Of a stretch of 63,336 bases of DNA, positions 1-63,336 are shown one piece after another. Below the pieces are notes generated by a model. It worked only from the letters and a program-made list of their open reading frames with translations. It was not told the origin of the DNA and ran no database searches. Each line of letters begins with the position of its first letter. Within the stretch, counting starts at the first letter, position 1. This DNA comes from Bacteroidota bacterium (lineage in GTDB: Bacteria; Bacteroidota; Bacteroidia; Chitinophagales; Chitinophagaceae), in the NCBI GenBank assembly GCA_016868455.1, contig VGGV01000014.1, positions 1-63,336 of the forward strand, read 5' to 3'. A program made the translations under genes and the position numbers.

Positions 1-463
1 TCAGAAGGTCATAACCAACAATGGCATAATTCCTTTCATTACACCTTGTACCCAGGAATGATGCAGCCTGCTGAAAAGCATGGCTGCCATAAAAATCATC
101 TGCATTGATGACGGCAAAAGGTTCCTTTACTGCATCCACCGCACACAATACAGCATGGGCAGTGCCCCAGGGTTTTGTTCTTCCCTGAGGTAGGGTAAAG
201 CCTGCGGTAAATGATGCCAGTTCCTGGCAAACATATTCTGTGGCTATCTTTCCTTTCAGCCTGGGCTCAAATATCGTTTTGAAGTTTTCTGCAAACTCTT
301 CCCGGATGATAAAAACCACTTTGCCAAACCCGCAGCGGATAGCATCATAAATAGAATAATCCATGATGGTCTCGCCTGAAGGGCCAAAGCCTTCCACCTG
401 TTTCATACTGCCATACCGGGAAGCCATACCGGCTGCCAGTATCACTAAAGTTGGTTTTGCCAT
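1..463 (-). CDS. Nucleotidyltransferase family protein (partial, C-terminus outside window)
   Basis: About 154 N-terminal residues are visible and the gene runs off the left edge. The start (MAKPTLVILAAGMASRYG) carries the sugar-nucleotide transferase signature: a hydrophobic strand followed by LAAGMASRYG, the glycine-rich nucleotide-binding loop. A later NADDFYG segment fits the metal-binding Asp region of the GT-A-like nucleotidyltransferase fold. The family makes NDP-sugars or modifies phospho-sugars; the exact substrate cannot be told from this part. It is divergent from the gene at 530 and the two share a short, A-rich gap. Confidence 0.8.
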   Translation of the reverse strand, partial: MAKPTLVILAAGMASRYGSMKQVEGFGPSGETIMDYSIYDAIRCGFGKVVFIIREEFAENFKTIFEPRLKGKIATEYVCQELASFTAGFTLPQGRTKPWGTAHAVLCAVDAVKEPFAVINADDFYGSHAFQQAASFLGTRCNERNYAIVGYDLL

Positions 464-529
464 AAACTCATTTAAAAAAATGCGGGACGAAATTAAAGTA
501 AATTCGCCAAGCCCATTGGTCTATTTTCC

Positions 530-1423
530 ATGCAGGATATAAATCTCAATGCAATAACAACAGACAGGCTGACACATGCATGTTTCACCGAAAATGCAGT
601 TGAAGCATCTATGCTGCGGTTGGATAAAATCCATCCGCTCATTTCCGGTAATAAGTGGTTTAAGCTCCGTTATTACCTCGAAGAAGCGAAACAGCAGCAT
701 AAAAAAAAGATAGTGACATTCGGAGGCGCCTGGTCAAACCATATCATGGCCACGGCTGCAGCCTGCAGGCTGCATCAACTGGAGTGCACAGGAATTATCC
801 GGGGTGAAAAGCCGCCTGTATTATCACAAACCCTGCAGCAGGCCGCATCCCTCGGCATGCAACTGGTATTTATCAGCAGGGAAAAATTTTCCGATAGTTA
901 CATTCCTGATGAATTGAAAACTGACAATAATTATATTATTCCACAAGGAGGTTATGGAGAACCGGGAGCCAAAGGAGCTGCAGGTATTCTCAGAATGGCT
1001 GATAAAAAAAATACACACACCCATGTCTGTTGTGCTGCAGGCACAGGCACCATGCTGGCAGGGTTGGTACATGCGGCATCCCCGGAGCAGAAAGTGATCG
1101 GCATCAGTGTACTTAAAAACAATTATCAGCTGGAGAAAGACGTGGCAGGTTTGCTTAAGGAACCAGATCAGCGTTTTTCTGTTCTGCATGATTATCATTT
1201 TGGAGGTTATGCGAAATGCAGTACAACGCTTATACAGTTCATGAACGGCTGGTACCGGCAAACCAATATTCCGCTGGATTTTGTTTATACAGCCAAATTG
1301 TGTTTTGCGGCAATGGATCTTGCAGGAAAAAAATATTTTCCTGGGGGCAGCCGCATCCTGCTTATCCACAGCGGCGGATTAACCGGTAACGCATCACTCA
1401 AAAAGGGAACGTTAATATTTTAG
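530..1423 (+). CDS. PLP-dependent 1-aminocyclopropane-1-carboxylate deaminase / D-cysteine desulfhydrase family protein
   Basis: 297 residues, a fold-type II PLP enzyme. The segment HPLISGNKWFKLRYYL holds the family lysine that forms the Schiff base with PLP, followed by TFGGAWSNHIMATAAAC, the conserved SNH substrate-binding loop. A glycine-rich phosphate-binding stretch (CCAAGTGTMLAGLV) follows in the second half. Known members deaminate ACC or desulfurate D-cysteine; many bacterial homologues are annotated only by family, so the substrate is left open. The length is normal. The stop is followed closely by a TATCTTTG promoter for the next gene, so the two are probably separate transcription units. 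Confidence 0.85.
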   Translation: MQDINLNAITTDRLTHACFTENAVEASMLRLDKIHPLISGNKWFKLRYYLEEAKQQHKKKIVTFGGAWSNHIMATAAACRLHQLECTGIIRGEKPPVLSQTLQQAASLGMQLVFISREKFSDSYIPDELKTDNNYIIPQGGYGEPGAKGAAGILRMADKKNTHTHVCCAAGTGTMLAGLVHAASPEQKVIGISVLKNNYQLEKDVAGLLKEPDQRFSVLHDYHFGGYAKCSTTLIQFMNGWYRQTNIPLDFVYTAKLCFAAMDLAGKKYFPGGSRILLIHSGGLTGNASLKKGTLIF

Positions 1424-1442
1424 GATTCTGCCACCCCTCCCC

Positions 1443-1450
1443 TATCTTTG
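1443..1450 (+). promoter_or_regulatory. Bacteroidota -7 box (TATCTTTG) upstream of the 1495 gene
   Basis: TATCTTTG is an exact match to the TAnnTTTG -7 consensus of Bacteroidota housekeeping promoters. It lies 44 bp before the ATG at 1495. No clear TTTG -33 box was found at the ideal distance. Confidence 0.45.
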
Positions 1451-1494
1451 TTATCATTGAAATAAGAATCCAATCCTGCATCCGTTTACAGAAT

Positions 1495-2283
1495 ATGAAA
1501 AAACTGATCCTGTGCATTTTTCTGGCAAACCTTATTGGTGTAAAATCATTTTTTGCACAGGATACACTTCCTAAATTCTCACTTATCAATGCCGGTAATA
1601 ACCGGGTTATCATCGGTTGGGTAAATAAATTCGAGAACGTAAAACAGATCAGCATTCAGCGATCCTTTGACAGTCTTACGGGTTATAAATCCATTCTTAC
1701 AGTTGCCGATCCATTATCTCCCCAAAACGGTTACCTGGATGCCAAAGCTCCGAATGATCGTATGTTTTACCGGATTTACATGATGCTCGATAAAGGCATG
1801 TACCTGTTCAGCGAAGCGAAACGGCCGGTAAAAGACACTCTTAAAGTGTCCCGAAGAACCATTCCCGGTTTGCCCGGTAATAACCCCGATATTCAGGATG
1901 GCGTGCCGATGCCCGACTCCATCGGAAAGGCCAAACCGGTGGTGATTCAACTGAACGGGTTTCCCGGTGCCGTTGATTCGGTGGCGGTACCCAATCCCGT
2001 TACTATGAAGAACAAAACAAACACCTTTGTTCCCTCGTTGTATGTGTATACCTGCCGCGATGGTTATGTGTGCATCCGGCTGCCCGATTCGGAAAAACCA
2101 AAAAAATATTCCATCAGATTTTTTGAAAACGAAACGCTGCTGTTCGAACTGAAAGAGATAAAAGAAAAGGAATTTAAGCTGGATAAACCCAACTTTTACC
2201 ATGCCGGCTGGTTCTGGTTTGAATTATATGAGGACGATAAACTGCTGGAGAAACACAAATTCTATTTAGAGAAAGATTTCTGA
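1495..2283 (+). CDS. Secreted hypothetical protein
   Basis: 262 residues starting with a signal peptide (MKKLILCIFLANLIGVKSFFAQ; likely cleavage after FAQ), so the protein is exported. I do not recognise a named domain. The N-terminal half has a fibronectin-like pattern (NRVIIGWVNKFENVKQISIQ), and the C-terminal half (YTCRDGYVCIRLPD onward) reads as a beta-rich domain with alternating hydrophobic residues and ends in a charged tail. The 3' end overlaps the lipB 3' end by 18 bp in a convergent arrangement. No transmembrane segment follows the signal peptide, so a periplasmic or outer-membrane-associated role is possible. Function unknown. Confidence 0.7.
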   Translation: MKKLILCIFLANLIGVKSFFAQDTLPKFSLINAGNNRVIIGWVNKFENVKQISIQRSFDSLTGYKSILTVADPLSPQNGYLDAKAPNDRMFYRIYMMLDKGMYLFSEAKRPVKDTLKVSRRTIPGLPGNNPDIQDGVPMPDSIGKAKPVVIQLNGFPGAVDSVAVPNPVTMKNKTNTFVPSLYVYTCRDGYVCIRLPDSEKPKKYSIRFFENETLLFELKEIKEKEFKLDKPNFYHAGWFWFELYEDDKLLEKHKFYLEKDF

Positions 2284-3024
2284 TACCAGTTCTGCATCGA
2301 AAACCCTTTCAAAATTCTTCCTTATTGTTTCTTTTGCTTCTTCCATATCCGCCGGGAGCCCCAGTTCTTTTTCAAGCGATGTTACCTGCTTATTGCTGAT
2401 GCCGCAGGGAATAATATGATTGAAGTAGGAAAGATCGGTGTTTACATTAAAGGCAAAACCATGCATGGTGATCCAACGGCTGCACCGAACGCCGATAGCG
2501 CATATCTTTCTTTCTTTGCCTTGCACATCCGGATCTATCCATACGCCGGTTTCGCCGGCCGAACGGTGGCCCTTTATTCCATAATCAGCCAAAGTTAAAA
2601 TGATGACTTCTTCAATGTTCCGCAGGTATTTGCCTATATCCGTGCCGAATTTCTCCAGGTCAAGAACAGGATACCCCACTACCTGGCCCGCCCCGTGAAA
2701 AGTAATATCGCCACCCCGGTTGGTGTGAAAAAACCGGATATTCTTTTCTTTTAGCGCTTCATCACTCAACAGCACATTTTCTTTGTTGCCGCTTTTGCCC
2801 AGAGTATACACAGGCGGATGCTCCACAAAGAGAAGATAATGCAGCGTCGGGAGTCCGGAGTCAGGTGCAGTTGACAGCGTTTCTTCACTATTTACTGCCG
2901 GCTCACGACTATAGGTTGATGATTTTCTTCGCACATTCTCCCGCAACAACGTTTCCTGGTAATCCCATGCTGCCCGGTATTCCATCAGCCCAAGGTCCCT
3001 GAATATGATCTTTTCTTTTTCCAT
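2266..3024 (-). CDS. lipB: Octanoyltransferase (lipoate biosynthesis)
   Basis: LipB moves the octanoyl group from acyl carrier protein to lipoyl domains, the first step of lipoate synthesis; the window also encodes lipoate users (E2 at 38737, E3 at 21982). Visible family motifs: FVEHPPVYTLGKSG, the RGGDITFHGAGQ substrate loop, IGVRCSRWITMHG, and the catalytic region IIPCGISNKQVTSL holding the nucleophilic Cys and the conserved Lys. I choose the ATG at 3024 (MEKEKIIF) over the one at 3048, because it directly precedes the conserved FRDLG start and a TACATTTG box lies just upstream. Between the first helix and LLFVEHPP there is a low-complexity stretch of about 30 residues with unusual composition (see findings). 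Confidence 0.9.
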   Translation of the reverse strand: MEKEKIIFRDLGLMEYRAAWDYQETLLRENVRRKSSTYSREPAVNSEETLSTAPDSGLPTLHYLLFVEHPPVYTLGKSGNKENVLLSDEALKEKNIRFFHTNRGGDITFHGAGQVVGYPVLDLEKFGTDIGKYLRNIEEVIILTLADYGIKGHRSAGETGVWIDPDVQGKERKICAIGVRCSRWITMHGFAFNVNTDLSYFNHIIPCGISNKQVTSLEKELGLPADMEEAKETIRKNFERVFDAELVSEIFL

Positions 3025-3033
3025 GACAAGCTG

Positions 3034-3041
3034 CAAATGTA
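3034..3041 (-). promoter_or_regulatory. -7 box (TACATTTG) for lipB
   Basis: On the minus strand TACATTTG matches TAnnTTTG and lies 9 bp before the lipB ATG at 3024, implying a very short leader. The facing gene at 3099 has TACCTTTG at 3086-3093, so the two divergent promoters sit within about 60 bp of each other. Confidence 0.4.
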
Positions 3042-3085
3042 CCAACAAACCACGGCTTTGTTTCAGCCGGCGATACCGTACACCT

Positions 3086-3093
3086 TACCTTTG
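3086..3093 (+). promoter_or_regulatory. -7 box (TACCTTTG) for the RluD-type gene
   Basis: TACCTTTG matches TAnnTTTG and ends 5 bp before the ATG at 3099. If used, the transcript would be nearly leaderless or translation would begin further inside. A TTTG at 3057-3060 is 25 bp upstream, longer than the usual 19-bp spacing. Confidence 0.35.
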
Positions 3094-3098
3094 CGGCC

Positions 3099-4160
3099 AT
3101 GCAAGAAGACCTGCAAAACAACAGTTCCGGCCTTCAGGATAATAATGATGAACTCTATGAACGGTTCAGCATCACCATTGATAAAGGACAGGAGCCGCTG
3201 CGTATTGACAAATTTCTGATGCGGCGGCTGGAAAATGCAACCCGTAACAAACTGCAGCAGGATATCAATACCGGTATGGTGCTGGTTAACGGTAAAGAAG
3301 TTCGGCCCAATTATAAAGTGAAACCGGGTGACAGCATTATCATTTATTCAGACATGAGCCCGGAAGAAACGGATGTGGTTCCCGAAAAAATTGAACTGAA
3401 CATTGTTTACGAAGATGAACACCTGATGACCATTAATAAACCGGCAGGTAGGGTGGTGCACCCCGGCAGCGGAAACTATTCCGGTACCCTTCTTAATGGC
3501 GTGGCCTGGCATCTGCAGCAGCAGAACCCCGCCGTATCGGAGGAAACACTGCCCCGGTTCGGGCTGGTGCACCGGATTGATAAAAACACCAGCGGGCTGC
3601 TGGTACTGGCTAAAACGGATATGGCCATGCGGCAACTGGCGAAACAGTTTTTTGACCATACTGTAAAAAGGCAGTATGTGGCGCTGGTATGGGGCGATAT
3701 GGAAAACGATAAAGGCACCATCATCGCCCATGTGGGCCGGCACCAGCGTTTCCGGAAATTATTTGAAGCCTACCCTGAGGGCGAACATGGTAAGGAAGCC
3801 ATTACTCATTACCGGGTTTTGGAACGTTTTGGCTATGTTACTTTAGTGGAATGTGTGCTGGAAACCGGCCGCACCCACCAGATACGGGTGCACATGAAGC
3901 ATATCGGGCATCCGCTTTTCAACGACGATTTTTATGGCGGAGATAAAATTGTAAAAGGCACGGTGTATTCCAAATACAAACAGTTTATTGACAACTGTTT
4001 TGCCATCTGCCCGCGGCAGGCCCTTCATGCCAAAACGCTTGGACTGGTGCATCCGGCAACCGGCAAAGAAATTTTCTTTGATACCGAATTGCCTGATGAT
4101 ATGAAACAGGTTACAGAGCGCTGGCGCAATTACTGCAGTTCAGCGGGTAAAATCAAATAG
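3099..4160 (+). CDS. RluA/RluD family 23S rRNA pseudouridine synthase
   Basis: 353 residues. An S4 RNA-binding domain lies at about residues 30-85 (LRIDKFLMRRL ... VLVNGKEVRPNYKVKPGD), followed by the RluA catalytic domain. HRIDKNTSGLLVL contains the catalytic Asp (D161), with the later ETGRTHQIRVHMKHIGHPL motif typical of this family. The S4 plus RluA layout and length fit RluD, which modifies helix 69 of 23S rRNA, but the exact target site cannot be assigned from sequence alone. The 3' end overlaps the convergent gene at 4140 by 21 bp. The first 25 or so residues are acidic, Asn-rich and not conserved in this family. Confidence 0.9.
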   Translation: MQEDLQNNSSGLQDNNDELYERFSITIDKGQEPLRIDKFLMRRLENATRNKLQQDINTGMVLVNGKEVRPNYKVKPGDSIIIYSDMSPEETDVVPEKIELNIVYEDEHLMTINKPAGRVVHPGSGNYSGTLLNGVAWHLQQQNPAVSEETLPRFGLVHRIDKNTSGLLVLAKTDMAMRQLAKQFFDHTVKRQYVALVWGDMENDKGTIIAHVGRHQRFRKLFEAYPEGEHGKEAITHYRVLERFGYVTLVECVLETGRTHQIRVHMKHIGHPLFNDDFYGGDKIVKGTVYSKYKQFIDNCFAICPRQALHAKTLGLVHPATGKEIFFDTELPDDMKQVTERWRNYCSSAGKIK

Positions 4161-5081
4161 CGTGGCTGTAAATATTCCCCTCTCTCTTTTTTTAAACACC
4201 ACATCCCAGTTGCCCGAGTAGCGCAGCAGCTTTGGAACAAGATAATCGCCAAATTTCGTCATCTGCACTTCCATGTGCACATTAAAATCATACACACCGG
4301 CATCATAACTCATATTGTAGTTTCGGGCCATTACTTCCATGGTTTTGGTATTGAACCAGGTGGTCATGCCGTCAATAACAATGGCATTTCTTTCACTGCC
4401 GCTGAGGTCTTCTTTTGCTTTTACAGTAAATACGTAACAGGATTGCCCTTCGTAATCATCATAGTCAATACTGAAATCATATAGTTCGGCCCGGCCGGGA
4501 TCAAAGATGTCAATCTTGTCTCCGATAAAAGGGATTCCGGGTATTTTTTTGCCGGGGTTGAAAAAAAGCATCTTCAGTTGTTCTTTGTGTCTGGCCATGC
4601 CGCTTTTTGACCGGGGTTTGAAATCAATCCCTTTGACAATATTATTCTCCCCGCACACTTTTCCGCTGGTAAAAAACAAACCGGCATACAGTTCGGCGGT
4701 ATAATAATTATAGCCGCCGTCATCATCATAAAAATTACCGCTCTGTGTTTCATCCAGCACCTGCATACTGCGGCAGCCGTCAGTACGTAATTGTTTTGTT
4801 TTGCTTTGAAGGGAAGCTTTTGTATTGCCCTTTTTATCCCTGATACGGATATCGTTCCAGGCAGTAAAGCCCAGCACATGCAGGTTCCGGAAGGCTTTGT
4901 AAAAGGTGGTATCTTTTTTCACCTGATTCATAAAACGGGCTACATTCAGGTCGCTGCGGATCATTACTTCGGAAAGAGTCACCATTCTGGCCAGCCGTTC
5001 ATTATCCAGTGAGTCTTCCTGGCAAAACAGGCACCGGGGTGCAACCAGGAGGGCAGCCGCAATCATCTGTTTCAGGTTCAT
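4140..5081 (-). CDS. Secreted hypothetical protein (outer-membrane lipoprotein-sorting-like shape)
   Basis: The best start is the ATG at 5081 (MNLKQMIAAALLVAPRCLFCQ), which gives a signal peptide; an upstream ATG at 5111 would place it inside the chain. The mature part is about 290 residues, with strand-rich sequence such as YCFTVKAKEDLSG, TTWFNTKTMEVMARNYNMSYD and MTKFGDYLVPKLLRYSG. That pattern resembles proteins that carry lipid or lipoprotein in a half-barrel, but this is inference. No catalytic motif was seen. It is convergent with the RluD-type gene and divergent from the short ORF at 5183. Confidence 0.65.
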   Translation of the reverse strand: MNLKQMIAAALLVAPRCLFCQEDSLDNERLARMVTLSEVMIRSDLNVARFMNQVKKDTTFYKAFRNLHVLGFTAWNDIRIRDKKGNTKASLQSKTKQLRTDGCRSMQVLDETQSGNFYDDDGGYNYYTAELYAGLFFTSGKVCGENNIVKGIDFKPRSKSGMARHKEQLKMLFFNPGKKIPGIPFIGDKIDIFDPGRAELYDFSIDYDDYEGQSCYVFTVKAKEDLSGSERNAIVIDGMTTWFNTKTMEVMARNYNMSYDAGVYDFNVHMEVQMTKFGDYLVPKLLRYSGNWDVVFKKRERGIFTATLFDFTR

Positions 5082-5182
5082 ACTGCAAATTACCGGATGT
5101 AATTCAACCAAAAATTTACATGGAAAATGCCTTGAAATCTAAGGGGGATACCCTATTTTTATCGGCTAATCAAAACACCTTA

Positions 5183-5341
5183 ATGATGAAAAAGATTGTA
5201 CCTGTTATACTGGGATTGCTGATGCTTACGGCTGCAAAAGCCCAGGATGCTGCAGCGATGAAAAAGCATTATCTGCGCACCTATGACAATGCCATTAAAT
5301 ACAACGATATCAATGTGGCCATAAATGCCCTGCATGGTTAG
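5183..5341 (+). pseudogene. 5' fragment of a small secreted protein gene
   Basis: An ORF of 52 residues begins MMKKIVPVILGLLMLTAAKAQ, a convincing signal peptide, followed by about 30 residues of a helical start (HYLRTYDNAIKYNDINVAI) like the first helix pair of a TPR-type protein. It then stops abruptly at TAG 5339-5341. The sequence from about 5341 onward is the 3' end of an antisense frame instead of its own continuation. I read it as a gene cut by a rearrangement junction; a genuine 52-residue secreted peptide is the alternative. Confidence 0.5.
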
Positions 5342-5954
5342 ATAGCGGTGCCGGGTTGTCTTTGAGTTGAGACGGCTGGGGCGGGGCATTTCTTACCGGC
5401 GCTTCTGTTGCTGGCGCATTGCCCCAGCTTACATCGGCAGGAAGCCTGAACTGTTCAGGTACCTCTGGTGCGGGTTTGGGAGCCTCTTCTTTTTTTGCAA
5501 CAATGGCCTGTTCCGTAACCACCGGAGCAGGTTTGCTGTACCCGTCATTTTCAAATTTTGGCTGGGCCGGTTGTGTTTTTGCAGGAACAGGTTTTGCATC
5601 AGGATCCATTGATGTTCCCTTAATATTTACCTGAACCTCAGGCGCCGGTTGGCTGGTGGCTGCTCCTTTGGGGAAAGGAACAGGCTCGGCTTTAGCTACA
5701 GCGGCAGGTTTTGGTTCTGCATTTTTTACAACAGCTGCTTCCTGTATTACTTCCGGCTCCACTGAAGAACCTTGTACATTCAGGTTGCGTTGTGGCTGAA
5801 CGGGATTAGCAGACTGAACACCATCGTTCCGGCCATCTGTATTTGCTTTTGCAAGATTTTGGTTTTGAACAGCAGCCGCCTGTTTTGCTTTCAAAGCATC
5901 CTCGGAATCCTTTTTTCCCTTGTATGCTTTTTGTGTAATACGACAAGCTAAAAG
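5310..5954 (-). pseudogene. Pro/Ala-rich protein fragment without a normal start
   Basis: The open frame on the minus strand is bounded upstream by a stop at 5955-5957 and contains no in-frame ATG; the first usable codon is a TTG at 5894. The product is a low-complexity Pro/Ala/Lys/Glu-rich linker (for example QPKFENDGYSKPAPVV, KKEEAPKPAPEVPEQF), typical of the tail of a secreted or envelope protein. Its last 8 or so residues are antisense to the 5183 gene. A missing N-terminus next to a missing C-terminus of the neighbouring ORF suggests an inversion, deletion or assembly join here. Confidence 0.45.
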
Positions 5955-6187
5955 TTAAATGGTTATAAATGCCACTAGGAACGGGGGAATGGCCGTTGAC
6001 AGGATAATGGCGGCTTCCTAATGTGAAAACTTAACGAGTGGGTTTAAAAGGGGTCGGGAATATTAAATTAGAACTATAATCCGGAACACCAAATTAATTT
6101 TGATGATTTTTTGGAAAGGGGAAAATACCACTTTGGGGTTATCGGGTATTTAAGGTGTTCTGTACCGTAAGTAAGCCGAATGATGCC

Positions 6188-6766
6188 TTATCCGGGAAAA
6201 AGCATTTTATAATCTACGTTCACTTTCCCTTTCGAAATATCATTCAGTTTGCCCTTCATCAGTTTTCTTTTCAGCGGGGAGATATGGTCAATGAACAATT
6301 TCCCCTGGATATGATCATATTCATGGAGGATAACCCGGGCTGACAGTCCCGAAAATGTAGTTACCTGTTCCTGAAACTGCTCATCCCGGTATTGCAGGGT
6401 TACCGTTTCCTGCCGGTAAATATCCTCCCTGATTTTTGGGATGCTGAGGCAACCTTCGTTATACAGCCATTCATCCCCGTTCAGTTCCTTAATACGGGCA
6501 TTAATGAAAACGGCTTTTGTACCGGTATCACCCGGGTACTCATTTTTTCCCTCCTCGTCCATGTTGCGGAACATCTGCTCTGTATCCACAATAAACAGGC
6601 GGATATCCCGGTTTACCTGCGGGGCCGCAAGGCCCACTCCATTGCTGGCATACAGGGTTTCCCACATATCTGCAATCAGTTTATCCAGCCCCGGATCATC
6701 TGCTTTAATATCTTTTGCCCGTTTCCTTAAAACAGGGTGCCCGTATGCAACGATCGGTAAAATCAT
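6188..6766 (-). CDS. def: Peptide deformylase
   Basis: 192 residues with all three deformylase motifs: GVGLAAPQV (residues 43-51), EGCLS (104-108, Cys metal ligand) and HEYDH (148-152, two His ligands and catalytic Glu). It removes the formyl group from the N-terminal Met of new proteins in the cytoplasm. Length is normal. It lies about 50 bp after ruvX on the same strand, so ruvX-def may be co-transcribed. About 230 bp without a gene separates its stop from the broken locus to the left. Confidence 0.95.
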   Translation of the reverse strand: MILPIVAYGHPVLRKRAKDIKADDPGLDKLIADMWETLYASNGVGLAAPQVNRDIRLFIVDTEQMFRNMDEEGKNEYPGDTGTKAVFINARIKELNGDEWLYNEGCLSIPKIREDIYRQETVTLQYRDEQFQEQVTTFSGLSARVILHEYDHIQGKLFIDHISPLKRKLMKGKLNDISKGKVNVDYKMLFPG

Positions 6767-6822
6767 CCGGCAAAATTACCCCGGCGAAACTGATTAACCA
6801 ACCTGCCTTCAGAATAAAATGA

Positions 6823-7236
6823 TTAACCGGAACCTCTCAGGTATTCCTGCAGCATAATCGTGGCGGCAATTTCATCAACAAGTGCCTTGTTGCGGCGCTG
6901 CATTTTCTTCATCCCCATTTCCAGCATGGCGTCTCTGGCCATTTTGGAAGTGTATCGTTCATCAACCTTTTGAACAGGTATTCGAGGGAAATGTTTCCGC
7001 AGTTCTCTGATACATTTTTCCACAAGGGCAGTGGCATGGGTGGCCGAATCATCCCAGTTAACGGGCCAGCCGATCAGGATCAGCTCTACCTGTTCTTTTG
7101 CAAAATAATCTTTCAGAAAAGGAATCAGTTCTTTGGGGTGAACAGTGGTAAGCCCGGTGGCAATGATCTGCAGCGGGTCGGTAACAGCGATGCCGGTGCG
7201 TTTGAGGCCGTAGTCTATGCAGAGGATCCTTGGCAT
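6823..7236 (-). CDS. ruvX: YqgF/RuvX family Holliday-junction resolvase-like nuclease
   Basis: 137 residues, RNase H-like fold. The N-terminal ILCIDYGLKRTGIAVTD is the YqgF signature holding the first catalytic Asp; IGWPVNWDDS and the KVDERYTSKMA segment supply the next acidic residue, and the last acid lies in KALVDEIAATIMLQEYL. Members act in 16S rRNA 5' end maturation and are annotated as putative Holliday-junction resolvases. Normal length, with def following on the same strand. Confidence 0.92.
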   Translation of the reverse strand: MPRILCIDYGLKRTGIAVTDPLQIIATGLTTVHPKELIPFLKDYFAKEQVELILIGWPVNWDDSATHATALVEKCIRELRKHFPRIPVQKVDERYTSKMARDAMLEMGMKKMQRRNKALVDEIAATIMLQEYLRGSG

Positions 7237-7249
7237 GTTTCAAAGTTGA

Positions 7250-7316
7250 AAATGTTCATGGTTCATGGTTCATGGTCAGGCGGCCTGTGAACCATGAACT
7301 ATCAACTATGAACCAA
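7250..7316. repeat. Word-like simple repeat (GTTCATGGTTCATGG / CCATGAACTATGAACC)
   Basis: The stretch repeats ATGGTTC several times and then shows its reverse complement (ACCATGAACTATCAACTATGAACC), forming an imperfect inverted repeat centred near 7283. It fills the gap between ruvX and the prenyltransferase and reaches the 3' end of the latter. It looks like a dispersed Bacteroidota simple repeat, and could also serve as a stem-loop transcription end. Confidence 0.6.
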
Positions 7317-8217
7317 AAAACAAATCAGCAATAACAAAGATGGCGAAAACTACCGAGGCAACGCCATTGGCAGTTATGAACACCAGATTAACTCTTTTCA
7401 GATCATTTGGCTTTACAATAATGTGCTGATAAACCAGCATACTGAGAAATACAACAGTGCCAGCCCAGTACAACCAGCCGAAGTTTCCATAAAAGCCGGC
7501 ATACACAATCGCTGCTGCACTTAATACATGCAGCAATTCAGATATCCGTAAAGCTTTTGTTTTCCCCAGCCAGGCAGGAACGGAATACAGTTTGTTTTCT
7601 TTGTCAAATTCTTCATCCTGCAAAGCATAGATAATGTCAAAACCGCTGACCCAAAACAAAACAGCCAGTGAAAAAAGAACAGGTAAAAAAGAAAAAACTC
7701 CGGTAACAGCGAGGTAAGCCCCCATCGGCGCTAATGACAAACCGAGGCCCAATACCAGGTGACAAAGCGGGGTAAAACGTTTGGTATAGCTATATCCCAA
7801 AACAACCAATAAAGCCACCGGTGATAAATAAAAACAAAGTTTGTTGATGAAGAAAGTACTGGCAATAAAAAACAGGCAATTGATAATTGTAAACCACAAC
7901 ACACTATTGGCCTTAATAACTCCTGCCGGGATCTCTCTTATGGCTGTTCTCGGGTTCTTTGCATCAAAACTTCTGTCGAGGTACCGGTTGAAAGCCATAG
8001 CGGCGCTGCGGGCAAAAATCATGCAGAGGATGACGAGAAGAAATTTTATACCCAATGCGTTCCAGTCAAACTGCGGAGGAAAAATCTTTTTGTGCCCCCC
8101 CGGAACAATTGAAGTGTATTCAACCATTCCGATAAAAAATCCAATCAACGCAAACGGCATAGCGAAGATGGTATGGGAGAATTTTATGAGGCTTAGATAG
8201 CTTTTGACCTTACTCAT
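7306..8217 (-). CDS. UbiA family prenyltransferase
   Basis: 303 residues, about eight or nine transmembrane helices. The first Asp-rich motif is seen in MAFNRYLDRSFDAKNPRT (NxxxDxxxD, which binds the prenyl diphosphate through Mg2+), and the second in DIIYALQDEEFDKENK. These are the two signatures of the UbiA superfamily. In Bacteroidota such proteins prenylate a menaquinone precursor (UbiA-like MqnP in the futalosine route, or MenA); neither can be chosen here because no pathway genes are adjacent. It is an inner-membrane protein. The C-terminus is encoded partly within the word-like repeat at 7250-7316. Confidence 0.88.
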   Translation of the reverse strand: MSKVKSYLSLIKFSHTIFAMPFALIGFFIGMVEYTSIVPGGHKKIFPPQFDWNALGIKFLLVILCMIFARSAAMAFNRYLDRSFDAKNPRTAIREIPAGVIKANSVLWFTIINCLFFIASTFFINKLCFYLSPVALLVVLGYSYTKRFTPLCHLVLGLGLSLAPMGAYLAVTGVFSFLPVLFSLAVLFWVSGFDIIYALQDEEFDKENKLYSVPAWLGKTKALRISELLHVLSAAAIVYAGFYGNFGWLYWAGTVVFLSMLVYQHIIVKPNDLKRVNLVFITANGVASVVFAIFVIADLFFGS

Positions 8218-8229
8218 GCTTTTTTATTG

Positions 8230-8293
8230 GACACTGAAACACAGAAACACAGAGAAATCAGTGCCTCAGTGTTTCACCCGATAGCTATCGGGT
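8230..8293. repeat. Inverted repeat with CCCGATAGCTATCGGG palindrome
   Basis: ACTGAAACAC on the left pairs with GTGTTTCA on the right, next to a perfect 16-bp palindrome CCCGATAGCTATCGGG at 8277-8292. It lies between the convergently read end of the TrmH-type gene (8301) and the start of the prenyltransferase gene. The same 16-mer recurs inside the E2 gene at 39090-39105. Confidence 0.7.
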
Positions 8294-8300
8294 GGCATTT

Positions 8301-8831
8301 TTATTCAATACGGTTACGAACCAATTCCCATAAAACGACACCGGCAGCGGTTGCAATATTCAGCGAATGTTTCATTCCCAACTGTGGAATTTCAATACAG
8401 CCATCGCAGAGAAGAATAGTGCTTTGCTCCACTCCCGTCACTTCATTTCCAAAAACTACGGCGATCTTTTCATCCGGTTCGAAACCGATGGCATTGAGTT
8501 TATAACTGTTCTCCGTCTGCTCGGCAGCATAAATATTAAACCCGGCTGTTCTTAATTCAGCAATGGCCTCAGCTGAGGTTTTAAAATATTTCCAGCTCAC
8601 CGTTTCCTCGGCGCCCAGCGCTGTTTTTTTTATCTCTTTATGTGGTGGCTTAGCCGAGTAACCAACTATATAAATGGCTTCGATCAAAAAAGCATCAGCC
8701 GTGCGGAACACACTGCCCACATTATAGGCGCTGCGGATGTTTTCCAGCACCACAATAACGGGAAATTTCTCAGACTCTTTGAACACCTTCACCGACTTGC
8801 GGTCCAGTTCGGCCATGCTCAGTTTTCGCAT
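8301..8831 (-). CDS. TrmH/SpoU family RNA 2'-O-methyltransferase
   Basis: The start is taken as the ATG at 8831 (MRKLSMAEL). The longer frame that reaches 8978 runs antisense to the mutS start and has no family sequence. The 176-residue product shows the SPOUT trefoil-knot motifs: VVLENIRSAYNVGSVFRTADAF (motif 1, with the conserved Asn and Arg; given here in parts), AVVFGNEVTGVEQ (motif 2) and IPQLGMKHSLNIATAAGVVLWE (motif 3). It methylates a tRNA or rRNA ribose; the exact target is not determinable. It is divergent from mutS with a 70-bp gap. Confidence 0.88.
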   Translation of the reverse strand: MRKLSMAELDRKSVKVFKESEKFPVIVVLENIRSAYNVGSVFRTADAFLIEAIYIVGYSAKPPHKEIKKTALGAEETVSWKYFKTSAEAIAELRTAGFNIYAAEQTENSYKLNAIGFEPDEKIAVVFGNEVTGVEQSTILLCDGCIEIPQLGMKHSLNIATAAGVVLWELVRNRIE

Positions 8832-8901
8832 CGGGCAAAAGTAATTCACAATCAGCAGATGGCTTTCGGTATCGGGTGCAAAGCCGTTATATTTGTCTTT
8901 C

Positions 8902-11547
8902 ATGGCTAAAACAGCAAGCAGCGACACCCCGATGATGCAGCAGCACCGGGCCATCAAACAAAAGTACCCGGATGCCATCCTGCTTTTTCGTGTCGGCGAT
9001 TTTTACGAAACCTTCGGACAGGATGCCATTACAGCCTCACAAATTCTCGGCATTACCCTCACCAGAAGAAATAACGGCGCCGCCGCATCTTCTGAACTGG
9101 CCGGGTTTCCGCATCATGCCCTGGATACTTACCTGCACAAGCTGGTAAAAGCCGGTCACCGGGTGGCCATCTGCGATCAGCTGGAAGACCCCAAACTGGC
9201 CAAAGGCATTGTAAAAAGAGGGGTGACCGATATGGTAACGCCGGGCACCACCGCGAATGCTAAACTGCTGGAACACCACAGCAATAATTTTCTGGCAGCT
9301 GTACATTTTGCCGATGCTGATGCCCGGCAGGAACAATACGGCCTGGCTTTCCTCGATATTTCCACCGGTGAATTTTTAATCGCTGAAGGCGACAGAGAGT
9401 ATGCTGATAAACTATTACAAAGTTTTAAACCGGCCGAGGTGGTATTTGAGCGCCGCCAGCAAAAAAAATTCAAAGAGTATTTCAGCAGCAAAGTGTACAC
9501 CTACACACTGGATGAGTGGATATTTGATACTGCCTATGCAGAAGATATCCTGCTGAAACATTTCCAGACCCACTCACTCAAAGGATTTGGCGTTGATGAA
9601 CTGAAATACGGCCTTACCGCCGCCGGCGCCATTATTCATTATTTAAAAGACACGGAACATCCCAACCTGCAGCATATTGCTTCGCTACAGCGCATTGACC
9701 GGGATGATTTTTTGTGGTTGGACCGGTTTACAATTAAGAATTTAGAATTAATAAGTAATAATGCAGAAAGCAGCCCTACTCTTCTCAGCGTTATGGACAA
9801 TACGGTATCTCCTATGGGAGCAAGACTTCTTAAAAGATGGATCGTATTTCCCTTAAAGGATATACAGAAAATAAACGAAAGGCTGGATACGGTGGAATAC
9901 CTGATCAAAGAAACGGACCTGCGCAACAGGATTTCACAGCATACCCGGCAATGCGGCGATATGGAAAGACTGGTGTCAAGGATACCGATGAAAAAGATCA
10001 GTCCCCGGGAAGTGCTGCAGCTGGCCAGGGGATTGAAACAGGTTCATACCATAAAAGAGCTTTGTCTTACATCCTCCAATGAATATTTAAAACGGCTGGG
10101 TGATACACTGAACCCCTGCCCGTATATCGCTGATAAAATTTTTAAGGAGATCGTTGACAACCCGCCCGCCCTCGCCTCCAAAGGCGGCATGATGAACAGC
10201 GGCGTAAGTCCTGAACTGGATGAACTGCGCAGGATAGCCTTCAGCGGGAAAGAATACCTGACGCAGTTACAGTTAAAAGAAGCTGAGAGGACCGGTATCC
10301 CCTCGCTGAAAATCGGTTTCAATAATGTGTTTGGTTATTACCTGGAAGTAACCCATGCACATAAAGATAAAGTGCCTGCTGACTGGATGCGCAAACAAAC
10401 CCTTACCAATGCTGAACGCTACATTACTCCTGAATTAAAAGAGTACGAGGAAAAAATTACCGGCGCTGAAGAAAAGATTTTACGGATTGAACTGGAATTG
10501 TATGAAGCGCTGCTGAATGAACTGCATGACTACCTGGCCCCGGTGCAAACCAACGGCAACCTGCTGGCCATTATGGACTGTCTTTGCTGTTTTGCACATA
10601 ATGCCATGCATTACCGCTACAAAAAACCGCAACTGCACACCGGTGATGAATGGATGGTTAAGGACGGCCGCCACCCGGTGATCGAAAGAAACCTGCCTGC
10701 GGGTGAAAGCTATATTGGTAATGATGTGGAACTGAACAAAACCGGACAACAGATCATCATACTTACCGGACCCAACATGAGCGGTAAATCGGCCCTGCTC
10801 CGCCAAACCGCCCTCATCACCCTGATGGCGCACATGGGAAGTTTTGTGCCGGCTGCAGAGGCCAGCATTTCACTGACCGATAAAATCTTCACCCGGGTGG
10901 GTGCATCGGATAATTTATCCGGCGGCGAATCCACCTTTATGGTGGAGATGAATGAAACGGCCAGTATCATCAATAATATCACCCCCCGCAGTTTGATATT
11001 ACTGGATGAAATCGGCAGGGGAACTTCTACCTACGATGGCATTTCCATTGCCTGGAGCATTGCCGAACATCTGCATAATTCTCCGCACCAGCCAAAAACA
11101 TTGTTTGCCACCCATTATCATGAACTGAACGAACTGGAAGAGAAACTGCCAGGGGTGAAGAATTTTCATATTACCAATAAAGAGGCCGGAAACAGGATCA
11201 TCTTCCTCCGTAAACTGGCCCGTGGCGGCAGCACGCACAGCTTCGGCATCCATGTGGCCAAAATGGCCGGCATGCCCGGCTCCCTGACAGAAAGGGCCAC
11301 GGTGATACTGCAAGAGCTGGAAATAAGAAGTCAGACCCCGATAGGAATCGGGGCTGAAGTCGGAACGCCTCATACCGGAACCGTGCTTAAGAATCTGGCT
11401 GGGGCCAAACTACAGCTGTCCATTTTTGATGCACACAGCGAAACCTTTGAAGAGATTCGCAAACTGCTGGAAGGTATCGATATAAACCGGCTGACCCCGG
11501 TGGAGGCACTGCTCAAACTGCAGGAGATCAAAAGCAAATTTAAATAG
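8902..11547 (+). CDS. mutS: DNA mismatch repair protein MutS
   Basis: 881 residues from the ATG at 8902 (MAKTASSDTPMMQQHRAIK); an ATG at 8893 is possible. The N-terminal mismatch-binding domain has LLFRVGDFYETFGQDA with the Phe-x-Glu wedge, and the ATPase has Walker A GPNMSGKS (about residues 623-630), then DNLSGGESTFMVEM and LDEIGRGTSTYDG (Walker B). It acts with MutL in post-replicative repair; mutL is not in the window. Around residues 809-825 the sequence RSQTPIGIGAEVGTPHTG is foreign to the family and is encoded by a palindrome (see repeat at 11335). It falls in the linker between the ATPase core and the C-terminal dimer helices, so function is probably kept. Confidence 0.95.
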   Translation: MAKTASSDTPMMQQHRAIKQKYPDAILLFRVGDFYETFGQDAITASQILGITLTRRNNGAAASSELAGFPHHALDTYLHKLVKAGHRVAICDQLEDPKLAKGIVKRGVTDMVTPGTTANAKLLEHHSNNFLAAVHFADADARQEQYGLAFLDISTGEFLIAEGDREYADKLLQSFKPAEVVFERRQQKKFKEYFSSKVYTYTLDEWIFDTAYAEDILLKHFQTHSLKGFGVDELKYGLTAAGAIIHYLKDTEHPNLQHIASLQRIDRDDFLWLDRFTIKNLELISNNAESSPTLLSVMDNTVSPMGARLLKRWIVFPLKDIQKINERLDTVEYLIKETDLRNRISQHTRQCGDMERLVSRIPMKKISPREVLQLARGLKQVHTIKELCLTSSNEYLKRLGDTLNPCPYIADKIFKEIVDNPPALASKGGMMNSGVSPELDELRRIAFSGKEYLTQLQLKEAERTGIPSLKIGFNNVFGYYLEVTHAHKDKVPADWMRKQTLTNAERYITPELKEYEEKITGAEEKILRIELELYEALLNELHDYLAPVQTNGNLLAIMDCLCCFAHNAMHYRYKKPQLHTGDEWMVKDGRHPVIERNLPAGESYIGNDVELNKTGQQIIILTGPNMSGKSALLRQTALITLMAHMGSFVPAAEASISLTDKIFTRVGASDNLSGGESTFMVEMNETASIINNITPRSLILLDEIGRGTSTYDGISIAWSIAEHLHNSPHQPKTLFATHYHELNELEEKLPGVKNFHITNKEAGNRIIFLRKLARGGSTHSFGIHVAKMAGMPGSLTERATVILQELEIRSQTPIGIGAEVGTPHTGTVLKNLAGAKLQLSIFDAHSETFEEIRKLLEGIDINRLTPVEALLKLQEIKSKFK
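11326..11370. repeat. In-frame palindrome insertion inside mutS
   Basis: CCCCGATAGGAATCGGGG (11336-11353, 7-bp stem) is flanked by near-identical direct repeats GAAGTCAGA and GAAGTCGGA. It reads in frame as part of the MutS linker. It belongs to the same family as the CCCGATAGCTATCGGG palindromes elsewhere in the window. Confidence 0.65.
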
Positions 11548-11559
11548 GTGAATTGTGAA

Positions 11560-11680
11560 TAGTCAAAGTTTAGCTTATGAAGGGCCGTCTTCTGACTAAT
11601 TTAACCCCATTTGACATATTTTACCCCTTTGACTTATATGACTTATTTGACCCTCTTGACTTTTTCCCCCATTTCTAACA
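11560..11680. repeat. Heptad-spaced simple repeat (TTGACTT/ATGACTT words)
   Basis: The gap between mutS and the CHRD gene holds repeated TGAC words at roughly 7-11 bp spacing (TTTGACATATTTTACCCC, then TTTGACTTATATGACTTA and TTTGACCCTCTTGACTTT). Similar words appear at 20890-20990. No ORF and no clear promoter are seen. Function unknown; it resembles the word-like repeats common between genes of this group. Confidence 0.5.
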
Positions 11681-11764
11681 GCTTACTCACAGGGTTTTAT
11701 GACCAGTTTTAAAAATCTTGCCAATTCAAAAAACTTCTTATTTTTACCTGAAATAGACCAAAAT

Positions 11765-12268
11765 ATGAGACTGCTTCAATTTGCTGTTTTACCATTTTTT
11801 GTGGTTGCCCTTGGCTCTGTACTTCTTTTGAGTTCCTGCGAACCGGATGCCGAACAAAAAAGGGTGACCGATTATCAGAAAAATGATATTATTATGAGTG
11901 GTGCACAGGAAACCCCTCCTGTTCCTTCCACCGCTATCGGTAAAATGAATGTATATTATACCAGAGAAACAAGAACCCTTACCTATTCGGTATCCTGGTC
12001 AGGGCTTACCGGTCCGGTTATAGCCATGCATATTCATGGTCTGGCGCCAACAGGTTATGCTGTCGGTGTTGTGCAAACATTTACTATCGCCAACATTGTG
12101 AGATGCCCTGCTTCCCCCACCACGGCCTGCGGAAGCTATTCAGGAACCTTCCAGGTAGATGGTTTTGTGGTAAGAGAAGCGGACCTGCTGAATGGTATGT
12201 ATTATATAAATATCCATACCGCTGCCTATCCGGGCGGCGAGATCAGGGGACAGATCAGGTTTCAATAA
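11765..12268 (+). CDS. CHRD domain lipoprotein
   Basis: The start is taken at 11765 (MRLLQFAVLPFFVVALG), giving a lipoprotein signal with lipobox LLSSC; the upstream in-frame ATG at 11699 would bury it. The mature part is a single CHRD domain: SGAQETPPVPSTAIGKM, the AMHIHGLAPTG His-containing loop, and the closing YYINIHTAAYPGGEIRGQI. CHRD domains were named from chordin and are widespread in bacterial surface proteins; their biochemical role is not settled. The protein is expected on the outer membrane or in the periplasm. A bidirectional terminator follows. Confidence 0.88.
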   Translation: MRLLQFAVLPFFVVALGSVLLLSSCEPDAEQKRVTDYQKNDIIMSGAQETPPVPSTAIGKMNVYYTRETRTLTYSVSWSGLTGPVIAMHIHGLAPTGYAVGVVQTFTIANIVRCPASPTTACGSYSGTFQVDGFVVREADLLNGMYYINIHTAAYPGGEIRGQIRFQ

Positions 12269-12303
12269 CTATCCGGCTTCGCCCAGAGTTTAACTGATAA
12301 ATG

Positions 12304-12330
12304 AAAGGCCTCTTTAACCGAGGCCTTTTT
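12304..12330 (+). terminator. Rho-independent terminator between CHRD and SET genes
   Basis: Stem AAAGGCCTC / GAGGCCTTT with a 7-nt loop (TTTAACC) followed by a T run; flanking A and T runs let it work in both directions for the convergent genes. Confidence 0.8.
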
Positions 12331-12718
12331 ATTTTACCTCAAACCAAACAGGTTTTGTTTCGTCGAAGTTGCCGTTGTAATTAATAAACAATTCTTCACC
12401 TGCTTTGATATCCCTGACGGCCTTAATGTAAATCTTCCCGTTTTCAAAATCCATTTCGTATTCACAGTTGCTTTTATAGGAGTGATTGTAAAGAGGCACA
12501 TAGCCCAGCGCCATGCAGCATTCTTCTTTGCTCTCACCCCATTCAAAAATATAACCCTGCAGCAGTGTCTGGTCCAGGTGTTTCCTGTTACCGGCACTCA
12601 TCACAATCACCGGCGCTGCTTCTACCAACGATCCGGCTGCCATATCCTGAGATGTAAATACACCACGGCCCATCGGGCCGGCGGAAGCAACAAACAGACA
12701 GGGAAGGATCATAGCCAT
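12329..12718 (-). CDS. SET domain protein (putative protein-lysine methyltransferase)
   Basis: 129 residues, essentially a bare SET domain: GPMGRGVFTSQDMAAGSLV at the start, then YNHSYKSNCEY (the NHS motif of the SAM and Lys pocket), then IKAGEELFINYNG (the C-terminal ELxxDY-like motif). There are no pre-SET or post-SET Cys clusters apart from scattered cysteines. Bacterial SET proteins of this size are known; the target protein is unknown. It is convergent with the CHRD gene. Confidence 0.85.
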   Translation of the reverse strand: MAMILPCLFVASAGPMGRGVFTSQDMAAGSLVEAAPVIVMSAGNRKHLDQTLLQGYIFEWGESKEECCMALGYVPLYNHSYKSNCEYEMDFENGKIYIKAVRDIKAGEELFINYNGNFDETKPVWFEVK

Positions 12719-12816
12719 TTGGAATTACGATTTACGAAGTAAAAAAATCTCTGCAAAATAAATTCCTTACAAATCAAAAATCATTTCCTGCTTCCTGCTT
12801 CTTGTCCCCCAGTTCG

Positions 12817-12824
12817 TACTTTTG
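12817..12824 (+). promoter_or_regulatory. -7 box (TACTTTTG) for mgtE
   Basis: TACTTTTG matches TAnnTTTG and ends only 4 bp before the mgtE ATG at 12829, again implying a nearly leaderless transcript if it is the true promoter. Confidence 0.35.
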
Positions 12825-12828
12825 ATGC

Positions 12829-14217
12829 ATGTTGCCCGAACTGGAACAACCCACCCTGCAGGAACAATTTCAGCAGGTCATTCAAACGGAAGATAAACTG
12901 GCCATCCGTACATTTCTGGATGACCAGAATATCAGCGATGTGGCTGCGCTTGTGGATGAATATCCGGAATACGAAGACGGCATCATCGCCCATATGTCCA
13001 TCCACCGGGCGGCCAGTGTTTTTAAGATACTTGACCTGGCCATACAGAAAAGGATTATCCATGAACTGCCTCCCAACACCACCGCGACCCTGCTGAATGA
13101 ACTGCCTGCGGATGACCGTACCGATTTTTTGGAAGAACTGCCCAGCAATGTGGTGAGGGAGCTCATTAAACTGCTGGAACCGGATGAAAGAAAAATCACC
13201 CTGTCGCTTTTGGGCTACCCTGAAAACAGCATTGGCCGGCTGATGACGCCCGATTATGTATATGTATACCCCTGGAATACGATTGAGGAGGTATTTGCCA
13301 CCATCCGCAAATACGGAAAAGACAGCGAGACCATCAATGTAATTTATATTATCAATGAAAAAGGGGAATTGCTGGATGATATCCGCATCCGGGAATTCAT
13401 TCTGAACCCCCCGGATAAAAAAGTGGAAGAACTGATGGATGACCGTTTTGTGGCCCTGCATCCTGAAGACGACCAGGAAACCGCCAGTGAGGTATTTAAA
13501 ATGAACAACCGGGTGGCCCTGCCCGTAGTAAGCGGCAGCAACCAGTTGCTGGGCATTGTTACCATTGACGACATTCTCTGGGTGGCCGAAGAAGAATTCA
13601 GCGAAGACATGCAGAAAATGGGCGGTACTGCTGCACTGGAAGAGCCTTACCTCGATGTACCCCTGATTAAACTCTATAAGAAAAGGATCATCTGGCTCAT
13701 CATCCTTTTTATCGGCGAAACACTCACCATCATTGCCATGTCTAATTTTCAGAAAACGCTGGAACAGGTGCTGGTGCTGTCCACTTTTATTCCCCTGATC
13801 ATCTCCAGCGGGGGCAACAGCGGTTCGCAGGCCGCCACCCTCATTATTCAGGCGCTGGCATTGGGTGAGGTAACAGTAAAAGACTGGTGGCGCATTGCCC
13901 GCAGGGAAATAATATCAGGCTTGTTGATGGGAATTACACTCGGAATCGTCGGCTACTTCATCATATTCGGGGGGCACCGGATCTTCGGCCTGTTCGGGGA
14001 GCATTATATCCGCATCGGTTTTGCTATTGGCACTGCCATTGTTGGTGTGGTGGTGTGGGGCACCATCATGGGTTCCATGCTGCCGCTGCTGCTGAAAAAA
14101 CTGGGGGCCGACCCAGCCGCTTCCTCCACTCCTTTTATTGCCACACTGGTAGATGTAACGGGGCTGTTGATCTATTTTGGAACAGCCTTTCTGATGCTGA
14201 AAGGAGTTTTGTTATGA
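12829..14217 (+). CDS. mgtE: Magnesium transporter MgtE
   Basis: 462 residues. The N-terminal superhelical MgtE_N domain (about residues 15-130) is followed by two CBS domains (from about 135: GRLMTPDYVYVYPWNTIEEV and LMDDRFVALHPEDDQETA), then five transmembrane helices. The pore region carries the signature SSGGNSGSQAATLIIQALALGE. MgtE lets Mg2+ into the cell and closes when its cytoplasmic domain is loaded with Mg2+. Length and domain order are normal. Confidence 0.95.
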   Translation: MLPELEQPTLQEQFQQVIQTEDKLAIRTFLDDQNISDVAALVDEYPEYEDGIIAHMSIHRAASVFKILDLAIQKRIIHELPPNTTATLLNELPADDRTDFLEELPSNVVRELIKLLEPDERKITLSLLGYPENSIGRLMTPDYVYVYPWNTIEEVFATIRKYGKDSETINVIYIINEKGELLDDIRIREFILNPPDKKVEELMDDRFVALHPEDDQETASEVFKMNNRVALPVVSGSNQLLGIVTIDDILWVAEEEFSEDMQKMGGTAALEEPYLDVPLIKLYKKRIIWLIILFIGETLTIIAMSNFQKTLEQVLVLSTFIPLIISSGGNSGSQAATLIIQALALGEVTVKDWWRIARREIISGLLMGITLGIVGYFIIFGGHRIFGLFGEHYIRIGFAIGTAIVGVVVWGTIMGSMLPLLLKKLGADPAASSTPFIATLVDVTGLLIYFGTAFLMLKGVLL

Positions 14218-14299
14218 CAGATATCTATCGCCGGAACTTCCCGGTATAAATAAAATTTGCGGTTTTATGCCGGTTTATTTAAGGATGTTTTAAAATTAA

Positions 14300-14307
14300 T
14301 ATTTTTG
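14300..14307 (+). promoter_or_regulatory. -7 box (TATTTTTG) for glmS
   Basis: TATTTTTG matches TAnnTTTG and lies 38 bp upstream of the glmS ATG. No glmS ribozyme core was recognised between it and the start; the leader is too short for one. Confidence 0.4.
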
Positions 14308-14345
14308 TTCCTTGCTGAAAAACAGCAGACTAAAAGACCATCGAT

Positions 14346-16184
14346 ATGTGCGGAATAGTTGGATACACCGGCCCCAGGGAAGCTTACCCCATCATCATTA
14401 AAGGGCTGAAACGTCTTGAGTACCGCGGTTACGACAGTACCGGCGTGGCCCTTCATAACAGCGATGGCCTCAAAATTTTTAAAAAGAAAGGAAAGGTGGC
14501 CGAACTGGAAGATGCCATCATTGGAAAAAACCTGCATGCCACTGTAGGCATCGGCCATACCCGCTGGGCCACCCATGGTGAACCAAGCGACCGCAATGCC
14601 CATCCCCATCGCTCTGCCGGCGGAAAACTGGCCATGATCCACAACGGCATTATTGAAAACTATATCCAGCTGAAGCAGGAGCTTACCAATAAAGGCTACA
14701 TTTTTACCAGCGAAACCGATACCGAAGTACTGCTGAATTTCATTGAAGAGATAAGAAAAAATAACCAGTGCTACCTGGAAGAAGCAGTGAGGGTGGCTTT
14801 AAAACGGGTGACCGGCGCCTATGTGATACTCATACTGGATGAAGACAACCCCGATACCATTATCGCCGCCCGCAAAGGCAGCCCGCTGGTGATCGGCGTG
14901 GCTAAAGGCGAACATTTTCTGGGCTCTGATGCTTCACCCATGCTGGAATATACCAAGGAAGTAGTGTATGTAAACGATTATGAACTGGCCATAGTAAAAC
15001 CGGACCAGCTCATTCTGAAAAATCTTGGCAACGAAAAAATAACCCCCTACGTACAGAAGCTTGACCTGGAACTGGCCGCCATTGAAAAAGGCGGCTACGA
15101 CCATTTTATGCTGAAAGAAATTTTTGAACAGCCGCAAACCATATACGACTGCCTGCGGGGGAGACTGGATGCCGAAGCCGGCACCATCACCATGAGTGGT
15201 ATTCAGCAGTATACCGAACAGATTGTAAATGCCAACCGCATCATCATGGTAGCCTGCGGCACCAGCTGGCATGCCGGCCTGGTGGCCGAATATATCTTTG
15301 AAGAGCTCTGCCGCATCAATGTAGAAGTGGAATATGCTTCAGAGTTCCGCTACCGCAACCCGGTGATCAATAAAGGTGATGTCATCATCGCCATTTCGCA
15401 AAGCGGGGAAACAGCCGATACCCTGGTTGCTATTGAAAATGCCAAACAAAAAGGGGCAATCATTCTGGGAGTGGTAAATGTGGTAGGCTCATCCATTGCC
15501 CGTACCAGTCATGGCGGGGCTTATACCCATGCAGGGCCTGAGATTGGAGTGGCGTCTACCAAAGCCTTCACTGCCCAGCTCGCCGTACTTACCATGATTG
15601 CACTGAAGATAGGCTACATCAAAGGCACCATCAGCGAAGAACGGTACCGCCACCTGCTGAACGAATTGCAGCAGATACCCGAAAAAGCGGCCTGGACCTT
15701 AAAACATAGTGGCAAGATAAAAGAGCTGGCAGAAAAATATAAAGATGCCCGTGATTTTCTCTACCTGGGCCGTGGTTATAATTTCCCCGTTGCACTGGAA
15801 GGCGCTTTAAAGCTGAAAGAAATTTCCTACCTACATGCCGAAGGCTATCCGGCTGCTGAAATGAAACATGGCCCCATCGCCCTGGTGGAAAAAACACTGC
15901 CGGTGGTATTTGTGGCTACAAGAGATGCCTGGCATGAAAAAGTGATCAGCAACATGCAGGAGATAAAAGCCAGGAAGGGAAAAGTAGTTGCTGTTATCAC
16001 CGAAGGGGATAAAACTTCAGAACAACTTTCTGATGATGTGATGATCGTACCCGAAGCGGATGAAATTGTCGCCCCGATGCTGAGTGTGGTGCCCCTGCAG
16101 CTGCTGGCCTACTATATCGGTGTGGCCAAAGGATACGATGTGGACAAGCCGAGGAACCTGGCGAAGAGTGTAACGGTGGAATAA
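14346..16184 (+). CDS. glmS: Glutamine--fructose-6-phosphate aminotransferase (isomerizing)
   Basis: 612 residues, start MCGIVGYTG with the catalytic Cys2 of the N-terminal nucleophile glutaminase exposed after Met removal. The glutaminase domain covers about residues 2-225 (GHTRWATHGEPSDRNAHPH). Two SIS sugar-isomerase domains follow (ACGTSWHAG, ISQSGETADTL, and ASTKAFTAQL), ending in the typical DKPRNLAKSVTVE tail. It makes glucosamine-6-phosphate, the entry point to peptidoglycan and LPS amino sugars. Normal length. Confidence 0.97.
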   Translation: MCGIVGYTGPREAYPIIIKGLKRLEYRGYDSTGVALHNSDGLKIFKKKGKVAELEDAIIGKNLHATVGIGHTRWATHGEPSDRNAHPHRSAGGKLAMIHNGIIENYIQLKQELTNKGYIFTSETDTEVLLNFIEEIRKNNQCYLEEAVRVALKRVTGAYVILILDEDNPDTIIAARKGSPLVIGVAKGEHFLGSDASPMLEYTKEVVYVNDYELAIVKPDQLILKNLGNEKITPYVQKLDLELAAIEKGGYDHFMLKEIFEQPQTIYDCLRGRLDAEAGTITMSGIQQYTEQIVNANRIIMVACGTSWHAGLVAEYIFEELCRINVEVEYASEFRYRNPVINKGDVIIAISQSGETADTLVAIENAKQKGAIILGVVNVVGSSIARTSHGGAYTHAGPEIGVASTKAFTAQLAVLTMIALKIGYIKGTISEERYRHLLNELQQIPEKAAWTLKHSGKIKELAEKYKDARDFLYLGRGYNFPVALEGALKLKEISYLHAEGYPAAEMKHGPIALVEKTLPVVFVATRDAWHEKVISNMQEIKARKGKVVAVITEGDKTSEQLSDDVMIVPEADEIVAPMLSVVPLQLLAYYIGVAKGYDVDKPRNLAKSVTVE

Positions 16185-16193
16185 TTCCGCCTT

Positions 16194-16335
16194 AAAAGGC
16201 AGCAGATGATTATCCCTGCTTTAGTAGGGGAAATAAGAAGATCTGAACATCGGCTTTAGCCCCGAACAACCAGAACCCCATGCTTTAGCATGGGGAACAG
16301 GAAGAACTGAACAAGGGCTTTAGCCCTGAACTCTA
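16194..16335. repeat. GCTTTAGC-type palindromic repeat cluster
   Basis: Four related units lie between glmS and the DUF4954 gene. Each has a GCTTTAG core inside an inverted repeat: CCCTGCTTTAGTAGGGG, TCGGCTTTAGCCCCGA, CCCCATGCTTTAGCATGGGG and AGGGCTTTAGCCCT. Three are spaced by CTGAAC or GAAC words. No ORF is present. This looks like a tandem set of a dispersed non-coding repeat. Confidence 0.65.
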
Positions 16336-16344
16336 AGACAACGT

Positions 16345-18552
16345 ATGAACCACATCAGCAAACAACCGCTCTCCTCCCTTGGCTACGGCTTTATTGACCC
16401 GCAATACATCCCCAAAGGAAAAGACGAATACTACCTGCGCAACCGGCAGAACCGTAACGGCATGCGCTACCGCAAGCTGACCGCCGCCGAGATCAGGATA
16501 CTGGAGAAAAACGATAACAGTTCCGACAACTGGAACAAGGTGCTGGTGGCCGAAGCATTTGATCCCCGCCTGGTGAAACGCTGCTCCTTCTTCGGGCTGG
16601 TACGCATCGGCAGGCTGGAACCTTTCTTTCATGAGTTCAATAACCTGCGGATGCCGGCAGGACTCTGCAACAGCACCATCATCAGCTGCGATATCGGCAA
16701 CAATGTCGTAATTGATAATGTAAATTTCATGAGCCACTGCATCACCGGCGATGATGTGATGCTGGTGAACATCAATGAACTGTCCACAACGGATCATTCC
16801 AAGTTTGGCAACGGTGTGGTGAAGCAGGGTGAAAAAGAATCCGTCCGCATCTGGCTGGAAATATGCAATGAAAACGCCGGCCGCAGTGTACTGCCCTTTA
16901 ACGGTATGCAGGCCGCTGATGCATGGCTCTGGAGCAAATACCGGAATGATGAAAAACTGCTGCAGTGCTTCAAGGAATTTACCAATACCAAATACGATAC
17001 CCGCCGAGGCTATTATGGCAAGATCGGCGACCGAACCGTTATCAAAAACTGCAAGATCATCAAAGATGTGTGGATCGGCAGTGATGCATACCTGAAAGGC
17101 GCCAATAAACTCAAGAACCTTACCATCAACTCAGGCCCCCATGCCCAATCACAGATTGGCGAAGGCTGTGAACTGGTGAACGGCATCATTGGTTTTGGCT
17201 GCCGCATTTTCTACGGAGTAAAAGCAGTCAGGTTTGTGATGGGTTCCAACTCCCAGTTGAAATACGGCGCCCGCCTCATCAACTCTTACCTTGGCGATAA
17301 CAGCACCATCTCCTGCTGCGAGGTACTGAACTCCCTTATCTTCCCGGCGTATGAGCAGCACCACAACAATTCATTTCTCTGCGCAGCCACGGTACTCGGA
17401 CAAAGCAATATGGCTGCCGGCGCCACCATCGGCTCCAATCACAATTCAAGAGGGGCCGACGGGGAAATTGTAGCCGGCCGCGGCTTCTGGCCGGGACTTT
17501 GCGTAAGCCTCAGGCATAATTCCAAATTTGCATCGTTCACTTTAATAGCCAAAGGCGATTTCCCGGCCGAGCTGAACATACCCATCCCCTTTGCACTGGT
17601 AAGCCATGATGTGGCCAGGGATCGTTTACTGGTAATACCGGGTTACTGGTTCCTGTACAATATGTATGCACTGGTAAGAAATGTAACCAAATACACCAGC
17701 CGCGATAAAAGAACCGACAAGTCCATTGTCTTTGAATACGGTTTCCTGGCGCCCGACAGTGTGAACGAAATGTTTGACGCTTTACAACTGTTTAAAAAAT
17801 TTACCGCAAAGGCATGGGCAATAAAGTACAGGAAAAAACTTTCAGAAAAAGAACTGGCCGAAACCGGCAAGTCCGTGCTTGAAAACAGGTCTGCCGAAAT
17901 AAATAAACTTGAAATACCGGCAGAAGGTTTTGAAAACAGTAACCGTAAAGTGCTTTTGCAAAAAATTCCGGAGGCGTATCGCTTATTCAAAGAAATGATC
18001 ATTTACTATGGCATCACGGAACTGGTGCAGATGATTGAACGCCGCAAAATCAGCACATGGACCAAATTGCAGCAGGCCCTGCCGGGAAAAACTGAACGAA
18101 CGGTATGGAAAAATGCCGGCGGGCTGCTGATAACGGAGTCTGCCGTGCAAACCCTTGTAAAAAATATCCGCTCCGGAAAGATCTGTGACTGGGATGCGGT
18201 GCATGAATACTACATCAAAAAAAGCAGGGATTATCCCAACGATAAATTCCGCCATGCGTGGGCATCACTGCTGGAAGTGCTGAACACCTCCCCTTCCGGG
18301 TTTACCAAAAAATTATTCATTCAGCTGCTGCTGCAGTCAGTGGCCACAAAGGAACGGATGACGGGGGCCATTTATGATTCAAGGGCCAAGGATTACAGCA
18401 ATCCCTTCCGGCAAATGGTGTACGAAACAGAAGAGGAAATGGAAAAAGTGCTGGGTAAACTCAGTGATAACAGCTTTATCAACCAGCAGCAGGAAGAAAC
18501 CGCCGCTTACCGCAGCCGGATCAGTTTACTCATAAAACAATTCGGCGGCTGA
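16345..18552 (+). CDS. DUF4954 family protein (left-handed beta-helix)
   Basis: 735 residues. The N-terminal two thirds are rich in hexapeptide-like turns (CDIGNNVVIDNVNFMSH, ITGDDVMLVN, SQIGEGCELVNGIIGFG, IGSNHNSRGADGEIVAG), the sign of a left-handed parallel beta-helix as in sugar nucleotidyltransferases and acyltransferases. The remainder (from about residue 480) is helical and charged. Its length and sequence fit the DUF4954 family known from Bacteroidota, whose function is not established. A role in cell-envelope sugar metabolism is suggested only by the fold and the upstream glmS. Confidence 0.85.
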   Translation: MNHISKQPLSSLGYGFIDPQYIPKGKDEYYLRNRQNRNGMRYRKLTAAEIRILEKNDNSSDNWNKVLVAEAFDPRLVKRCSFFGLVRIGRLEPFFHEFNNLRMPAGLCNSTIISCDIGNNVVIDNVNFMSHCITGDDVMLVNINELSTTDHSKFGNGVVKQGEKESVRIWLEICNENAGRSVLPFNGMQAADAWLWSKYRNDEKLLQCFKEFTNTKYDTRRGYYGKIGDRTVIKNCKIIKDVWIGSDAYLKGANKLKNLTINSGPHAQSQIGEGCELVNGIIGFGCRIFYGVKAVRFVMGSNSQLKYGARLINSYLGDNSTISCCEVLNSLIFPAYEQHHNNSFLCAATVLGQSNMAAGATIGSNHNSRGADGEIVAGRGFWPGLCVSLRHNSKFASFTLIAKGDFPAELNIPIPFALVSHDVARDRLLVIPGYWFLYNMYALVRNVTKYTSRDKRTDKSIVFEYGFLAPDSVNEMFDALQLFKKFTAKAWAIKYRKKLSEKELAETGKSVLENRSAEINKLEIPAEGFENSNRKVLLQKIPEAYRLFKEMIIYYGITELVQMIERRKISTWTKLQQALPGKTERTVWKNAGGLLITESAVQTLVKNIRSGKICDWDAVHEYYIKKSRDYPNDKFRHAWASLLEVLNTSPSGFTKKLFIQLLLQSVATKERMTGAIYDSRAKDYSNPFRQMVYETEEEMEKVLGKLSDNSFINQQQEETAAYRSRISLLIKQFGG

Positions 18553-18556
18553 TTTT

Positions 18557-19214
18557 ATGCGGTATCTCTCATCAAATGAAGTAACCATTGGCAACCAAGT
18601 GTGGATGGCTGAGAACCTGAATGTAGACAAATTCCGCAATGGCGACCCTATACCGCATGCTAAAACAGCTGAAGAATGGACAAAAGCAGGACAAAACAAG
18701 CAACCGGCTTGGTGTTATTATGATAATAACCCAGCAAATGGCGCCAAATATGGTGGATTATACAATTGGTATGCGGTAAACGATCCCCGTGGTTTAGCGC
18801 CAAGAGGCTGGCATATACCATCAGATGATGAGTGGACTGTACTTACAGATTATTTAGGCGGAGAAGATGTTGCCGGTACAAAAATGAAAAGCACCAGCGG
18901 TTGGGAGGAAAATGGCAACGGCACCAACAGCAGCGGCTTTAATGGTCTTCCGGGCGGTCTCCGTGGCGGCAATGGCTCGTTCAGCAGCGTTGGTAAGTTC
19001 GGTGGCTGGTGGAGTTCTACGGTGGGCAGTACGAGCCTTGCCTGCCTGGGCCCGCCCCCTGTTTTACTACTATGGCTTTGTCTTCAGGAGCTACGACAAT
19101 AAGGCTAAAGGGTTGTCTGTTCGCTGCCTCAGGGATTCAATGGAAACGAGCCCTCGGAAAACAGCCGGGGGCTTTATTTTACAATATGCAACTGGATTTA
19201 TTTTCTTACATTGA
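18557..19214 (+). pseudogene. FISUMP domain protein, frameshifted by a 4-bp duplication
   Basis: The frame opens 5 bp after the DUF4954 stop and directly encodes the FISUMP (Fibrobacter succinogenes major paralogous) domain: VTIGNQVWMAENLNV, YGGLYNWYAVNDP, APRGWHIPSDDEWTVL, SGFNGLPGGLRG, FGGWWSST. After SLA the frame breaks at 19040-19047, where GCCT is doubled. Removing one copy restores A-W-A-R-P-L-F-Y-Y-Y-G-F and the closing motif KGLSVRCLRD, found intact in the +1 frame. No signal peptide or lipobox precedes the domain, so the N-terminus also seems lost. The restored frame reads through to 19214 instead of stopping after RCLRD. Confidence 0.8.
19149..19180 (+). terminator. Terminator after the FISUMP domain
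   Basis: Stem AGCCCTCGG / CCGGGGGCT (one G-T pair) with a 7-nt loop and a following TTTATTTT. It lies just after the RCLRD codons, which suggests the ancestral stop was near 19139. Confidence 0.6.
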
Positions 19215-19285
19215 TTATCCGCAACTAACAGAGGAATTGTTTAGCGCCTATTTTGACTGTCGTATAAACAAACGGAATACATTAA

Positions 19286-19892
19286 GAGCATCTCTAAAAA
19301 CTGTCATTTTTTTCAAGAAAAATCAGAAACTTATTTTTGATGCATTTTTTGTTTGAGTATTGGCAAATCGGCGCAAAAAATGCAATTTTCACAACGTATT
19401 TTAAGTTTTCCGTTTGTCCTTTTTCAGGAATGGGCACACTGATCCCATCAACTTCTTAATTCAACTTTAAGTTGAACCAGTCTGAAAAGATTATACGTAC
19501 GATTCATTAACCCTATGCTGGCTGCATTCCTTTTAAAGCTACGACAGCATAAATACATTTCATTCATACTGTTTGTCATGAAGGCAAAGATGTGTTCAAC
19601 CCTCGCCCTTGTTTTTGATTTCTTCCTATTGCTTTGTTGCTGGCGTTTTGTTAAGGGTTTGCCACGGTACCCTTTTTCATGAATACAGCTGTTGATCCCT
19701 AATGGCTTCCTGAAAAATTCAAAATCAATATGATGAGCCAATTGTTCCAATGGATCCTGCTTTTTACTCAGCTTCTCCAACCGAATTTGTTCATCAAATA
19801 ATCCTCTTATTTTTGACATATGCAGTGTTTCTATCTAAGACAACTGGTTCCCCAAAAACATTGCTTCATACCTTAGGTTTTTAGAGATGCCC
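19286..19892 (-). mobile_element. Internally deleted IS5-type element (about 607 bp)
   Basis: Terminal inverted repeats are visible: GAGCATCTCTAAAAAC at the left (19286-19301) and its near-exact complement GTTTTTAGAGATGCCC at the right (19877-19892). Between them is a single 123-residue minus-strand ORF with the two ends of an IS5-family transposase but not its middle. The right end lies only 21 bp from the ftsY stop. Clear target-site duplications could not be fixed: the flanks read TTAA and TCAA. Confidence 0.75.
19448..19819 (-). pseudogene. IS5 family transposase, internal deletion
   Basis: 123 residues. The N-terminal part (FDEQIRLEKLSKKQDPLEQL) is the usual IS5-family start and the C-terminal part (EKGYRGKPLTKRQQQSNRKK then RARVEHIFAFMTNSM) is the region that carries the Glu of the DDE triad. 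The central 200 or so residues with both catalytic Asp are missing; the join is near FRKPLGINSCIH. The frame stays open across the join, so a short protein may still be made, but it cannot catalyse transposition. It could be moved in trans by a full-length relative. Confidence 0.8.
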
Positions 19893-19913
19893 TCAACATA
19901 ATAACCTGTGTTC

Positions 19914-20876
19914 TTACTTTTCCAAACTAAACAGGCTGTCCACAAACTCATGCTTGTTAAACACCAGCAAATCCTGCATTTTCTCACCCACCCCAATAAA
20001 CTTCACCGGTATTTTAAACTGATTAGCAATTGCTAAAACAACACCACCCTTTGCAGTCCCATCTAGTTTGGTAATGGCTAATGCAGTTACATCAGTTGCC
20101 GCTGTAAAATGTTTTGCCTGTTCCAGTGCATTCTGCCCGGTACTGCCATCCAGCACCAGTAACACTTCATGCGGTGCATCGGGTATTGTTTTTTGAACCA
20201 CTCTTTTGATCTTACTCAGCTCATCCATCAGGTGTGCTTTGTTGTGCAGGCGGCCTGCTGTATCAATAAGTACAACATCACTGCTTCTGGATAAAGCGCT
20301 TTGTACGGTATCAAACGCAACAGCTGCCGGATCACTTCCCATGGCCTGTTTTACAATGGGCACACCTACCCTTTCACTCCAGATAGCAAGCTGGTCAACT
20401 GCCGCTGCCCTGAAGGTATCAGCAGCACCCAGCAAAACATTTTTGCCCGCCTGTTTAAAATTATAAGCCAGTTTGCCAATGGTAGTGGTTTTGCCAACCC
20501 CATTCACCCCTACCACCAAAATGATATAGGGTTTTGAAGGAAGTTCAGAATCAAATGCATAACTATTGAAAGACGGTGCATCCACCAGCAGGGTTTCAAT
20601 TTCTTCCTGAAGAATTTTATTGAGCTCCGACGAGTTCATATACTTATCCTTCGCCACCCGTTGCTCTATCTGCTCAATAATTTTTACGGTGGTCTCAATA
20701 CCCACATCAGCGCTTACCAGCGCTTCTTCCAGGTTATCCAGTACTTCATCATCTACGGTGCTTTTACCTGAAATGGCCCGGCTGATTTTTTCAAAAAAAC
20801 CCTGTTTGGTTTTTTTCAGTCCTTCATCCAGGCTTTCCTTTTCTTTTTTGCCGAACAGTTTATTGAAGAATCCCAT
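19914..20876 (-). CDS. ftsY: Signal recognition particle receptor FtsY
   Basis: 320 residues: a short N-terminal helix, the NG domain and GTPase motifs GVNGVGKTTTIGKLA (G1), DTFRAAAVDQL (G2 and insertion box), DTAGRLHNKAHLM (G3) and TKLDGTAKGG (G4). It docks ribosome-SRP complexes at the inner membrane. The acidic A-domain is absent, as in many Bacteroidota. It closes the rpmB-rpmG-DUF4295-ftsY cluster that is a common Bacteroidota gene order. Confidence 0.97.
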   Translation of the reverse strand: MGFFNKLFGKKEKESLDEGLKKTKQGFFEKISRAISGKSTVDDEVLDNLEEALVSADVGIETTVKIIEQIEQRVAKDKYMNSSELNKILQEEIETLLVDAPSFNSYAFDSELPSKPYIILVVGVNGVGKTTTIGKLAYNFKQAGKNVLLGAADTFRAAAVDQLAIWSERVGVPIVKQAMGSDPAAVAFDTVQSALSRSSDVVLIDTAGRLHNKAHLMDELSKIKRVVQKTIPDAPHEVLLVLDGSTGQNALEQAKHFTAATDVTALAITKLDGTAKGGVVLAIANQFKIPVKFIGVGEKMQDLLVFNKHEFVDSLFSLEK

Positions 20877-21063
20877 AATTACAGTCAGTTATAAGTCAAC
20901 AAAGCCATACAAGTCAAACAGAAGGAAAAACAACTGCCCGAAAAATCATTACTAAATTCATGAAACAAATCTGACCGATATGACTTATATGACCTGGATA
21001 CATTAAAAAATAAAAGCCATTCGCAACCACGAACAGCTTTCTGAATTACGTTAGAAACCAACC

Positions 21064-21234
21064 TTACCTCTGCGCCAGAAATTCCTTCACCTTGTCCTTA
21101 TGCACCATTTGCTCTTTAAAGGTATAGGCGCCGGATTTGGGGCTGCGGACAGCTTTAATCACTTTGGTATAATTCTTTGCTTCAGCGGCCTGTTTGGAGT
21201 CTTTCTTAATCGCCGTTTTTGCTGCTGTTGCCAT
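21064..21234 (-). CDS. DUF4295 family small protein
   Basis: 56 residues beginning MATAAKTAIKKDSKQAAEA and ending KDKVKEFLAQR. It is basic, Ala/Lys-rich at the start, and starts 3 bp after the rpmG stop. This size, composition and position between L33 and ftsY match the DUF4295 family of Bacteroidota, which may be ribosome-associated; the role is not known. Confidence 0.88.
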   Translation of the reverse strand: MATAAKTAIKKDSKQAAEAKNYTKVIKAVRSPKSGAYTFKEQMVHKDKVKEFLAQR

Positions 21235-21236
21235 AA

Positions 21237-21419
21237 TTACTTGATTTCTTTATGAACAGTTACTTTTTTCAGAATGGGGTTGTACTTCTTCAACTCCAGA
21301 CGTTCGGGGTTGTTCTTCTTGTTTTTTACCGTGATATAACGGCTGGTGCCGGGCTGACCACTGTTCTTGTGCTCAGTGCATTCCAGAATTACCTGTACAC
21401 GATTGCCTTTCTTTGCCAT
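21237..21419 (-). CDS. rpmG: 50S ribosomal protein L33
   Basis: 60 residues, [18 protein letters not shown] then [20 protein letters not shown], the standard L33 sequence. It lacks the zinc-binding CxxC pairs (single Cys only), so it is the Zn-independent type. It lies between rpmB and the DUF4295 gene with short gaps, clearly one operon. Confidence 0.96.
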
Positions 21420-21471
21420 GACTTATAATTTTTTCTTTTATTCCTTATTAACCCTGAGCAAAGCCAAAGGG

Positions 21472-21708
21472 TTAGATGTGCTGACCCTGAGCCCTCAGTT
21501 CTTTAACTACAGTGTAAAGACCTCTTTTATTGATGGTGCGGATAGCATCGGTAGTCAGCTTTAATGTTATCCATTTATCTTCTTCAGCAAGATAAAAACG
21601 CTTCTTCTGCAGATTGGGCAGAAACCGGCGCTTGGTTTTGATGTTGGAGTGCGACACTTTGTGCCCACCCACCGGCATCTTACCCGTAACCTGACAAACT
21701 CTGGCCAT
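21472..21708 (-). CDS. rpmB: 50S ribosomal protein L28
   Basis: 78 residues, start MARVCQVTGKMPVGGHKVSH with the typical SNIKTKRRFLPNLQKKRF segment. First gene of the ribosomal protein cluster. A TACCTTTG box lies 23 bp upstream of its ATG. Confidence 0.96.
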   Translation of the reverse strand: MARVCQVTGKMPVGGHKVSHSNIKTKRRFLPNLQKKRFYLAEEDKWITLKLTTDAIRTINKRGLYTVVKELRAQGQHI

Positions 21709-21731
21709 AATTGATACAAAATTTTGGACAG

Positions 21732-21739
21732 CAAAGGTA
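21732..21739 (-). promoter_or_regulatory. -7 box (TACCTTTG) for the rpmB cluster
   Basis: Minus-strand TACCTTTG, an exact TAnnTTTG match, 23 bp before the rpmB start. It likely drives rpmB-rpmG-DUF4295 and possibly ftsY. Confidence 0.5.
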
Positions 21740-21749
21740 GGGGATTGAT

Positions 21750-21980
21750 TTCAGATTTATGATCGCAGATTTTAGATTTTTTTACCCGTTTTCCACAAAT
21801 ATCAATTTGTTTTAGTAATTGGTTTTCAAGGCTAAAAAAGCATTTTTTGACCTGTAAATTTCCAACCAAAGTTCAATAATGAACTCCGGGTATCACAATC
21901 GGGCGGTTTTGCCCAATTCCCTCTTTTCGGATAACTTCGCCCCTCCAATCAAAAATCTGAAATCTAAAATCCAAAATACA
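21750..21980. repeat. Inverted AGATTTTAGATTTT / AAAATCTGAAATCTAAAA words
   Basis: The rpmB-lpdA gap contains CAGATTTATGATCGCAGATT and TTTAGATTTTT near 21750-21780, and their complement-like AAAAATCTGAAATCTAAAAT near 21953-21973. The copies are about 200 bp apart in opposite orientation. This is another member of the word-like intergenic repeats. No gene is seen in the gap. Confidence 0.45.
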
Positions 21981-21981
21981 A

Positions 21982-23385
21982 ATGGCTTACGATGTAGTGG
22001 TTCTCGGAAGCGGCCCCGGTGGTTATGTGGCGGCTATCCGTGCCTCGCAGCTTGGTTTCAAAACAGCAATCATTGAAAAAGAAAACCTTGGCGGCATCTG
22101 TCTTAACTGGGGCTGTATACCCACCAAGGCCCTGCTGAAAAGCGCCCAGGTATATGAATATATCAAACATGCCAAGGAATTCGGTATTGAGGCCAGCGGC
22201 ACACCCCAGTTTGATTCGGTTATCAAAAGAAGCCGAGGTGTGGCCGACAAAATGAGCCGGGGCGTTCAGTTTTTAATGAAGAAAAACAAGATTGATGTGA
22301 TTATGGGGTTTGGTAAACTGGTAACCAAAGGCAAACTGGAAGTAGTGGATAAAGATGGTAAAAACCAGGTCGTGGAAGCTAAACATATCATCATTGCCAC
22401 CGGCGGGCGCAGCCGTGAACTTCCTTCTATGAAGATTGACGGCAAAAAGATCATCGGCTACCGCGAAGCCATGGTGTTGCCGCAATTGCCAAAAAGCATA
22501 ATTGTTGTGGGCAGCGGCGCCATTGGTGCTGAGTTTGCCTATTTCTACAACAGTATGGGCACTAAAGTCACCGTTGTTGAATTTATGCCCCGCATTGTTC
22601 CGGTAGAAGATGAGGATATCTCCAAAGAACTGGAAAAACACTACAAAAAAAGCGGCATCACCGTCATGACCAGCAGTGAAGTGACAAAAGTAGACCCTTC
22701 GGGTGCAGGTGTAAAAGCAACCGTGAAGTCTGCCGGTGGTGAAACAGTGCTGGAGGCTGATATTCTGCTGAGTGCCGTAGGTATTGCCGCCAATATTGAA
22801 AGTATTGGACTGGAAACACTGGGTGTTAAAACAGATAAGGGAAAAATTCTTGTTGACAAATACGGACAAACCAATATACCCGGCATTTATGCTATCGGAG
22901 ACTGTTCACCGGGTCAGGCGCTTGCCCATGTGGCCAGCAAAGAAGGTATTGTTTGCGTGGAAGCCATTGCCTACAATGAAAACAAATACCACCATCAGCC
23001 GGAGCCGATTGATTACAATAATATTCCCAGTTGTACTTATTGCGTTCCGGAGATTGCATCAGTGGGGTACACGGAAAAACAGGCCAAAGAAGCGGGTTAT
23101 GAAGTACGGGTAGGTAAGTTTCCGCTGAGTGCAAGCGGCAGGGCATCCGCTGCCGGGCACCCGGAAGGGTTTATCAAAGTTATCTTTGATGCCAAATACG
23201 GCGAATGGCTGGGCACCCACATGATTGGCTATAATGTTACAGAGATGATTGCGGAAACCGTTACGGCCCGCAAATTAGAGACCACTTACCATGAAGTGCT
23301 GAATGCCATCCACCCCCACCCCACTATCAGCGAAAGTGTGAAAGACGCCATTGAAGTGGCCTACGGTGAAGCTATACATATATAA
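21982..23385 (+). CDS. lpdA: Dihydrolipoyl dehydrogenase (E3)
   Basis: 467 residues. FAD-binding GSGPGGYVAA, the redox disulfide GGICLNWGCIPTK (C40 and C45), the NAD-binding GSGAIGAEFAYF, the second FAD motif YAIGDCSPG, and the C-terminal HPHPTISE with the His-Glu pair of the dimer active site. It reoxidises the lipoyl arm of 2-oxo acid dehydrogenase complexes; the E2 gene at 38737 is a possible partner but is not adjacent. Normal length, strong terminator downstream. Confidence 0.96.
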   Translation: MAYDVVVLGSGPGGYVAAIRASQLGFKTAIIEKENLGGICLNWGCIPTKALLKSAQVYEYIKHAKEFGIEASGTPQFDSVIKRSRGVADKMSRGVQFLMKKNKIDVIMGFGKLVTKGKLEVVDKDGKNQVVEAKHIIIATGGRSRELPSMKIDGKKIIGYREAMVLPQLPKSIIVVGSGAIGAEFAYFYNSMGTKVTVVEFMPRIVPVEDEDISKELEKHYKKSGITVMTSSEVTKVDPSGAGVKATVKSAGGETVLEADILLSAVGIAANIESIGLETLGVKTDKGKILVDKYGQTNIPGIYAIGDCSPGQALAHVASKEGIVCVEAIAYNENKYHHQPEPIDYNNIPSCTYCVPEIASVGYTEKQAKEAGYEVRVGKFPLSASGRASAAGHPEGFIKVIFDAKYGEWLGTHMIGYNVTEMIAETVTARKLETTYHEVLNAIHPHPTISESVKDAIEVAYGEAIHI

Positions 23386-23412
23386 ACGTCATACAACTAA
23401 ATTTTAAATAGT

Positions 23413-23447
23413 AAAAAAGACTACTTCCAGACTAGTAGTCTTTTTTT
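23413..23447 (+). terminator. Terminator after lpdA
   Basis: AAAAAAGACTACT pairs with AGTAGTCTTTTTTT around an 8-nt loop; a long T run follows. Confidence 0.85.
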
Positions 23448-23458
23448 ATTTTCATTTC

Positions 23459-23719
23459 ATGAAGTGGAAATGGAGAATACCTTTTCTTTCGGTCATCGCA
23501 GTCATTCATGCTGTTTATTATATCTGTCAACTTCAGGTTTCGGACAGACAGGGTGCGTACGTCGCCATTGAAGCAATGGTTACCGGATATACGGTTATAG
23601 CAGGTATCTCTGCCATTACTATTGACCTGCTCCTCATTCGGTTCAACAGGAATAACCCAAGCTTTTATTTTATAGAGTTACTGGCTTTATTAACAGGGAT
23701 TGTAATTTTTTACGGATAA
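23459..23719 (+). CDS. Small membrane protein, unknown
   Basis: 86 residues with three predicted membrane spans: IPFLSVIAVIHAVYYICQL, a middle segment TVIAGISAITIDLLLI, and FIELLALLTGIVIFYG at the end. No catalytic or binding motif is apparent. It is framed by the lpdA terminator upstream and its own terminator downstream, so it looks like an independent unit. I do not recognise the family. Confidence 0.65.
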   Translation: MKWKWRIPFLSVIAVIHAVYYICQLQVSDRQGAYVAIEAMVTGYTVIAGISAITIDLLLIRFNRNNPSFYFIELLALLTGIVIFYG

Positions 23720-23725
23720 AGAAAA

Positions 23726-23749
23726 CCCCGGAGTTATCCGGGGCCTTTT
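23726..23749 (+). terminator. Terminator after the small membrane protein
   Basis: CCCCGGA / TCCGGGG stem, GTTA loop, CCTTTTG follows and AAAA precedes, so it may serve the convergent M43 gene as well. Confidence 0.8.
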
Positions 23750-23779
23750 GCTTGCCGTCCGATTATTATTTGGTTGCGA

Positions 23780-25045
23780 CTACTGCTTTATAAACTTCAG
23801 CTTCAAAGACTCTCCATCGTCTTTTTTCGCTGCAAGAAAGAACATGCCTGCCTGCAATTTTGTTATATCAATTCGCTGGGCTTTGGCAGTAATCACTACT
23901 GTCATCAACGTTTGCCCCTGCAGATTTAAAATTCTTACAGTTTTCCCAATCCAGCGGATGTCGTATGCGAAGTCAAGTGTCAACTGACTGCTGGCAGGGT
24001 TGGGATACAGTTGCGGGTGCAGCCACCGGGGGTCTTCTTCGGGCAGAGGTATTGCATTGATCAGCGGGGGGTTCAGTCCGGTTGATATAAGCAGTTTATT
24101 CCTGGCTCCTCCCGGTGCAAACAAGGCCCTCATCCTTGCTTTCTGCCCCAGCGTAAACATATTCATACAACCGTCATTGGTCAGGTCCATATAGTTCATA
24201 TACATATCGCCATAAGGGCCATTGTCACAGGTTACATTAATTACATTCGGGCATTCAATATTAAAGCCGGCTTGTTTGGGTGTGTCGGCCACACCATCAT
24301 CGCCGCAATAATGGTCGCCCCACAAATGCCGTAACCCCAGCCAGTGAGCTACTTCATGCACAGCCGTTTTACCCAGTTCATAACCGGGCAAAGTGTTTAT
24401 CGTCCCAAATGCACCAAAACCAATTACCACGCCGTATTTACCAGCTGCCTCGCCCGGTAAACTGGCATAACCGGCTACCCGGTTCAGGTTACACACCCAT
24501 ATATTTAAATAACTGTTGGGATCCCATGCATCATCATCCATTTCAGCTGAAAACTTCATCTTATCATCTGCTTCCCATTCTTTCATGGGAGTATACTTTC
24601 GGATACTACCGGTGGTTGAACGTCTTTGGGGGTCTGATATGGCCAGTTGAAATTCGAACCGGCAGTCAGCAGCCAGTGCCCTGAAATAAGAAGGGGTATT
24701 AACTGTATCAGCATTACGCCGGCGGAAGCACTGGTTCAGCGCCGTAAGCTGGCTCATCACCTGCTCAACGGTTATTTTTTCTGAAGAAAGATGATACAGG
24801 TTATGTATTACCACCGGTATTTTAACAACGGCTTCCTCCGCTCCTTCACCACGAAGAAATTGCCCGGAGCCTGTCTGCTGGTTAATAAATGATTCAATAC
24901 GGCTGAAATTGTCAGCCAGCGCTGTATTTTCTTTTAATCTTTTCTGCTGATACGGATACGAGGAGCAGCTCTTTTGTGCAGCCAGTTGACTGTGGATAGC
25001 CAAAGCCCCGGTAAGAAGAAATAAACCCGCCTTCATAGTTTCCAA
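23780..25045 (-). CDS. Secreted M43 (pappalysin/cytophagalysin-type) zinc metalloprotease with T9SS sorting domain
   Basis: 421 residues. A signal peptide (AGLFLLTGALAIHSQLAAQ) is followed by a propeptide-like region and the catalytic domain with VHEVAHWLGLRHLWG (H230, E231, H234, H240), the HExxHxxGxxH zinc motif of M43. NYMDLTNDGCMNMFTLGQ supplies the Met-turn. The C-terminal 75 residues (LYPNPASSQLTLDF to AGMFFLAAKKD) are a type A T9SS C-terminal sorting domain, which sends the protein through the type IX system to the surface. Several cysteines are conserved in this family for disulfides. Confidence 0.92.
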   Translation of the reverse strand: METMKAGLFLLTGALAIHSQLAAQKSCSSYPYQQKRLKENTALADNFSRIESFINQQTGSGQFLRGEGAEEAVVKIPVVIHNLYHLSSEKITVEQVMSQLTALNQCFRRRNADTVNTPSYFRALAADCRFEFQLAISDPQRRSTTGSIRKYTPMKEWEADDKMKFSAEMDDDAWDPNSYLNIWVCNLNRVAGYASLPGEAAGKYGVVIGFGAFGTINTLPGYELGKTAVHEVAHWLGLRHLWGDHYCGDDGVADTPKQAGFNIECPNVINVTCDNGPYGDMYMNYMDLTNDGCMNMFTLGQKARMRALFAPGGARNKLLISTGLNPPLINAIPLPEEDPRWLHPQLYPNPASSQLTLDFAYDIRWIGKTVRILNLQGQTLMTVVITAKAQRIDITKLQAGMFFLAAKKDDGESLKLKFIKQ

Positions 25046-25403
25046 ATCTTTTTGAGTTACGGCATGGCATTATTATAAAGCCATGAGTTGTTCATGCGGG
25101 ATTGGATAAGAATACAACTACTGGGCAACGGCTTCGCAGCCTGAACACTACGCTAAAGCTTCGTAGTTAAAAAAAGATAAAAGGAAACTTAATTGAGGCG
25201 TTTCAGGGATACGATTCATTCCCGATGGCAATCGGGAGGAATTTTTCGAACAAGGCTTGAATCAGATGTAAATATAATTCTTTTAATGGATTGTGCAAGA
25301 GCCGGTTGTATCGTATTTTTACCATTTCCAAACATATCCCGCTAAAATGTTTAACAGCCCGGTAAATATGCAGCACTTATTTTTGTCCGAAATCAAATCT
25401 CTG
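25046..25403. other. Intergenic stretch with palindromes between M43 and glutaminyl cyclase genes
   Basis: About 358 bp without a gene. It holds a palindrome ACTACGCTAAAGCTTCGTAGT (about 25147-25167, a relative of the CTTTAGC repeats), and TCCCGATGGCAATCGGGA at 25220-25237 (CCCGAT family). Promoters for both divergent genes must lie here, but no clear TAnnTTTG box was fixed. An ORF reading in from 25293 is only the upstream extension of the next gene. Confidence 0.6.
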
Positions 25404-26192
25404 ATGAAAAAATTTGTTCCTGCCCTGGTGCTTATCGGATTTTTTGCCTGTAAAAACAAGGAAAACGGAGATGGCCCTGATCCCCGCCCTGATGGCCCCC
25501 GGATAATGAATTATTCTGTCATTGCTGCTTACCCTCATGATACCTCATCCTATACACAGGGTCTTGTAATATATAATGGTGAACTGTATGAAGGCACCGG
25601 CAACTACGGCAAATCCACACTGAAAAAATTGGATTTGAAAACCGGCAAACCATTGAAAGAAATTCCGCTCGACAAAGCCTTCTTTGGCGAGGGCATAACC
25701 ATCCTAAACGATACAGTGTACCAGCTTACCTGGAAAGAGAATAAAGCGTTTGCATACTCGCTGAACGATTTTAAGAAAGTAAAAGAGTTTACGATTAATC
25801 ACCAGGGGTGGGGTCTGACTACTGATGGCAAATTGCTTATTGCCAGTGATGGCTCCAGTACCCTGTATTATTACGAACCTTCTTCCTTTAAATTACTGAA
25901 GGCACAGGATGTAACAGAAGGTGGCAGTCTTTCCTATAACCTGAATGAGCTGGAGTTTATTGACGGATTCATCTATGCCAATCAATATGAGTACTCTTAC
26001 ATCTTTAAAATTGACCCTTCAAACGGTTCCATTGTTGCCAAAGCAGATCTGAACCCGCTGACCATCCAGGCTAAAAACAAATATTCAGGTGCAGAAGTGC
26101 TCAATGGGATCGCTTATGATGCAGCGGCAAAGAAGATATATGTTACAGGCAAGTGGTGGCCGGAACTGTATGAAGTACAGTTCAGTCAGTAA
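25404..26192 (+). CDS. Glutaminyl-peptide cyclotransferase, lipoprotein
   Basis: The ATG at 25404 (MKKFVPALVLIGFFACKNK) gives a lipoprotein signal with lipobox GFFAC; the frame is open further upstream to 25293 but without family sequence. The mature part has the beta-propeller pattern of bacterial/plant-type glutamine cyclotransferase: YPHDTSSYTQGLVIYNGELYEGTG, EGITILNDTVYQLTWKE, HQGWGLTTDGKLLIASDGS and LNELEFIDGFIYANQ (quoted in parts). It converts N-terminal Gln to pyroglutamate on exported proteins. T9SS-exported proteins in Bacteroidota often start with Gln after signal cleavage, which fits. Confidence 0.9.
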   Translation: MKKFVPALVLIGFFACKNKENGDGPDPRPDGPRIMNYSVIAAYPHDTSSYTQGLVIYNGELYEGTGNYGKSTLKKLDLKTGKPLKEIPLDKAFFGEGITILNDTVYQLTWKENKAFAYSLNDFKKVKEFTINHQGWGLTTDGKLLIASDGSSTLYYYEPSSFKLLKAQDVTEGGSLSYNLNELEFIDGFIYANQYEYSYIFKIDPSNGSIVAKADLNPLTIQAKNKYSGAEVLNGIAYDAAAKKIYVTGKWWPELYEVQFSQ

Positions 26193-27089
26193 TTATTTAC
26201 TGATAATATAGATCACCGAACTGCAGTATCTTGCATCTGACCATGCTTTCAAATTTGACCGCAAGCCATTTAGAAAAGAGGTTACCAGGTTTGTCTTCCC
26301 GCTCTTGTACTTACTGCTTAACATAGAAATATAAAAACTGTCATACCACATAGGTTTATATTGTTGTATCCGCAATCCATGTTTTTCCATCAGTACCTGC
26401 ATGGATGCTGGGGAAAAATGATATAAATGTCTCGGTACATCATAAGCCGCCCAATACTCGTTATAGATAGCTGCATCCTTTGACGTATAGTTGGGTACTG
26501 CTATAAATAAGCAGCCATCTTTTTTCAGCACTGATTTTAACTGAGTCATATAATCGTGCAGGTCATGCACATGCTCCAGCACATGCCACAGGGTGATGGC
26601 ATCGAAGCTTTCTCCCGGAAACCTGAAGAATTCAGCTGCATCTTCCAATTGGGTTTTCAGTTTTTCCGCTGCTATCTTTCTTGCACCTTCATCCGGTTCA
26701 AGCCCTGTTACTTTCCAACCATGCGTTCTCATTTCATGCATAAAAGCGCCGGTACCGCTTCCAAGATCAAGTAAACTGCCTGTTTGCAACCCGGTAACCC
26801 GCTGAACGAGTTTTCTTTTCTGCTTCAATGTTCTTTTCCTTACTGACTGATACAGGCGGTTAATAAACCCTCTGGAAGTATCAGAATGTGAGATATAGTT
26901 TTCTGAGTTGTAATAAGGGTTTATCGAATTTGCATCAGGCGCTTCCTGAGTAAACCGCAGGGTGCAGCCGCTGCATTCCCAAAGAGCAAAACTATCATTG
27001 CTTATGGTATAATCCTTCACTGATAAAACCGGCTGAATGGCAGGTGAACCGCAAACGGGGCAGTTTGTATAATGAATGGTCGAACTCAT
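26193..27089 (-). CDS. Class I SAM-dependent methyltransferase with N-terminal zinc-ribbon-like motif
   Basis: 298 residues. The N-terminus has CPVCGS and, 30 residues on, CSGC, two CxxC pairs likely binding Zn. The SAM-binding motif I is LLDLGSGTGAFMHEM, followed by GLEPDEGARK (motif II acidic) and AITLWHVLEHVHDLHDYM. This layout (zinc pair plus Methyltransf_23-type core) is common in polysaccharide and natural-product clusters, but the substrate is unknown. It is convergent with the cyclotransferase gene with no gap. Confidence 0.85.
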   Translation of the reverse strand: MSSTIHYTNCPVCGSPAIQPVLSVKDYTISNDSFALWECSGCTLRFTQEAPDANSINPYYNSENYISHSDTSRGFINRLYQSVRKRTLKQKRKLVQRVTGLQTGSLLDLGSGTGAFMHEMRTHGWKVTGLEPDEGARKIAAEKLKTQLEDAAEFFRFPGESFDAITLWHVLEHVHDLHDYMTQLKSVLKKDGCLFIAVPNYTSKDAAIYNEYWAAYDVPRHLYHFSPASMQVLMEKHGLRIQQYKPMWYDSFYISMLSSKYKSGKTNLVTSFLNGLRSNLKAWSDARYCSSVIYIISK

Positions 27090-27137
27090 GGAAATTTTTC
27101 AGCGGGAGGTCAACAAAGTAAACAGAAAATGATCAAA

Positions 27138-27785
27138 TCACGGAAGTTCTTTGTAAGCAGCAGATGGTGGATCGCCGGGTACCAGTCGTTTGCTGTTGGC
27201 AGTGGCACCCAAATCCACTCCTTTCACAGAGAAATACCAGCCAATAAAAATTACGGCCAGTAAACCGGTTACCAGTGCATAAGCCCACCAGTAAGATTTT
27301 TTTTCTTCCGGTTTTGCCAGTATTTTCTCCATTTCGGCCGAGGTCTTTTCCTCTTCTCCTACCCTCACAGTATGCTCGGCTTTTTCCCGCAGTACTTTAA
27401 CAGCCGGAACAGGTTGCTCTGTAATCGCAGGGTCATATGGCTGAAATTTGATCTCACCCGCCAGGCCTTTTTTAAGGGTACCTACTCCGCTCCAACTGAT
27501 GGTATCGCCTTTGTCAACCTGTTTCTTCACCTCAAATACAAAATCGTTGAAGCGGATCACTGCATCCATTTGTGAAATACCCAGTGCAGTTCCCAGCCAG
27601 TTAAAAAAATTACCGGATGGGATGAGCGCAGAAGGCTGCAAAACCAGTGAATACACAGGGGGAAGTATCTGTTTATTGGGAAAATCCGTCAGTGCAGGTT
27701 TTCTTTCTATCATAAAAGTGCCGATGCCCGGCAGGGAAAGCTTTCTGTATTGAAGAAGGTATTGATACAATTCCGGGTACATCAT
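27138..27785 (-). CDS. HU-CCDC81-like domain membrane protein
   Basis: 215 residues. The N-terminal 130 residues carry two HU-like repeats of the bacterial CCDC81 type: YLLQYRKLSLPGIGTFMIER and, later, DTISWSGVGTLKKG. A linker and one membrane span (YWWAYALVTGLLAVIFIGWYF region, about residues 168-190) follow. Most relatives end in a peptidoglycan-binding SPOR domain; this one lacks it and ends 25 residues after the span. It directly follows the barrel gene (one-base overlap, 27785) in the same operon. A membrane-anchored DNA- or protein-binding role is inferred. Confidence 0.8.
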   Translation of the reverse strand: MMYPELYQYLLQYRKLSLPGIGTFMIERKPALTDFPNKQILPPVYSLVLQPSALIPSGNFFNWLGTALGISQMDAVIRFNDFVFEVKKQVDKGDTISWSGVGTLKKGLAGEIKFQPYDPAITEQPVPAVKVLREKAEHTVRVGEEEKTSAEMEKILAKPEEKKSYWWAYALVTGLLAVIFIGWYFSVKGVDLGATANSKRLVPGDPPSAAYKELP

Positions 27786-29437
27786 CAGTTCTTTTGGTCG
27801 AACGAAAATACGATTCCGCCGACAAAATTGAACCCATATACCGGGTACTGGTTCCAGCGCTGGTAGGTTTTGTTGAAGATATTATTGAATTGTGTCCAGA
27901 GATTGATGTTTTTAGTTACGCTGAATTCAAGTCCTGCATTCAGGTCCATGGCCCCGTCCAGTTTACCAGGGCTGCCGTCTTTCTTTTTATAATGCGGGCC
28001 GCTCCAGGCAAAAAGGTCGCCTTTTAACCAAAGGTCCTTTATGATCTGCATTCGCATAGCCGTTTTCAGCTCCAGCGGAAGCAAACCCCATGCTTTGGCG
28101 TTATCTCTTAAGCCAGTGAACTGGTTGAACTGCAAACCCGATGTTAGGGAGAATTTTTCATGGAATGTTACGCCGATCTCAGCGCCAAAGTTCACTACAT
28201 TGATGCGGCTTTCATTCACCACACGGAATGATTTACCTCCCAGGCCGGTGGTAGTATCATTTACAAATAAAGGCTGATTGTTGATTTTATTGAAAGCTGC
28301 TTTCGCCGCATAAGTAAAATGGTCCCCCACAGAACCTTTAAATCCGGCAAAGCGCTCCTCTATCCATGAGTTTTTAAATGTTTCGGGTATCCACAGCCAG
28401 GGATTTTGTGATGCGAGGTACATGTAGGTTGTTTTTCTTACATAACCTGTCCAGCCTGCCTGGAAAGTAAAACGGCTGTCACTGCTGCTGATATCGACCA
28501 GCACATTGGGAAACATTTTAAAGGTCTTATTGTCCCACGAAGGCCGGATACCTGCCTGTACATTGATATTTTTTGTTTTGTACAATACGGAGGGAGAAAT
28601 AAAGTACATGGTGTTGTTGATAGCTGATTTATTTTTCGGTGACACCCTTGTCAGGTCAAAGGTCACTCCGAGGTTCACGGCAAATTCCTTCCCGATGGTT
28701 TTTTCCAGCGGCAGATTCACCACAGTATTGCTTTCTGAGTTATCATGGTTATCACCGAAGACATCAATCATTACTTCCGGTGAATAGGTTAATCCGAACG
28801 ATGTTTTATGAATATTGTGAAAACCTAACCGCCCGCCGATAGTTTGAAAATTCTGTTTTAATGAATCGGGCTGAAATACCAAAGTCTGAGGTTCGTATCC
28901 GTATTTATAAGTTCTGTCCTGCTTCATCCCGATGCCGGCATTCCACTCCAGGTTATTGCCCGATTTAAAAAAACCGGTCATCCGAACATTCGTGCTGGAA
29001 AACTTCTGGTAATCTCTTTTGCCATCTGATCCCACATAACGGGCATAGATATTTAAACCGGCTGTTTTACCATCACCGAAAGAAATACCGGCCTGTACAA
29101 ACGGAGTTCTTAAACTTCCAAAGCCGGCCTTTACGTAACTGCTGTTATCAAAAACTCCGCTGGTATCAATGTCAAGTGCTAACGGCTTTAAAGTACCCGG
29201 CTGGTAAGCAAATAATAAGTTTGGGTTGGGAATATCATAACTGAGCCTGGTTTTAGCCGTATCCACCGGCGCCGGCGAAGCGCCGAAATTGATCTTAGCC
29301 GTTTGCTTCAGCACCGGTTTAAAAGTTGAAACAATATCAATGCCCCCTTTACCTGCTGTATCTTTCTGTGCAAAAGAAGCCGTTGCGGATAAAAAACCCA
29401 TTCCTGCAAATAAAAATCTGTATATCGTTTTTTTCAT
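27785..29437 (-). CDS. Outer-membrane beta-barrel protein
   Basis: 550 residues with a signal peptide (MKKTIYRFLFAGMGFLSATASFAQ). From residue 90 on the chain alternates hydrophobic/aromatic strands and short turns (AGLNIYARYVGSDGKRDYQ, NVQAGIRPSWDN, FTFQAGWTGYVRKTTYMYL) and closes with FNFVGGIVFSF, an aromatic-terminated barrel strand. There is no TonB box or plug domain, so it is a plain barrel related to the TonB-receptor barrel clan rather than a full receptor. It sits between the TPR gene and the HU-CCDC81 gene with minimal gaps, so the three products likely work together at the envelope. Confidence 0.82.
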   Translation of the reverse strand: MKKTIYRFLFAGMGFLSATASFAQKDTAGKGGIDIVSTFKPVLKQTAKINFGASPAPVDTAKTRLSYDIPNPNLLFAYQPGTLKPLALDIDTSGVFDNSSYVKAGFGSLRTPFVQAGISFGDGKTAGLNIYARYVGSDGKRDYQKFSSTNVRMTGFFKSGNNLEWNAGIGMKQDRTYKYGYEPQTLVFQPDSLKQNFQTIGGRLGFHNIHKTSFGLTYSPEVMIDVFGDNHDNSESNTVVNLPLEKTIGKEFAVNLGVTFDLTRVSPKNKSAINNTMYFISPSVLYKTKNINVQAGIRPSWDNKTFKMFPNVLVDISSSDSRFTFQAGWTGYVRKTTYMYLASQNPWLWIPETFKNSWIEERFAGFKGSVGDHFTYAAKAAFNKINNQPLFVNDTTTGLGGKSFRVVNESRINVVNFGAEIGVTFHEKFSLTSGLQFNQFTGLRDNAKAWGLLPLELKTAMRMQIIKDLWLKGDLFAWSGPHYKKKDGSPGKLDGAMDLNAGLEFSVTKNINLWTQFNNIFNKTYQRWNQYPVYGFNFVGGIVFSFDQKN

Positions 29438-29448
29438 TGTTGTTTTAC

Positions 29449-32400
29449 TTAGTTGCCAACCTTGCTTGATCTGCCTTCCTCTTCTGTAACCCTGTTCAGT
29501 TTAGCCTGTGCCTCGTACTTCAGTTCTGCATCTGTTGTATTGTCTACCACACTCTGCAAAGTAGCTTTGGCATTGAAATAGTCCTTTTGCCTGAAATAAA
29601 TATCGCCAAGCAGTATATAGGCTTTTGTTATCCAGTAATCATAGGAGCCCGACTTGTTGATGGTTTCAAAAGCCGCCTTCTCAGATTCTGTCAGTTTGTT
29701 CAGCTGGAACCAGCAGTTGGCAATCTCATACCTTGCTTCGGCTGCCAGGGCAGCTTTGTTTAGTTGTACCACTGATTTCAAACTGCTGATAGCTTCATTA
29801 TACTCTCCGGCTGCCTGATATGATTTAGCTATTACCATATTGGCCAGCGTTTTATCATCAGCGCTGCTGCCTTTGGCGGCCGTCAGTTCTTTGGCATTTT
29901 CAGATGCCTCTGTCCATTTTTGCTGGTTATACTGGCAGCGCAGCAAACCCCTCATCGCTTCCAGTTTCAGCTCCTGGCTGGAGGTGATCTGTTTTAACTG
30001 CAGGTAAAAATTCTCAGCCCTTGCATAGTTCTTCAGTTCAAAATAGTTGATCCTTGCGGCCGACAGTACCGACCGTTCGGCAAATGGATTGGGCGCCTCT
30101 GCCGCAACCGCTTCATACGCTGCTACTGCATTAACCCAGTCTTTTTTAGCATTGTAAATCTCTGCCCGGTTAAAATTAGCTTCCACCACATGTGCCCCGT
30201 TCGGGAACCGCTGTATATAACTGTTATAGGCCAAGAGGGCTTCATTCAGTTTCTGGTCATCGTAAAGTTTTTCAGCAGCAGCCCAGGTTAGTTCATCCTC
30301 TGTATTTGTACTTAATGGCTTCCCGATCTGCCGCATGTAGGCAGCGTATTCATCTGGTTTGCCGTCCTCAACATAAATGGTCTTGATATTGTCAAGGGCA
30401 TCTTCCGCTTCAACAGAATTGGAGCACTTTTCCACAATTGTCTTGAACTGCCGCAAGGCCTCATCGTTATTATCAATATTATAATAGGCTGTACCAAGCT
30501 TCAGGTAAGCCTGCGGAACAAGGCTGAAGTTTTCCTTGTTTTCAGCAACAACTTTCAGGTACGGAATGGCCTCCCTGAATTTTTCATTGCCCATATACGT
30601 ATTGGCAATCTCCATATTGGCTTCAATGGCAAGCGGTGATTTGGGAAATTTCCGGATCATGGTGTTCATTCCATTAATCTTGTCCGTGGCGCTTTTCACA
30701 CCCGCCAGCATGGCTATCTGAAAAGTGGCATAATCTTCCGCCGGCCATGACAGTTTTATCGCATTATCGTACATGGACCTTGCCCGGTCATAATTCTTCA
30801 TCATAAAATGATTATCGGCCGTACGCATATAGGCATCCTGCGAAAAAGCATCGGTATTCAATGCCGGGGCTTTGATAAGCGGTTCAAAAAAGGTAACGGA
30901 TACTTTATAGTTCTCCTTACGCAGATAGGAGTAGCCAAGATTGTATCGGGCATTGACGGGATTGGCCTCCCCGGCTACGGGTGCACCCGCATCCATGTAA
31001 GCATGAAAATATTTGATCGCTGTATCTATCTGATTATTCCGGTAGCCAAGCTCTCCTTTCCAGAAATTAGCAAAAGGCAACACCGTTCTGCTGTATGGAT
31101 CATAAATCACCTTAGTAAGCAGTGCATCCGCCTCATCTAATCTTCCGTCATTGATCATTTCGGTCGCCCTTCCAAATAAAATCCTCGGGTAAACCCTTTT
31201 TGAAGTTTCTGAAGGGTTCTTCAGGCTTTCCAGCATGGCCTGTGCATCCTTATAATTATTGGTATTGGCCAGCACATCAATCATCAGTTCCTTGGCCTCG
31301 GTATTATATTTTGAACCGGGATAATCCGTAATAAATGAATTCAGGCTGTTCAGTGCTTCATCCTGGAAACCGAGCTCATACGATAGTTTGGCATATTGGT
31401 ATTTGGAAATCTCTTTTTGCTCCGGATTGCTGCTGGTGGATGAGCAAACCAGAAAAGCATTGCGGGCATTGCCTTTTTGTCCTGTTTTCAGGTAAGCATC
31501 TCCCAGAAGGTATATGGCATGCTGGCTGAGTGAATCATCCTTGCCGCTTAATTGTTTGAAACCGTCAATTGCCCTGTTATAGTTCTTTGCATGGTAATAG
31601 GAGTAGGATAATTCGTACAGGTCTTCCCTCCTCACTTTTTTGGAACGGCCCACATAATCCTCCAGGTAAGGCAATGCTTTGCCGTACTCCTTCTTTTCAA
31701 AATAAGCATGACCGATCAGTTGCTTTAGTTCCAGGTCATAGTATTGGGAGCTGCTGCCGGTTTGTAATTTATTCTGGATATAAGTGATCACTTCATCCTT
31801 TTTTCCCTGTATGTAGTAGATCTGTGCTATGTAATAGGGAACAACCGTTCCGTAATTTTTTTCATTCTCCACGGTCTTGAATGCCTCCAGCGCCTCACTA
31901 TACTGCCTGTCCCGGAAGGCCAGGAAGCCGTAATAATAATTTGCATCAATATAATTAGGATCATCCTTAATGCTTCGGATACTGTTGAACAAGGGTTTTG
32001 CATCATTAAAACGCTGCAGGGCAAAATAGGAATACCCCTGGTGGAATTTCATATCAGCAATCTCCCGGTTGCTGAGGTTGGCAATATTGGCCCCTCCGTA
32101 CAAACGGGCGGCATCCCCAAATCTTTCTTTGCGGAAATAATATTCGCCCAAATGAAAATTCATCATCTGTACCCGCGGATTGTTTTTTTGCACTTCAATG
32201 AACTCCAGCGCCACATCTTCCGCCCGGTCCTCATTCTGCTTCAGTGCGCAAACGGTGGTGTAGTATGCTATCTCCTGTACGGTAACCGGAATGTTGGCCT
32301 TATTGGTCTCCCTTACATCCTGCTTCAGTTCTTTGAACAGCGGATAAGCCAGGCTGTACTGCTCTTTTTGAAAGTACTTTTTGGCTTCCTTGAATTTTGC

Positions 32401-32487
32401 TTCGGGATCAGTATAAAAAGCGGTCTGCTGGGCAAATACGGAGAGGCTGAGGAAGATGGCCGGTACCAGTAAACTATGATTCTTCAT
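29449..32487 (-). CDS. Large TPR-repeat protein
   Basis: 1012 residues, signal peptide MKNHSLLVPAIFLSLSVFAQ, then TPR/Sel1-like helical hairpins along nearly the whole length (for example YSLAYPLFKELKQDV, AARLYGGANIANLS, GKALPYLEDYVGRS, NARYNLGYSYLRKENYK, QAYLKLGTAYYNIDN). Such long periplasmic TPR proteins act as scaffolds in Bacteroidota envelopes. It is the first gene of a three-gene operon with the barrel (11 bp downstream) and the HU-CCDC81 protein. No enzymatic motif is seen. Confidence 0.92.
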   Translation of the reverse strand: MKNHSLLVPAIFLSLSVFAQQTAFYTDPEAKFKEAKKYFQKEQYSLAYPLFKELKQDVRETNKANIPVTVQEIAYYTTVCALKQNEDRAEDVALEFIEVQKNNPRVQMMNFHLGEYYFRKERFGDAARLYGGANIANLSNREIADMKFHQGYSYFALQRFNDAKPLFNSIRSIKDDPNYIDANYYYGFLAFRDRQYSEALEAFKTVENEKNYGTVVPYYIAQIYYIQGKKDEVITYIQNKLQTGSSSQYYDLELKQLIGHAYFEKKEYGKALPYLEDYVGRSKKVRREDLYELSYSYYHAKNYNRAIDGFKQLSGKDDSLSQHAIYLLGDAYLKTGQKGNARNAFLVCSSTSSNPEQKEISKYQYAKLSYELGFQDEALNSLNSFITDYPGSKYNTEAKELMIDVLANTNNYKDAQAMLESLKNPSETSKRVYPRILFGRATEMINDGRLDEADALLTKVIYDPYSRTVLPFANFWKGELGYRNNQIDTAIKYFHAYMDAGAPVAGEANPVNARYNLGYSYLRKENYKVSVTFFEPLIKAPALNTDAFSQDAYMRTADNHFMMKNYDRARSMYDNAIKLSWPAEDYATFQIAMLAGVKSATDKINGMNTMIRKFPKSPLAIEANMEIANTYMGNEKFREAIPYLKVVAENKENFSLVPQAYLKLGTAYYNIDNNDEALRQFKTIVEKCSNSVEAEDALDNIKTIYVEDGKPDEYAAYMRQIGKPLSTNTEDELTWAAAEKLYDDQKLNEALLAYNSYIQRFPNGAHVVEANFNRAEIYNAKKDWVNAVAAYEAVAAEAPNPFAERSVLSAARINYFELKNYARAENFYLQLKQITSSQELKLEAMRGLLRCQYNQQKWTEASENAKELTAAKGSSADDKTLANMVIAKSYQAAGEYNEAISSLKSVVQLNKAALAAEARYEIANCWFQLNKLTESEKAAFETINKSGSYDYWITKAYILLGDIYFRQKDYFNAKATLQSVVDNTTDAELKYEAQAKLNRVTEEEGRSSKVGN

Positions 32488-32690
32488 TAAGATAATCCTT
32501 TAAACCCTATGGTGGTTAACGTTGCGAATATTCGAATTATTTCGGCTTATCCCAAACATCATTCCAAACAAGTGTGGAAAAGTGCTGTATGAAGAATGCT
32601 TTAACATTTTGTTGTTGATTTGGCAGCTTCACAATGAATAAACATGCTGATATTGCCCGGATAAAAGCAAAACGTATCTTTTGAGTATTA

Positions 32691-33113
32691 TTGCAACCTT
32701 ATATGTTTACTTCTGAAACACAAGTACGGGTGCGCTATGCCGAGACCGACCAGATGGGTGTGGTGTACCACAGCAATTTCTTTCCTTATTTTGAAGCGGC
32801 AAGAGCGGAGTCCATCCGGCAATTAGGCTTTACCTATGCTGATATGGAAAGGATGGGCGTCATTATGCCCGTGGTAGATGTACACTGCCGCTACCTGCGC
32901 CCCGCCCGTTATGATGACCTGCTAACCATTAAAACCTTCCTGAAGGAGTTGCCGGTTCATCATAAAATTGAATTTCATCATGAAGTGTACAATGAAGCCG
33001 GCGAGTTGCTGGCAGCAGCCCGGATAATCCTGTATTTTATGGAGGCCGGCGGCTTGAAACGAGCTACCATGCCTGCACAACTGCTGGAGAAACTGCAACC
33101 CTATTTTAACTAA
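32691..33113 (+). CDS. Acyl-CoA thioesterase (4HBT, YbgC-like)
   Basis: 140 residues, hotdog fold. VRYAETDQMGVVYHSNFFPYFEAAR holds the conserved Asp near the start (given only in part: YAETDQMGVVYHSNFFPYFE) used by 4-hydroxybenzoyl-CoA-type thioesterases. The substrate is a short or aromatic acyl-CoA; YbgC relatives associate with Tol-Pal and phospholipid synthesis in other phyla, but no tol gene is adjacent. A start at 32703 (MFTSETQ) is also plausible. Followed after 9 bp by the site-2 protease gene, so they are likely co-transcribed. Confidence 0.88.
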   Translation: MQPYMFTSETQVRVRYAETDQMGVVYHSNFFPYFEAARAESIRQLGFTYADMERMGVIMPVVDVHCRYLRPARYDDLLTIKTFLKELPVHHKIEFHHEVYNEAGELLAAARIILYFMEAGGLKRATMPAQLLEKLQPYFN

Positions 33114-33122
33114 ATTTAGCGG

Positions 33123-34145
33123 ATGGAACATTTTGAGGAACCTGCTAGAGAAATGCATAATGAAAACCCTTCGGCCCCAGCTGCAGAGGTTTTTATCTAT
33201 CCGCCTAAATACCGGAAGCAGGAAAACCCTTCCAATATCTGGCTCCGCTCATTGATCAGTCTTGGTTTTTACCTGCTCATCGGGTATTATATCTTTCCAA
33301 GTTATAAAATCCTTCTGCTCATCACCGCTATTGTAATGATACATGAGCTGGGGCATTTCATTGCCATGAAGTTTTTCCGGTACAGCGACCTTGGGATTTT
33401 CTTTATACCGCTTCTGGGAGCCTATGTTTCGGGAACGAAAAGAGAAGTGTCGCAAAAAGAATCGGCAATTATTCTTTTAGCGGGCCCATTGCCCGGAATC
33501 ATCCTCGGAATTATCTTTTACTGGCTCCGGCAAAGCAGTCCTGACGAAGGAGGCATTTCCGGAATTTCTTATGACACCATTTCTCTGCTGTTTATTATCC
33601 TGAATCTTTTTAATCTGCTGCCTGTTTATCCACTGGATGGCGGGCAGTTGCTGAACCGTGTTTTTTTCAATGAAAACAACTGGCTCAGCAAAATATTTAT
33701 TTTTCTATCGGCCGGTTTTTTAATCTGGTTCGCCCTGTATGGTGGTCAACGGCCCTTGTACATACTGCTGATTTTACCGGCCATGATGCTCCTGCGTCTG
33801 CTGGGCGATCAAAAGATGACAGCTATTGAAAAACGGATTGAAAAAGAAGGCATCCATACCGATTGCGAATATGAAAACCTTTCTGATGAAAATTACTGGA
33901 AAATCAGGAATATACTGATACAGGATTATCCTCCCTTCAGGGATGTGCCGGCAACGCCGCCTTATGAATACCATGAAAAAGAAGAACGGATCATGACGAC
34001 CATCCAAAGCCTGCTGCACCGCCATCTGATACAGGATGTTTCTATACCAGGAAAGATTTTTATTTTTCTTCTCTGGGCCGCCGCTATCGCTTCTCCATGG
34101 CTCCTGAACATGGATATGGCTATATTCAGCCGTCTTGGATTGTAG
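33123..34145 (+). CDS. Site-2 protease family (M50) membrane metalloprotease
   Basis: 340 residues with several membrane spans. MIHELGHFIAMKFF has the HExxH zinc site and NLLPVYPLDGGQLLNRVF the third ligand region (LDGG), the two M50 signatures. LLAGPLPGIILGIIFYWL lies between them. There is no PDZ domain, unlike rseP at 49643. A C-terminal extension of about 100 residues, partly soluble and ending in a last span, follows. Target unknown. Confidence 0.88.
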   Translation: MEHFEEPAREMHNENPSAPAAEVFIYPPKYRKQENPSNIWLRSLISLGFYLLIGYYIFPSYKILLLITAIVMIHELGHFIAMKFFRYSDLGIFFIPLLGAYVSGTKREVSQKESAIILLAGPLPGIILGIIFYWLRQSSPDEGGISGISYDTISLLFIILNLFNLLPVYPLDGGQLLNRVFFNENNWLSKIFIFLSAGFLIWFALYGGQRPLYILLILPAMMLLRLLGDQKMTAIEKRIEKEGIHTDCEYENLSDENYWKIRNILIQDYPPFRDVPATPPYEYHEKEERIMTTIQSLLHRHLIQDVSIPGKIFIFLLWAAAIASPWLLNMDMAIFSRLGL

Positions 34146-34198
34146 AGGGACCGGGGCAGCTTCGGTATATTTCTTATCTTACTTCATAAAAACCTATT

Positions 34199-34767
34199 AT
34201 GAAAATTCTGATTTTTCCGGTACTGCTGGTTTGCTTCATGGCTTGTAATTCCACTGATAAGAAAACCCAGAATTCCTCTAATACAGACACAACGAGTCCG
34301 CCGCCGCCCGCAACCAATCCGCCGGGAGTGGAAATGATTCCTGCCGGCCCGGATATTATAAGCCTTGGGGATATAAGACTGGGACTATCCTATAGCGAAT
34401 TAGTTAAACTTATTGGTGAACCAGACAGCAAATCAAAAGCCATCGAATGGGAAGCTGACGGCCTTTTGCATGAGGACCGGACATGGGAAAGCAAAGGGCT
34501 TGTGTTAAATATGGCATCTGAAATAAATGCACCGGCATCACTGGCTGTTTTTTCCATTACGGCAAAAGCCCCTGCACTTTTAAAACAAAAGCCGGTATGG
34601 GCATCGGCAGCAGTTATGCAGAAGTACAGGAAGCTTATAAGAATGATATTAATAAAGAAGAAAGCAGCAAGGATCAACTCACAATTGGCTCCATATATGG
34701 CGGTATCATCTTCACTTTTAAAAATGATAAGGTTGAAACCGTTTTTCTTGGCGCCGCAGCAGAATAG
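34199..34767 (+). pseudogene. Lipoprotein gene with a frameshift
   Basis: The start MKILIFPVLLVCFMACNST has a lipobox (CFMAC) and a Thr/Pro/Ser linker, then ISLGDIRLGLSYSELVKLIGEP, a pattern like the SmpA/OmlA or BLIP-type repeat. After KAPAL the frame-1 sequence turns basic and meaningless, while the next frame continues sensibly as TKAGMGIGSSYAEVQEAYKN to KNDKVETVFLGAAAE and stops at 34765-34767. A single base missing from the CCCC at 34569-34572 explains it. The second half mirrors the first (G-x-S-Y-x-E), suggesting a duplicated domain. Either a real frameshift or a sequencing error. Confidence 0.7.
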
Positions 34768-34774
34768 CCTCACT

Positions 34775-34805
34775 CCCTACCCCCTCTCATTGGGAGAGGG
34801 GCTTA
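34775..34805. repeat. G/C-rich palindrome (CCCCTCTCATTGGGAGAGGGG)
   Basis: CCCCTCTCATTGGGAGAGGGG in two arms (CCCCTCTC and GAGAGGGG), directly after the lipoprotein frame. It resembles the left boundary of the cinA insert (CCCCTCACAAGGAGGGG). Confidence 0.55.
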
Positions 34806-34829
34806 CAACCCTAAAGAAGAAAAACTTTG

Positions 34830-35261
34830 TTATGCCCGGTGATGGTCAGCCCGCCAGTTCTGAACAGCCATCTTGATCTCTTTTTGCGAGAGTTTTTCAT
34901 CCACAGCTCTTTTCGCCAATGCAGGAAATTCTTCATCGCTGGCAAACCGGAGGCCAATGATCTGCCCCATCCGCAGCTGCTTATCCAGCGGCTTGCCTGT
35001 AAGAATATAATGCCGGAAATTTTCTTCTGCACGGATGGCCCTGTCCTGTGCTTTTAAGGCAAAGACCCTTGCATACCAAAGTATCAGTATGATCAGGAAG
35101 AATACAACAACCAATAATGCTGCTGAATAATGGTTTCCTGCATCGTGGTGGTTCAATAAATTAATAATGCTACCTACTACTCCGGCAAATGCCAGTAAAA
35201 AAGCTATTCCATGATATAATGGAATAATCCGGATGTGATTTTTAAAATTCTGTTCTGTCAT
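34830..35261 (-). CDS. DUF6526 family membrane protein
   Basis: 143 residues. Two membrane spans (IIPLYHGIAFLLAFAGVVG and AALLVVVFFLIILILWY) are followed by a soluble basic tail with the conserved ALKAQDRAIRAEENFRHYIL and LRMGQIIGLRFASDEEFPAL segments typical of DUF6526 proteins of Bacteroidota. Function unknown. Its stop lies about 70 bp from the end of the broken lipoprotein (convergent). Confidence 0.8.
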   Translation of the reverse strand: MTEQNFKNHIRIIPLYHGIAFLLAFAGVVGSIINLLNHHDAGNHYSAALLVVVFFLIILILWYARVFALKAQDRAIRAEENFRHYILTGKPLDKQLRMGQIIGLRFASDEEFPALAKRAVDEKLSQKEIKMAVQNWRADHHRA

Positions 35262-35340
35262 AAAAATTAGTTTATTGTTTTTTGTTTCTTTTCAAGATCC
35301 TGAAAGTAGGGTATTTTCCTCTTTTTGGGCTGTGCATTGG

Positions 35341-35371
35341 AAAGTCCCTCTTTCGGAGGGATTTAGGATGG
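35341..35371. repeat. AAAGTCCCTC..GAGGGATTTAGG palindromic repeat (nuclease-free copy)
   Basis: AAAGTCCCTCTTTCGGAGGG followed by ATTTAGGATGG, immediately beside the dacB stop. The same layout occurs at 37746-37776 (right boundary of the DUF559 insert in cinA) and in reverse at 57577-57610 (inside ggt). Confidence 0.75.
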
Positions 35372-35373
35372 CC

Positions 35374-36771
35374 TTACTTCAACTCATCCAGCACTTTATA
35401 CATCTTATTGACTACTCCAGAAGTTTTGCCATTATAGTTATTCACTAAGAATGAAAAGATATATTCTTTCCCATTAGTGGCTTTATGATAGCCACAAAAT
35501 CCTTTTACATCACGGATGGTGCCGCTTTTCATTTTCATGCCGTTGTATTCAGGCAAAGCATCATAGAAATATGGGAACCAGTCTTTGGTCTTTGCATATT
35601 TTAATATCTCAACCTGTGCATGAGTGGTTACCCGGTTTTGGGGTGAAAGCCCTGAGCCATCATAGATATTCAGTTCATCTTTATCAATGCCTTTGCCTTT
35701 CCAGAATTTTTTGACGATAGAAATCCCGCTGTCGGTAGAACCAAAGCCCTGTTTTTCGTAAGCAAAAGTTTTTATTAATGCTTCTCCATACAGGTTGATA
35801 CTTTTTTTATTGAACCAGTAGATGATGGAATCGAGGGAGGGGGAATAGTGAATTGTGATAACTGAATAGTTTTTAGGGTTCATGTCAAGCAGGCTGAAAT
35901 TGTTTGGCGAAACAAAAACAGATTTGTGAACTCTATCAGACTTAATACCCAATGAAATACTAAGTTCCAAAAAGGCATTAGTGACTGCATCTGGATCAGA
36001 TACTGATATTTTAAAAGATTTTTCGTCAACCGGAATCGTTCCGGCTATTAACGGGTTTTTCATCCCCTGGTAGATATAAGCGTAAGCATTATCACCGGTT
36101 CCTTTTGGAGCAGCTTTCAATTCATTAAAATAATTTAGATTGCTACCTAAAATTTTAACTTCACTGCCAACCTCGCTGCCGGATTGCAGTTCAATGTCAA
36201 ATTGATTCTCCTTCCAGTTTAATATATCAGCAGGCGCTCCATAATAATTGCCAATATCCTGCCATATCCATCCGTCTGGAATAGATTTATGCGAGTAATC
36301 ATTGTAGTTTCCGGTCAATATACCCGTAACAATTCTGATACCTGTCTTATTTAATGCTACAGCCCATTTTCTTTTTATGGCTGAATCTGTAGCATTTGCA
36401 TATCGCCAACTTCCAAAAGCTGGATCGCCAGAAGCTTTTATATATAAATTGCCTTGTAAAGTATCTGTCTTAATATTACCTGTGTATCCCAATTCTGTTT
36501 TATACCTATAATCCTTCCCCAGCAACTCAAAAGCCGTAACAGCCGTAATAATTTTTTGTGTTGAAGCAGGCGCCAGCCCGATCTGGGAGTTCTGATCAAA
36601 TACAACTTTGCCTGTTTTAGCATCTATTACATACAAGGAGCTGATGGCATGTTTCAGTTGCTCATCTTTTTCAAATGCTGTAAATGCTTTTTGCAACCTT
36701 TGCGTAACTGTTTGTGCTGATATACCAGTGACCAGCACCCAGCAACAAGCAACAAGGAAAACTTTTTTCAT
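35374..36771 (-). CDS. dacB: D-alanyl-D-alanine carboxypeptidase/endopeptidase (PBP4, S13)
   Basis: 465 residues with a signal peptide (MKKVFLVACCWVLVTGISAQ). The three penicillin-binding motifs are present: SxxK as ASTQK (S70, K73), SxN within YDGSGLSPQNRVT, and KSG as MKSGTIRDVKGFCGY. The S13 insertion domain lies between the first two. It trims or cleaves peptidoglycan cross-links in the periplasm. Length and order are normal. Divergent from cinA. Confidence 0.94.
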   Translation of the reverse strand: MKKVFLVACCWVLVTGISAQTVTQRLQKAFTAFEKDEQLKHAISSLYVIDAKTGKVVFDQNSQIGLAPASTQKIITAVTAFELLGKDYRYKTELGYTGNIKTDTLQGNLYIKASGDPAFGSWRYANATDSAIKRKWAVALNKTGIRIVTGILTGNYNDYSHKSIPDGWIWQDIGNYYGAPADILNWKENQFDIELQSGSEVGSEVKILGSNLNYFNELKAAPKGTGDNAYAYIYQGMKNPLIAGTIPVDEKSFKISVSDPDAVTNAFLELSISLGIKSDRVHKSVFVSPNNFSLLDMNPKNYSVITIHYSPSLDSIIYWFNKKSINLYGEALIKTFAYEKQGFGSTDSGISIVKKFWKGKGIDKDELNIYDGSGLSPQNRVTTHAQVEILKYAKTKDWFPYFYDALPEYNGMKMKSGTIRDVKGFCGYHKATNGKEYIFSFLVNNYNGKTSGVVNKMYKVLDELK

Positions 36772-36830
36772 AGTGCAGTGGTTATAACTTTGAGGTCAAA
36801 TTACTTTATTTCGCTCTAATCATTTCTGAA

Positions 36831-38591
36831 ATGAGTTTGAATTCTGTATACGCCTCCATCATCACCATCGGCGATGAACTGCTGATCGGCCAGACGATTG
36901 ATACCAATTCGGCTTTTATAGCACGGGAACTGAATAAGATCGGTGTATGGGTGCGGCGCAGGATAGCCGTAGGCGATGTGTACGATGAAATCTGGAATGC
37001 TTTGGATGAGGAAACCTGGGAGTCGGATATTATTATCCTCACCGGCGGTTTGGGCCCGACAGCCGATGATATAACAAAACCTTTGCTATGCAAATATCTT
37101 GGGGGAAAGCTTGTGGTGAATGAAGAGGTACTGGCACATGTAAAATATCTATTTGAAAAAGTGTTTAAAAGACCGGGGCCAATACTTGAAAGCAACCTGA
37201 AACAGGCTGAAGTGCCGGATAACTGTATTGTACTTCATAATAAAAGAGGAACGGCGCCGGGAATGTGGTTCCGCACCCCCACCCCCCGCAGGGAAGCCTC
37301 CCCAAACCCCTCACAAGGAGGGGCTTTAGAACCCGAAAGATTGAAATTTGATTATAGTTTCGTAACGAGTGACCCCATTATTTATAGTTTGCTTAAAGAT
37401 TTTGTTACCGAACACCGAAAAAATCCAACTGAAGCGGAAAAAATTTTATGGGAAATTGTAAGGAGAAGAAAGATGGCAGGATTCAAATTCAGAAGGCAGC
37501 ATATTATCTCAAACTACATAGCAGATTTCGTATGTCTTTCAGAAAAATTAATAATAGAAGTTGACGGTCTGTATCACCAACTACCCGAAAATAAAATTAG
37601 TGATAAAGAAAGAACAAAAGATTTGAACAGGCTGGGATATCAGGTTATCCGCTTTACTAATGAACAAGTATTACATGAGACTGATGAAGTAATCAATACG
37701 ATTGTTGCTCGAGTAAAAGAGAGAAATACTGAACTGCCGGAATCTAAAGTCCCCCCTTGCGGGGGATTTAGGGGGGCTGTATTCATCTCTCTCCCCGGCG
37801 TACCCCATGAAATGAAAGGCCTGTTGATGGAAGAGGTCATACCCAGGCTTCAAAAAGAATTTAAACTGCCCGCTATTGTTCATAAAACCGCTTTTACTGC
37901 AGGCCAGGGCGAATCCATGCTTGCCGAACTGCTGAAAGATTTTGAACCGGGATTGCCCCCACATATTAAACTGGCCTACCTACCCAACTACGGTATGGTG
38001 AAGCTCCGGCTTACGGCAAGAGGTGAGAAAAAAGAAGAAGTTGAAAAAGAAATACAGCCATATTTCAGTAAGCTGCAGGAACTGGTAAAAGAATACCTTG
38101 TCACCAACGAAGATGAAGGACTGGAAACTGTAATTGGAAAAATCCTGAAAGCAAAAAACAAAACCATGGGCACTGCAGAAAGTTGTACAGGTGGTTATAT
38201 TGCCCATCTTATCACAGCTGTAGCAGGTTCATCTGCATATTATAAAGGAAGTGTAATAAGCTATGCAAACGAAGTAAAGGAAAATATATTGGGAGTAAAA
38301 AAGCAAACATTGCAGACTGCGGGCGCTGTAAGCAAAGAAACAGTTACCGAAATGGTGAGCGGAGCCCTTGCCCGGTTGCAATGCGATTATGCCCTTGCTG
38401 TTTCGGGCATCATGGGTCCTGATGGCGGAACGGATGAAAAGCCGGCGGGTACTGTTTGGATCGCTGCAGGAAACAAGGATACTGTGCAAACCCTGAAGCT
38501 CAATCTCCGTTTTGACCGAAAACGAAATATTGAAATGACTGCGGCCAATGCCCTGAATCTTTTCCGCAAGTTTATCTTGTCAGCACCATGA
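36831..38591 (+). CDS. cinA: CinA family nicotinamide mononucleotide deamidase-related protein interrupted in frame by a DUF559 nuclease domain
   Basis: 586 residues, against about 415-420 for the family. Residues 1-147 are the MoCF-like N-domain (ITIGDELLIGQTIDTNSAF, LTGGLGPTADD, GTAPGMWF) and residues 317-586 resume exactly where expected with VFISLPGVPHEMKG, ending in the PncC/CinA_C deamidase domain (GTAESCTGGYIAH, VSGIMGPDGGTDEKPAGTVW). Residues 148-316 are a 169-residue insert (37272-37778) described separately. Removing it gives 417 residues. The insert lies in a beta-hairpin turn between two strands of the MoCF domain, a site likely to tolerate extra sequence. Known CinA proteins hydrolyse NMN or ADP-ribose; whether this one folds is untested. 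Confidence 0.93.
   Translation: MSLNSVYASIITIGDELLIGQTIDTNSAFIARELNKIGVWVRRRIAVGDVYDEIWNALDEETWESDIIILTGGLGPTADDITKPLLCKYLGGKLVVNEEVLAHVKYLFEKVFKRPGPILESNLKQAEVPDNCIVLHNKRGTAPGMWFRTPTPRREASPNPSQGGALEPERLKFDYSFVTSDPIIYSLLKDFVTEHRKNPTEAEKILWEIVRRRKMAGFKFRRQHIISNYIADFVCLSEKLIIEVDGLYHQLPENKISDKERTKDLNRLGYQVIRFTNEQVLHETDEVINTIVARVKERNTELPESKVPPCGGFRGAVFISLPGVPHEMKGLLMEEVIPRLQKEFKLPAIVHKTAFTAGQGESMLAELLKDFEPGLPPHIKLAYLPNYGMVKLRLTARGEKKEEVEKEIQPYFSKLQELVKEYLVTNEDEGLETVIGKILKAKNKTMGTAESCTGGYIAHLITAVAGSSAYYKGSVISYANEVKENILGVKKQTLQTAGAVSKETVTEMVSGALARLQCDYALAVSGIMGPDGGTDEKPAGTVWIAAGNKDTVQTLKLNLRFDRKRNIEMTAANALNLFRKFILSAP
37272..37778 (+). mobile_element. In-frame DUF559/Vsr-like endonuclease insertion in cinA
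   Basis: 507 bp, exactly 169 codons, no stop in the host frame and no ATG of its own near the domain start. The left boundary has CACCCCCCGCAGGG and CCCCTCACAAGGAGGGG; the right boundary is AAAGTCCCCCCTTGCGGGGG plus ATTTAGGGGGG. Between them is a DUF559 domain: NPTEAEKILWEIVRRRKMAG, FKFRRQHIISNYIADF, LIIEVDGLYHQ and the closing GYQVIRFTNEQVL. The residues conserved in the family (TEAE Glu, ADF Asp, EVDG Glu/Asp) are intact. No intein splice motifs are present, so it should stay in the protein as an extra domain. Confidence 0.88.
37746..37776. repeat. Right-boundary palindrome of the cinA insert
   Basis: AAAGTCCCCCCTTGCGGGGG followed by ATTTAGGGGGG. Shares AAAGTCCC ... GGG(G)ATTTAGG with the copy at 35341 and, on the other strand, 57577-57610. 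Confidence 0.8.
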
Positions 38592-38736
38592 GTTTCAGAA
38601 TTCAGTGGAGATTATCCGGAAAACTTTACCTTTGGCCCGAACGATTGTAAACCTGTTTAAATGCCATGCCTTAACAGGCATCTCAATCGAAAATCTGACC
38701 CCGGTAATTATCGGGACTAAAATCTAAACTCGTCAT

Positions 38737-40101
38737 ATGGCTTTAGTTGATTTAGTAATGCCAAAACTGGGCGAAAGTATTATGGAAGCCACTGTACTGA
38801 AATGGCTGAAGCAACCCGGAGACTCCGTAAAAATGGACGAAACAGTGCTCGAAATTGCTACAGACAAAGTGGACAGCGAAGTGCCCAGCACAGCCGCCGG
38901 AGTGATTGAAGAGATATTGTATAAAGTAAATGACGTAGTGCCTGTTGGCACGGTAATAGCCAGGATCAGAACCGGTGCGGCCGAAAGTACTTCATCAAAG
39001 CCTGTGTTTTTTGCGCCTGTTAAAGAAACAATTTCTCAACCTGTACAAGAAGCCGTAGTTGTTGAGTCATCACAACCTCAAACCTCAAACCCGATAGCTA
39101 TCGGGTTCAAACCTCAAACATCCAACGGTTCTTCCAACCGCTTTTATTCCCCCCTTGTTCTCAATATCGCTGCCAGCGAAGGCATAAGCATGACCGAACT
39201 GGAATCGATTCCCGGCACGGGCAATGAGGGAAGGGTTACAAAAAAAGATATACTGCAATATGTAAGCGGAAGAAAGACCGGTGGTCAGAGGGCGGGAATC
39301 AGAACTGCAACTGCAGAAATGGTCATCCCTCTTGCAAAAGTGGAGCCCGGCAGACAAACAACTAACGACCAGCAACTAACGACCTACACGGGCAATGTAG
39401 AGATCATCGAGATGGACCGGATGCGCAAGCTGATTGCCGAACATATGGTACGCAGCAAGCATACCAGCCCGCATGTAACCAGTTTTACCGAAGCGGATGT
39501 TACCAACCTGGTTTTGTGGCGGGATAAAGTGAAAAAAGAATTTGAAAAAAGAGAAGGGACAAAAATCACTTTTACCCCCCTGTTCATTGAGGCTATCGTA
39601 CGTTGCATCAAAAAATTCCCGCTGATCAACTGTTCGCTGGATGGCGACAGGATCATTGTGAAGAAAGACATCCATATCGGCATGGCTACCGCCCTGCCCA
39701 GCGGCAACCTGATTGTCCCTGTAATTAAAAATGCCGACCAGCTTAATCTTGTCGGCCTTACCAAACAGGTAAATATGCTGGCTGATAATGCCCGAAATGG
39801 TAAACTGAAGGCTGATGATACGCAGGGCGGCACTTTTACGCTGACCAACGTCGGCACATTCGGCAGCCTGATGGGCACACCCATCATCAATCAGCCGCAG
39901 GTGGCTATTCTCGCTGTTGGTGCCATTAAGAAAAGGCCGGTGGTAGTGGAAACCCCGGCAGGCGACAGTATTGCCATCCGCCACATGATGTACCTGAGCA
40001 TGAGCTACGACCATCGTATTGTGGATGGCAGCCTGGGTGCAACATTCTTAACGGCAGTGGCGAAAGAACTGGAGAATTTTAACGGAGACAGGGAGTATTA
40101 A
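38737..40101 (+). CDS. 2-oxo acid dehydrogenase E2 (dihydrolipoyllysine acyltransferase)
   Basis: 454 residues. Lipoyl domain at residues 1-80 (ETVLEIATDKVDSEVPSTAA, lipoylated K44), peripheral subunit-binding domain near 133-175 (PLVLNIAASEGISMTELESI then GNEGRVTKKDILQY), and the CoA-dependent acyltransferase domain with catalytic His in MSYDHRIVDGSLG (H426). Whether it is pyruvate, 2-oxoglutarate or branched-chain type is not settled: one lipoyl domain and no E1 gene nearby. The two linkers contain foreign repeat-derived sequence: SNPIAIGFK from a palindrome and TTNDQQLTTY from a tandem CAACTAACGACC repeat. Confidence 0.92.
   Translation: MALVDLVMPKLGESIMEATVLKWLKQPGDSVKMDETVLEIATDKVDSEVPSTAAGVIEEILYKVNDVVPVGTVIARIRTGAAESTSSKPVFFAPVKETISQPVQEAVVVESSQPQTSNPIAIGFKPQTSNGSSNRFYSPLVLNIAASEGISMTELESIPGTGNEGRVTKKDILQYVSGRKTGGQRAGIRTATAEMVIPLAKVEPGRQTTNDQQLTTYTGNVEIIEMDRMRKLIAEHMVRSKHTSPHVTSFTEADVTNLVLWRDKVKKEFEKREGTKITFTPLFIEAIVRCIKKFPLINCSLDGDRIIVKKDIHIGMATALPSGNLIVPVIKNADQLNLVGLTKQVNMLADNARNGKLKADDTQGGTFTLTNVGTFGSLMGTPIINQPQVAILAVGAIKKRPVVVETPAGDSIAIRHMMYLSMSYDHRIVDGSLGATFLTAVAKELENFNGDREY
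39078..39118. repeat. In-frame palindrome AACCCGATAGCTATCGGGTT between direct repeats in the E2 gene
   Basis: A perfect 20-bp palindrome at 39088-39107 lies between copies of TCAAACCTCAAA on each side. It is read in frame in the linker between the lipoyl and subunit-binding domains. Its core is identical to the intergenic one at 8277-8292. Confidence 0.8.
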
Positions 40102-40141
40102 ATAACCAAAATATTTTTTGACTCAGGTAAATTCCCGGTTT

Positions 40142-40660
40142 TTATTTTGACTGCGCCCCGTACTTCTCATTCTTAAACTCATAACGGCTCCTCTTTCTTT
40201 TCAGGATAAAAAGATTGTCATATTCACTGTCTTTCAAATCCCCGGGCACTACGGTTTTACCGGCAAGCTTATTGACAATATCATCCACCGTGTTGGAATG
40301 GCCAACGATCAGCACATCGCCTTTTTGAATTCTTTTTATCTGCAGAATCAATGCCTCCAGCGAATCCGGTTTGCTGCTGTAAAGCTGAACCGGCATACCA
40401 AGATATAATTCCTTCAGCGGACGGGCGGTGGAAATGGTACGCACAGTATGGGTTGAGAAAATATATTTTATGTTTTCGCTGCTGAGCACTTCCTTCAGCT
40501 TTAATGCCCTCTCCTGTCCCGCCGGGCTCAGCGGGGGGTCTGTAAAAGGCTTCATGGTGGCCATGTCAATGCCGGTTTCTTTTTCTGCATGGCGAACGAT
40601 ATAGATGGTATTACTGCAGGAGAAAAATACCGGCAGGAAGAGGAGTGACAGGTAACGCAT
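40142..40660 (-). CDS. Histidine phosphatase family lipoprotein (SixA-like)
   Basis: The start is the ATG at 40660 (MRYLSLLFLPVFFSC), a lipoprotein signal with lipobox VFFSC; the frame upstream to 41050 runs antisense to the next gene and is ignored. The 172-residue product has IYIVRHAEKE with the catalytic RHxE, then SPAGQERALKLKEVL, IFSTHTVRTISTARPL and VLIVGHSNTVDDIV with the second His. It is expected to remove phosphate from a protein or small molecule in the periplasm. Convergent with the E2 gene, divergent from the 40748 gene. Confidence 0.88.
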   Translation of the reverse strand: MRYLSLLFLPVFFSCSNTIYIVRHAEKETGIDMATMKPFTDPPLSPAGQERALKLKEVLSSENIKYIFSTHTVRTISTARPLKELYLGMPVQLYSSKPDSLEALILQIKRIQKGDVLIVGHSNTVDDIVNKLAGKTVVPGDLKDSEYDNLFILKRKRSRYEFKNEKYGAQSK

Positions 40661-40747
40661 ACAGGTTTTTTTAACAGGATAAAAATAAACCGCAATTGCA
40701 TTCATTCCGTCTTTTTTGTACATTAGTTGAACTAAACCCGTTAAGCT

Positions 40748-41464
40748 ATGAAGAATTTGTCCGAAACCTGGTTCGCCGAAGGCCGTATTGATTTTGAACT
40801 GAAAAAATATACCCTGCTTGCCTACCTGCAGGAGGTGAACAAATACTTTAACGAGAATAAGCTGTATCCTCAGCTGGCCGATATCATTTTTCATTATCAC
40901 AACATCATCGCCTTCAGGGAAAATAAAAAATACCTGCAGGAGCATTTTCCTAGAAAACTGACTGGGGTACAGCTGGAAAAACTGCAGATACTGTATAAGC
41001 AGATGCTCGAAGATGATGAACTCATGCAGGAACTGGAAGATATCATTCACTATGCGGCATCAAGAATAAAACGAACCATCAGCAGCGGAACGGAGATATA
41101 CGAATTTGTGGAAGAAAAAATTGATATAACCCCCGTAGGGATTATCCCGCTTGATATACATGAGGGCTACTTCTTTTTAAGCAGCGGTAATACGAAACAC
41201 ACTTCTGTTTACCATTACCGCCTTTCTATTTTTGAAAAGCATGATGAGAAATACCGGAGCATGAGAATCTTATTTATTGACGACCGGACAAGAAGTTTCA
41301 GCACTACCTATGAACACATCAAAGCCGAGCTTATCAGGAAACACAAACACCTGCCTAACCCGGCGGTTTATTCTATTGAAACTTCTTTAAGTATCCCGGT
41401 TGAAGAAACATTACTGCCGGTGGCAAAGAGAAGCCTGGTGAAGTTTATAAGCGCAGCAGCGTAA
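40748..41464 (+). CDS. Conserved hypothetical cytoplasmic protein
   Basis: 238 residues, no signal peptide and no membrane span. The N-terminal half is helical and charged (LLAYLQEVNKYFNENKLYPQ, FPRKLTGVQLEKLQILYK) and the C-terminal half strand-rich (YFFLSSGNTKHTSVYHYRLS, YRSMRILFIDDRTRSFSTTY). I do not recognise a named domain. Its length and style fit a Bacteroidota-restricted family. It stands alone between the phosphatase and the repeats at 41470. Confidence 0.65.
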   Translation: MKNLSETWFAEGRIDFELKKYTLLAYLQEVNKYFNENKLYPQLADIIFHYHNIIAFRENKKYLQEHFPRKLTGVQLEKLQILYKQMLEDDELMQELEDIIHYAASRIKRTISSGTEIYEFVEEKIDITPVGIIPLDIHEGYFFLSSGNTKHTSVYHYRLSIFEKHDEKYRSMRILFIDDRTRSFSTTYEHIKAELIRKHKHLPNPAVYSIETSLSIPVEETLLPVAKRSLVKFISAAA

Positions 41465-41471
41465 TGTAATA

Positions 41472-41546
41472 GTCATGCCGGGCCAGACCCGGCATCTCTC
41501 AATACAATGTATTTAATAAAGACCCCGGATCAAATCCGGGGTGACA
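41472..41546. repeat. ATGCCGGGCC-type and CCCCGG-type palindromes
   Basis: GTCATGCCGGGCCAGACCCGGCAT and GACCCCGGATCAAATCCGGGGT (each described by its arms: ATGCCGGG/CCCGGCAT and CCCCGGAT/ATCCGGGG) lie in the gap after the 40748 gene. They are REP-like non-coding repeats; the pair may also end the two convergent transcripts. Confidence 0.6.
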
Positions 41547-41552
41547 AATTCC

Positions 41553-44537
41553 TTAATCAACTATCTCCAGCCCCCAATCCTTTCCCTTTTTTACTGCCGG
41601 TACACCTTCGGTAATCCATCTGGCAGGTTTTTCACCTTTCAGCATATAATCAAAAAACTGCTGCATGCGGATATGGTAATCCCGCATATCCTGCCGCTGG
41701 GTGAGGCCATGGCCCTGTCCATTATAATTGAAGAGCCATACTTTTTTATTCAGTCTTCTTAACGCTGTAAATAACTCAATACCCTGATACCAGGGCACAG
41801 CACCATCCGCATCGTTGTGCATTATCACTACAGGAGCAGTTACTTTATCCAGATGAAACAAAGGTGAATTCTTTATGTACCATTCAGGTTTTTCCCACAA
41901 CGTAGCGCCAATTCGGCTCTGCGCCTTTTCATATTGCCATTGACGGTTTACGCCGCTCTCCCATCGGATGCCTCCATAGGCGCTGGTCATGTTGGCAACA
42001 GGCGCCCCGGCCCATACAGCTTTAAAGAGTTTTGTCATGGTGGCCAGTTGTGCAGCCTGGTAACCGCCCCAGCTATGACCTTGTATCCCGATGCTTGTAC
42101 TGTCAACCCAACCTTTCTTTACCAATGCCCTGGAGCCACTTACGATGTAATCAAAAGCACTTTGTCCCGGGTAACCAATCTTATATTCAAGATCCGGCAT
42201 AAAGATGATGTAGCCGTTGCTGACAAAATAAGGTACGTTGATAGCGCTGCGGATGGGCGCCGGTTCTTTGTAATCATGTAAAGCATCGCTGAGTTTTTCA
42301 TAGAAATAAACAATCATTGGGTATTTTTTCTTCGGATCAAAATTTTCGGGTTTGTAAACGATGCCGGTTGCGTCTTTGCCATTATAGGCTTTCCATTTAA
42401 AAAGTTCCGCCGTGCCCCAGAGATAGTTTGATTGCTGGGGGTTGATTGTGGAAAGTTTAATGCCATCAGTTCCTTCATCTGTCATGTACCAGTGGTAAAG
42501 ATCAGGAGGTTTGCCATAGGACTCCATTGTAAAAATGTAGTTCTCTGAATTCCTAGATTTCATTAACTGAGATATAAGGTAGCCATCATCTGAATGCAAT
42601 GGCAAGAGTTCTTTGTGAATCCCTTCATTATTTCTGTATTTGGCTCTCCAGAGACCTGCATGTTTGTTCAATTCATTAAAGGAGGAGAATATCAATTGCT
42701 GACCATCCCGTATAAACTTTTCCTCAGGATCAGTCTGGATATATCTGTACCGGAGCCTTTTGCCCCGCTCTCCAATGATATAAACCGGATCTTTATTTGT
42801 AACCGGATGAACTTTCCAGATACCATACCGGTCATAAATTAAAACATGATGATCACCTTCCTCCCATTTTACTATCCCATAATTCGCCGGTTCATCCGGT
42901 GTATCCCAGTCTTCCTGGCACAACGGCGCTTTTATTTTTTCAGAAATGTTTCTTGATGTTCTTCCGTCCCAAACAAAATAATTCCTCGCTTTCCGGTCAT
43001 ACCACATAATATACTTTCCTGTTGAGGACGGGTACACCTGCCCGTGCAGGTTTTCTTTCACCCGTTTTTTTTGTCCTGTATTTATATCAATGGCATAAAT
43101 ATCCTTCCGGGTTGTTCCCAGCCACTGGCTTTCTATCCTTTTTCGAAAATCAGATACGCCTACAAACGTATCGCCGTCGCCTTCGTTTGTTTGCATCACC
43201 TGAGGAATTTCTTTACTGCCTAACTGTTTGATGGTTTTTGTTTCAATGTTATATACAGCCAAAAAATTTTCTTCACGGGCCGCTTTTAATCTTGCTGGTA
43301 AGTTTTGTACCGTTTGCAGGTAATCATCCTTATAATGCCAGATATCCAGCTTTGGCATATCTATTTCTATAATCGTTGTGTCTTTCGGTACGGGTACAGG
43401 CGCCACTCCGAAAAACAATCTTTTGCCGCTTTTACTGAAACTTACATTGCCATACTCGCTTACTGTCATTCCAATTTTCATACCAACTGAATTTTTATCC
43501 ACCAGCATTTCAGCGCTGTCCATACCCGCTTTAAAAAACCAGAGTTTATAATACTTCACCAGGTCTTTTGTCCCGAAAGCTATCGGGATTGCATCCCTCT
43601 CAGCTACATAGGCCACCTGCGAGCCATCATCCGTCATGGCAAAATTTTTATATTCGTTTCCTCCTTTGCTGAGCGTAACGGATTCCCCTTTTTTCAGGTC
43701 GTATAACACTACTTTTTTTGTGCTCAGCGAGTCTGAAGGATTCTTTGCCTGTTCCATGAGCAGTTTATCACCTGTTTTGGAAAAATAGTATTCCAGCACT
43801 TTGGCAAACACCACTTCTTTACCCGATGTCAGTTCTCTTACCACCAGGTCATTGGCCGGTTCGGGAGCAGCGCCGGCTGCATCGTCACCTTCTGCATCGG
43901 CCGCTATATCATCGTATGTGTAATCTTCATATTCTCCCACTTCATCCTTTATTTTCTTCTTTTTTTGCGGTATAGATTCAATCAGTTTTTGCAATGAATC
44001 AATGACACGGTTCAGGCTATCGGTTACCCGGCCGGCTGCTTTTATATCCGTTGTTTTGGGTTTTGCAGGAGGTTCAGGTTGTTTTTCCAGCTGGTAAGCC
44101 ACCCATCCAAATGATTTTTGTGGCGCTTTGTAATTCTTTACCATTTCTTTTTTCCAAGCTTCTTCTTTACCCAATTCCACTATAGCCAGTGAATCTTTGG
44201 GTATATCCTCCAGCTTCTTCTTTTTAATTTTTGCTTCTCTTGTGTCCTTAAACGGGGGCTTTATTTTAAATACCACATACCGGCTGTCTTCTGTAATTAC
44301 AGCCGTATACCCCCTGGATATTGTTTTTTTGTATTTGGCATCGGATGATTGTATCACCAGTTCATTGTCACCCACCTGCGGGTCAATGGTATACACCACC
44401 CATTTGCCATCATTGCTGATCATCCTTTCACCGATATGCTGCCAGCCGTCGTACACAGTGTGATCCAGCGGTTTTTTTTGCGCCTCTGCATAACAAACAA
44501 TCAATAACAAAATGAAATTGGCGGCAACCCTCTTCAT
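41553..44537 (-). CDS. S9 family peptidase (prolyl oligopeptidase-type), secreted
   Basis: 994 residues from the ATG at 44537 (MKRVAANFILLLIVCYAEAQ, signal peptide); upstream frame sequence to 44717 is antisense to the next gene. The large N-terminal beta-propeller is followed by the alpha/beta-hydrolase with GHSWGGYQAA (S822), NDADGAVPW (Asp) and YNGQGHGLTQ (His). It likely cleaves peptides in the periplasm. A low-complexity acidic stretch (GDDAAGAAPEPAND) sits in the propeller, and AERDAIPIAFGTKDL includes a palindrome-derived insert (43571-43588). Confidence 0.93.
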   Translation of the reverse strand: MKRVAANFILLLIVCYAEAQKKPLDHTVYDGWQHIGERMISNDGKWVVYTIDPQVGDNELVIQSSDAKYKKTISRGYTAVITEDSRYVVFKIKPPFKDTREAKIKKKKLEDIPKDSLAIVELGKEEAWKKEMVKNYKAPQKSFGWVAYQLEKQPEPPAKPKTTDIKAAGRVTDSLNRVIDSLQKLIESIPQKKKKIKDEVGEYEDYTYDDIAADAEGDDAAGAAPEPANDLVVRELTSGKEVVFAKVLEYYFSKTGDKLLMEQAKNPSDSLSTKKVVLYDLKKGESVTLSKGGNEYKNFAMTDDGSQVAYVAERDAIPIAFGTKDLVKYYKLWFFKAGMDSAEMLVDKNSVGMKIGMTVSEYGNVSFSKSGKRLFFGVAPVPVPKDTTIIEIDMPKLDIWHYKDDYLQTVQNLPARLKAAREENFLAVYNIETKTIKQLGSKEIPQVMQTNEGDGDTFVGVSDFRKRIESQWLGTTRKDIYAIDINTGQKKRVKENLHGQVYPSSTGKYIMWYDRKARNYFVWDGRTSRNISEKIKAPLCQEDWDTPDEPANYGIVKWEEGDHHVLIYDRYGIWKVHPVTNKDPVYIIGERGKRLRYRYIQTDPEEKFIRDGQQLIFSSFNELNKHAGLWRAKYRNNEGIHKELLPLHSDDGYLISQLMKSRNSENYIFTMESYGKPPDLYHWYMTDEGTDGIKLSTINPQQSNYLWGTAELFKWKAYNGKDATGIVYKPENFDPKKKYPMIVYFYEKLSDALHDYKEPAPIRSAINVPYFVSNGYIIFMPDLEYKIGYPGQSAFDYIVSGSRALVKKGWVDSTSIGIQGHSWGGYQAAQLATMTKLFKAVWAGAPVANMTSAYGGIRWESGVNRQWQYEKAQSRIGATLWEKPEWYIKNSPLFHLDKVTAPVVIMHNDADGAVPWYQGIELFTALRRLNKKVWLFNYNGQGHGLTQRQDMRDYHIRMQQFFDYMLKGEKPARWITEGVPAVKKGKDWGLEIVD
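43571..43588. repeat. In-frame palindrome TCCCGAAAGCTATCGGGA in the S9 gene
   Basis: Arms TCCCGA and TCGGGA around AAGCTA; encodes the IPIAFG part of AERDAIPIAFGTKDL. Same family as 8277 and 39090. Confidence 0.7.
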
Positions 44538-44584
44538 ACAGGAGATTTTAATTTTTCTAAGATAGGGAATATAAGGAAAAGGTA

Positions 44585-45439
44585 TCAGCGTTTTATGCCG
44601 GTTATTAAGCCGTATTGCCAGAGGCCTTTTTTCATTCCTTTGTACTGATAGCTGCAGGCCCTGATATTTTTCTTTTGTATTTCGGTTGCCGGTTTTGAGA
44701 ACCGGATCTTCTTCCAAAAAAGGTAAAGACTGGCCAGGTAATAAACCCGGTTAAGCCTTCGGGACGAATGAGATACTTCTTTGGAAATATCCCGGTACTT
44801 AACTGATGTAAAACCACTTTCCAGCAAAAATTGCTGAAACCGCTCCGGTGTCTCCAGGTAATTTACCTGCCAGCCTTCCAGCCATTTTCTGATAAAGGGG
44901 TGTTTATTATTCCCGAATACAGACACAAAGCCATCTGCCACCACAAGCCTTCCACCGGGCTTCAGCAGGCGGAAGGCTTCCTTTATGAATTCTTCTTTAC
45001 TGTCAGCATAGCAAATGCTTTCACAGCCCCACACCACATCAAAACTTTCATCAGGAAAATCTGTTGCGGAATAATTCATTATTTTAAACTCGGCCAGGTC
45101 ATTCAGGTCATTCTTTTTTGCATTGACCGAAGCCTGCTGCGCTTGTCTTTCACTCAAAGTAATACCGGTAACCCGGCAACCCAGGAGAGAAGCCAAAAAA
45201 ATACTGCTGCCCCCTACTCCGCAGCCGGCATCCAGCACCCGGTCAGATGGTTTGATGTCAGCCGCCGTCATCATAACTTCATTCATCCTAATCAATGATT
45301 CCGGAAAGTTTTTTACATACTCATCCCAATAACCATAGTGAATGGCAAGGCTGTTGTTCAGGTCCCATGAATCCTTATAGGCATTTTCGGTATCCCGGTA
45401 ATAATCAATAATCCGCTTATGATATTCAGAGGGCTGCAT
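44585..45439 (-). CDS. SAM-dependent methyltransferase
   Basis: 284 residues with SAM motifs DRVLDAGCGVGGSSIFLA (motif I), VTGITLSERQAQ (motif II) and FDVVWGCESICYADSKEEFI, then LLKPGGRLVVADGF. This wording is typical of the tocopherol/sarcosine-glycine/cyclopropane-synthase-like group of small-molecule methyltransferases; the substrate is unknown. The gene overlaps the end of the EamA gene by 14 bp, so the two are translated together. Confidence 0.87.
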   Translation of the reverse strand: MQPSEYHKRIIDYYRDTENAYKDSWDLNNSLAIHYGYWDEYVKNFPESLIRMNEVMMTAADIKPSDRVLDAGCGVGGSSIFLASLLGCRVTGITLSERQAQQASVNAKKNDLNDLAEFKIMNYSATDFPDESFDVVWGCESICYADSKEEFIKEAFRLLKPGGRLVVADGFVSVFGNNKHPFIRKWLEGWQVNYLETPERFQQFLLESGFTSVKYRDISKEVSHSSRRLNRVYYLASLYLFWKKIRFSKPATEIQKKNIRACSYQYKGMKKGLWQYGLITGIKR

Positions 45440-46319
45440 GTGGTTTGTTTTTTCTTTCTTCCCGCAGCAACATCAGCACATGAATTATGAGGGCGGCGGC
45501 AATCATGGCAAAGCCGATAAAAAACCATTTGCTGAGCAATTCATTTTCCCTGTAAACAATAAAGGCTAGCAAAATTCCATATACCGGCTCCATGTTGAAA
45601 GTGAGGTTTACTGTAAAGGCAGATAATCTTTTTAATGCGTAAGCAGTGAACTGAAATGCAATAACCGAGCAAAGCCATGACAGAACCAGCAGCCACATCC
45701 AGTCATCCGCATCAGGAAAAATGTAAGCTGTTGGAAATTGCTGCAAGTAGACTGGCATTACAGCCGAAAGGGTTATCAGCCCGCCAGTAAGCTGGTAAGT
45801 GAGCAGGGTTTCGGGATTGATGCGTTTTACAAATTGCTTCAGCAGAATTATGACTATGGAAATGAAAACGGCCGACAAAATTCCCAGAATAATCCCTTTT
45901 TTGTATTGCGGGTCAAAATGAAAGATCAGGTATATACCTGTCATTACTACAAGCCCCAGCATCACTTCAACCCACTTAAACCTCACCCGGAGAAGAATTG
46001 GTTCCAGCAGTGTTGTAAAAAAACCTATAGCCGAAAAACAAACCAATGCAACCGAGACATTGGCATACTTTATTGAGCCATAAAAAGCAACCCAATGTAA
46101 CGCTGCCAAAAAACCAATGCCCGACAGTTTCAATATATCTTTTACAGGTATCTTTTTTATTTTTTTTGTTATGGTGAATAGCACCCACATAGTGGCTGAG
46201 GTGATGAGTAATCGGTACCATACCAGCAGCCCTTCGTTGAGATCAATCAGCCTTCCAAGAATTCCGGTAAACCCCGCGAGAAATACAGCAATGTGCAGTT
46301 GAATAAAGGCCTTTTTCAT
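45426..46319 (-). CDS. EamA/DMT superfamily transporter
   Basis: 297 residues, ten predicted membrane helices in two EamA halves (first about residues 5-135, second about 145-285). LHWVAFYGSIKYANVSVALV and YALKRLSAFTVNLTFNMEPVYG (shown in part) are the family hallmark near the fourth and ninth helices. Exports or imports an unknown metabolite. First gene of a pair with the methyltransferase. Confidence 0.88.
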   Translation of the reverse strand: MKKAFIQLHIAVFLAGFTGILGRLIDLNEGLLVWYRLLITSATMWVLFTITKKIKKIPVKDILKLSGIGFLAALHWVAFYGSIKYANVSVALVCFSAIGFFTTLLEPILLRVRFKWVEVMLGLVVMTGIYLIFHFDPQYKKGIILGILSAVFISIVIILLKQFVKRINPETLLTYQLTGGLITLSAVMPVYLQQFPTAYIFPDADDWMWLLVLSWLCSVIAFQFTAYALKRLSAFTVNLTFNMEPVYGILLAFIVYRENELLSKWFFIGFAMIAAALIIHVLMLLREERKNKPHAAL

Positions 46320-46358
46320 CGGCCTGCAAACTAAAGAAAAGATAGAAACAGGGAATTG

Positions 46359-47162
46359 TTATTTACTTTCCGCCAACATTTCGTTTGAAGAAATCGTTTT
46401 AACAACGGTTGTGCCATTTTCCGCATTTCTTACCCCTTTGCGGTAATTGGTAAACCAGCTTTCCCAGCGAAGCTTAAGGACACCAAGAATACCTTCTTTT
46501 ACAATATCCTTGTTCATTTTTGACATACCATATACCCTGTCCTTAAAAACGATAGGTATTTCTATTAATTTAAATCCCAGTTTCCATGCAGTAAACTTCA
46601 TGGCAATCTGGAATGCATAGCCAACAAAGGGAATTTTGTCCAGATTAATGGTTTCCAGTACTTCTTTTTTGTAACACATAAAACCGGCTGTAGGGTCCTT
46701 TACGGGCAACCAGGTAATCATCCAGGTATAAAGAGATGCTCCTTTTGAAAGGACTATCCGGTTTTTGGGCCAGTTTACAACACCCCCGCCTTTTATATAG
46801 CGGGAACCAATGGCAAGATCGGCCCCTCTGTATTTGCAGGCATCATACAGTTTCGGAAGGTCTGCCGGGTTATGTGAACAATCAGCATCAATTTCAAAAA
46901 TGAACTGATAACCATTTGCCAGCGCCCACTTAAAGCCGTGGATGTAAGCAGTGCCCAGGCCCAGTTTCCCTTTTCTTTCTTCGATAAAAAGCTGACCGGC
47001 AAATTTTGCCTGCAGTTCTTTTACAAGTCGGGCAGTGCCGTCCGGGGAGCTGTCATCCACCACGAGTACATGAAACCCTTCGTTCAGGCCGAAAATGGCA
47101 TGAAGGATGCTGCTGATGTTTTCCTTCTCATTATAGGTTGGTATGACGACTAACTTTTCCAG
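46359..47162 (-). CDS. Polyprenol-phosphate mannosyltransferase-like glycosyltransferase (GT2), non-ATG start
   Basis: The frame begins before the first ATG: upstream of VVDDSSPDGTARL the sequence reads EKLVVIPTYNEKENISSIL, the conserved GT-A start. No ATG, GTG or TTG lies upstream before the stop; the codon exactly where MEKLVV would be expected is CTG (47160-47162). From there the product is 267 residues, with DxD-like EIDADCSHNPADLPKL and RYIKGGGVVNWP, matching dolichyl/polyprenyl-phosphate mannose synthases. It would pass a sugar from NDP to a lipid carrier at the inner membrane. Confidence 0.85.
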   Translation of the reverse strand: MEKLVVIPTYNEKENISSILHAIFGLNEGFHVLVVDDSSPDGTARLVKELQAKFAGQLFIEERKGKLGLGTAYIHGFKWALANGYQFIFEIDADCSHNPADLPKLYDACKYRGADLAIGSRYIKGGGVVNWPKNRIVLSKGASLYTWMITWLPVKDPTAGFMCYKKEVLETINLDKIPFVGYAFQIAMKFTAWKLGFKLIEIPIVFKDRVYGMSKMNKDIVKEGILGVLKLRWESWFTNYRKGVRNAENGTTVVKTISSNEMLAESK

Positions 47163-47263
47163 ATGTTTCTGTACTGGTGAAACCCGAATTTACAATAAAT
47201 CAGCACAAGCCATGTTAAAAATTGTTCACCTGCCCGTTTGCCTTACAGGCGGGCAAATATGTC

Positions 47264-48031
47264 TCAGCTTTTCTTTAACAAAGTACGGGTGTAGATTTCG
47301 GTGAGCTTTTGCTTGGTGTGCTGGGGGAAATCGCCTTTCATCATCCAGTCGTAATACTGTGGTTCAGCCTTCAGCACATCGGCCACAGGGCGGCCTTTGT
47401 ATTTGCCAAAATTGAAGACTTCTGTCCCGTTTTCCATAACAAACCGCCGGGCAAAGTCAACCACCTGGTCCTCTCCGAGTATTTTGAGTATGGACTCAAC
47501 CGAGTTTCCCAGCTCCGGATATTTTCCCAGTTGGGCTTGTAGTATTTCGTATGTGGCCGATGCGTCAATTTCGGCGCTGTGCGCCCCATTCAATGTTTTA
47601 TTGCAATAAAATTTATATGCTGCGCCCAGTGTACGGGGTTCCATTTTGTGAAAAATATTCTGCACATCCAGGAGCTTTCGGTTTTTCATGTCGAAATCCA
47701 CCTGGGCCCTCAAAAATTCTTCCATGAGCAATGGTATATCAAACCGGTTGGAGTTATAACCCGCCAGATCGCATCCATCCAGCATTTGCTTCAGTTCCTG
47801 CGCCACCTGTTTAAAAACAGGGGCATCTTTTACCATTTCATCGGTAATACCATGTACATCACTGGCTCCTTTGGGAATTGACATTTCCGGGTTAATCAGT
47901 TTTCTCTTAATGCTTTTTGTTCCATCAGTAAGGATCTTTACAATCGCAATCTCTACAATCCGGTCAGTACCCAGGTTTACACCGGTGGTTTCAAGATCAA
48001 TAAAGGCCAGGGGTTTCTTCAGTTGAAACAT
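47264..48031 (-). CDS. 3'-5' exonuclease (DnaQ/DEDDh type)
   Basis: 255 residues. FIDLETTGVNLGTDRIVEIA is Exo I (Asp, Glu), YNSNRFDIPLLMEEF is Exo II and AHSAEIDASATYEIL is Exo III with the final His and Asp. This is the proofreading-exonuclease fold. The C-terminal part (NFGKYKGRPVADVLKAEPQY) resembles the DUF3820-like tail seen in stand-alone members. It likely processes DNA or RNA 3' ends. Confidence 0.9.
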   Translation of the reverse strand: MFQLKKPLAFIDLETTGVNLGTDRIVEIAIVKILTDGTKSIKRKLINPEMSIPKGASDVHGITDEMVKDAPVFKQVAQELKQMLDGCDLAGYNSNRFDIPLLMEEFLRAQVDFDMKNRKLLDVQNIFHKMEPRTLGAAYKFYCNKTLNGAHSAEIDASATYEILQAQLGKYPELGNSVESILKILGEDQVVDFARRFVMENGTEVFNFGKYKGRPVADVLKAEPQYYDWMMKGDFPQHTKQKLTEIYTRTLLKKS

Positions 48032-48304
48032 CGGGGTCAGTAATTACACTTAGCTATAAAATTAAACCCGCCCCCGCTCAGGTTGCGGCGGGCAAGGCGG
48101 TAAAGTTAATGGATTGCTATAGTTAACAAAATCAATTTTTTATCTAAATCTTGCCTGAAATCAAGATAGTCAACGAATTATACTATGTAATTCTACCCTT
48201 ATCTTTTGTAATTTTTCGCTGGCCTGTTAAACCAAGCTGACTATCTTTACATTGGTGTAATAACGAGGGTTTTTTATCGTTTAAACAATCAAATATCCAC
48301 CAAT
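48032..48304. other. Intergenic stretch upstream of the small lipoprotein
   Basis: 273 bp with no gene. Near 48065-48105 lies CCCGCCCCCGCTCAGGTTGC with GGCGGGC, a G/C-rich imperfect inverted repeat like the one at 47229-47256 (TGCCCG / CGGGCA). The right part is A/T-rich and should hold the promoter of the gene at 48305; no clean TAnnTTTG box was fixed. Confidence 0.5.
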
Positions 48305-48427
48305 ATGAAAAATAAGTTACTCATCGCTTTAGCGCTTCTCACACTTGTTGTGTTTGTTGCCTCTTGTGCCAGCCAGAAATATGGTTGTCCGGGCAATCCG
48401 TCTGCCAACACCAAATTCAAGGGCTGA
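48305..48427 (+). CDS. Small lipoprotein (40 residues)
   Basis: Starts MKNKLLIALALLTLVVFVAS followed by CASQKYGCPGNPSANTKFKG: a lipoprotein signal (lipobox VASC) and a mature part of only 20 residues with one further Cys. Small lipoproteins with a KYGCPGNP-type motif are common in this group. A 50-bp A/T-rich leader precedes it. Function unknown. Confidence 0.75.
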   Translation: MKNKLLIALALLTLVVFVASCASQKYGCPGNPSANTKFKG

Positions 48428-48428
48428 T

Positions 48429-48905
48429 TTATTGCACAGGTTTGCCGGTTCTTTTTCTGAACAGTCTTAACCGGCGGCGTTCCTTTGATTGTTTATCGGT
48501 CGTCAAATAAACTGAGTGCAGTTCTATTTCCTGCTGTTTCCCCTTCAGCTGAAACCGGCCCATCATATCCGTTTTTAAATAGCCCGGCATCTCTGTTTGA
48601 TGTAATACCCAATCGGATGTAAGCAGGTCCGATTCCATTTCATGGCATTTACCCAGCATTCTTGCGGTGGTATTCAGCACATCGCCATGATATGCAATTT
48701 CAGATTTGTATTTTCCTACTTCAGAAACCACCACTGTTCCTCCGTGAACTGCTGCCTTGAATACAGGTATCCGGCCATATCTTTTAAAATAATAAGCCCG
48801 GTAGCGGCGAATCTGTTTTTGCACGGCAAAATAACACCGGAGGCAAGTCCAGGATTCTCTAATCAGCTTATGGTCATCAACAAGCAGGATGGTTATTTTT
48901 CCCAT
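48429..48905 (-). pseudogene. Chimeric remnant: response-regulator start joined to class III cyclase C-terminus
   Basis: 158 residues. The first 19 (MGKITILLVDDHKLIRESW) are the beta1-alpha1 start of a response-regulator receiver domain. From about residue 21 the sequence switches to a class III adenylate/guanylate cyclase: YYFKRYGRIPVFKAAVHGG, VVVSEVGKYKSEIAYHGDVL and NTTARMLGKCHEM. The receiver Asp and the cyclase metal-binding first half are both missing. This is best explained by one deletion joining two genes that once lay in the same direction. A short protein may still be made but neither activity is expected. Confidence 0.75.
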
Positions 48906-49168
48906 ACGGATCTTGGGTGGGTTAGGTTCGATAAGGTTTTTCCCGGATATAAATTACGTAAAAAAACTAATCGGGCATTGCAAATGAACTATTTATAGGG
49001 TATAATATGATAAGAAAATAAAAGAATTAAGTAAATCTACTTAGTAAATATTTATCATTAAAAAACTATTTGACTAAAGTCATCAACAGAAAAAATTCAG
49101 CTGATCGAACCGGATATACAAAAAAGCCGCCATCGTCCCGTTTAAAGCGGTACGATGGCGGCCGATAG
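48906..49168. other. Gap before tmRNA 3' end
   Basis: 263 bp, A/T-rich with no convincing ORF. CCGCCATCGTCCCGTTTAAAG and its partial complement GCGGTACGATGGCGGCC at about 49126-49163 form a stem just past the tmRNA 3' end, probably the tmRNA terminator. A promoter for the chimeric gene must be here. Confidence 0.5.
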
Positions 49169-49564
49169 TGGAGGCGAGGAGAATCGAACTCCTGTCCAAA
49201 CATATTCTTCAAAAGCTTTCTACATGTTTATCCTGTTTTATTGTGTCAGAAACCAACTGGAAATCCACCTTCGCTTAAGCTACGGCGGATGAACGGGCAA
49301 CCGATTGATTTCTTAGCTGCATAGTCTTAAACAGCCAGCACAGCCTTTGGCTGGAGCAGCCGTATTTTTTGTTGATTGGGCGGGACTTCTGGCTACGGCC
49401 TGCCTTCGGTCCGGCCATAATGACTACTTAATCACTGATTAGGCAGCCATGGCATACTGAGTATTGCCATTTATGGTTTACGTATTCAGATTTAACTGCT
49501 AATTACGCAACGCAGTACATGCTTATACTTTCAAAGATCTATGCTGTCAAAACCGAACGCCCCC
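49169..49564 (-). ncRNA. ssrA: tmRNA
   Basis: The 5' end GGGGGCGTTCGGTTTTGACA and the 3' end (GTTCGATTCTCCTCGCCTCC plus A) pair through a 7-bp acceptor stem (GGGGGCG with CGCCTCC), and the T-loop GTTCGATTC is present. The tag reading frame ends GNTQYAMAA with the stop at 49439-49441. CCA is not encoded. The RNA rescues stalled ribosomes together with SmpB, which is not in this window. Confidence 0.93.
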
Positions 49565-49568
49565 TTTT

Positions 49569-49640
49569 GGAGTCGTTAGTCATGAGTCGATAGTCATTGG
49601 TACTGACCCGAGACTATAAACTATGAACTATAAACTACCA
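49569..49640. repeat. Word-like simple repeat next to tmRNA
   Basis: AGTCGTTAGTCATGAGTCGATAGTCATT-type words (AGTC units, given in parts) then GACTATAAACTATGAAC and TATAAACTACCAAC, between tmRNA and rseP. Same style as 7250-7316 and 11560-11680. Confidence 0.5.
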
Positions 49641-49642
49641 AC

Positions 49643-51022
49643 TTACTTCCCCCAGCCAAACCAGTCATTACCATTGGCATAAAGCATCAAACCCAGCAGT
49701 AATACCATTCCGGCTATTTGTGCATATTCCAGAAATTTTTCGTTTGGCTTTCTTCTTGTGATCATTTCATATAAGGTAAACATTACATGCCCGCCATCCA
49801 ATGCCGGGATGGGCAACAGGTTCATAAAAGCCAGCACAATGGAAAGAAAAGCTGTAATTCTCCAAAATGCTTCCCAATCCCAGCCATGCTTTGGAAAAAT
49901 TGAACCTATCGCTTTAAATCCCCCCACGCCTTTATACCCGCCTGTTTTAGGGTTTAATATTTTTTTGAACTGGTCAATATAAAACTTCAGCTCGGTTCCC
50001 GCCTTTCTTACCCCGGCAGGAAATGCTGAAATGAAACTGTATTTGGTCACATTCAATTTAAGCCAGCCAAGACTGTCCATTTGCTGGTAGCCCATGGCCC
50101 CATAAGGCACAAAGCCAATTTTACCCTCCTCATTTACAGGCACAGTAAGAGTTGTTTCCTGTCCGTCTCTAATTATCGTTAACAGTGCTTGCTGACTTTT
50201 TCTCCTGTTAAGCTCATTTTGCAATTCATCAAAAAATTCAAATCTCGTTGAGTCAATCCCAACTATTTGATCGTTCTTCCTGAGCCCGGCTTTATATGCC
50301 TTTGACGTATCATCAAGATAGAAAACGATAGCAGGCCGGCGGGGTTCCACAAAACCGCTTATTTCCTTATTTCTGTTTTCAACCAGCTGCCCGATCAAAT
50401 CAACCGGAAGATCCAGTTTAATCTCCTCATCATTCCTGAGGATGGTCATATTGCTGCCAAGCAGGATTTTCCGTCTTAATCTTTCATAGTCTTCGATGGG
50501 TTCGCTATCTACAGACAAAATCTTGTCTCCATTCCTGATACCAATTTTATACAAGGTGCTGTCCACTACATGCACTCCATATTTCATGGAAGCAGTCGGA
50601 ATCTTTTTTTCACCCCAAATCATCAGGATAAATGCATAAATAATAAATGCAACAATGATGTTCATAATCACACCGCCCAGCATGACAATCAGGCGCTGCC
50701 AGGCCGGTTTACTTCTGAATTCCCATTCCTTCGGGGGCTGTTTCATAGCTTCTTTGTCCATGCTCTCATCAATCATCCCCGATATCTTTACATAACCGCC
50801 CAAAGGAAGCCAGCCAATACCGTAAACAGTATCGCCTATTTTCTTTTTCACCAGCGCAAACCAGGGATCAAAGAACAAAAAGAATTTTTCCACCCGGCAT
50901 TTGAACCAGCGGGCTGTGATATAGTGACCAAACTCATGCAGTATGACAAGGATAGACAATGCCAGCAGCAATTGTCCGACCTGTAATCCGACGTTTGGCC
51001 AGTTTATAGCAAGTAGATTCAT
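49643..51022 (-). CDS. rseP: RIP metalloprotease RseP
   Basis: 459 residues from the ATG at 51022 (MNLLAINWPNVGLQVGQ); the frame is open to 51052. HEFGHYITARWF is the zinc site, LPIPALDGGHVMFTLYEMI carries the third ligand, and two PDZ-like regions lie between (around NGDKILSVDSEPIEDYERLR and AGLRKNDQIVGIDS). It cleaves membrane-spanning anti-sigma factors or signal peptides. It follows dxr on the same strand, a common Bacteroidota pair. Confidence 0.94.
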   Translation of the reverse strand: MNLLAINWPNVGLQVGQLLLALSILVILHEFGHYITARWFKCRVEKFFLFFDPWFALVKKKIGDTVYGIGWLPLGGYVKISGMIDESMDKEAMKQPPKEWEFRSKPAWQRLIVMLGGVIMNIIVAFIIYAFILMIWGEKKIPTASMKYGVHVVDSTLYKIGIRNGDKILSVDSEPIEDYERLRRKILLGSNMTILRNDEEIKLDLPVDLIGQLVENRNKEISGFVEPRRPAIVFYLDDTSKAYKAGLRKNDQIVGIDSTRFEFFDELQNELNRRKSQQALLTIIRDGQETTLTVPVNEEGKIGFVPYGAMGYQQMDSLGWLKLNVTKYSFISAFPAGVRKAGTELKFYIDQFKKILNPKTGGYKGVGGFKAIGSIFPKHGWDWEAFWRITAFLSIVLAFMNLLPIPALDGGHVMFTLYEMITRRKPNEKFLEYAQIAGMVLLLGLMLYANGNDWFGWGK

Positions 51023-51072
51023 ATTGATTATCAAAAAAAAATCTAAACCCATGGCAGATTTAGAATTGGTGT

Positions 51073-52311
51073 TTACAGTTTGATGATGTCGGCCGCAAAG
51101 GTACGGGCCTTGCCATCGCTTTCAAAATATTCCTCCAGCGTGGGTTGCTGAACAAAGGGGATGGTCTCCATCGTTCTTTCAATTACATCGGTCATATCCA
51201 GAAAGTTGATGCGGTTGCGGAGAAAAGCAAATACGGCTATTTCGTTGGCAGCATTCATCACACAGGGGAGGTTACCGCCCCGGTTCAGCGCTTCGGTGGC
51301 CAGCGCCAGGTTCCTGAATGTTTTAACATCGGGCTCCTCAAAAGTCAGCATGTTTACTTTTTTAAAATCATACCGGGGAAAATCATTTCTTAAGCGTTTG
51401 GGGAATGCAAGGGCATACTGGATCGGCAGTTTCATATCCGGCAGACCCATTTGTGCCTTAATGCTTCCGTCCTCAAACTGTACCATGCTGTGAATAATGC
51501 TTTGGGGATGAATGACCACCTGTACCTGCTCCGGCCGCAGGTTAAAAAGCCATTTTGCTTCTATCATCTCAAGCCCTTTATTCATCAGCGTGGCTGAATC
51601 AATTGAAATCTTTGCCCCCATCGTCCAGTTAGGATGCTGCAGCGCATGCTCCCTTTTTACATTCACCAGGTAATTGGGCTTTCGGCCGATAAATGGCCCG
51701 CCGGATGCTGTAAGAATTATTTTTTCAATCCGGTTTCTCATTTCACCCACCAGGCATTGAAAAATTGCTGAATGTTCCGAGTCAACAGGAATAATGGGTA
51801 CTCTTTTTTCAATTGCCTTCTTCATCACTATATCACCCGCCACCACCAGGGTTTCTTTATTGGCCAGCCCGATGGCCTTTCCGTTTTCAATTGCCCTAAG
51901 GGTTGGTTTCAGGCCGGCATAACCCACAATGGCGGCCAGCATCATATCATAGCAATCAATAGCAGCAGCTTCTTCCAGTGCTTTTTCTCCTGCAAATACT
52001 TTTATATCAGCAGATGCCAGCGCTTTTTTCACACTCTGGTATTTATTTTCGTCCCCAATCACCACCAGGTTGGGATTGAACCTCAGCGCCTGCTGAACCA
52101 GGAGTTCATTATTGCTTTGAGCAGTAAGTATCTCTACCGAGAACTTATCCGGATTGGCCGCAATCACATCCAGCGCCTGTGTACCGATGGACCCGGTGGA
52201 GCCGAATATAGCGATACGCTTTAAACTCCCGCCTCCTGTCTTTGCCAAATCTTCTGCAGGCAGGCCTGAAGGGGAATCAAAAGGTCTTCCGGTATTTGTA
52301 ATTTCACTCAT
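51073..52311 (-). CDS. dxr: 1-deoxy-D-xylulose-5-phosphate reductoisomerase
   Basis: 412 residues. NADPH-binding IFGSTGSIGTQALDVI, the catalytic region DSEHSAIFQCL (metal-binding Asp and Glu), LTASGGPFIG and SIDSATLMNKGLEMIEA with the last ligands. Second step of the MEP isoprenoid pathway. About 25 extra residues (TGRPFDSPSGLPAEDLAK, then TGGGSL) precede KRIAIFGSTG, where other members begin; no start codon lies closer, so the extension seems to be translated. Confidence 0.95.
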   Translation of the reverse strand: MSEITNTGRPFDSPSGLPAEDLAKTGGGSLKRIAIFGSTGSIGTQALDVIAANPDKFSVEILTAQSNNELLVQQALRFNPNLVVIGDENKYQSVKKALASADIKVFAGEKALEEAAAIDCYDMMLAAIVGYAGLKPTLRAIENGKAIGLANKETLVVAGDIVMKKAIEKRVPIIPVDSEHSAIFQCLVGEMRNRIEKIILTASGGPFIGRKPNYLVNVKREHALQHPNWTMGAKISIDSATLMNKGLEMIEAKWLFNLRPEQVQVVIHPQSIIHSMVQFEDGSIKAQMGLPDMKLPIQYALAFPKRLRNDFPRYDFKKVNMLTFEEPDVKTFRNLALATEALNRGGNLPCVMNAANEIAVFAFLRNRINFLDMTDVIERTMETIPFVQQPTLEEYFESDGKARTFAADIIKL

Positions 52312-52329
52312 TGGATCAGAAAGCTGGTA

Positions 52330-53838
52330 TCAGGCTGTTTGCAGGTCAACTGCCCATTTTTTTAACTCATCTGCAATTTTTCTGTCATTACTTAATCTGG
52401 GAACCTTGTTTTGCCCCCCGAGTTTACCGACTGACTTCATATAATCAATAAAGCCGTTCTTTCGTACCGGCGTTATCTTCAGTGACTGCAAAATATTACC
52501 GGCAATCAGGTCGTCATAGTATACATTTTTCCGCCGCAGGTAATGGTCCAGTTTCTCAGCGAATAAAAAAAGACTGTGCGGCAGGTTTTCAAACTCCACA
52601 AACCACTCATGGTACGATTTTCCTTCATCGCTGCTTACAAAAGGCGCCACAGTAAACTCGGTGATATGCACATCCTCTTCCTCAGCTGCTTTTAATATAC
52701 TGGCTTCCACCTCTTCACCAATAACATGCTCACCGAAAGCTGATATGAAGTGTTTGGTTCTGCCGGTAACTACCAGGCGATAAGGGTTCACAGAAACAAA
52801 CCTTACCGTATCGCCGATATTATAGCCCCATAAACCTGCATTGCTGTTGATAATAAGAGCATAATTCTCTCCTGCCTTCACATCCTTTAAAGATAGCCTG
52901 GCAGGGTTTTCATTAAATATCTCCCCTGCGGGAACAAATTCATAGAAGATACCGCTGTTGGTGTTCAGCAATAATCCTTCTGCGTTTTGTGAATCCTGGA
53001 AAGCAAGAAAACCTTCACTGGCAGGGAACAGTTCAATCGTATCCACTTTCCGGCCAATGCTTTCAAGGAGTTTTGCCTTGTATGGTTCAAAATTCACCCC
53101 ACCCTGCACCATCACACTGAAATTGGGGAATAACTCTCCTACATTCTTACCACTTCTTTTCATCAGCTCATCAAAATACATCTGCACCCAGGGCGGTATG
53201 CCGCTGATCAATGTCATATTTTTATCAATGGTTTCATCCACTATTTTCTGCAGCTTGGTTTCCCAGTCTTCAATACAGTTGGTTTCGTAAGATGGCAGCT
53301 GATTACTGCGGAGATACTTCGGCACATGGTGGTTAACTATTCCGCTCAGCCTGCCGGTGGGTATACCCCCCACCCTTTCCAGTTCAGGCGATCCTGAAAG
53401 GAATATAAGTTTGCCGTCAGCGAATTTGGTATTGCCCGTTTCAGCCATATAGCAAAGCAGGGCATTGCGGGCTGTGTTGGTATGATTGGGGATGGAATCC
53501 TTGGTAATCGGTATATACTTGGTGCCGCTGGTAGTTCCGGAAGTTTTAGCGAAATAAATAGGTCTTCCTTTCCACAGGATATTATGCCTGCCTTCTTTAA
53601 TCTTGTCAATCCAGGGCCGCATTTCTTCATAATCCATCAGTTTTACGGCCTGTCTGAATTCATCATAAGTATTCACTTTATCCAGTCCGGCACTTTTTCC
53701 CAACTCAGTATTCCGCCCGGTTTTCACCAGCATTTTCAGGATATTATCCTGATCTGAAAGGGCAGTGCCCATACCTTTGCGGATGCCTTTATATATATAG
53801 GAAGCGAACGGTTTCGCTAAAAAAGACTTGATTTTCAT
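52330..53838 (-). CDS. GH3 auxin-responsive promoter family protein (acyl-adenylate ligase)
   Basis: 502 residues from the ATG at 53838 (MKIKSFLAKPF). AKTSGTTSGTKYIPITKDS is the ATP-binding P-loop of the ANL superfamily and WGYNIGDTVRFVSVNPYRLV the later adenylation motif; the family layout is GH3. Plant members join amino acids to hormones; the bacterial substrate is not known. It lies 18 bp upstream of dxr on the same strand, so GH3-dxr-rseP may form one operon. Confidence 0.9.
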   Translation of the reverse strand: MKIKSFLAKPFASYIYKGIRKGMGTALSDQDNILKMLVKTGRNTELGKSAGLDKVNTYDEFRQAVKLMDYEEMRPWIDKIKEGRHNILWKGRPIYFAKTSGTTSGTKYIPITKDSIPNHTNTARNALLCYMAETGNTKFADGKLIFLSGSPELERVGGIPTGRLSGIVNHHVPKYLRSNQLPSYETNCIEDWETKLQKIVDETIDKNMTLISGIPPWVQMYFDELMKRSGKNVGELFPNFSVMVQGGVNFEPYKAKLLESIGRKVDTIELFPASEGFLAFQDSQNAEGLLLNTNSGIFYEFVPAGEIFNENPARLSLKDVKAGENYALIINSNAGLWGYNIGDTVRFVSVNPYRLVVTGRTKHFISAFGEHVIGEEVEASILKAAEEEDVHITEFTVAPFVSSDEGKSYHEWFVEFENLPHSLFLFAEKLDHYLRRKNVYYDDLIAGNILQSLKITPVRKNGFIDYMKSVGKLGGQNKVPRLSNDRKIADELKKWAVDLQTA

Positions 53839-53931
53839 ACTCAATGAAACAAAACTCCCGGAGGGGTTACAAATATAACGGAACCCCGGGCAATCGGGGT
53901 TATTTAATGTTCATAATTCTTTGATTCCCCG

Positions 53932-53962
53932 TTTGCAGGTACCATTTTTAACCTTACCTTTG
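53932..53962 (+). promoter_or_regulatory. Canonical Bacteroidota promoter for rplU-rpmA
   Basis: TTTG (-33) at 53932-53935, 19-bp spacer, TACCTTTG (-7) at 53955-53962. This is the clearest match in the window to the Bacteroidota promoter (TTTG-N19-TAnnTTTG). Confidence 0.7.
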
Positions 53963-53970
53963 CCGCCCCA

Positions 53971-54000
53971 ACTTCGTCCCGAATGCTTTCGGGACTTCGT
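53971..54000. repeat. Palindrome GTCCCGAATGCTTTCGGGAC between ACTTCGT direct repeats
   Basis: The 20-bp palindrome at 53976-53995 lies in the rplU leader and is flanked by ACTTCGT on both sides (53971-53977 and 53994-54000), like a small insert with a target duplication. It may also act as a leader hairpin. Confidence 0.65.
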
Positions 54001-54024
54001 TGGTCAACACTAAATTTTAAGAAT

Positions 54025-54324
54025 ATGCTAGCTGTAATAAAAGTAGCCGGACAACAGTATAAAGTGGAAAAAGACCAGACCCTGTATGTTCCCCGCCTGG
54101 AGGGAAATGCCGGTGATAAAGTGGAACTGGAAGTGCTGCTGGTGGATGCAGACGGTAAACTGTCCGTTGGCGCCGGTCTAAAATCGAAAGTAAAGGCGGA
54201 AATACTGGACCAGGTAAAAGGCGATACCGTGATTGCGTACAAACAAAAAAGAAGAAAAGGGTTCCGTAAAAAGAAAGGCCATCGCACTGAGTATACAAAA
54301 ATTAAAGTGACTTCGATAAAATAA
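54025..54324 (+). CDS. rplU: 50S ribosomal protein L21
   Basis: 99 residues, MLAVIKVAGQQYKVEKDQTL through YKQKRRKGFRKKKGHRTEYT, the full L21 signature. The ATG at 54025 is chosen; the frame extends to 53983 but that part is the leader palindrome. rpmA follows after 72 bp. Confidence 0.96.
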   Translation: MLAVIKVAGQQYKVEKDQTLYVPRLEGNAGDKVELEVLLVDADGKLSVGAGLKSKVKAEILDQVKGDTVIAYKQKRRKGFRKKKGHRTEYTKIKVTSIK

Positions 54325-54396
54325 CAAGAAACAAAACACAAACTCCGTTGCTGACAGGAGTTGTGATTTGTATTCCGGAATTTAAATAAAATAATT

Positions 54397-54657
54397 ATGG
54401 CACATAAAAAAGGTGAAGGCAGTGTAAAGAACAACCGTGACTCACAAAGCAAGCGCCTTGGTGTAAAAATCTTCGGCGGCCAGCCTGCCATCTCCGGCAA
54501 CATCATTGTTCGGCAGCGTGGCACTGTTTATCATCCCGGTAAAAATGTGGGTGTAGGAAAAGATTACACACTGTTTGCATTAAGCGATGGTGTAGTTGAA
54601 TTCAAGAAAGGAAGAAACAACAGAACCTACGTTTCAGTGATAGAAACCGGTGCATAA
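54397..54657 (+). CDS. rpmA: 50S ribosomal protein L27
   Basis: 86 residues, [20 protein letters not shown] and [17 protein letters not shown], complete L27. The N-terminus begins directly with Ala after Met, with no cleavable extension. Confidence 0.97.
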
Positions 54658-54764
54658 GCCAATCAGCTGTTCAGAATTTTGTGGAAAAAAAATTTGGGTA
54701 GTATAAAATAATTATTATTTTTACTGTCGTTAACCCATTTTTACTAAACCCTAAATTCTAAAAA

Positions 54765-54836
54765 ATGGCTACAAAGAAAAAAGCTGCTAAGAAAAAAGCT
54801 GCTCCTAAGAAGAAAGCTGCTAAGAAAAAGAAATAA
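54765..54836 (+). CDS. Tiny Lys/Ala-rich peptide (23 residues)
   Basis: ATG at 54765, TAA at 54834-54836. The product is built only of Ala, Lys, one Pro and Thr in AAKKK repeats (MATKKKAAKKKAAPKKK and so on), like the tail of histone H1-like Hc proteins. It lies on its own after rpmA, with an A/T-rich leader and a strong terminator after it, which argues that the stretch is transcribed. Alternatively it is a remnant of a longer H1-like gene. Confidence 0.6.
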   Translation: MATKKKAAKKKAAPKKKAAKKKK

Positions 54837-54864
54837 GTTTCGACAAGTTTCTTAAATGAAATAG

Positions 54865-54895
54865 AAAGTCCCGGTTTAGTTCGGGACTTTTTTTT
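54865..54895 (+). terminator. Terminator after the Lys/Ala peptide
   Basis: AAAGTCCCG / CGGGACTTT stem (9 bp), 8-nt loop, T run of eight. Confidence 0.85.
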
Positions 54896-55056
54896 GTCCC
54901 TACTGACCTCCCCTGAAGGGGAGAAACCATATACCGCCTGTTTCAGTAGAACCTGTATGGATAAAAGCTGATTGGCCACTCATAAAGTATCCGCTCCATT
55001 CAATTTCATATCCTGAACATTGACCGAAGTAGCAGATAAAAATTTAAATTAGAGGT

Positions 55057-56724
55057 ATGGATAATTCCGCCATAGCCGGCAATTTTGACCTGCTAGCCAA
55101 ACTGATGGATATTAACGGGGAAAATTCCTTTAAAACAAAAACCTACTCCATTGCAGCTTTCAATATTGAAAAGCTGCCCATGCCGCTAAAAGATACTCCA
55201 AAGGATAAACTTTTTACCATAAAAGGCATAGGCGACAGTGTGGGAAAGAAGATTATTGAGATGCTTGACACTGGCCAATTGGCTGTTCTGAATGAGTATA
55301 TCCAAAAAACCCCGCCCGGCGTAATTGAAATGCTTAGCATTAAAGGAATCGGGCCAAAAAAAATTCATACCATCTGGAAAGAGATGGGTATTGAGTCCAT
55401 CGGTGAACTGCAGTATGCCTGCAACGAGAACCGCCTCACCCTTTTCAAGGGATTTGGCGAAAAAACACAGCAGAATGTACTGGAGTCCATTGAATTTTAT
55501 TTTCAGAGCCAGGGGCACTTTCTGTATGCGCAGCTCGATGAAATTTTTCCCCAGGTAGAGGGCTATCTGAAAAAAATATTCTCTCAGGACAAAGTAAGGG
55601 TTACAGGTAATTACCGCCGGCAGGCGCTGACCATTGAAGAGCTGGAATTTGTTGTTTTGGAAACCAATGATGTAATCAAACCAAAATTTCAGACGGCCCA
55701 GCCGCCTGAACTTCTGGAAGAAAAACCCCGCACCCTTTTATACAAATTAAAAAATGGTTTAAAACTGCGGTTGTACACCGGGAGCACAAACCGTGCCGGA
55801 GAATTATTTAATACCACCGGCAGCGCTGAATTTATTGAGGCATTTAATAAAGCTTTCCCCAATCTGAAATACAAGGGTGATGAAACAGAAGATGATGAGA
55901 TCATCTTCAGCAGGGCCGGAATTGAATACATACAGCCATGTATGAGAGAACCAGCCGCTGTAATTGATAAAGCAAAGAAGAAGCAGTTACCACAACTTAT
56001 ACAACCGGAAGATATCCGGTCAATCATCCACAGCCACAGCAACTGGAGTGATGGCAGCAATACCCTTGAAGAAATGGCAGACGAATGTATTAAAAGAGGA
56101 TACGAATACCTTGTCATCTCCGACCACTCCCAAACGGCGGGATATGCCAATGGTTTGAAAGAAGACCGCATCCGGGCGCAGCACAAACAAATTGACGAAC
56201 TGAACAACCAACTCAAACCGTTTAAAATCTTCAAGAGCATTGAAAGCGATATTTTGAATGATGGCAGCCTGGATTACCCCGACTCCGTATTAAAAACATT
56301 TGACCTGGTGCTTGCCTCCGTGCACAGCAACCTGAAGATGACAGAAGAAAAAGCCATGGCCCGCCTGATCAAAGCGATTGAGAACCCTTTTACCCGCATT
56401 CTCGGCCACATGACAGGGCGTCTGCTGCTAAGCCGTAACGGCTACCCGGTTGACCATAAAAAAATCATTGAAGCCTGTGCTGCCAATAAAGTGGTGATGG
56501 AAATAAATGCACATCCCCGCAGGTTGGATATGGACTGGAAATGGATTAGCTATGCAATGGAAAAGGGTGTGCTCCTGTCTATTGATCCGGATGCACACTT
56601 CCTCTCCGGTTATGATGATGTGAAATACGGTGTGCTGGCCGCACAAAAAGGGGGACTGACCAAAGAATGGAACCTGAGCAGTTTTGGGTTGAAGGAATTT
56701 GAGGAGTGGATCAAACTGAAATAA
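55057..56724 (+). CDS. PolX-like protein (degenerate Pol-beta domain plus PHP domain)
   Basis: 555 residues. An N-terminal HhH region (FTIKGIGDSVGKKIIEML, MLSIKGIGPKKIHTIWKEMG) precedes a Pol-beta-like palm and a C-terminal PHP domain (IIHSHSNWSDGSNTLEEMA, VISDHSQTAGYANG, IESDILNDGSLDYP, DPDAHFLSGYDD), with His/Asp metal ligands intact. In the palm, the expected GS-x-RRG ... GDxD is GNYRRQALTIEELE (from residue 184): Ser and Gly are replaced and both catalytic Asp are Glu (195, 197). The polymerase is probably weak or dead while the PHP nuclease/phosphatase site remains. Family members act in base-excision repair. Confidence 0.88.
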   Translation: MDNSAIAGNFDLLAKLMDINGENSFKTKTYSIAAFNIEKLPMPLKDTPKDKLFTIKGIGDSVGKKIIEMLDTGQLAVLNEYIQKTPPGVIEMLSIKGIGPKKIHTIWKEMGIESIGELQYACNENRLTLFKGFGEKTQQNVLESIEFYFQSQGHFLYAQLDEIFPQVEGYLKKIFSQDKVRVTGNYRRQALTIEELEFVVLETNDVIKPKFQTAQPPELLEEKPRTLLYKLKNGLKLRLYTGSTNRAGELFNTTGSAEFIEAFNKAFPNLKYKGDETEDDEIIFSRAGIEYIQPCMREPAAVIDKAKKKQLPQLIQPEDIRSIIHSHSNWSDGSNTLEEMADECIKRGYEYLVISDHSQTAGYANGLKEDRIRAQHKQIDELNNQLKPFKIFKSIESDILNDGSLDYPDSVLKTFDLVLASVHSNLKMTEEKAMARLIKAIENPFTRILGHMTGRLLLSRNGYPVDHKKIIEACAANKVVMEINAHPRRLDMDWKWISYAMEKGVLLSIDPDAHFLSGYDDVKYGVLAAQKGGLTKEWNLSSFGLKEFEEWIKLK

Positions 56725-56956
56725 TATTGAATATCGAATAAAGAATGCAGAATGGCGAAATTATCAGCATGCTACTTTTCTCCTTCATGATCAGAATTCA
56801 TTGTTCTTCAGTTCTTCTGTTCCCCATTCGCTACCACCCTATCCTATAATCCTCCCCGGCCTCACCCTCTTATCCCCCTCCTTCAGAGAGGGACGGTACT
56901 GCAGAATAAATCCAAACTGTATAACTACCACATCAGCTATCTGCTACTATCAGCAT
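56725..56956. other. Convergent gap after the PolX gene
   Basis: 232 bp with no gene. Contains CCCTCTTATCCCCCTCCTTC and AGAGAGGGA near 56868-56891 (G/C-rich palindrome remnant of the cinA-boundary type). No terminator was fixed. Confidence 0.5.
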
Positions 56957-58930
56957 TTACCATCCAATCCCATAGTCCTCTCCATGATTAGATGAGCCTC
57001 CCCAAAAACTTCCATGCTTCCAGTCAAAGTAAATGGCATTGATGGGGCCGCTGGTGCGGTTGCCGGTAGTTACTTTATAACCCATATTTTTCAGTTCATT
57101 CCTTACTGTTTCCGGTGTGCTGTTGCCCACTAATATTGCACCTGGCCTTGGTTTTCGGTCTTCCATCTTTGTTCCGCCCAATGAAAGCCAAAGCTGATTG
57201 CTATTCACATTAGCTGCTTCACAGGCCTGTTGCACCGTCATACCAAACTCCACCATGTTCAGGAAGAATTGCAGCAGGTTCTGGTCCTGTGTATCGCCGC
57301 CCTGAACGGCAAAGGATAAATAGGGTTTCCCATCTTTCATAGCCAATGTTGGTGTTAATGTCACCCTCGGTCTTTTGCCCGGTTCAATCACATTGTATGG
57401 GTTTAAGGATGCATCCAGCACAAAACTCTGCAGGCGCTGGCTCATACCCACACCGGTATTGCCGGCGATACAGGCAGGCAGCCAGCCGCCGCTGGGAGTA
57501 ATAGACACCACCCAGCCTTCTTTGTCGGCTGCCTCAACAGAGGTAGTACCACGCCACATCCTGTCTATGTATGCGGCCCCCTCTAAATCTCCCCCGTTAG
57601 GGGAGACTTTACCATCCCACAAGCCCCATAGCTCTGCATTTCCTGCAACAACTTCATCAGTTTTAATTTGCGAAGAATACGCTACAGAAGTTGAATCATG
57701 TGCCGGAACAAAATTCCGGTTGCCATCTCCTGATCTGTTCCAGTTCCTCAGCAGTTCGGTATAAGGATTTGTTTTGCCTTCAAAAGGATAAGGATCGCCG
57801 GGAGCAATCAGGGGGTCGTTCTTATCCTGGTTAATTTGCGCTGCTCTCAGTTTTGCATATTCTTTATTCAACAAACCTTTAATGGGTTCCTGCGGAGCGA
57901 AATAAGGATCGCCATAATAAAAATCCCTGTCGGCAAAAGCCAGGTTCATCGTCTGGTAAATGGTATGGATATACTTTGAACTGTTATACCCCATTTTTTT
58001 CAGATCAAAATTCTCCAGTATGTTCAGTGATTGAAGCAGCATCGGGCCTTGTGTCCATTGCTGCAGTTTGTACACATCAATACCTTTATAATTTACAGAA
58101 AGAGGTTCTTCTTCCAGCACTTTCCATTTTGAAAGGTCCTCCATTGTAATTAATCCGCCCTGTTCCCGGCAACCCCTTACAAATTCCGCGGCAATATCCC
58201 CTTTGTAAAATCTGTCGTATGCTGCCATAATAGCTTCCTTTCTGCTTTTCTTTTTCTTCAGCGCTTCCCGTTCGGCTTCCACCATTTTGCTGAGTGAGAC
58301 CAGCAGGTCTTTCTGTACAAAAATTTCTCCGGCTTCCGGGGCTTCTCTTTTTTCACCAAGATGAGGCAGAAAAACTTTGGCGCTATAGGGCCATTGTTTA
58401 ATCCTTTCTTTCCCTCTTTCCATGGCATTGGCGGTTTGTGCCTCAATAGGATAACCGGTTGCCAGTTCTATAGCCGGTTTTAGCACCTGTTCCAGACTCA
58501 TCGTTCCGTAATTCGCTAGCATATAACACAAACCACCCGGAGTGCCTGGAGTAACAGCAGCCAGCGGCCCGTACTCAGGCGGAAAAGCGTAGCCTTTGCT
58601 TTTAAAGAATTCAACCGTAGCGCCAGTGGGGGCAATTCCCAGTGCATTTATCGCAATTACTTTTTTTGTTTTGGGATTATATATGAGTGCCTGCGTCTCC
58701 CCTCCCCAGCTCAGCACATCCCACATAGTGCAGGTGGCCGCCAGCATGGCGCAGGCTGCGTCCACAGCATTGCCACCCTGCTGAAAAATCATGGCGCCTG
58801 CTGTAGCTGCCAGTGGTTTACCTGTAATGGCCATCCAGTTTTTACCGTGCAGGGGTGGTTTTTGTGTTGGCTGTGCATAAACGGTAAATACTGCGATAAG
58901 AAAACTGAAGAGAACTGCAATCTTTCTCAT
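56957..58930 (-). CDS. Gamma-glutamyltransferase family protein
   Basis: 657 residues, signal peptide MRKIAVLFSFLIAVFTVYAQ. The large subunit has GKPLAATAGAMIFQQGGNA and VDAACAMLAATCTMWDVLS; the proposed autocleavage Thr lies in MWRGTTSVEAADKEGWVVS, followed by SITPSGGWLPACIAGN and GKRPRVTLTPTLA. It handles glutathione or other gamma-glutamyl compounds in the periplasm. Between WDGK and AAYIDRMWRG there is an extra VSPNGGDLEG encoded by the repeat at 57577-57610. Confidence 0.88.
   Translation of the reverse strand: MRKIAVLFSFLIAVFTVYAQPTQKPPLHGKNWMAITGKPLAATAGAMIFQQGGNAVDAACAMLAATCTMWDVLSWGGETQALIYNPKTKKVIAINALGIAPTGATVEFFKSKGYAFPPEYGPLAAVTPGTPGGLCYMLANYGTMSLEQVLKPAIELATGYPIEAQTANAMERGKERIKQWPYSAKVFLPHLGEKREAPEAGEIFVQKDLLVSLSKMVEAEREALKKKKSRKEAIMAAYDRFYKGDIAAEFVRGCREQGGLITMEDLSKWKVLEEEPLSVNYKGIDVYKLQQWTQGPMLLQSLNILENFDLKKMGYNSSKYIHTIYQTMNLAFADRDFYYGDPYFAPQEPIKGLLNKEYAKLRAAQINQDKNDPLIAPGDPYPFEGKTNPYTELLRNWNRSGDGNRNFVPAHDSTSVAYSSQIKTDEVVAGNAELWGLWDGKVSPNGGDLEGAAYIDRMWRGTTSVEAADKEGWVVSITPSGGWLPACIAGNTGVGMSQRLQSFVLDASLNPYNVIEPGKRPRVTLTPTLAMKDGKPYLSFAVQGGDTQDQNLLQFFLNMVEFGMTVQQACEAANVNSNQLWLSLGGTKMEDRKPRPGAILVGNSTPETVRNELKNMGYKVTTGNRTSGPINAIYFDWKHGSFWGGSSNHGEDYGIGW
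57577..57610 (-). repeat. In-frame G/C-rich palindromic repeat inside ggt
   Basis: On the minus strand: AAAGTCTCCCCTAACGGGGG then AGATTTAGAGGGGG. Same layout as 35341-35371 and the right boundary of the cinA insert. Adds about ten residues to the protein without a stop. Confidence 0.75.
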
Positions 58931-58945
58931 ACCGGAAATTTATGC

Positions 58946-60776
58946 TTAAAGATAATGAGCCTCCTGAACAGGAATACTGATTGGCCAAAGGCGCTTGTAC
59001 CTCTTTAAGCTGAAGCTAAGGGAAGCAACACATAAAAAGTAGTGCCCCTGCCCTGTTGCCGGGTCTTCATTATATAGCGGCCGGCCTGTAGCATCAAACA
59101 CATAAAGCCGGGTATCATACTTGTTCAGGTAGCCGGTGTAGCTTTCTGTAATAATACTGTCTCTTATTCTTTTTCCTTCTTTGGTATTGTAAACCCGGTG
59201 AAAATTATCCAGTAAAAAATCATTATCCAGATAGGTAATGGCAATATTCATCAGCCTTTCGCTTGACGGATCTGTTTGCAGGGCGATCTTTTCTGCCATC
59301 CTTTTTCTTCTCTCCCACTCCGCTTTCCTGTTTTCATTAAGCATGATAACAGCGATGGATACGGAAAAAACAAATATCCGGGAAAGGATGGCGGCAATAT
59401 TGATTCTGATCCGGCTGAATATCACTCCCTGCCTGCTGATGAGCCAGGTATACACCAGCAGCCATACCAGTACGGGTAAATAAAACAACACTCCAGGGTG
59501 GCCTGAACGGGCAGTAAGATGAAGCAGGCCTGTAAAGCCGATGGCAAACCAGATAATAATCTTTTGGCGGGCAAAGAGGGGGAAAATAAGCCGGAAGAGC
59601 AACTGGGTGAAATAATAATACGACAGCGATAAACAGGCCAGTACCACAAATTCAGCCACCGTAAAAAAATGCAGGGAAAAGAAATTAGCAACATCAAATG
59701 ATATTTTTGAATCAGCCACCATGCTCCTGATAACGGAAGCAAGAATAAAAGTGGAGGACACAAGCAACAGCAGTGCAGCAATTCCGGTTATCCATTTCCA
59801 TTTGCCTGTCAGCCCTTCAGCCAGGTTATCCTTTTCATGCAGTTTTGACCAGGCAAAAAGAACGATCCAGCAAAAAACAACCGCATTGATGAGCAAATCA
59901 CCCAGCGACCGCTGCACCGGGTTTGATCCATACCATACGGGGTTAAACAGTTCAAACTGCCGGAGGTTTAATACCGAAGGGAAAAAGTAACTGGCAAGCC
60001 GCAGTAAAAGAAGCAGCAATATCAGCAGGGCTATGGCTTTCCAGGGGCCTTTATTCCGGGAGGTGTATTCAGCCTGCAAATGGATAAAGAGCAAAAAAAA
60101 CAACAACCCTCCAAAACGAAGTATAAGGGTGAGAAGATTATTATAAGGAACGGCGCCGGAGGCTTTTTTATCGAGGTAAAGAAGTATTTTACCCGATGGG
60201 GATTAAACCGGGTACTCTGTAACCTGTTTTGCTATCAATACCCTTTTATCAGCAATTTTGCTGTGTGCAAATGATTCAGGCAGGTAATCTGTTTCAATAA
60301 AAAATTTTGATTTTACCAGCCCCATGGCGCAGGCAATGGAACTATCGGCCGGCAAAGTTTTTCTGATCACATAATAAGCGCCGTTGGATAATTGAAGGAA
60401 ATAATCGCCATCCGGCCCGGACAGTATTTCAGGAGGGGGGGGGTAATCAGCTGCTCACTCCAGAAGGTCATTTCCGGTCCGGCAAACCGGATGTTCCTGT
60501 AAAGAAATATTCCATAAGACTTTGCTGCAAGCTGGTCGAACTCTTCTTTAGTTTCCTGCCGGTCAGCAATCGGCTTATAAGGGCAGTATCCGCTAACATA
60601 TCTTCAAAATCCTTTTGCTGCCGGGCCAGGTGCCTTCCCAGCTTATTCATTTCCTGGGTTACGGATGAACGGTTGCTGTAGAGTGTATTGAATATAAACG
60701 AAAGAGCGAATAAAAGAATCGCTGCAATCAGTATGATATACTTCCCGGAATAAATATTTCGGAGTAGCGGCTTCAC
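58946..60776 (-). pseudogene. Multi-membrane sensor protein (histidine-kinase-like), broken in several places
   Basis: Joined by eye the frames give one protein. Part 1 (from 60776): MKPLLRNIYSGKYIILIAAI with one span. A frameshift near 60570 then yields RQETKEEFDQLAAKSYGIFL; a second at the run of nine G (60435-60443) yields PEILSGPDGDYFLQLSNGAY; a TAA at 60203-60205 interrupts LIAKQVTEYPV/SPSGKILL; the rest (to 58946) has six or more spans and a second sensor region ending YVFDATGRPLYNEDP, then unrelated residues. The expected kinase domains are missing. It follows mazG by 12 bp. Decay seems real because there are at least three independent lesions. Confidence 0.75.
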
Positions 60777-60787
60777 AAATCTGGGCG

Positions 60788-61552
60788 CTATTGTTTAATG
60801 TTATTCCAGATGGCATCCATTTCCTGCAGGCTCATCTCGCTGAGGTTTTTCCCGTTTTTGAGTGCCTCTTCTTCCATCCTGGTAAACCGGTGAATGAACT
60901 TTTTATTGGTCCGTTCCAGAGCATTTTCAGCATCCAACTGCAAAAACCGTGCATAATTGATAAAGGAAAAAATCACATCTCCAAACTCTTCTTCCGTTTT
61001 TAAGGGGTCGCCGGCGGCAACGGCCGCTTTCAGCTCTGCCATCTCTTCTTCAACTTTTTCCCATACCTGCTCTTTGTTTTCCCATTCAAAACCGGTTTGT
61101 TTGGCTTTTTCCTGCAGGCGCATCGCTTTTACCATGGCAGGCAATGAAACAGGCACTCCGCCCAGAACCGATGCTTTGCCTTCTTTAAGTTTCAGTTTTT
61201 CCCAGTTGCTTTTTACATCTTCCGCATCATTCACCTTTACATCACCGTAAATATGCGGGTGACGGGCCACCAGTTTGCCGCAAATGCCATTGATTACTTC
61301 GTACAGGGTAAACTTAGCCTGCTCTGTGCCGATTTTCGCATAGAAGACAATATGCAGTAACAAATCGCCTAATTCTTCCCTGATACCCTGCCAGTCTTCT
61401 TCTGTAATGGCATCAGCCAGTTCATAGGTCTCCTCAATGGTCAGTTGCCGCAGTGAGGCGATGGTCTGTTTTTTGTCCCAGGGGCATTGTGCCCTCAGTT
61501 CATCCATGATGGTTACAAGCCGCAAAAAAGCATCACCGGTTTTTCTGTCCAT
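60788..61552 (-). CDS. mazG: Nucleoside triphosphate pyrophosphohydrolase MazG
   Basis: 254 residues from the ATG at 61552 (MDRKTGDAFLRLV); a GTG at 61561 is the alternative. Two MazG domains: CPWDKKQTIASLRQLTIEET and EELGDLLLHIVFYAKIG in the first, EEEFGDVIFSFINYARFL in the second, each with the EExxE and ExxD metal residues. It hydrolyses canonical and damaged NTPs. Normal length. Confidence 0.95.
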   Translation of the reverse strand: MDRKTGDAFLRLVTIMDELRAQCPWDKKQTIASLRQLTIEETYELADAITEEDWQGIREELGDLLLHIVFYAKIGTEQAKFTLYEVINGICGKLVARHPHIYGDVKVNDAEDVKSNWEKLKLKEGKASVLGGVPVSLPAMVKAMRLQEKAKQTGFEWENKEQVWEKVEEEMAELKAAVAAGDPLKTEEEFGDVIFSFINYARFLQLDAENALERTNKKFIHRFTRMEEEALKNGKNLSEMSLQEMDAIWNNIKQ

Positions 61553-61564
61553 AATTATCACAGG

Positions 61565-62641
61565 TTAAATGGTAAAAGTTGAAAAGAAGTAGAAGATGGC
61601 CAACAGCACCAGCATCATCAGTATAGAGAACAATGATACAATTAAAAATTTGACAATAGTTTTCCATCTGCCCTGCCCGTAAAAAACCCGCATGGCTTTA
61701 TAGAGATAAAAAAACAGCAGCAGGTAAAGCAGCGCAGTGAGGTAAGCAATCTCATCCACCTTCACCATATCCTGCAACTTGCTTATCATGAAAATCAGCA
61801 GCAGCAGGATAAGCGAAAACACATACAGGTGAATGGTAAAAATGCCGTGGTCCGCATAATAAAACTGCCGGCGGCGGATATATACAAGTTTCAGTATAAG
61901 GGCAAACAGGGGAAGTGAAACAAAAAGCATATAAGGAAGCCGGTGCAGTATATTGTCAGCAAGTTTTTTTACGGCCTCATCCGGGTTTTCCCGGTATTTT
62001 TCATTGATCTCAATCTCTTTTTTCATCAGCCGCCGCATAAACCATCCGTCCCTTTGAGAAGGTGGCAGTGACTGCTGAACGGAATCATACTCAGCCATAC
62101 TTTTAAACGTTCTGTCGAAAAAACCGATTGTGAAATGCTGAGCAGTAAGGTCCTTCACTTCTTTTTCAGTAATGGTGCGGGCAGTGTCTTTTGCAATCGC
62201 CAGTTTTGCCTTCAGCAGGCTGTTGCCCGTATCCTTCTTCAGGGTGTCCTCCGGTTGTTTGATATAGGAGTTTCTTTCTTCCCCCTGCAGAGGTTTGCTC
62301 ATATTAATGGAAATGTCGGCGGAGGGGGTAAAAAAAAGGAAGAAAAGAAGGAAAAACATGGCCGAGGTAAATACATACATCTTAATGGGGTGCAGGTAGC
62401 TGGCCCGGCGGCCTTTGATATATTCCTTCGATAAAAAACCCGGTTTAAAAATGAGCCGCTTTATAGTACTGAAAAAATTGCCGTCGAAGTTGGTAATATC
62501 ATACACAAAATGCTTCGCTATGTGCCAGAAAGTTTCATGCGGCACCACATTTTTCTGGCCGCAGTTATGACAATAGGGCCCCCGCACAACCGTGCCGCAA
62601 TTCAGGCAATCCTTTTCCCTGCGCTGTGGAATATGGGACAA
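61565..62641 (-). CDS. DUF3667 family membrane protein
   Basis: 358 residues. The N-terminal zinc ribbon CLNCGTVVRGPYCHNCGQ is the hallmark, followed by the conserved FDGNFFSTIKRLIFKPGFLS and RRASYLHPIKMYVFTSAMFF. Five or so membrane spans, with a charged loop of about 120 residues between the first and the others. The first codon appears to be TTG (62639-62641); no ATG is in frame upstream. Ends 4 bp before the possible GTG of mazG, so the two are linked. Function unknown. Confidence 0.87.
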   Translation of the reverse strand: MSHIPQRREKDCLNCGTVVRGPYCHNCGQKNVVPHETFWHIAKHFVYDITNFDGNFFSTIKRLIFKPGFLSKEYIKGRRASYLHPIKMYVFTSAMFFLLFFLFFTPSADISINMSKPLQGEERNSYIKQPEDTLKKDTGNSLLKAKLAIAKDTARTITEKEVKDLTAQHFTIGFFDRTFKSMAEYDSVQQSLPPSQRDGWFMRRLMKKEIEINEKYRENPDEAVKKLADNILHRLPYMLFVSLPLFALILKLVYIRRRQFYYADHGIFTIHLYVFSLILLLLIFMISKLQDMVKVDEIAYLTALLYLLLFFYLYKAMRVFYGQGRWKTIVKFLIVSLFSILMMLVLLAIFYFFSTFTI

Positions 62642-62791
62642 TGAAAATTTTTCTTAAAAATACTACTCCCAGATACAATGAAGCCAATTTTCTTTGTTTT
62701 TTGCGTTTTTATAAAAGTTCTCCCGGCCTGCAGTACAGGGATGTACAAAAAATACAGGATGGCTTTCTTTTCCGTTACTGAACATTTCAGG

Positions 62792-62799
62792 TAACTTTG
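62792..62799 (+). promoter_or_regulatory. -7 box (TAACTTTG) for the 62821 gene
   Basis: TAACTTTG matches TAnnTTTG, 21 bp before the ATG at 62821. Confidence 0.45.
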
Positions 62800-62820
62800 A
62801 ACGAAAACAATATCACCCGG

Positions 62821-63336
62821 ATGAAAATACCACTATTGGCCCTCGCCTTTTTAACTTCCTTTAACCTGCAGGCGCAATACTATTACAATGACATAGTCGC
62901 AACGCATGAAGCCAACAGCCAGATGCAGGCTTACCTGAACAGTCAGGTGAAAATGATTACAGCCACCGGGTATGATGCAAACAACGTAAAAGCCACTGAT
63001 TTTGCAGAGGCGAAGGAAATAAGTGAAAAGGGCAGGCTGCTGAAAGTAAGCACCCGCAACAGCGGCGATTACAGCGTTTATTACAACAGGTACGATGAAA
63101 AGGGCAGGATTATCAGCACAACAGATTCATCATCTGAACTGATCCGGAATATCATCACTTATCAGTACAATGATGCAGGCAGAATTACCAGTATCACGAC
63201 GGTATTGAAAGATTCTGTCAGTGAATTCAGTAAAACAGATGAGCACCTGTGGAAGTATGATGCAGCCGGGAAGCCTGAAAAAATGTGGCGTATTATCAAT
63301 GGCGCCGACAGTATTGAGATCAGGTTTGTGGCGGAT
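62821..63336 (+). CDS. Secreted protein with RHS-like repeats (partial)
   Basis: 172 residues are visible before the right edge. Signal peptide MKIPLLALAFLTSFNLQAQ, then a mature chain with YNRYDEKGRIISTTD, YQYNDAGRITSITTV and KYDAAGKPEKMWR: three YD-type units (Y-x-Y/N-D-x-x-G-R/K) like those in RHS or MORN-type surface proteins. Total length and role unknown. Confidence 0.7.
   Translation, partial: MKIPLLALAFLTSFNLQAQYYYNDIVATHEANSQMQAYLNSQVKMITATGYDANNVKATDFAEAKEISEKGRLLKVSTRNSGDYSVYYNRYDEKGRIISTTDSSSELIRNIITYQYNDAGRITSITTVLKDSVSEFSKTDEHLWKYDAAGKPEKMWRIINGADSIEIRFVAD

Follow-up and report, generated by a model that had tools for sequence, protein, structure and literature searches.

A candidate homing element with a DUF559 nuclease and palindromic ends, carried in frame in cinA and other housekeeping genes of Bacteroidota

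The cinA gene and its insert

The window, which is the whole stretch of 63,336 nucleotides analysed here (contig VGGV01000014.1, from a member of the Chitinophagaceae), carries a cinA open reading frame that is read without an internal stop into a protein of 586 residues (Table 1). Pfam places MoCF_biosynth (residues 10-127), DUF559 (residues 189-295, E 5e-35), CinA_KH and CinA domains on this protein, and the DUF559 (PF04480) match scores 120.1 bits against a Pfam cut-off of 20.6. A sequence-only reading of this DNA had proposed a 507-bp in-frame insert holding a DUF559 nuclease domain; the insert is upheld and the domain in it is complete. The insert was also said to have no stop and no ATG of its own near the domain, which is correct: no in-frame ATG or GTG occurs in the insert on the 5' side of the DUF559 domain, and TTG codons exist there, in frame, at 37341 and 37389. 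Removal of the insert was expected to restore a normal CinA. The frame is indeed kept, but since filled alleles lack about five loop residues that are present in empty alleles (e.g. WF-KKDGK-VF), the hairpin left after removal of the 507 bp is about five residues short.

Table 1. Features of the cinA element and of a solitary palindrome in the window (positions are those of the window)
Feature	Position	Strand	Basis
cinA ORF, 586 aa, carrying the element in frame	36831..38591	+	ORF list, Pfam, AlphaFold
Whole in-frame insert, between GTAPGMWF and VFISLPGVPHEM	37272..37778	+	filled/empty comparison
C-rich extra stretch, outside the left terminal palindrome	37275..37293 (about)	+	comparison with L016, L037, L178, L183
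Left terminal palindrome (AGCCTCCCC..CTTTAGA), inverted copy of the right one	37295..37330 (about)	+	flank alignment
DUF559 (PF04480) nuclease domain, EDxHD type	37395..37715	+	Pfam, profile search, Foldseek
Putative active-site residues E243, D245, H249, D258 (586-aa protein)	37557..37604	+	alignment A2
Right terminal palindrome (TCTAAAGTCCCCCC..GGGGGGCT), inverted copy of the left one	37743..37778 (about)	+	flank alignment
Solitary palindrome, in frame in a gamma-glutamyltransferase ORF (about 56960-58939, minus)	57577..57611	-	pattern search, Pfam

The insert ends in G/C-rich palindromes. These had been taken to bound it, and they are inverted copies of each other, but on the left an extra C-rich stretch lies outside the palindrome; this stretch is missing in L016, L037, L178 and L183. 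The two ends have an inverted similarity score of 37, the 95% level of random pairings being 34. In single-stranded DNA folding, the z values of the window's two palindromes are -1.3 and -0.8 (21 and 41 of 200 shuffles are equally good), and the palindromes of two relatives beat their shuffles (z -2.9 in L037 and -3.8 in L044).

The AlphaFold model of the 586-residue CinA (mean pLDDT 80.9, 41 sequences), for which the nearest structure is Thermus CinA, puts the insert on low-confidence tethers (residues 151-176 and 299-314) that run from strand 144-148 and to strand 317-321. In this model, the insert is predicted to stay in CinA as a separate domain, held at the hairpin site by disordered tethers.

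The nuclease domain

In an alignment of 76 in-frame copies (A2), E32, W36, Q52, D61, E72, D74, H78, D87, R90 and N106 are invariant. Of 98 embedded stretches, 22 are not in this alignment (including the degenerate L070), which is without the degenerate G040 copy; the window stands for L001. E72, D74, H78 and D87 of A2 correspond to the four putative active-site residues of Table 1, in agreement with the earlier statement that the acidic residues of the domain are intact. A profile search of the PDB finds 3hrl (E 3.5e-34) and the homing endonuclease I-Bth0305I (3r3p, E 7.8e-6), and the same two structures rank first in Foldseek (3r3p, E 1.1e-4). The element therefore has what is expected of a homing gene in this respect, a nuclease domain of a known family with a conserved active site. 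One DUF559 gene is assigned to the EDxHD homing family in a passage of PMC9403480.

Nine of 18 pairs of nuclease sequences have dN/dS ratios of 0.05-0.17, several of them with dS above 1, while the other nine are saturated; the nuclease is under purifying selection. PADLOC gives weak matches only, the best (E 1.3e-5) to a type II methyl-directed enzyme, and a role as a defence system was rejected on this basis.

Occupation of the cinA site

Filled cinA alleles are found at the same hairpin in 11 genomes, the window's included (G000, G012, G040, G086, G091, G530, G532, G542, G560, G561 and G564); G012, whose contig ends inside the insert, shows the right junction only. The position is consistent across the filled alleles, between GTAPGM(W/M)F and F.(S/A)LPGVP, and most relatives examined have a short empty hairpin with a loop such as EKDGK. 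Within the family, CinA is present in 140 of 147 genomes and the insert is seen in five, among the matches listed; within the genus, cinA is present in 40 of 42 genomes and the insert is seen in seven. In the genus set, G556 has both insert ends with a run of N in between, and G539 has a contig break at the cinA site. A search for empty sites in close relatives had been proposed as a check, their absence counting against the proposal, and empty hairpins are the rule. The two other results that were to speak against it, a DUF559-CinA fusion conserved in all relatives with no boundary repeats and an assembly error at 37.27-37.78 kb, are not what is found: the fusion is patchy, its ends are inverted repeats, and the site is filled in other assemblies. 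Ten other genomes are filled at the same site, so the insert is not an assembly effect; in G542 the filled cinA lies on a contig of 494,760 bases. In occupying a fixed site at which close relatives are empty, the element again behaves as expected of a homing gene.

Some alleles carry a solitary palindrome without a nuclease, in frame at the cinA site. It is of the right-end type in G554 and G569 and of the left-end type in G074, and G100 has a weaker palindrome. A CinA tree of 75 rows holds 59 empty alleles (G554 is scored as empty by the length rule), 10 filled ones and six with longer hairpins, some of which have no palindrome. The filled state changes at least seven times on this tree, and four of the changes are forced by starred branches. 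Sister alleles differ in state: G543 is empty and G561 filled, G554 has one palindrome and G530 is filled, and G040 has a degenerate copy, in which the catalytic E reads K, while the hairpin of its sister G130 exceeds the empty one by 12 residues. No target duplication is seen at cinA by eye in filled/empty comparisons, which include no near-identical pair.

The host genes of G530, G532 and G554 group together in a single cinA clade (99), and the inserts of G530 and G532 fall in different lineages; a joint clade is rejected (AU p 0.012, for the pair L193 and L182, which was picked after the trees were inspected). A single clade for all cinA inserts is not rejected (AU p 0.38), so descent with many losses and some transfers could also account for them. 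At the 80th percentile of conservation, the flanks of the cinA site do not stand out, whereas a classical homing target might be unusually conserved. A similar test on ten sites is biased, because the sites were located by conserved motifs, and was set aside. As to co-conversion near the cinA site, two filled/empty pairs give 0.206 near the site and 0.109 far from it, the corresponding values for three empty/empty pairs being 0.074 and 0.092. These two pairs suggest co-conversion, but a general signal around the site is not significant (permutation p 0.15).

Terminal palindromes and solitary copies

Inverted ends are not confined to the cinA element. In 143 elements (four of the 147 were left out of the end analysis), the left flank compared with the inverted right flank has a mean score of 33.9, against 19.4 at random. 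The similarity lies above the 95% null in 66 of the 143 (53 of 119 embedded and 13 of 24 standalone), and the other 77 have no outstanding inverted flank match; none of 135 control flanks, taken 500-700 bp away, lies above this level. In 62 of 84 elements the two ends resemble each other more than they resemble the ends of same-site sisters (p 3e-8).

A search of the window's own genome with one palindrome pattern gives seven matches, six of which are palindromic by eye; the pattern reversed is nearly itself, which makes a reversed control void. A high-copy REP family was considered and rejected, given the few copies found with the single pattern tried. In addition to the gamma-glutamyltransferase copy of Table 1, solitary palindromes lie in frame in genes for an alpha/beta hydrolase, a radical SAM protein and an AMP-binding enzyme. 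In the window itself, a palindrome at about 34774-34815 lies near the C-terminus of a 225-residue ORF (34199-34876) and is read as NSLTPYPLSLGEGL.

Another copy in this genome is in ileS (L330/L342, C4:33149), in frame and directly before FPADFIAEGVDQ, and a full DUF559 insert occupies the same spot in 12 other Bacteroidota loci. Of 30 ileS loci of the genus, three have the palindrome (G000, G539 and G562), 13 have no palindrome but a natural loop of almost equal length, three have a 23-residue loop and 11 a 14-residue loop. Since the natural loop of 13 loci is nearly as long, the palindrome replaces loop residues in ileS, as in cinA. The 23-residue loops of L347 and L356 (G542 and G541) end in FPFREGWDGA and MPFGKGWEGA, which resemble the right-end peptide LPFGEGWGGA of the filled L259; these two loops are perhaps worn scars.

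Two further arrangements were noted. L002, in the window's own genome (C11:70477), is a standalone DUF559 gene truncated by a frame break, which lies between genes that by eye are trpF-like and trpB-like and has similar palindromic units on both sides, in the same direction. In L023, L150, L221 and L257, repeated palindrome-coded peptides (e.g. LTPSPSPVERG) are found near the insert.

Other host genes and distribution

A survey of DUF559 in hosts other than stand-alone ORFs, which had been suggested along with the original proposal, finds the subfamily in frame in many other genes across Bacteroidota, including leuS, ileS, metG, valS, metH, recG, aroC, icmF and hsdR. Hosts named by NCBIfam and Pfam are LeuRS, IleRS, MetRS, ValRS, MetH, RecG, fused isobutyryl-CoA mutase, chorismate synthase, adenine deaminase, HsdR, GcpE and an ABC-type ATPase, with one or two examples named for each and the other copies grouped by similarity or motif or named by eye. 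Among 147 distinct DUF559 domains, 122 lie in ORFs of at least 270 residues, in a set of loci chosen mainly for long frames, in which out-of-frame copies are under-sampled; the loci of the family and phylum were taken from among the matches listed. When a collection of 84,980 species was scanned with the in-frame alignment, 67 of 81 domains in the best 80 loci were in ORFs of this length.

A DUF559 match at E 1e-20 or better occurs in 159 of 395 genomes of a phylum sample. Named strains have filled sites as well: Winogradskyella sediminis DSM 28134 and Salegentibacter holothuriorum DSM 23405 in metH, and Flavobacterium difficile in recG. Phage and plasmid carriage was sought in databases: among phage records there are matches in 3 of 50,697 and among plasmid records in 39 of 72,556, all below 60% identity, with Bacteroidota making up none of the 25 plasmid matches listed; a phage or plasmid carrier was rejected on these grounds.

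Some standalone-type DUF559 genes read through in frame into the downstream gene (L039, L043, L052, L062, L058, L060, L067, L225 and L229). N-terminal read-through fusions to an amino-acid kinase and to coproporphyrinogen oxidase were identified by Pfam, and the remaining partners by eye. In L213 and L003, the HsdR with a DUF559 insert also has an in-frame GIY-YIG nuclease domain, assigned by Pfam in the former and by eye in the latter; this may be a second nuclease family of the same habit. L275, on a contig labelled as a Candidatus Nitrotoga MAG, is a metH with a DUF559 insert resembling those of Bacteroidota, and its taxon label is perhaps a binning error.

Histories of inserts and hosts

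A nuclease tree of 147 rows and 112 columns, made by a quick method, clusters by host site: the site labels require 26 changes over 18 groups (minimum 17), where shuffled labels have a mean of 85.4 and none of 200 shuffles is as low. One clade of 38 rows (SH-aLRT 99) consists of in-frame copies throughout, from MetH (four sites), CinA, IcmF, adenine deaminase, MetRS and an M23-like protein, and with none of the 25 standalone genes of the tree. Copies from cinA, ade and metG are neighbours within it, and in the careful tree an adenine deaminase copy adjoins a cinA copy (88/85). Since the tree clusters by site yet neighbours span genes, the lineages stay at one site and occasionally switch gene. 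The proposal of a mobile element adapted to land in reading frames is supported in that the element is in frame in many hosts, but site-specific lineages with an occasional change of gene are closer to homing than to landing in any frame.

Same-site pairs (n=172) were ranked by host similarity, with p values uncorrected for the 172 pairs. At four-fold sites, identity in the recG pair L237/L238 is 0.96 for the insert and 0.69 for the host (p 0.0021, uncorrected), and in the cinA pair L179/L176 it is 0.79 and 0.46 (p 0.0008, uncorrected). In further pairs with similar hosts the insert value is close to chance, e.g. 0.35 in L193/L182 (chance 0.34; host 0.49). Overall, only 70 of the 172 pairs have an insert that is more alike than its host; the 25 pairs that rank highest in host similarity include 10 of this kind. 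The computed histories of insert and host are decoupled, in both directions, which spread between alleles would predict, and inserts need not always be younger.

Two pairs were profiled along the DNA. Their high identity extends beyond the insert, and other stretches of the same regions reach 0.97-0.99. In the recG pair the insert is 97-100% identical and the adjoining gene 91-95%, and stretches 3-7 kb away are also at 0.89-0.99. In metH of G130 and G040, identity is mostly 93-99% over about 6 kb around the insert, falling to 0.72 in places, against a background of 0.64-0.93, and a separate patch 7 kb off reaches 0.97. These tracts are consistent with spread by homologous recombination and do not single out homing.

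Comparison with known systems

Inteins with a homing endonuclease domain also carry an in-frame nuclease inside housekeeping proteins, with a patchy distribution and site-specific lineages, and in these respects the inserts are alike. They differ in that no splicing domain is found in the insert and the nuclease hangs on a hairpin in the CinA model; since no such domain is found, the nuclease should stay in the product. With the EDxHD homing endonucleases, such as the intron-encoded I-Bth0305I, the element shares the catalytic fold, the active-site pattern and the habit of occupying a single site in a conserved gene, other alleles being empty. Unlike them, the insert has no intron, is in frame with the host protein and has inverted palindromic ends. 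I-Bth0305I, as outlined in part of PMC3943268, has a long multi-domain structure and a long target, whereas the inserts consist of the catalytic domain and a short leader.

Rickettsia palindromic elements and intragenic REPs resemble the element in placing palindromic DNA in frame in unrelated protein genes (passages of PMC10969869 and PMC3733652). The Rickettsia elements, compared here by description, are about 150 bp long in these passages, which do not mention a nuclease, while the DUF559 element is a nuclease between two inverted palindromes; the nuclease-free description fits the solitary palindromes but not the full element. The solitary palindromes, unlike the Rickettsia elements, mark some of the same sites as full DUF559 elements. 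Standalone DUF559 genes share the PF04480 domain and often the matching inverted flanks, but the in-frame subfamily starts with Y..TADPxxY and its 38-row clade is free of standalone genes.

Mode of spread and alternative explanations

The element is very likely a mobile in-frame element, and homing is its likely way of spread, judging from sequence comparison. The reading that we favour, and consider probable, is that of a selfish element with a Vsr-like/EDxHD (DUF559) nuclease, with no intron or intein, which is read as part of CinA and may spread by homing. It has computed support in the fold relation, the conserved active site, purifying selection, inverted ends and patchy occupation of a fixed site, as well as in empty and one-palindrome alleles, in-frame relatives in many genes and decoupled insert and host histories. 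In such a life cycle, the nuclease would cleave the empty allele at or near the hairpin, and repair from the filled allele would copy the element in. Rare off-target repair would found new lineages in new genes, and after loss of the nuclease a copy may shrink by deletion to a palindromic scar that keeps the frame. Where the host gene is needed by the cell, the survivors would be solely frame-keeping insertions in tolerant loops.

A different mode of spread, which is unlikely but deserves weight, is transposon-like. Here the terminal palindromes would be the recognition sites of the nuclease or of a partner, much as REPs are for RAYTs, and insertion would occur widely; what is seen would be confined to in-frame copies in tolerant loops, since the others are lost. 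The better match of ends within an element than with the ends of same-site sisters, the solitary palindromes in frame in other genes of the window's own genome and the matching ends on standalone genes all suit this mode, but the same sites are reused across the phylum, nuclease lineages cluster by site, no target duplication is visible and the palindrome copies are few. That the palindromes are REPs moved by Y1 (RAYT-type) transposases, with DUF559 a passenger, is very doubtful. Even though the window's own genome has five Y1_Tnp matches, three of them over the cut-off, the palindrome motif is found in none of eight Y1_Tnp loci of the genus (2.6-3.4 kb each; a strict motif and few loci), which also sets the element apart from REP/RAYT systems. 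The motif lies within 250 bp at 58 of 147 DUF559 loci, against a background of 10 in 223,429 bases, and G532 has a filled cinA and no Y1_Tnp match.

It is also improbable that the insert is a stable domain fusion with a cellular role (e.g. DNA repair or defence), inherited vertically and often lost. Purifying selection on the nuclease and the unrejected monophyly of all cinA inserts agree with such a fusion, but unrelated hosts (tRNA synthetases, MetH, RecG, AroC, CinA and others), patchy distribution, discordant histories, inverted ends and scars do not. Removal from the product, by way of an intein, an intron or ribosomal bypass, has in its favour that the host gene is expected to be useful and that the inverted ends could pair in the mRNA; it is nonetheless highly improbable. 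No splicing (Hint) domain is found in the 586-residue ORF, in which Pfam up to E 0.1 reports DUF559, its relative MTES_1575 and CinA domains, and no ribozyme RNA of a group I or II intron is matched in Rfam up to E 1, which agrees with the sequence-only reading. Since the frame is open throughout and the nuclease is under purifying selection, the insert is most likely translated. An assembly or binning artefact might be suspected where many genomes are drafts or MAGs, but with the same sites filled in independent assemblies and in named strains its probability is close to negligible.

Implications

On balance, the homing reading would make the element a previously undescribed class of selfish element: a palindrome-ended homing nuclease that invades housekeeping genes in frame, is tolerated as an unspliced domain across a phylum, has a visible life cycle (empty, filled, decayed and scar alleles) and jumps recurrently between genes. 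Judged from listings, none of 14 papers that use the term DUF559 gives an account of in-frame DUF559 elements; the literature search covered few subscription papers, so an earlier description may exist.

Association with self-splicing elements is said, in part of a review (PMC3943268), to free homing endonucleases to invade highly conserved genes. Here, a nuclease of a homing family seems to manage without splicing, by keeping the frame and using tolerant loops of tRNA synthetases, MetH and RecG. If so, inserted domains and palindrome-coded peptides would be an extra route of protein evolution, the odd long versions of housekeeping proteins in Bacteroidota would be explained, and the inserts would serve as natural maps of insertion-tolerant loops. 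In-frame palindromes would also be linked to a nuclease as their possible source, and this link is directly testable.
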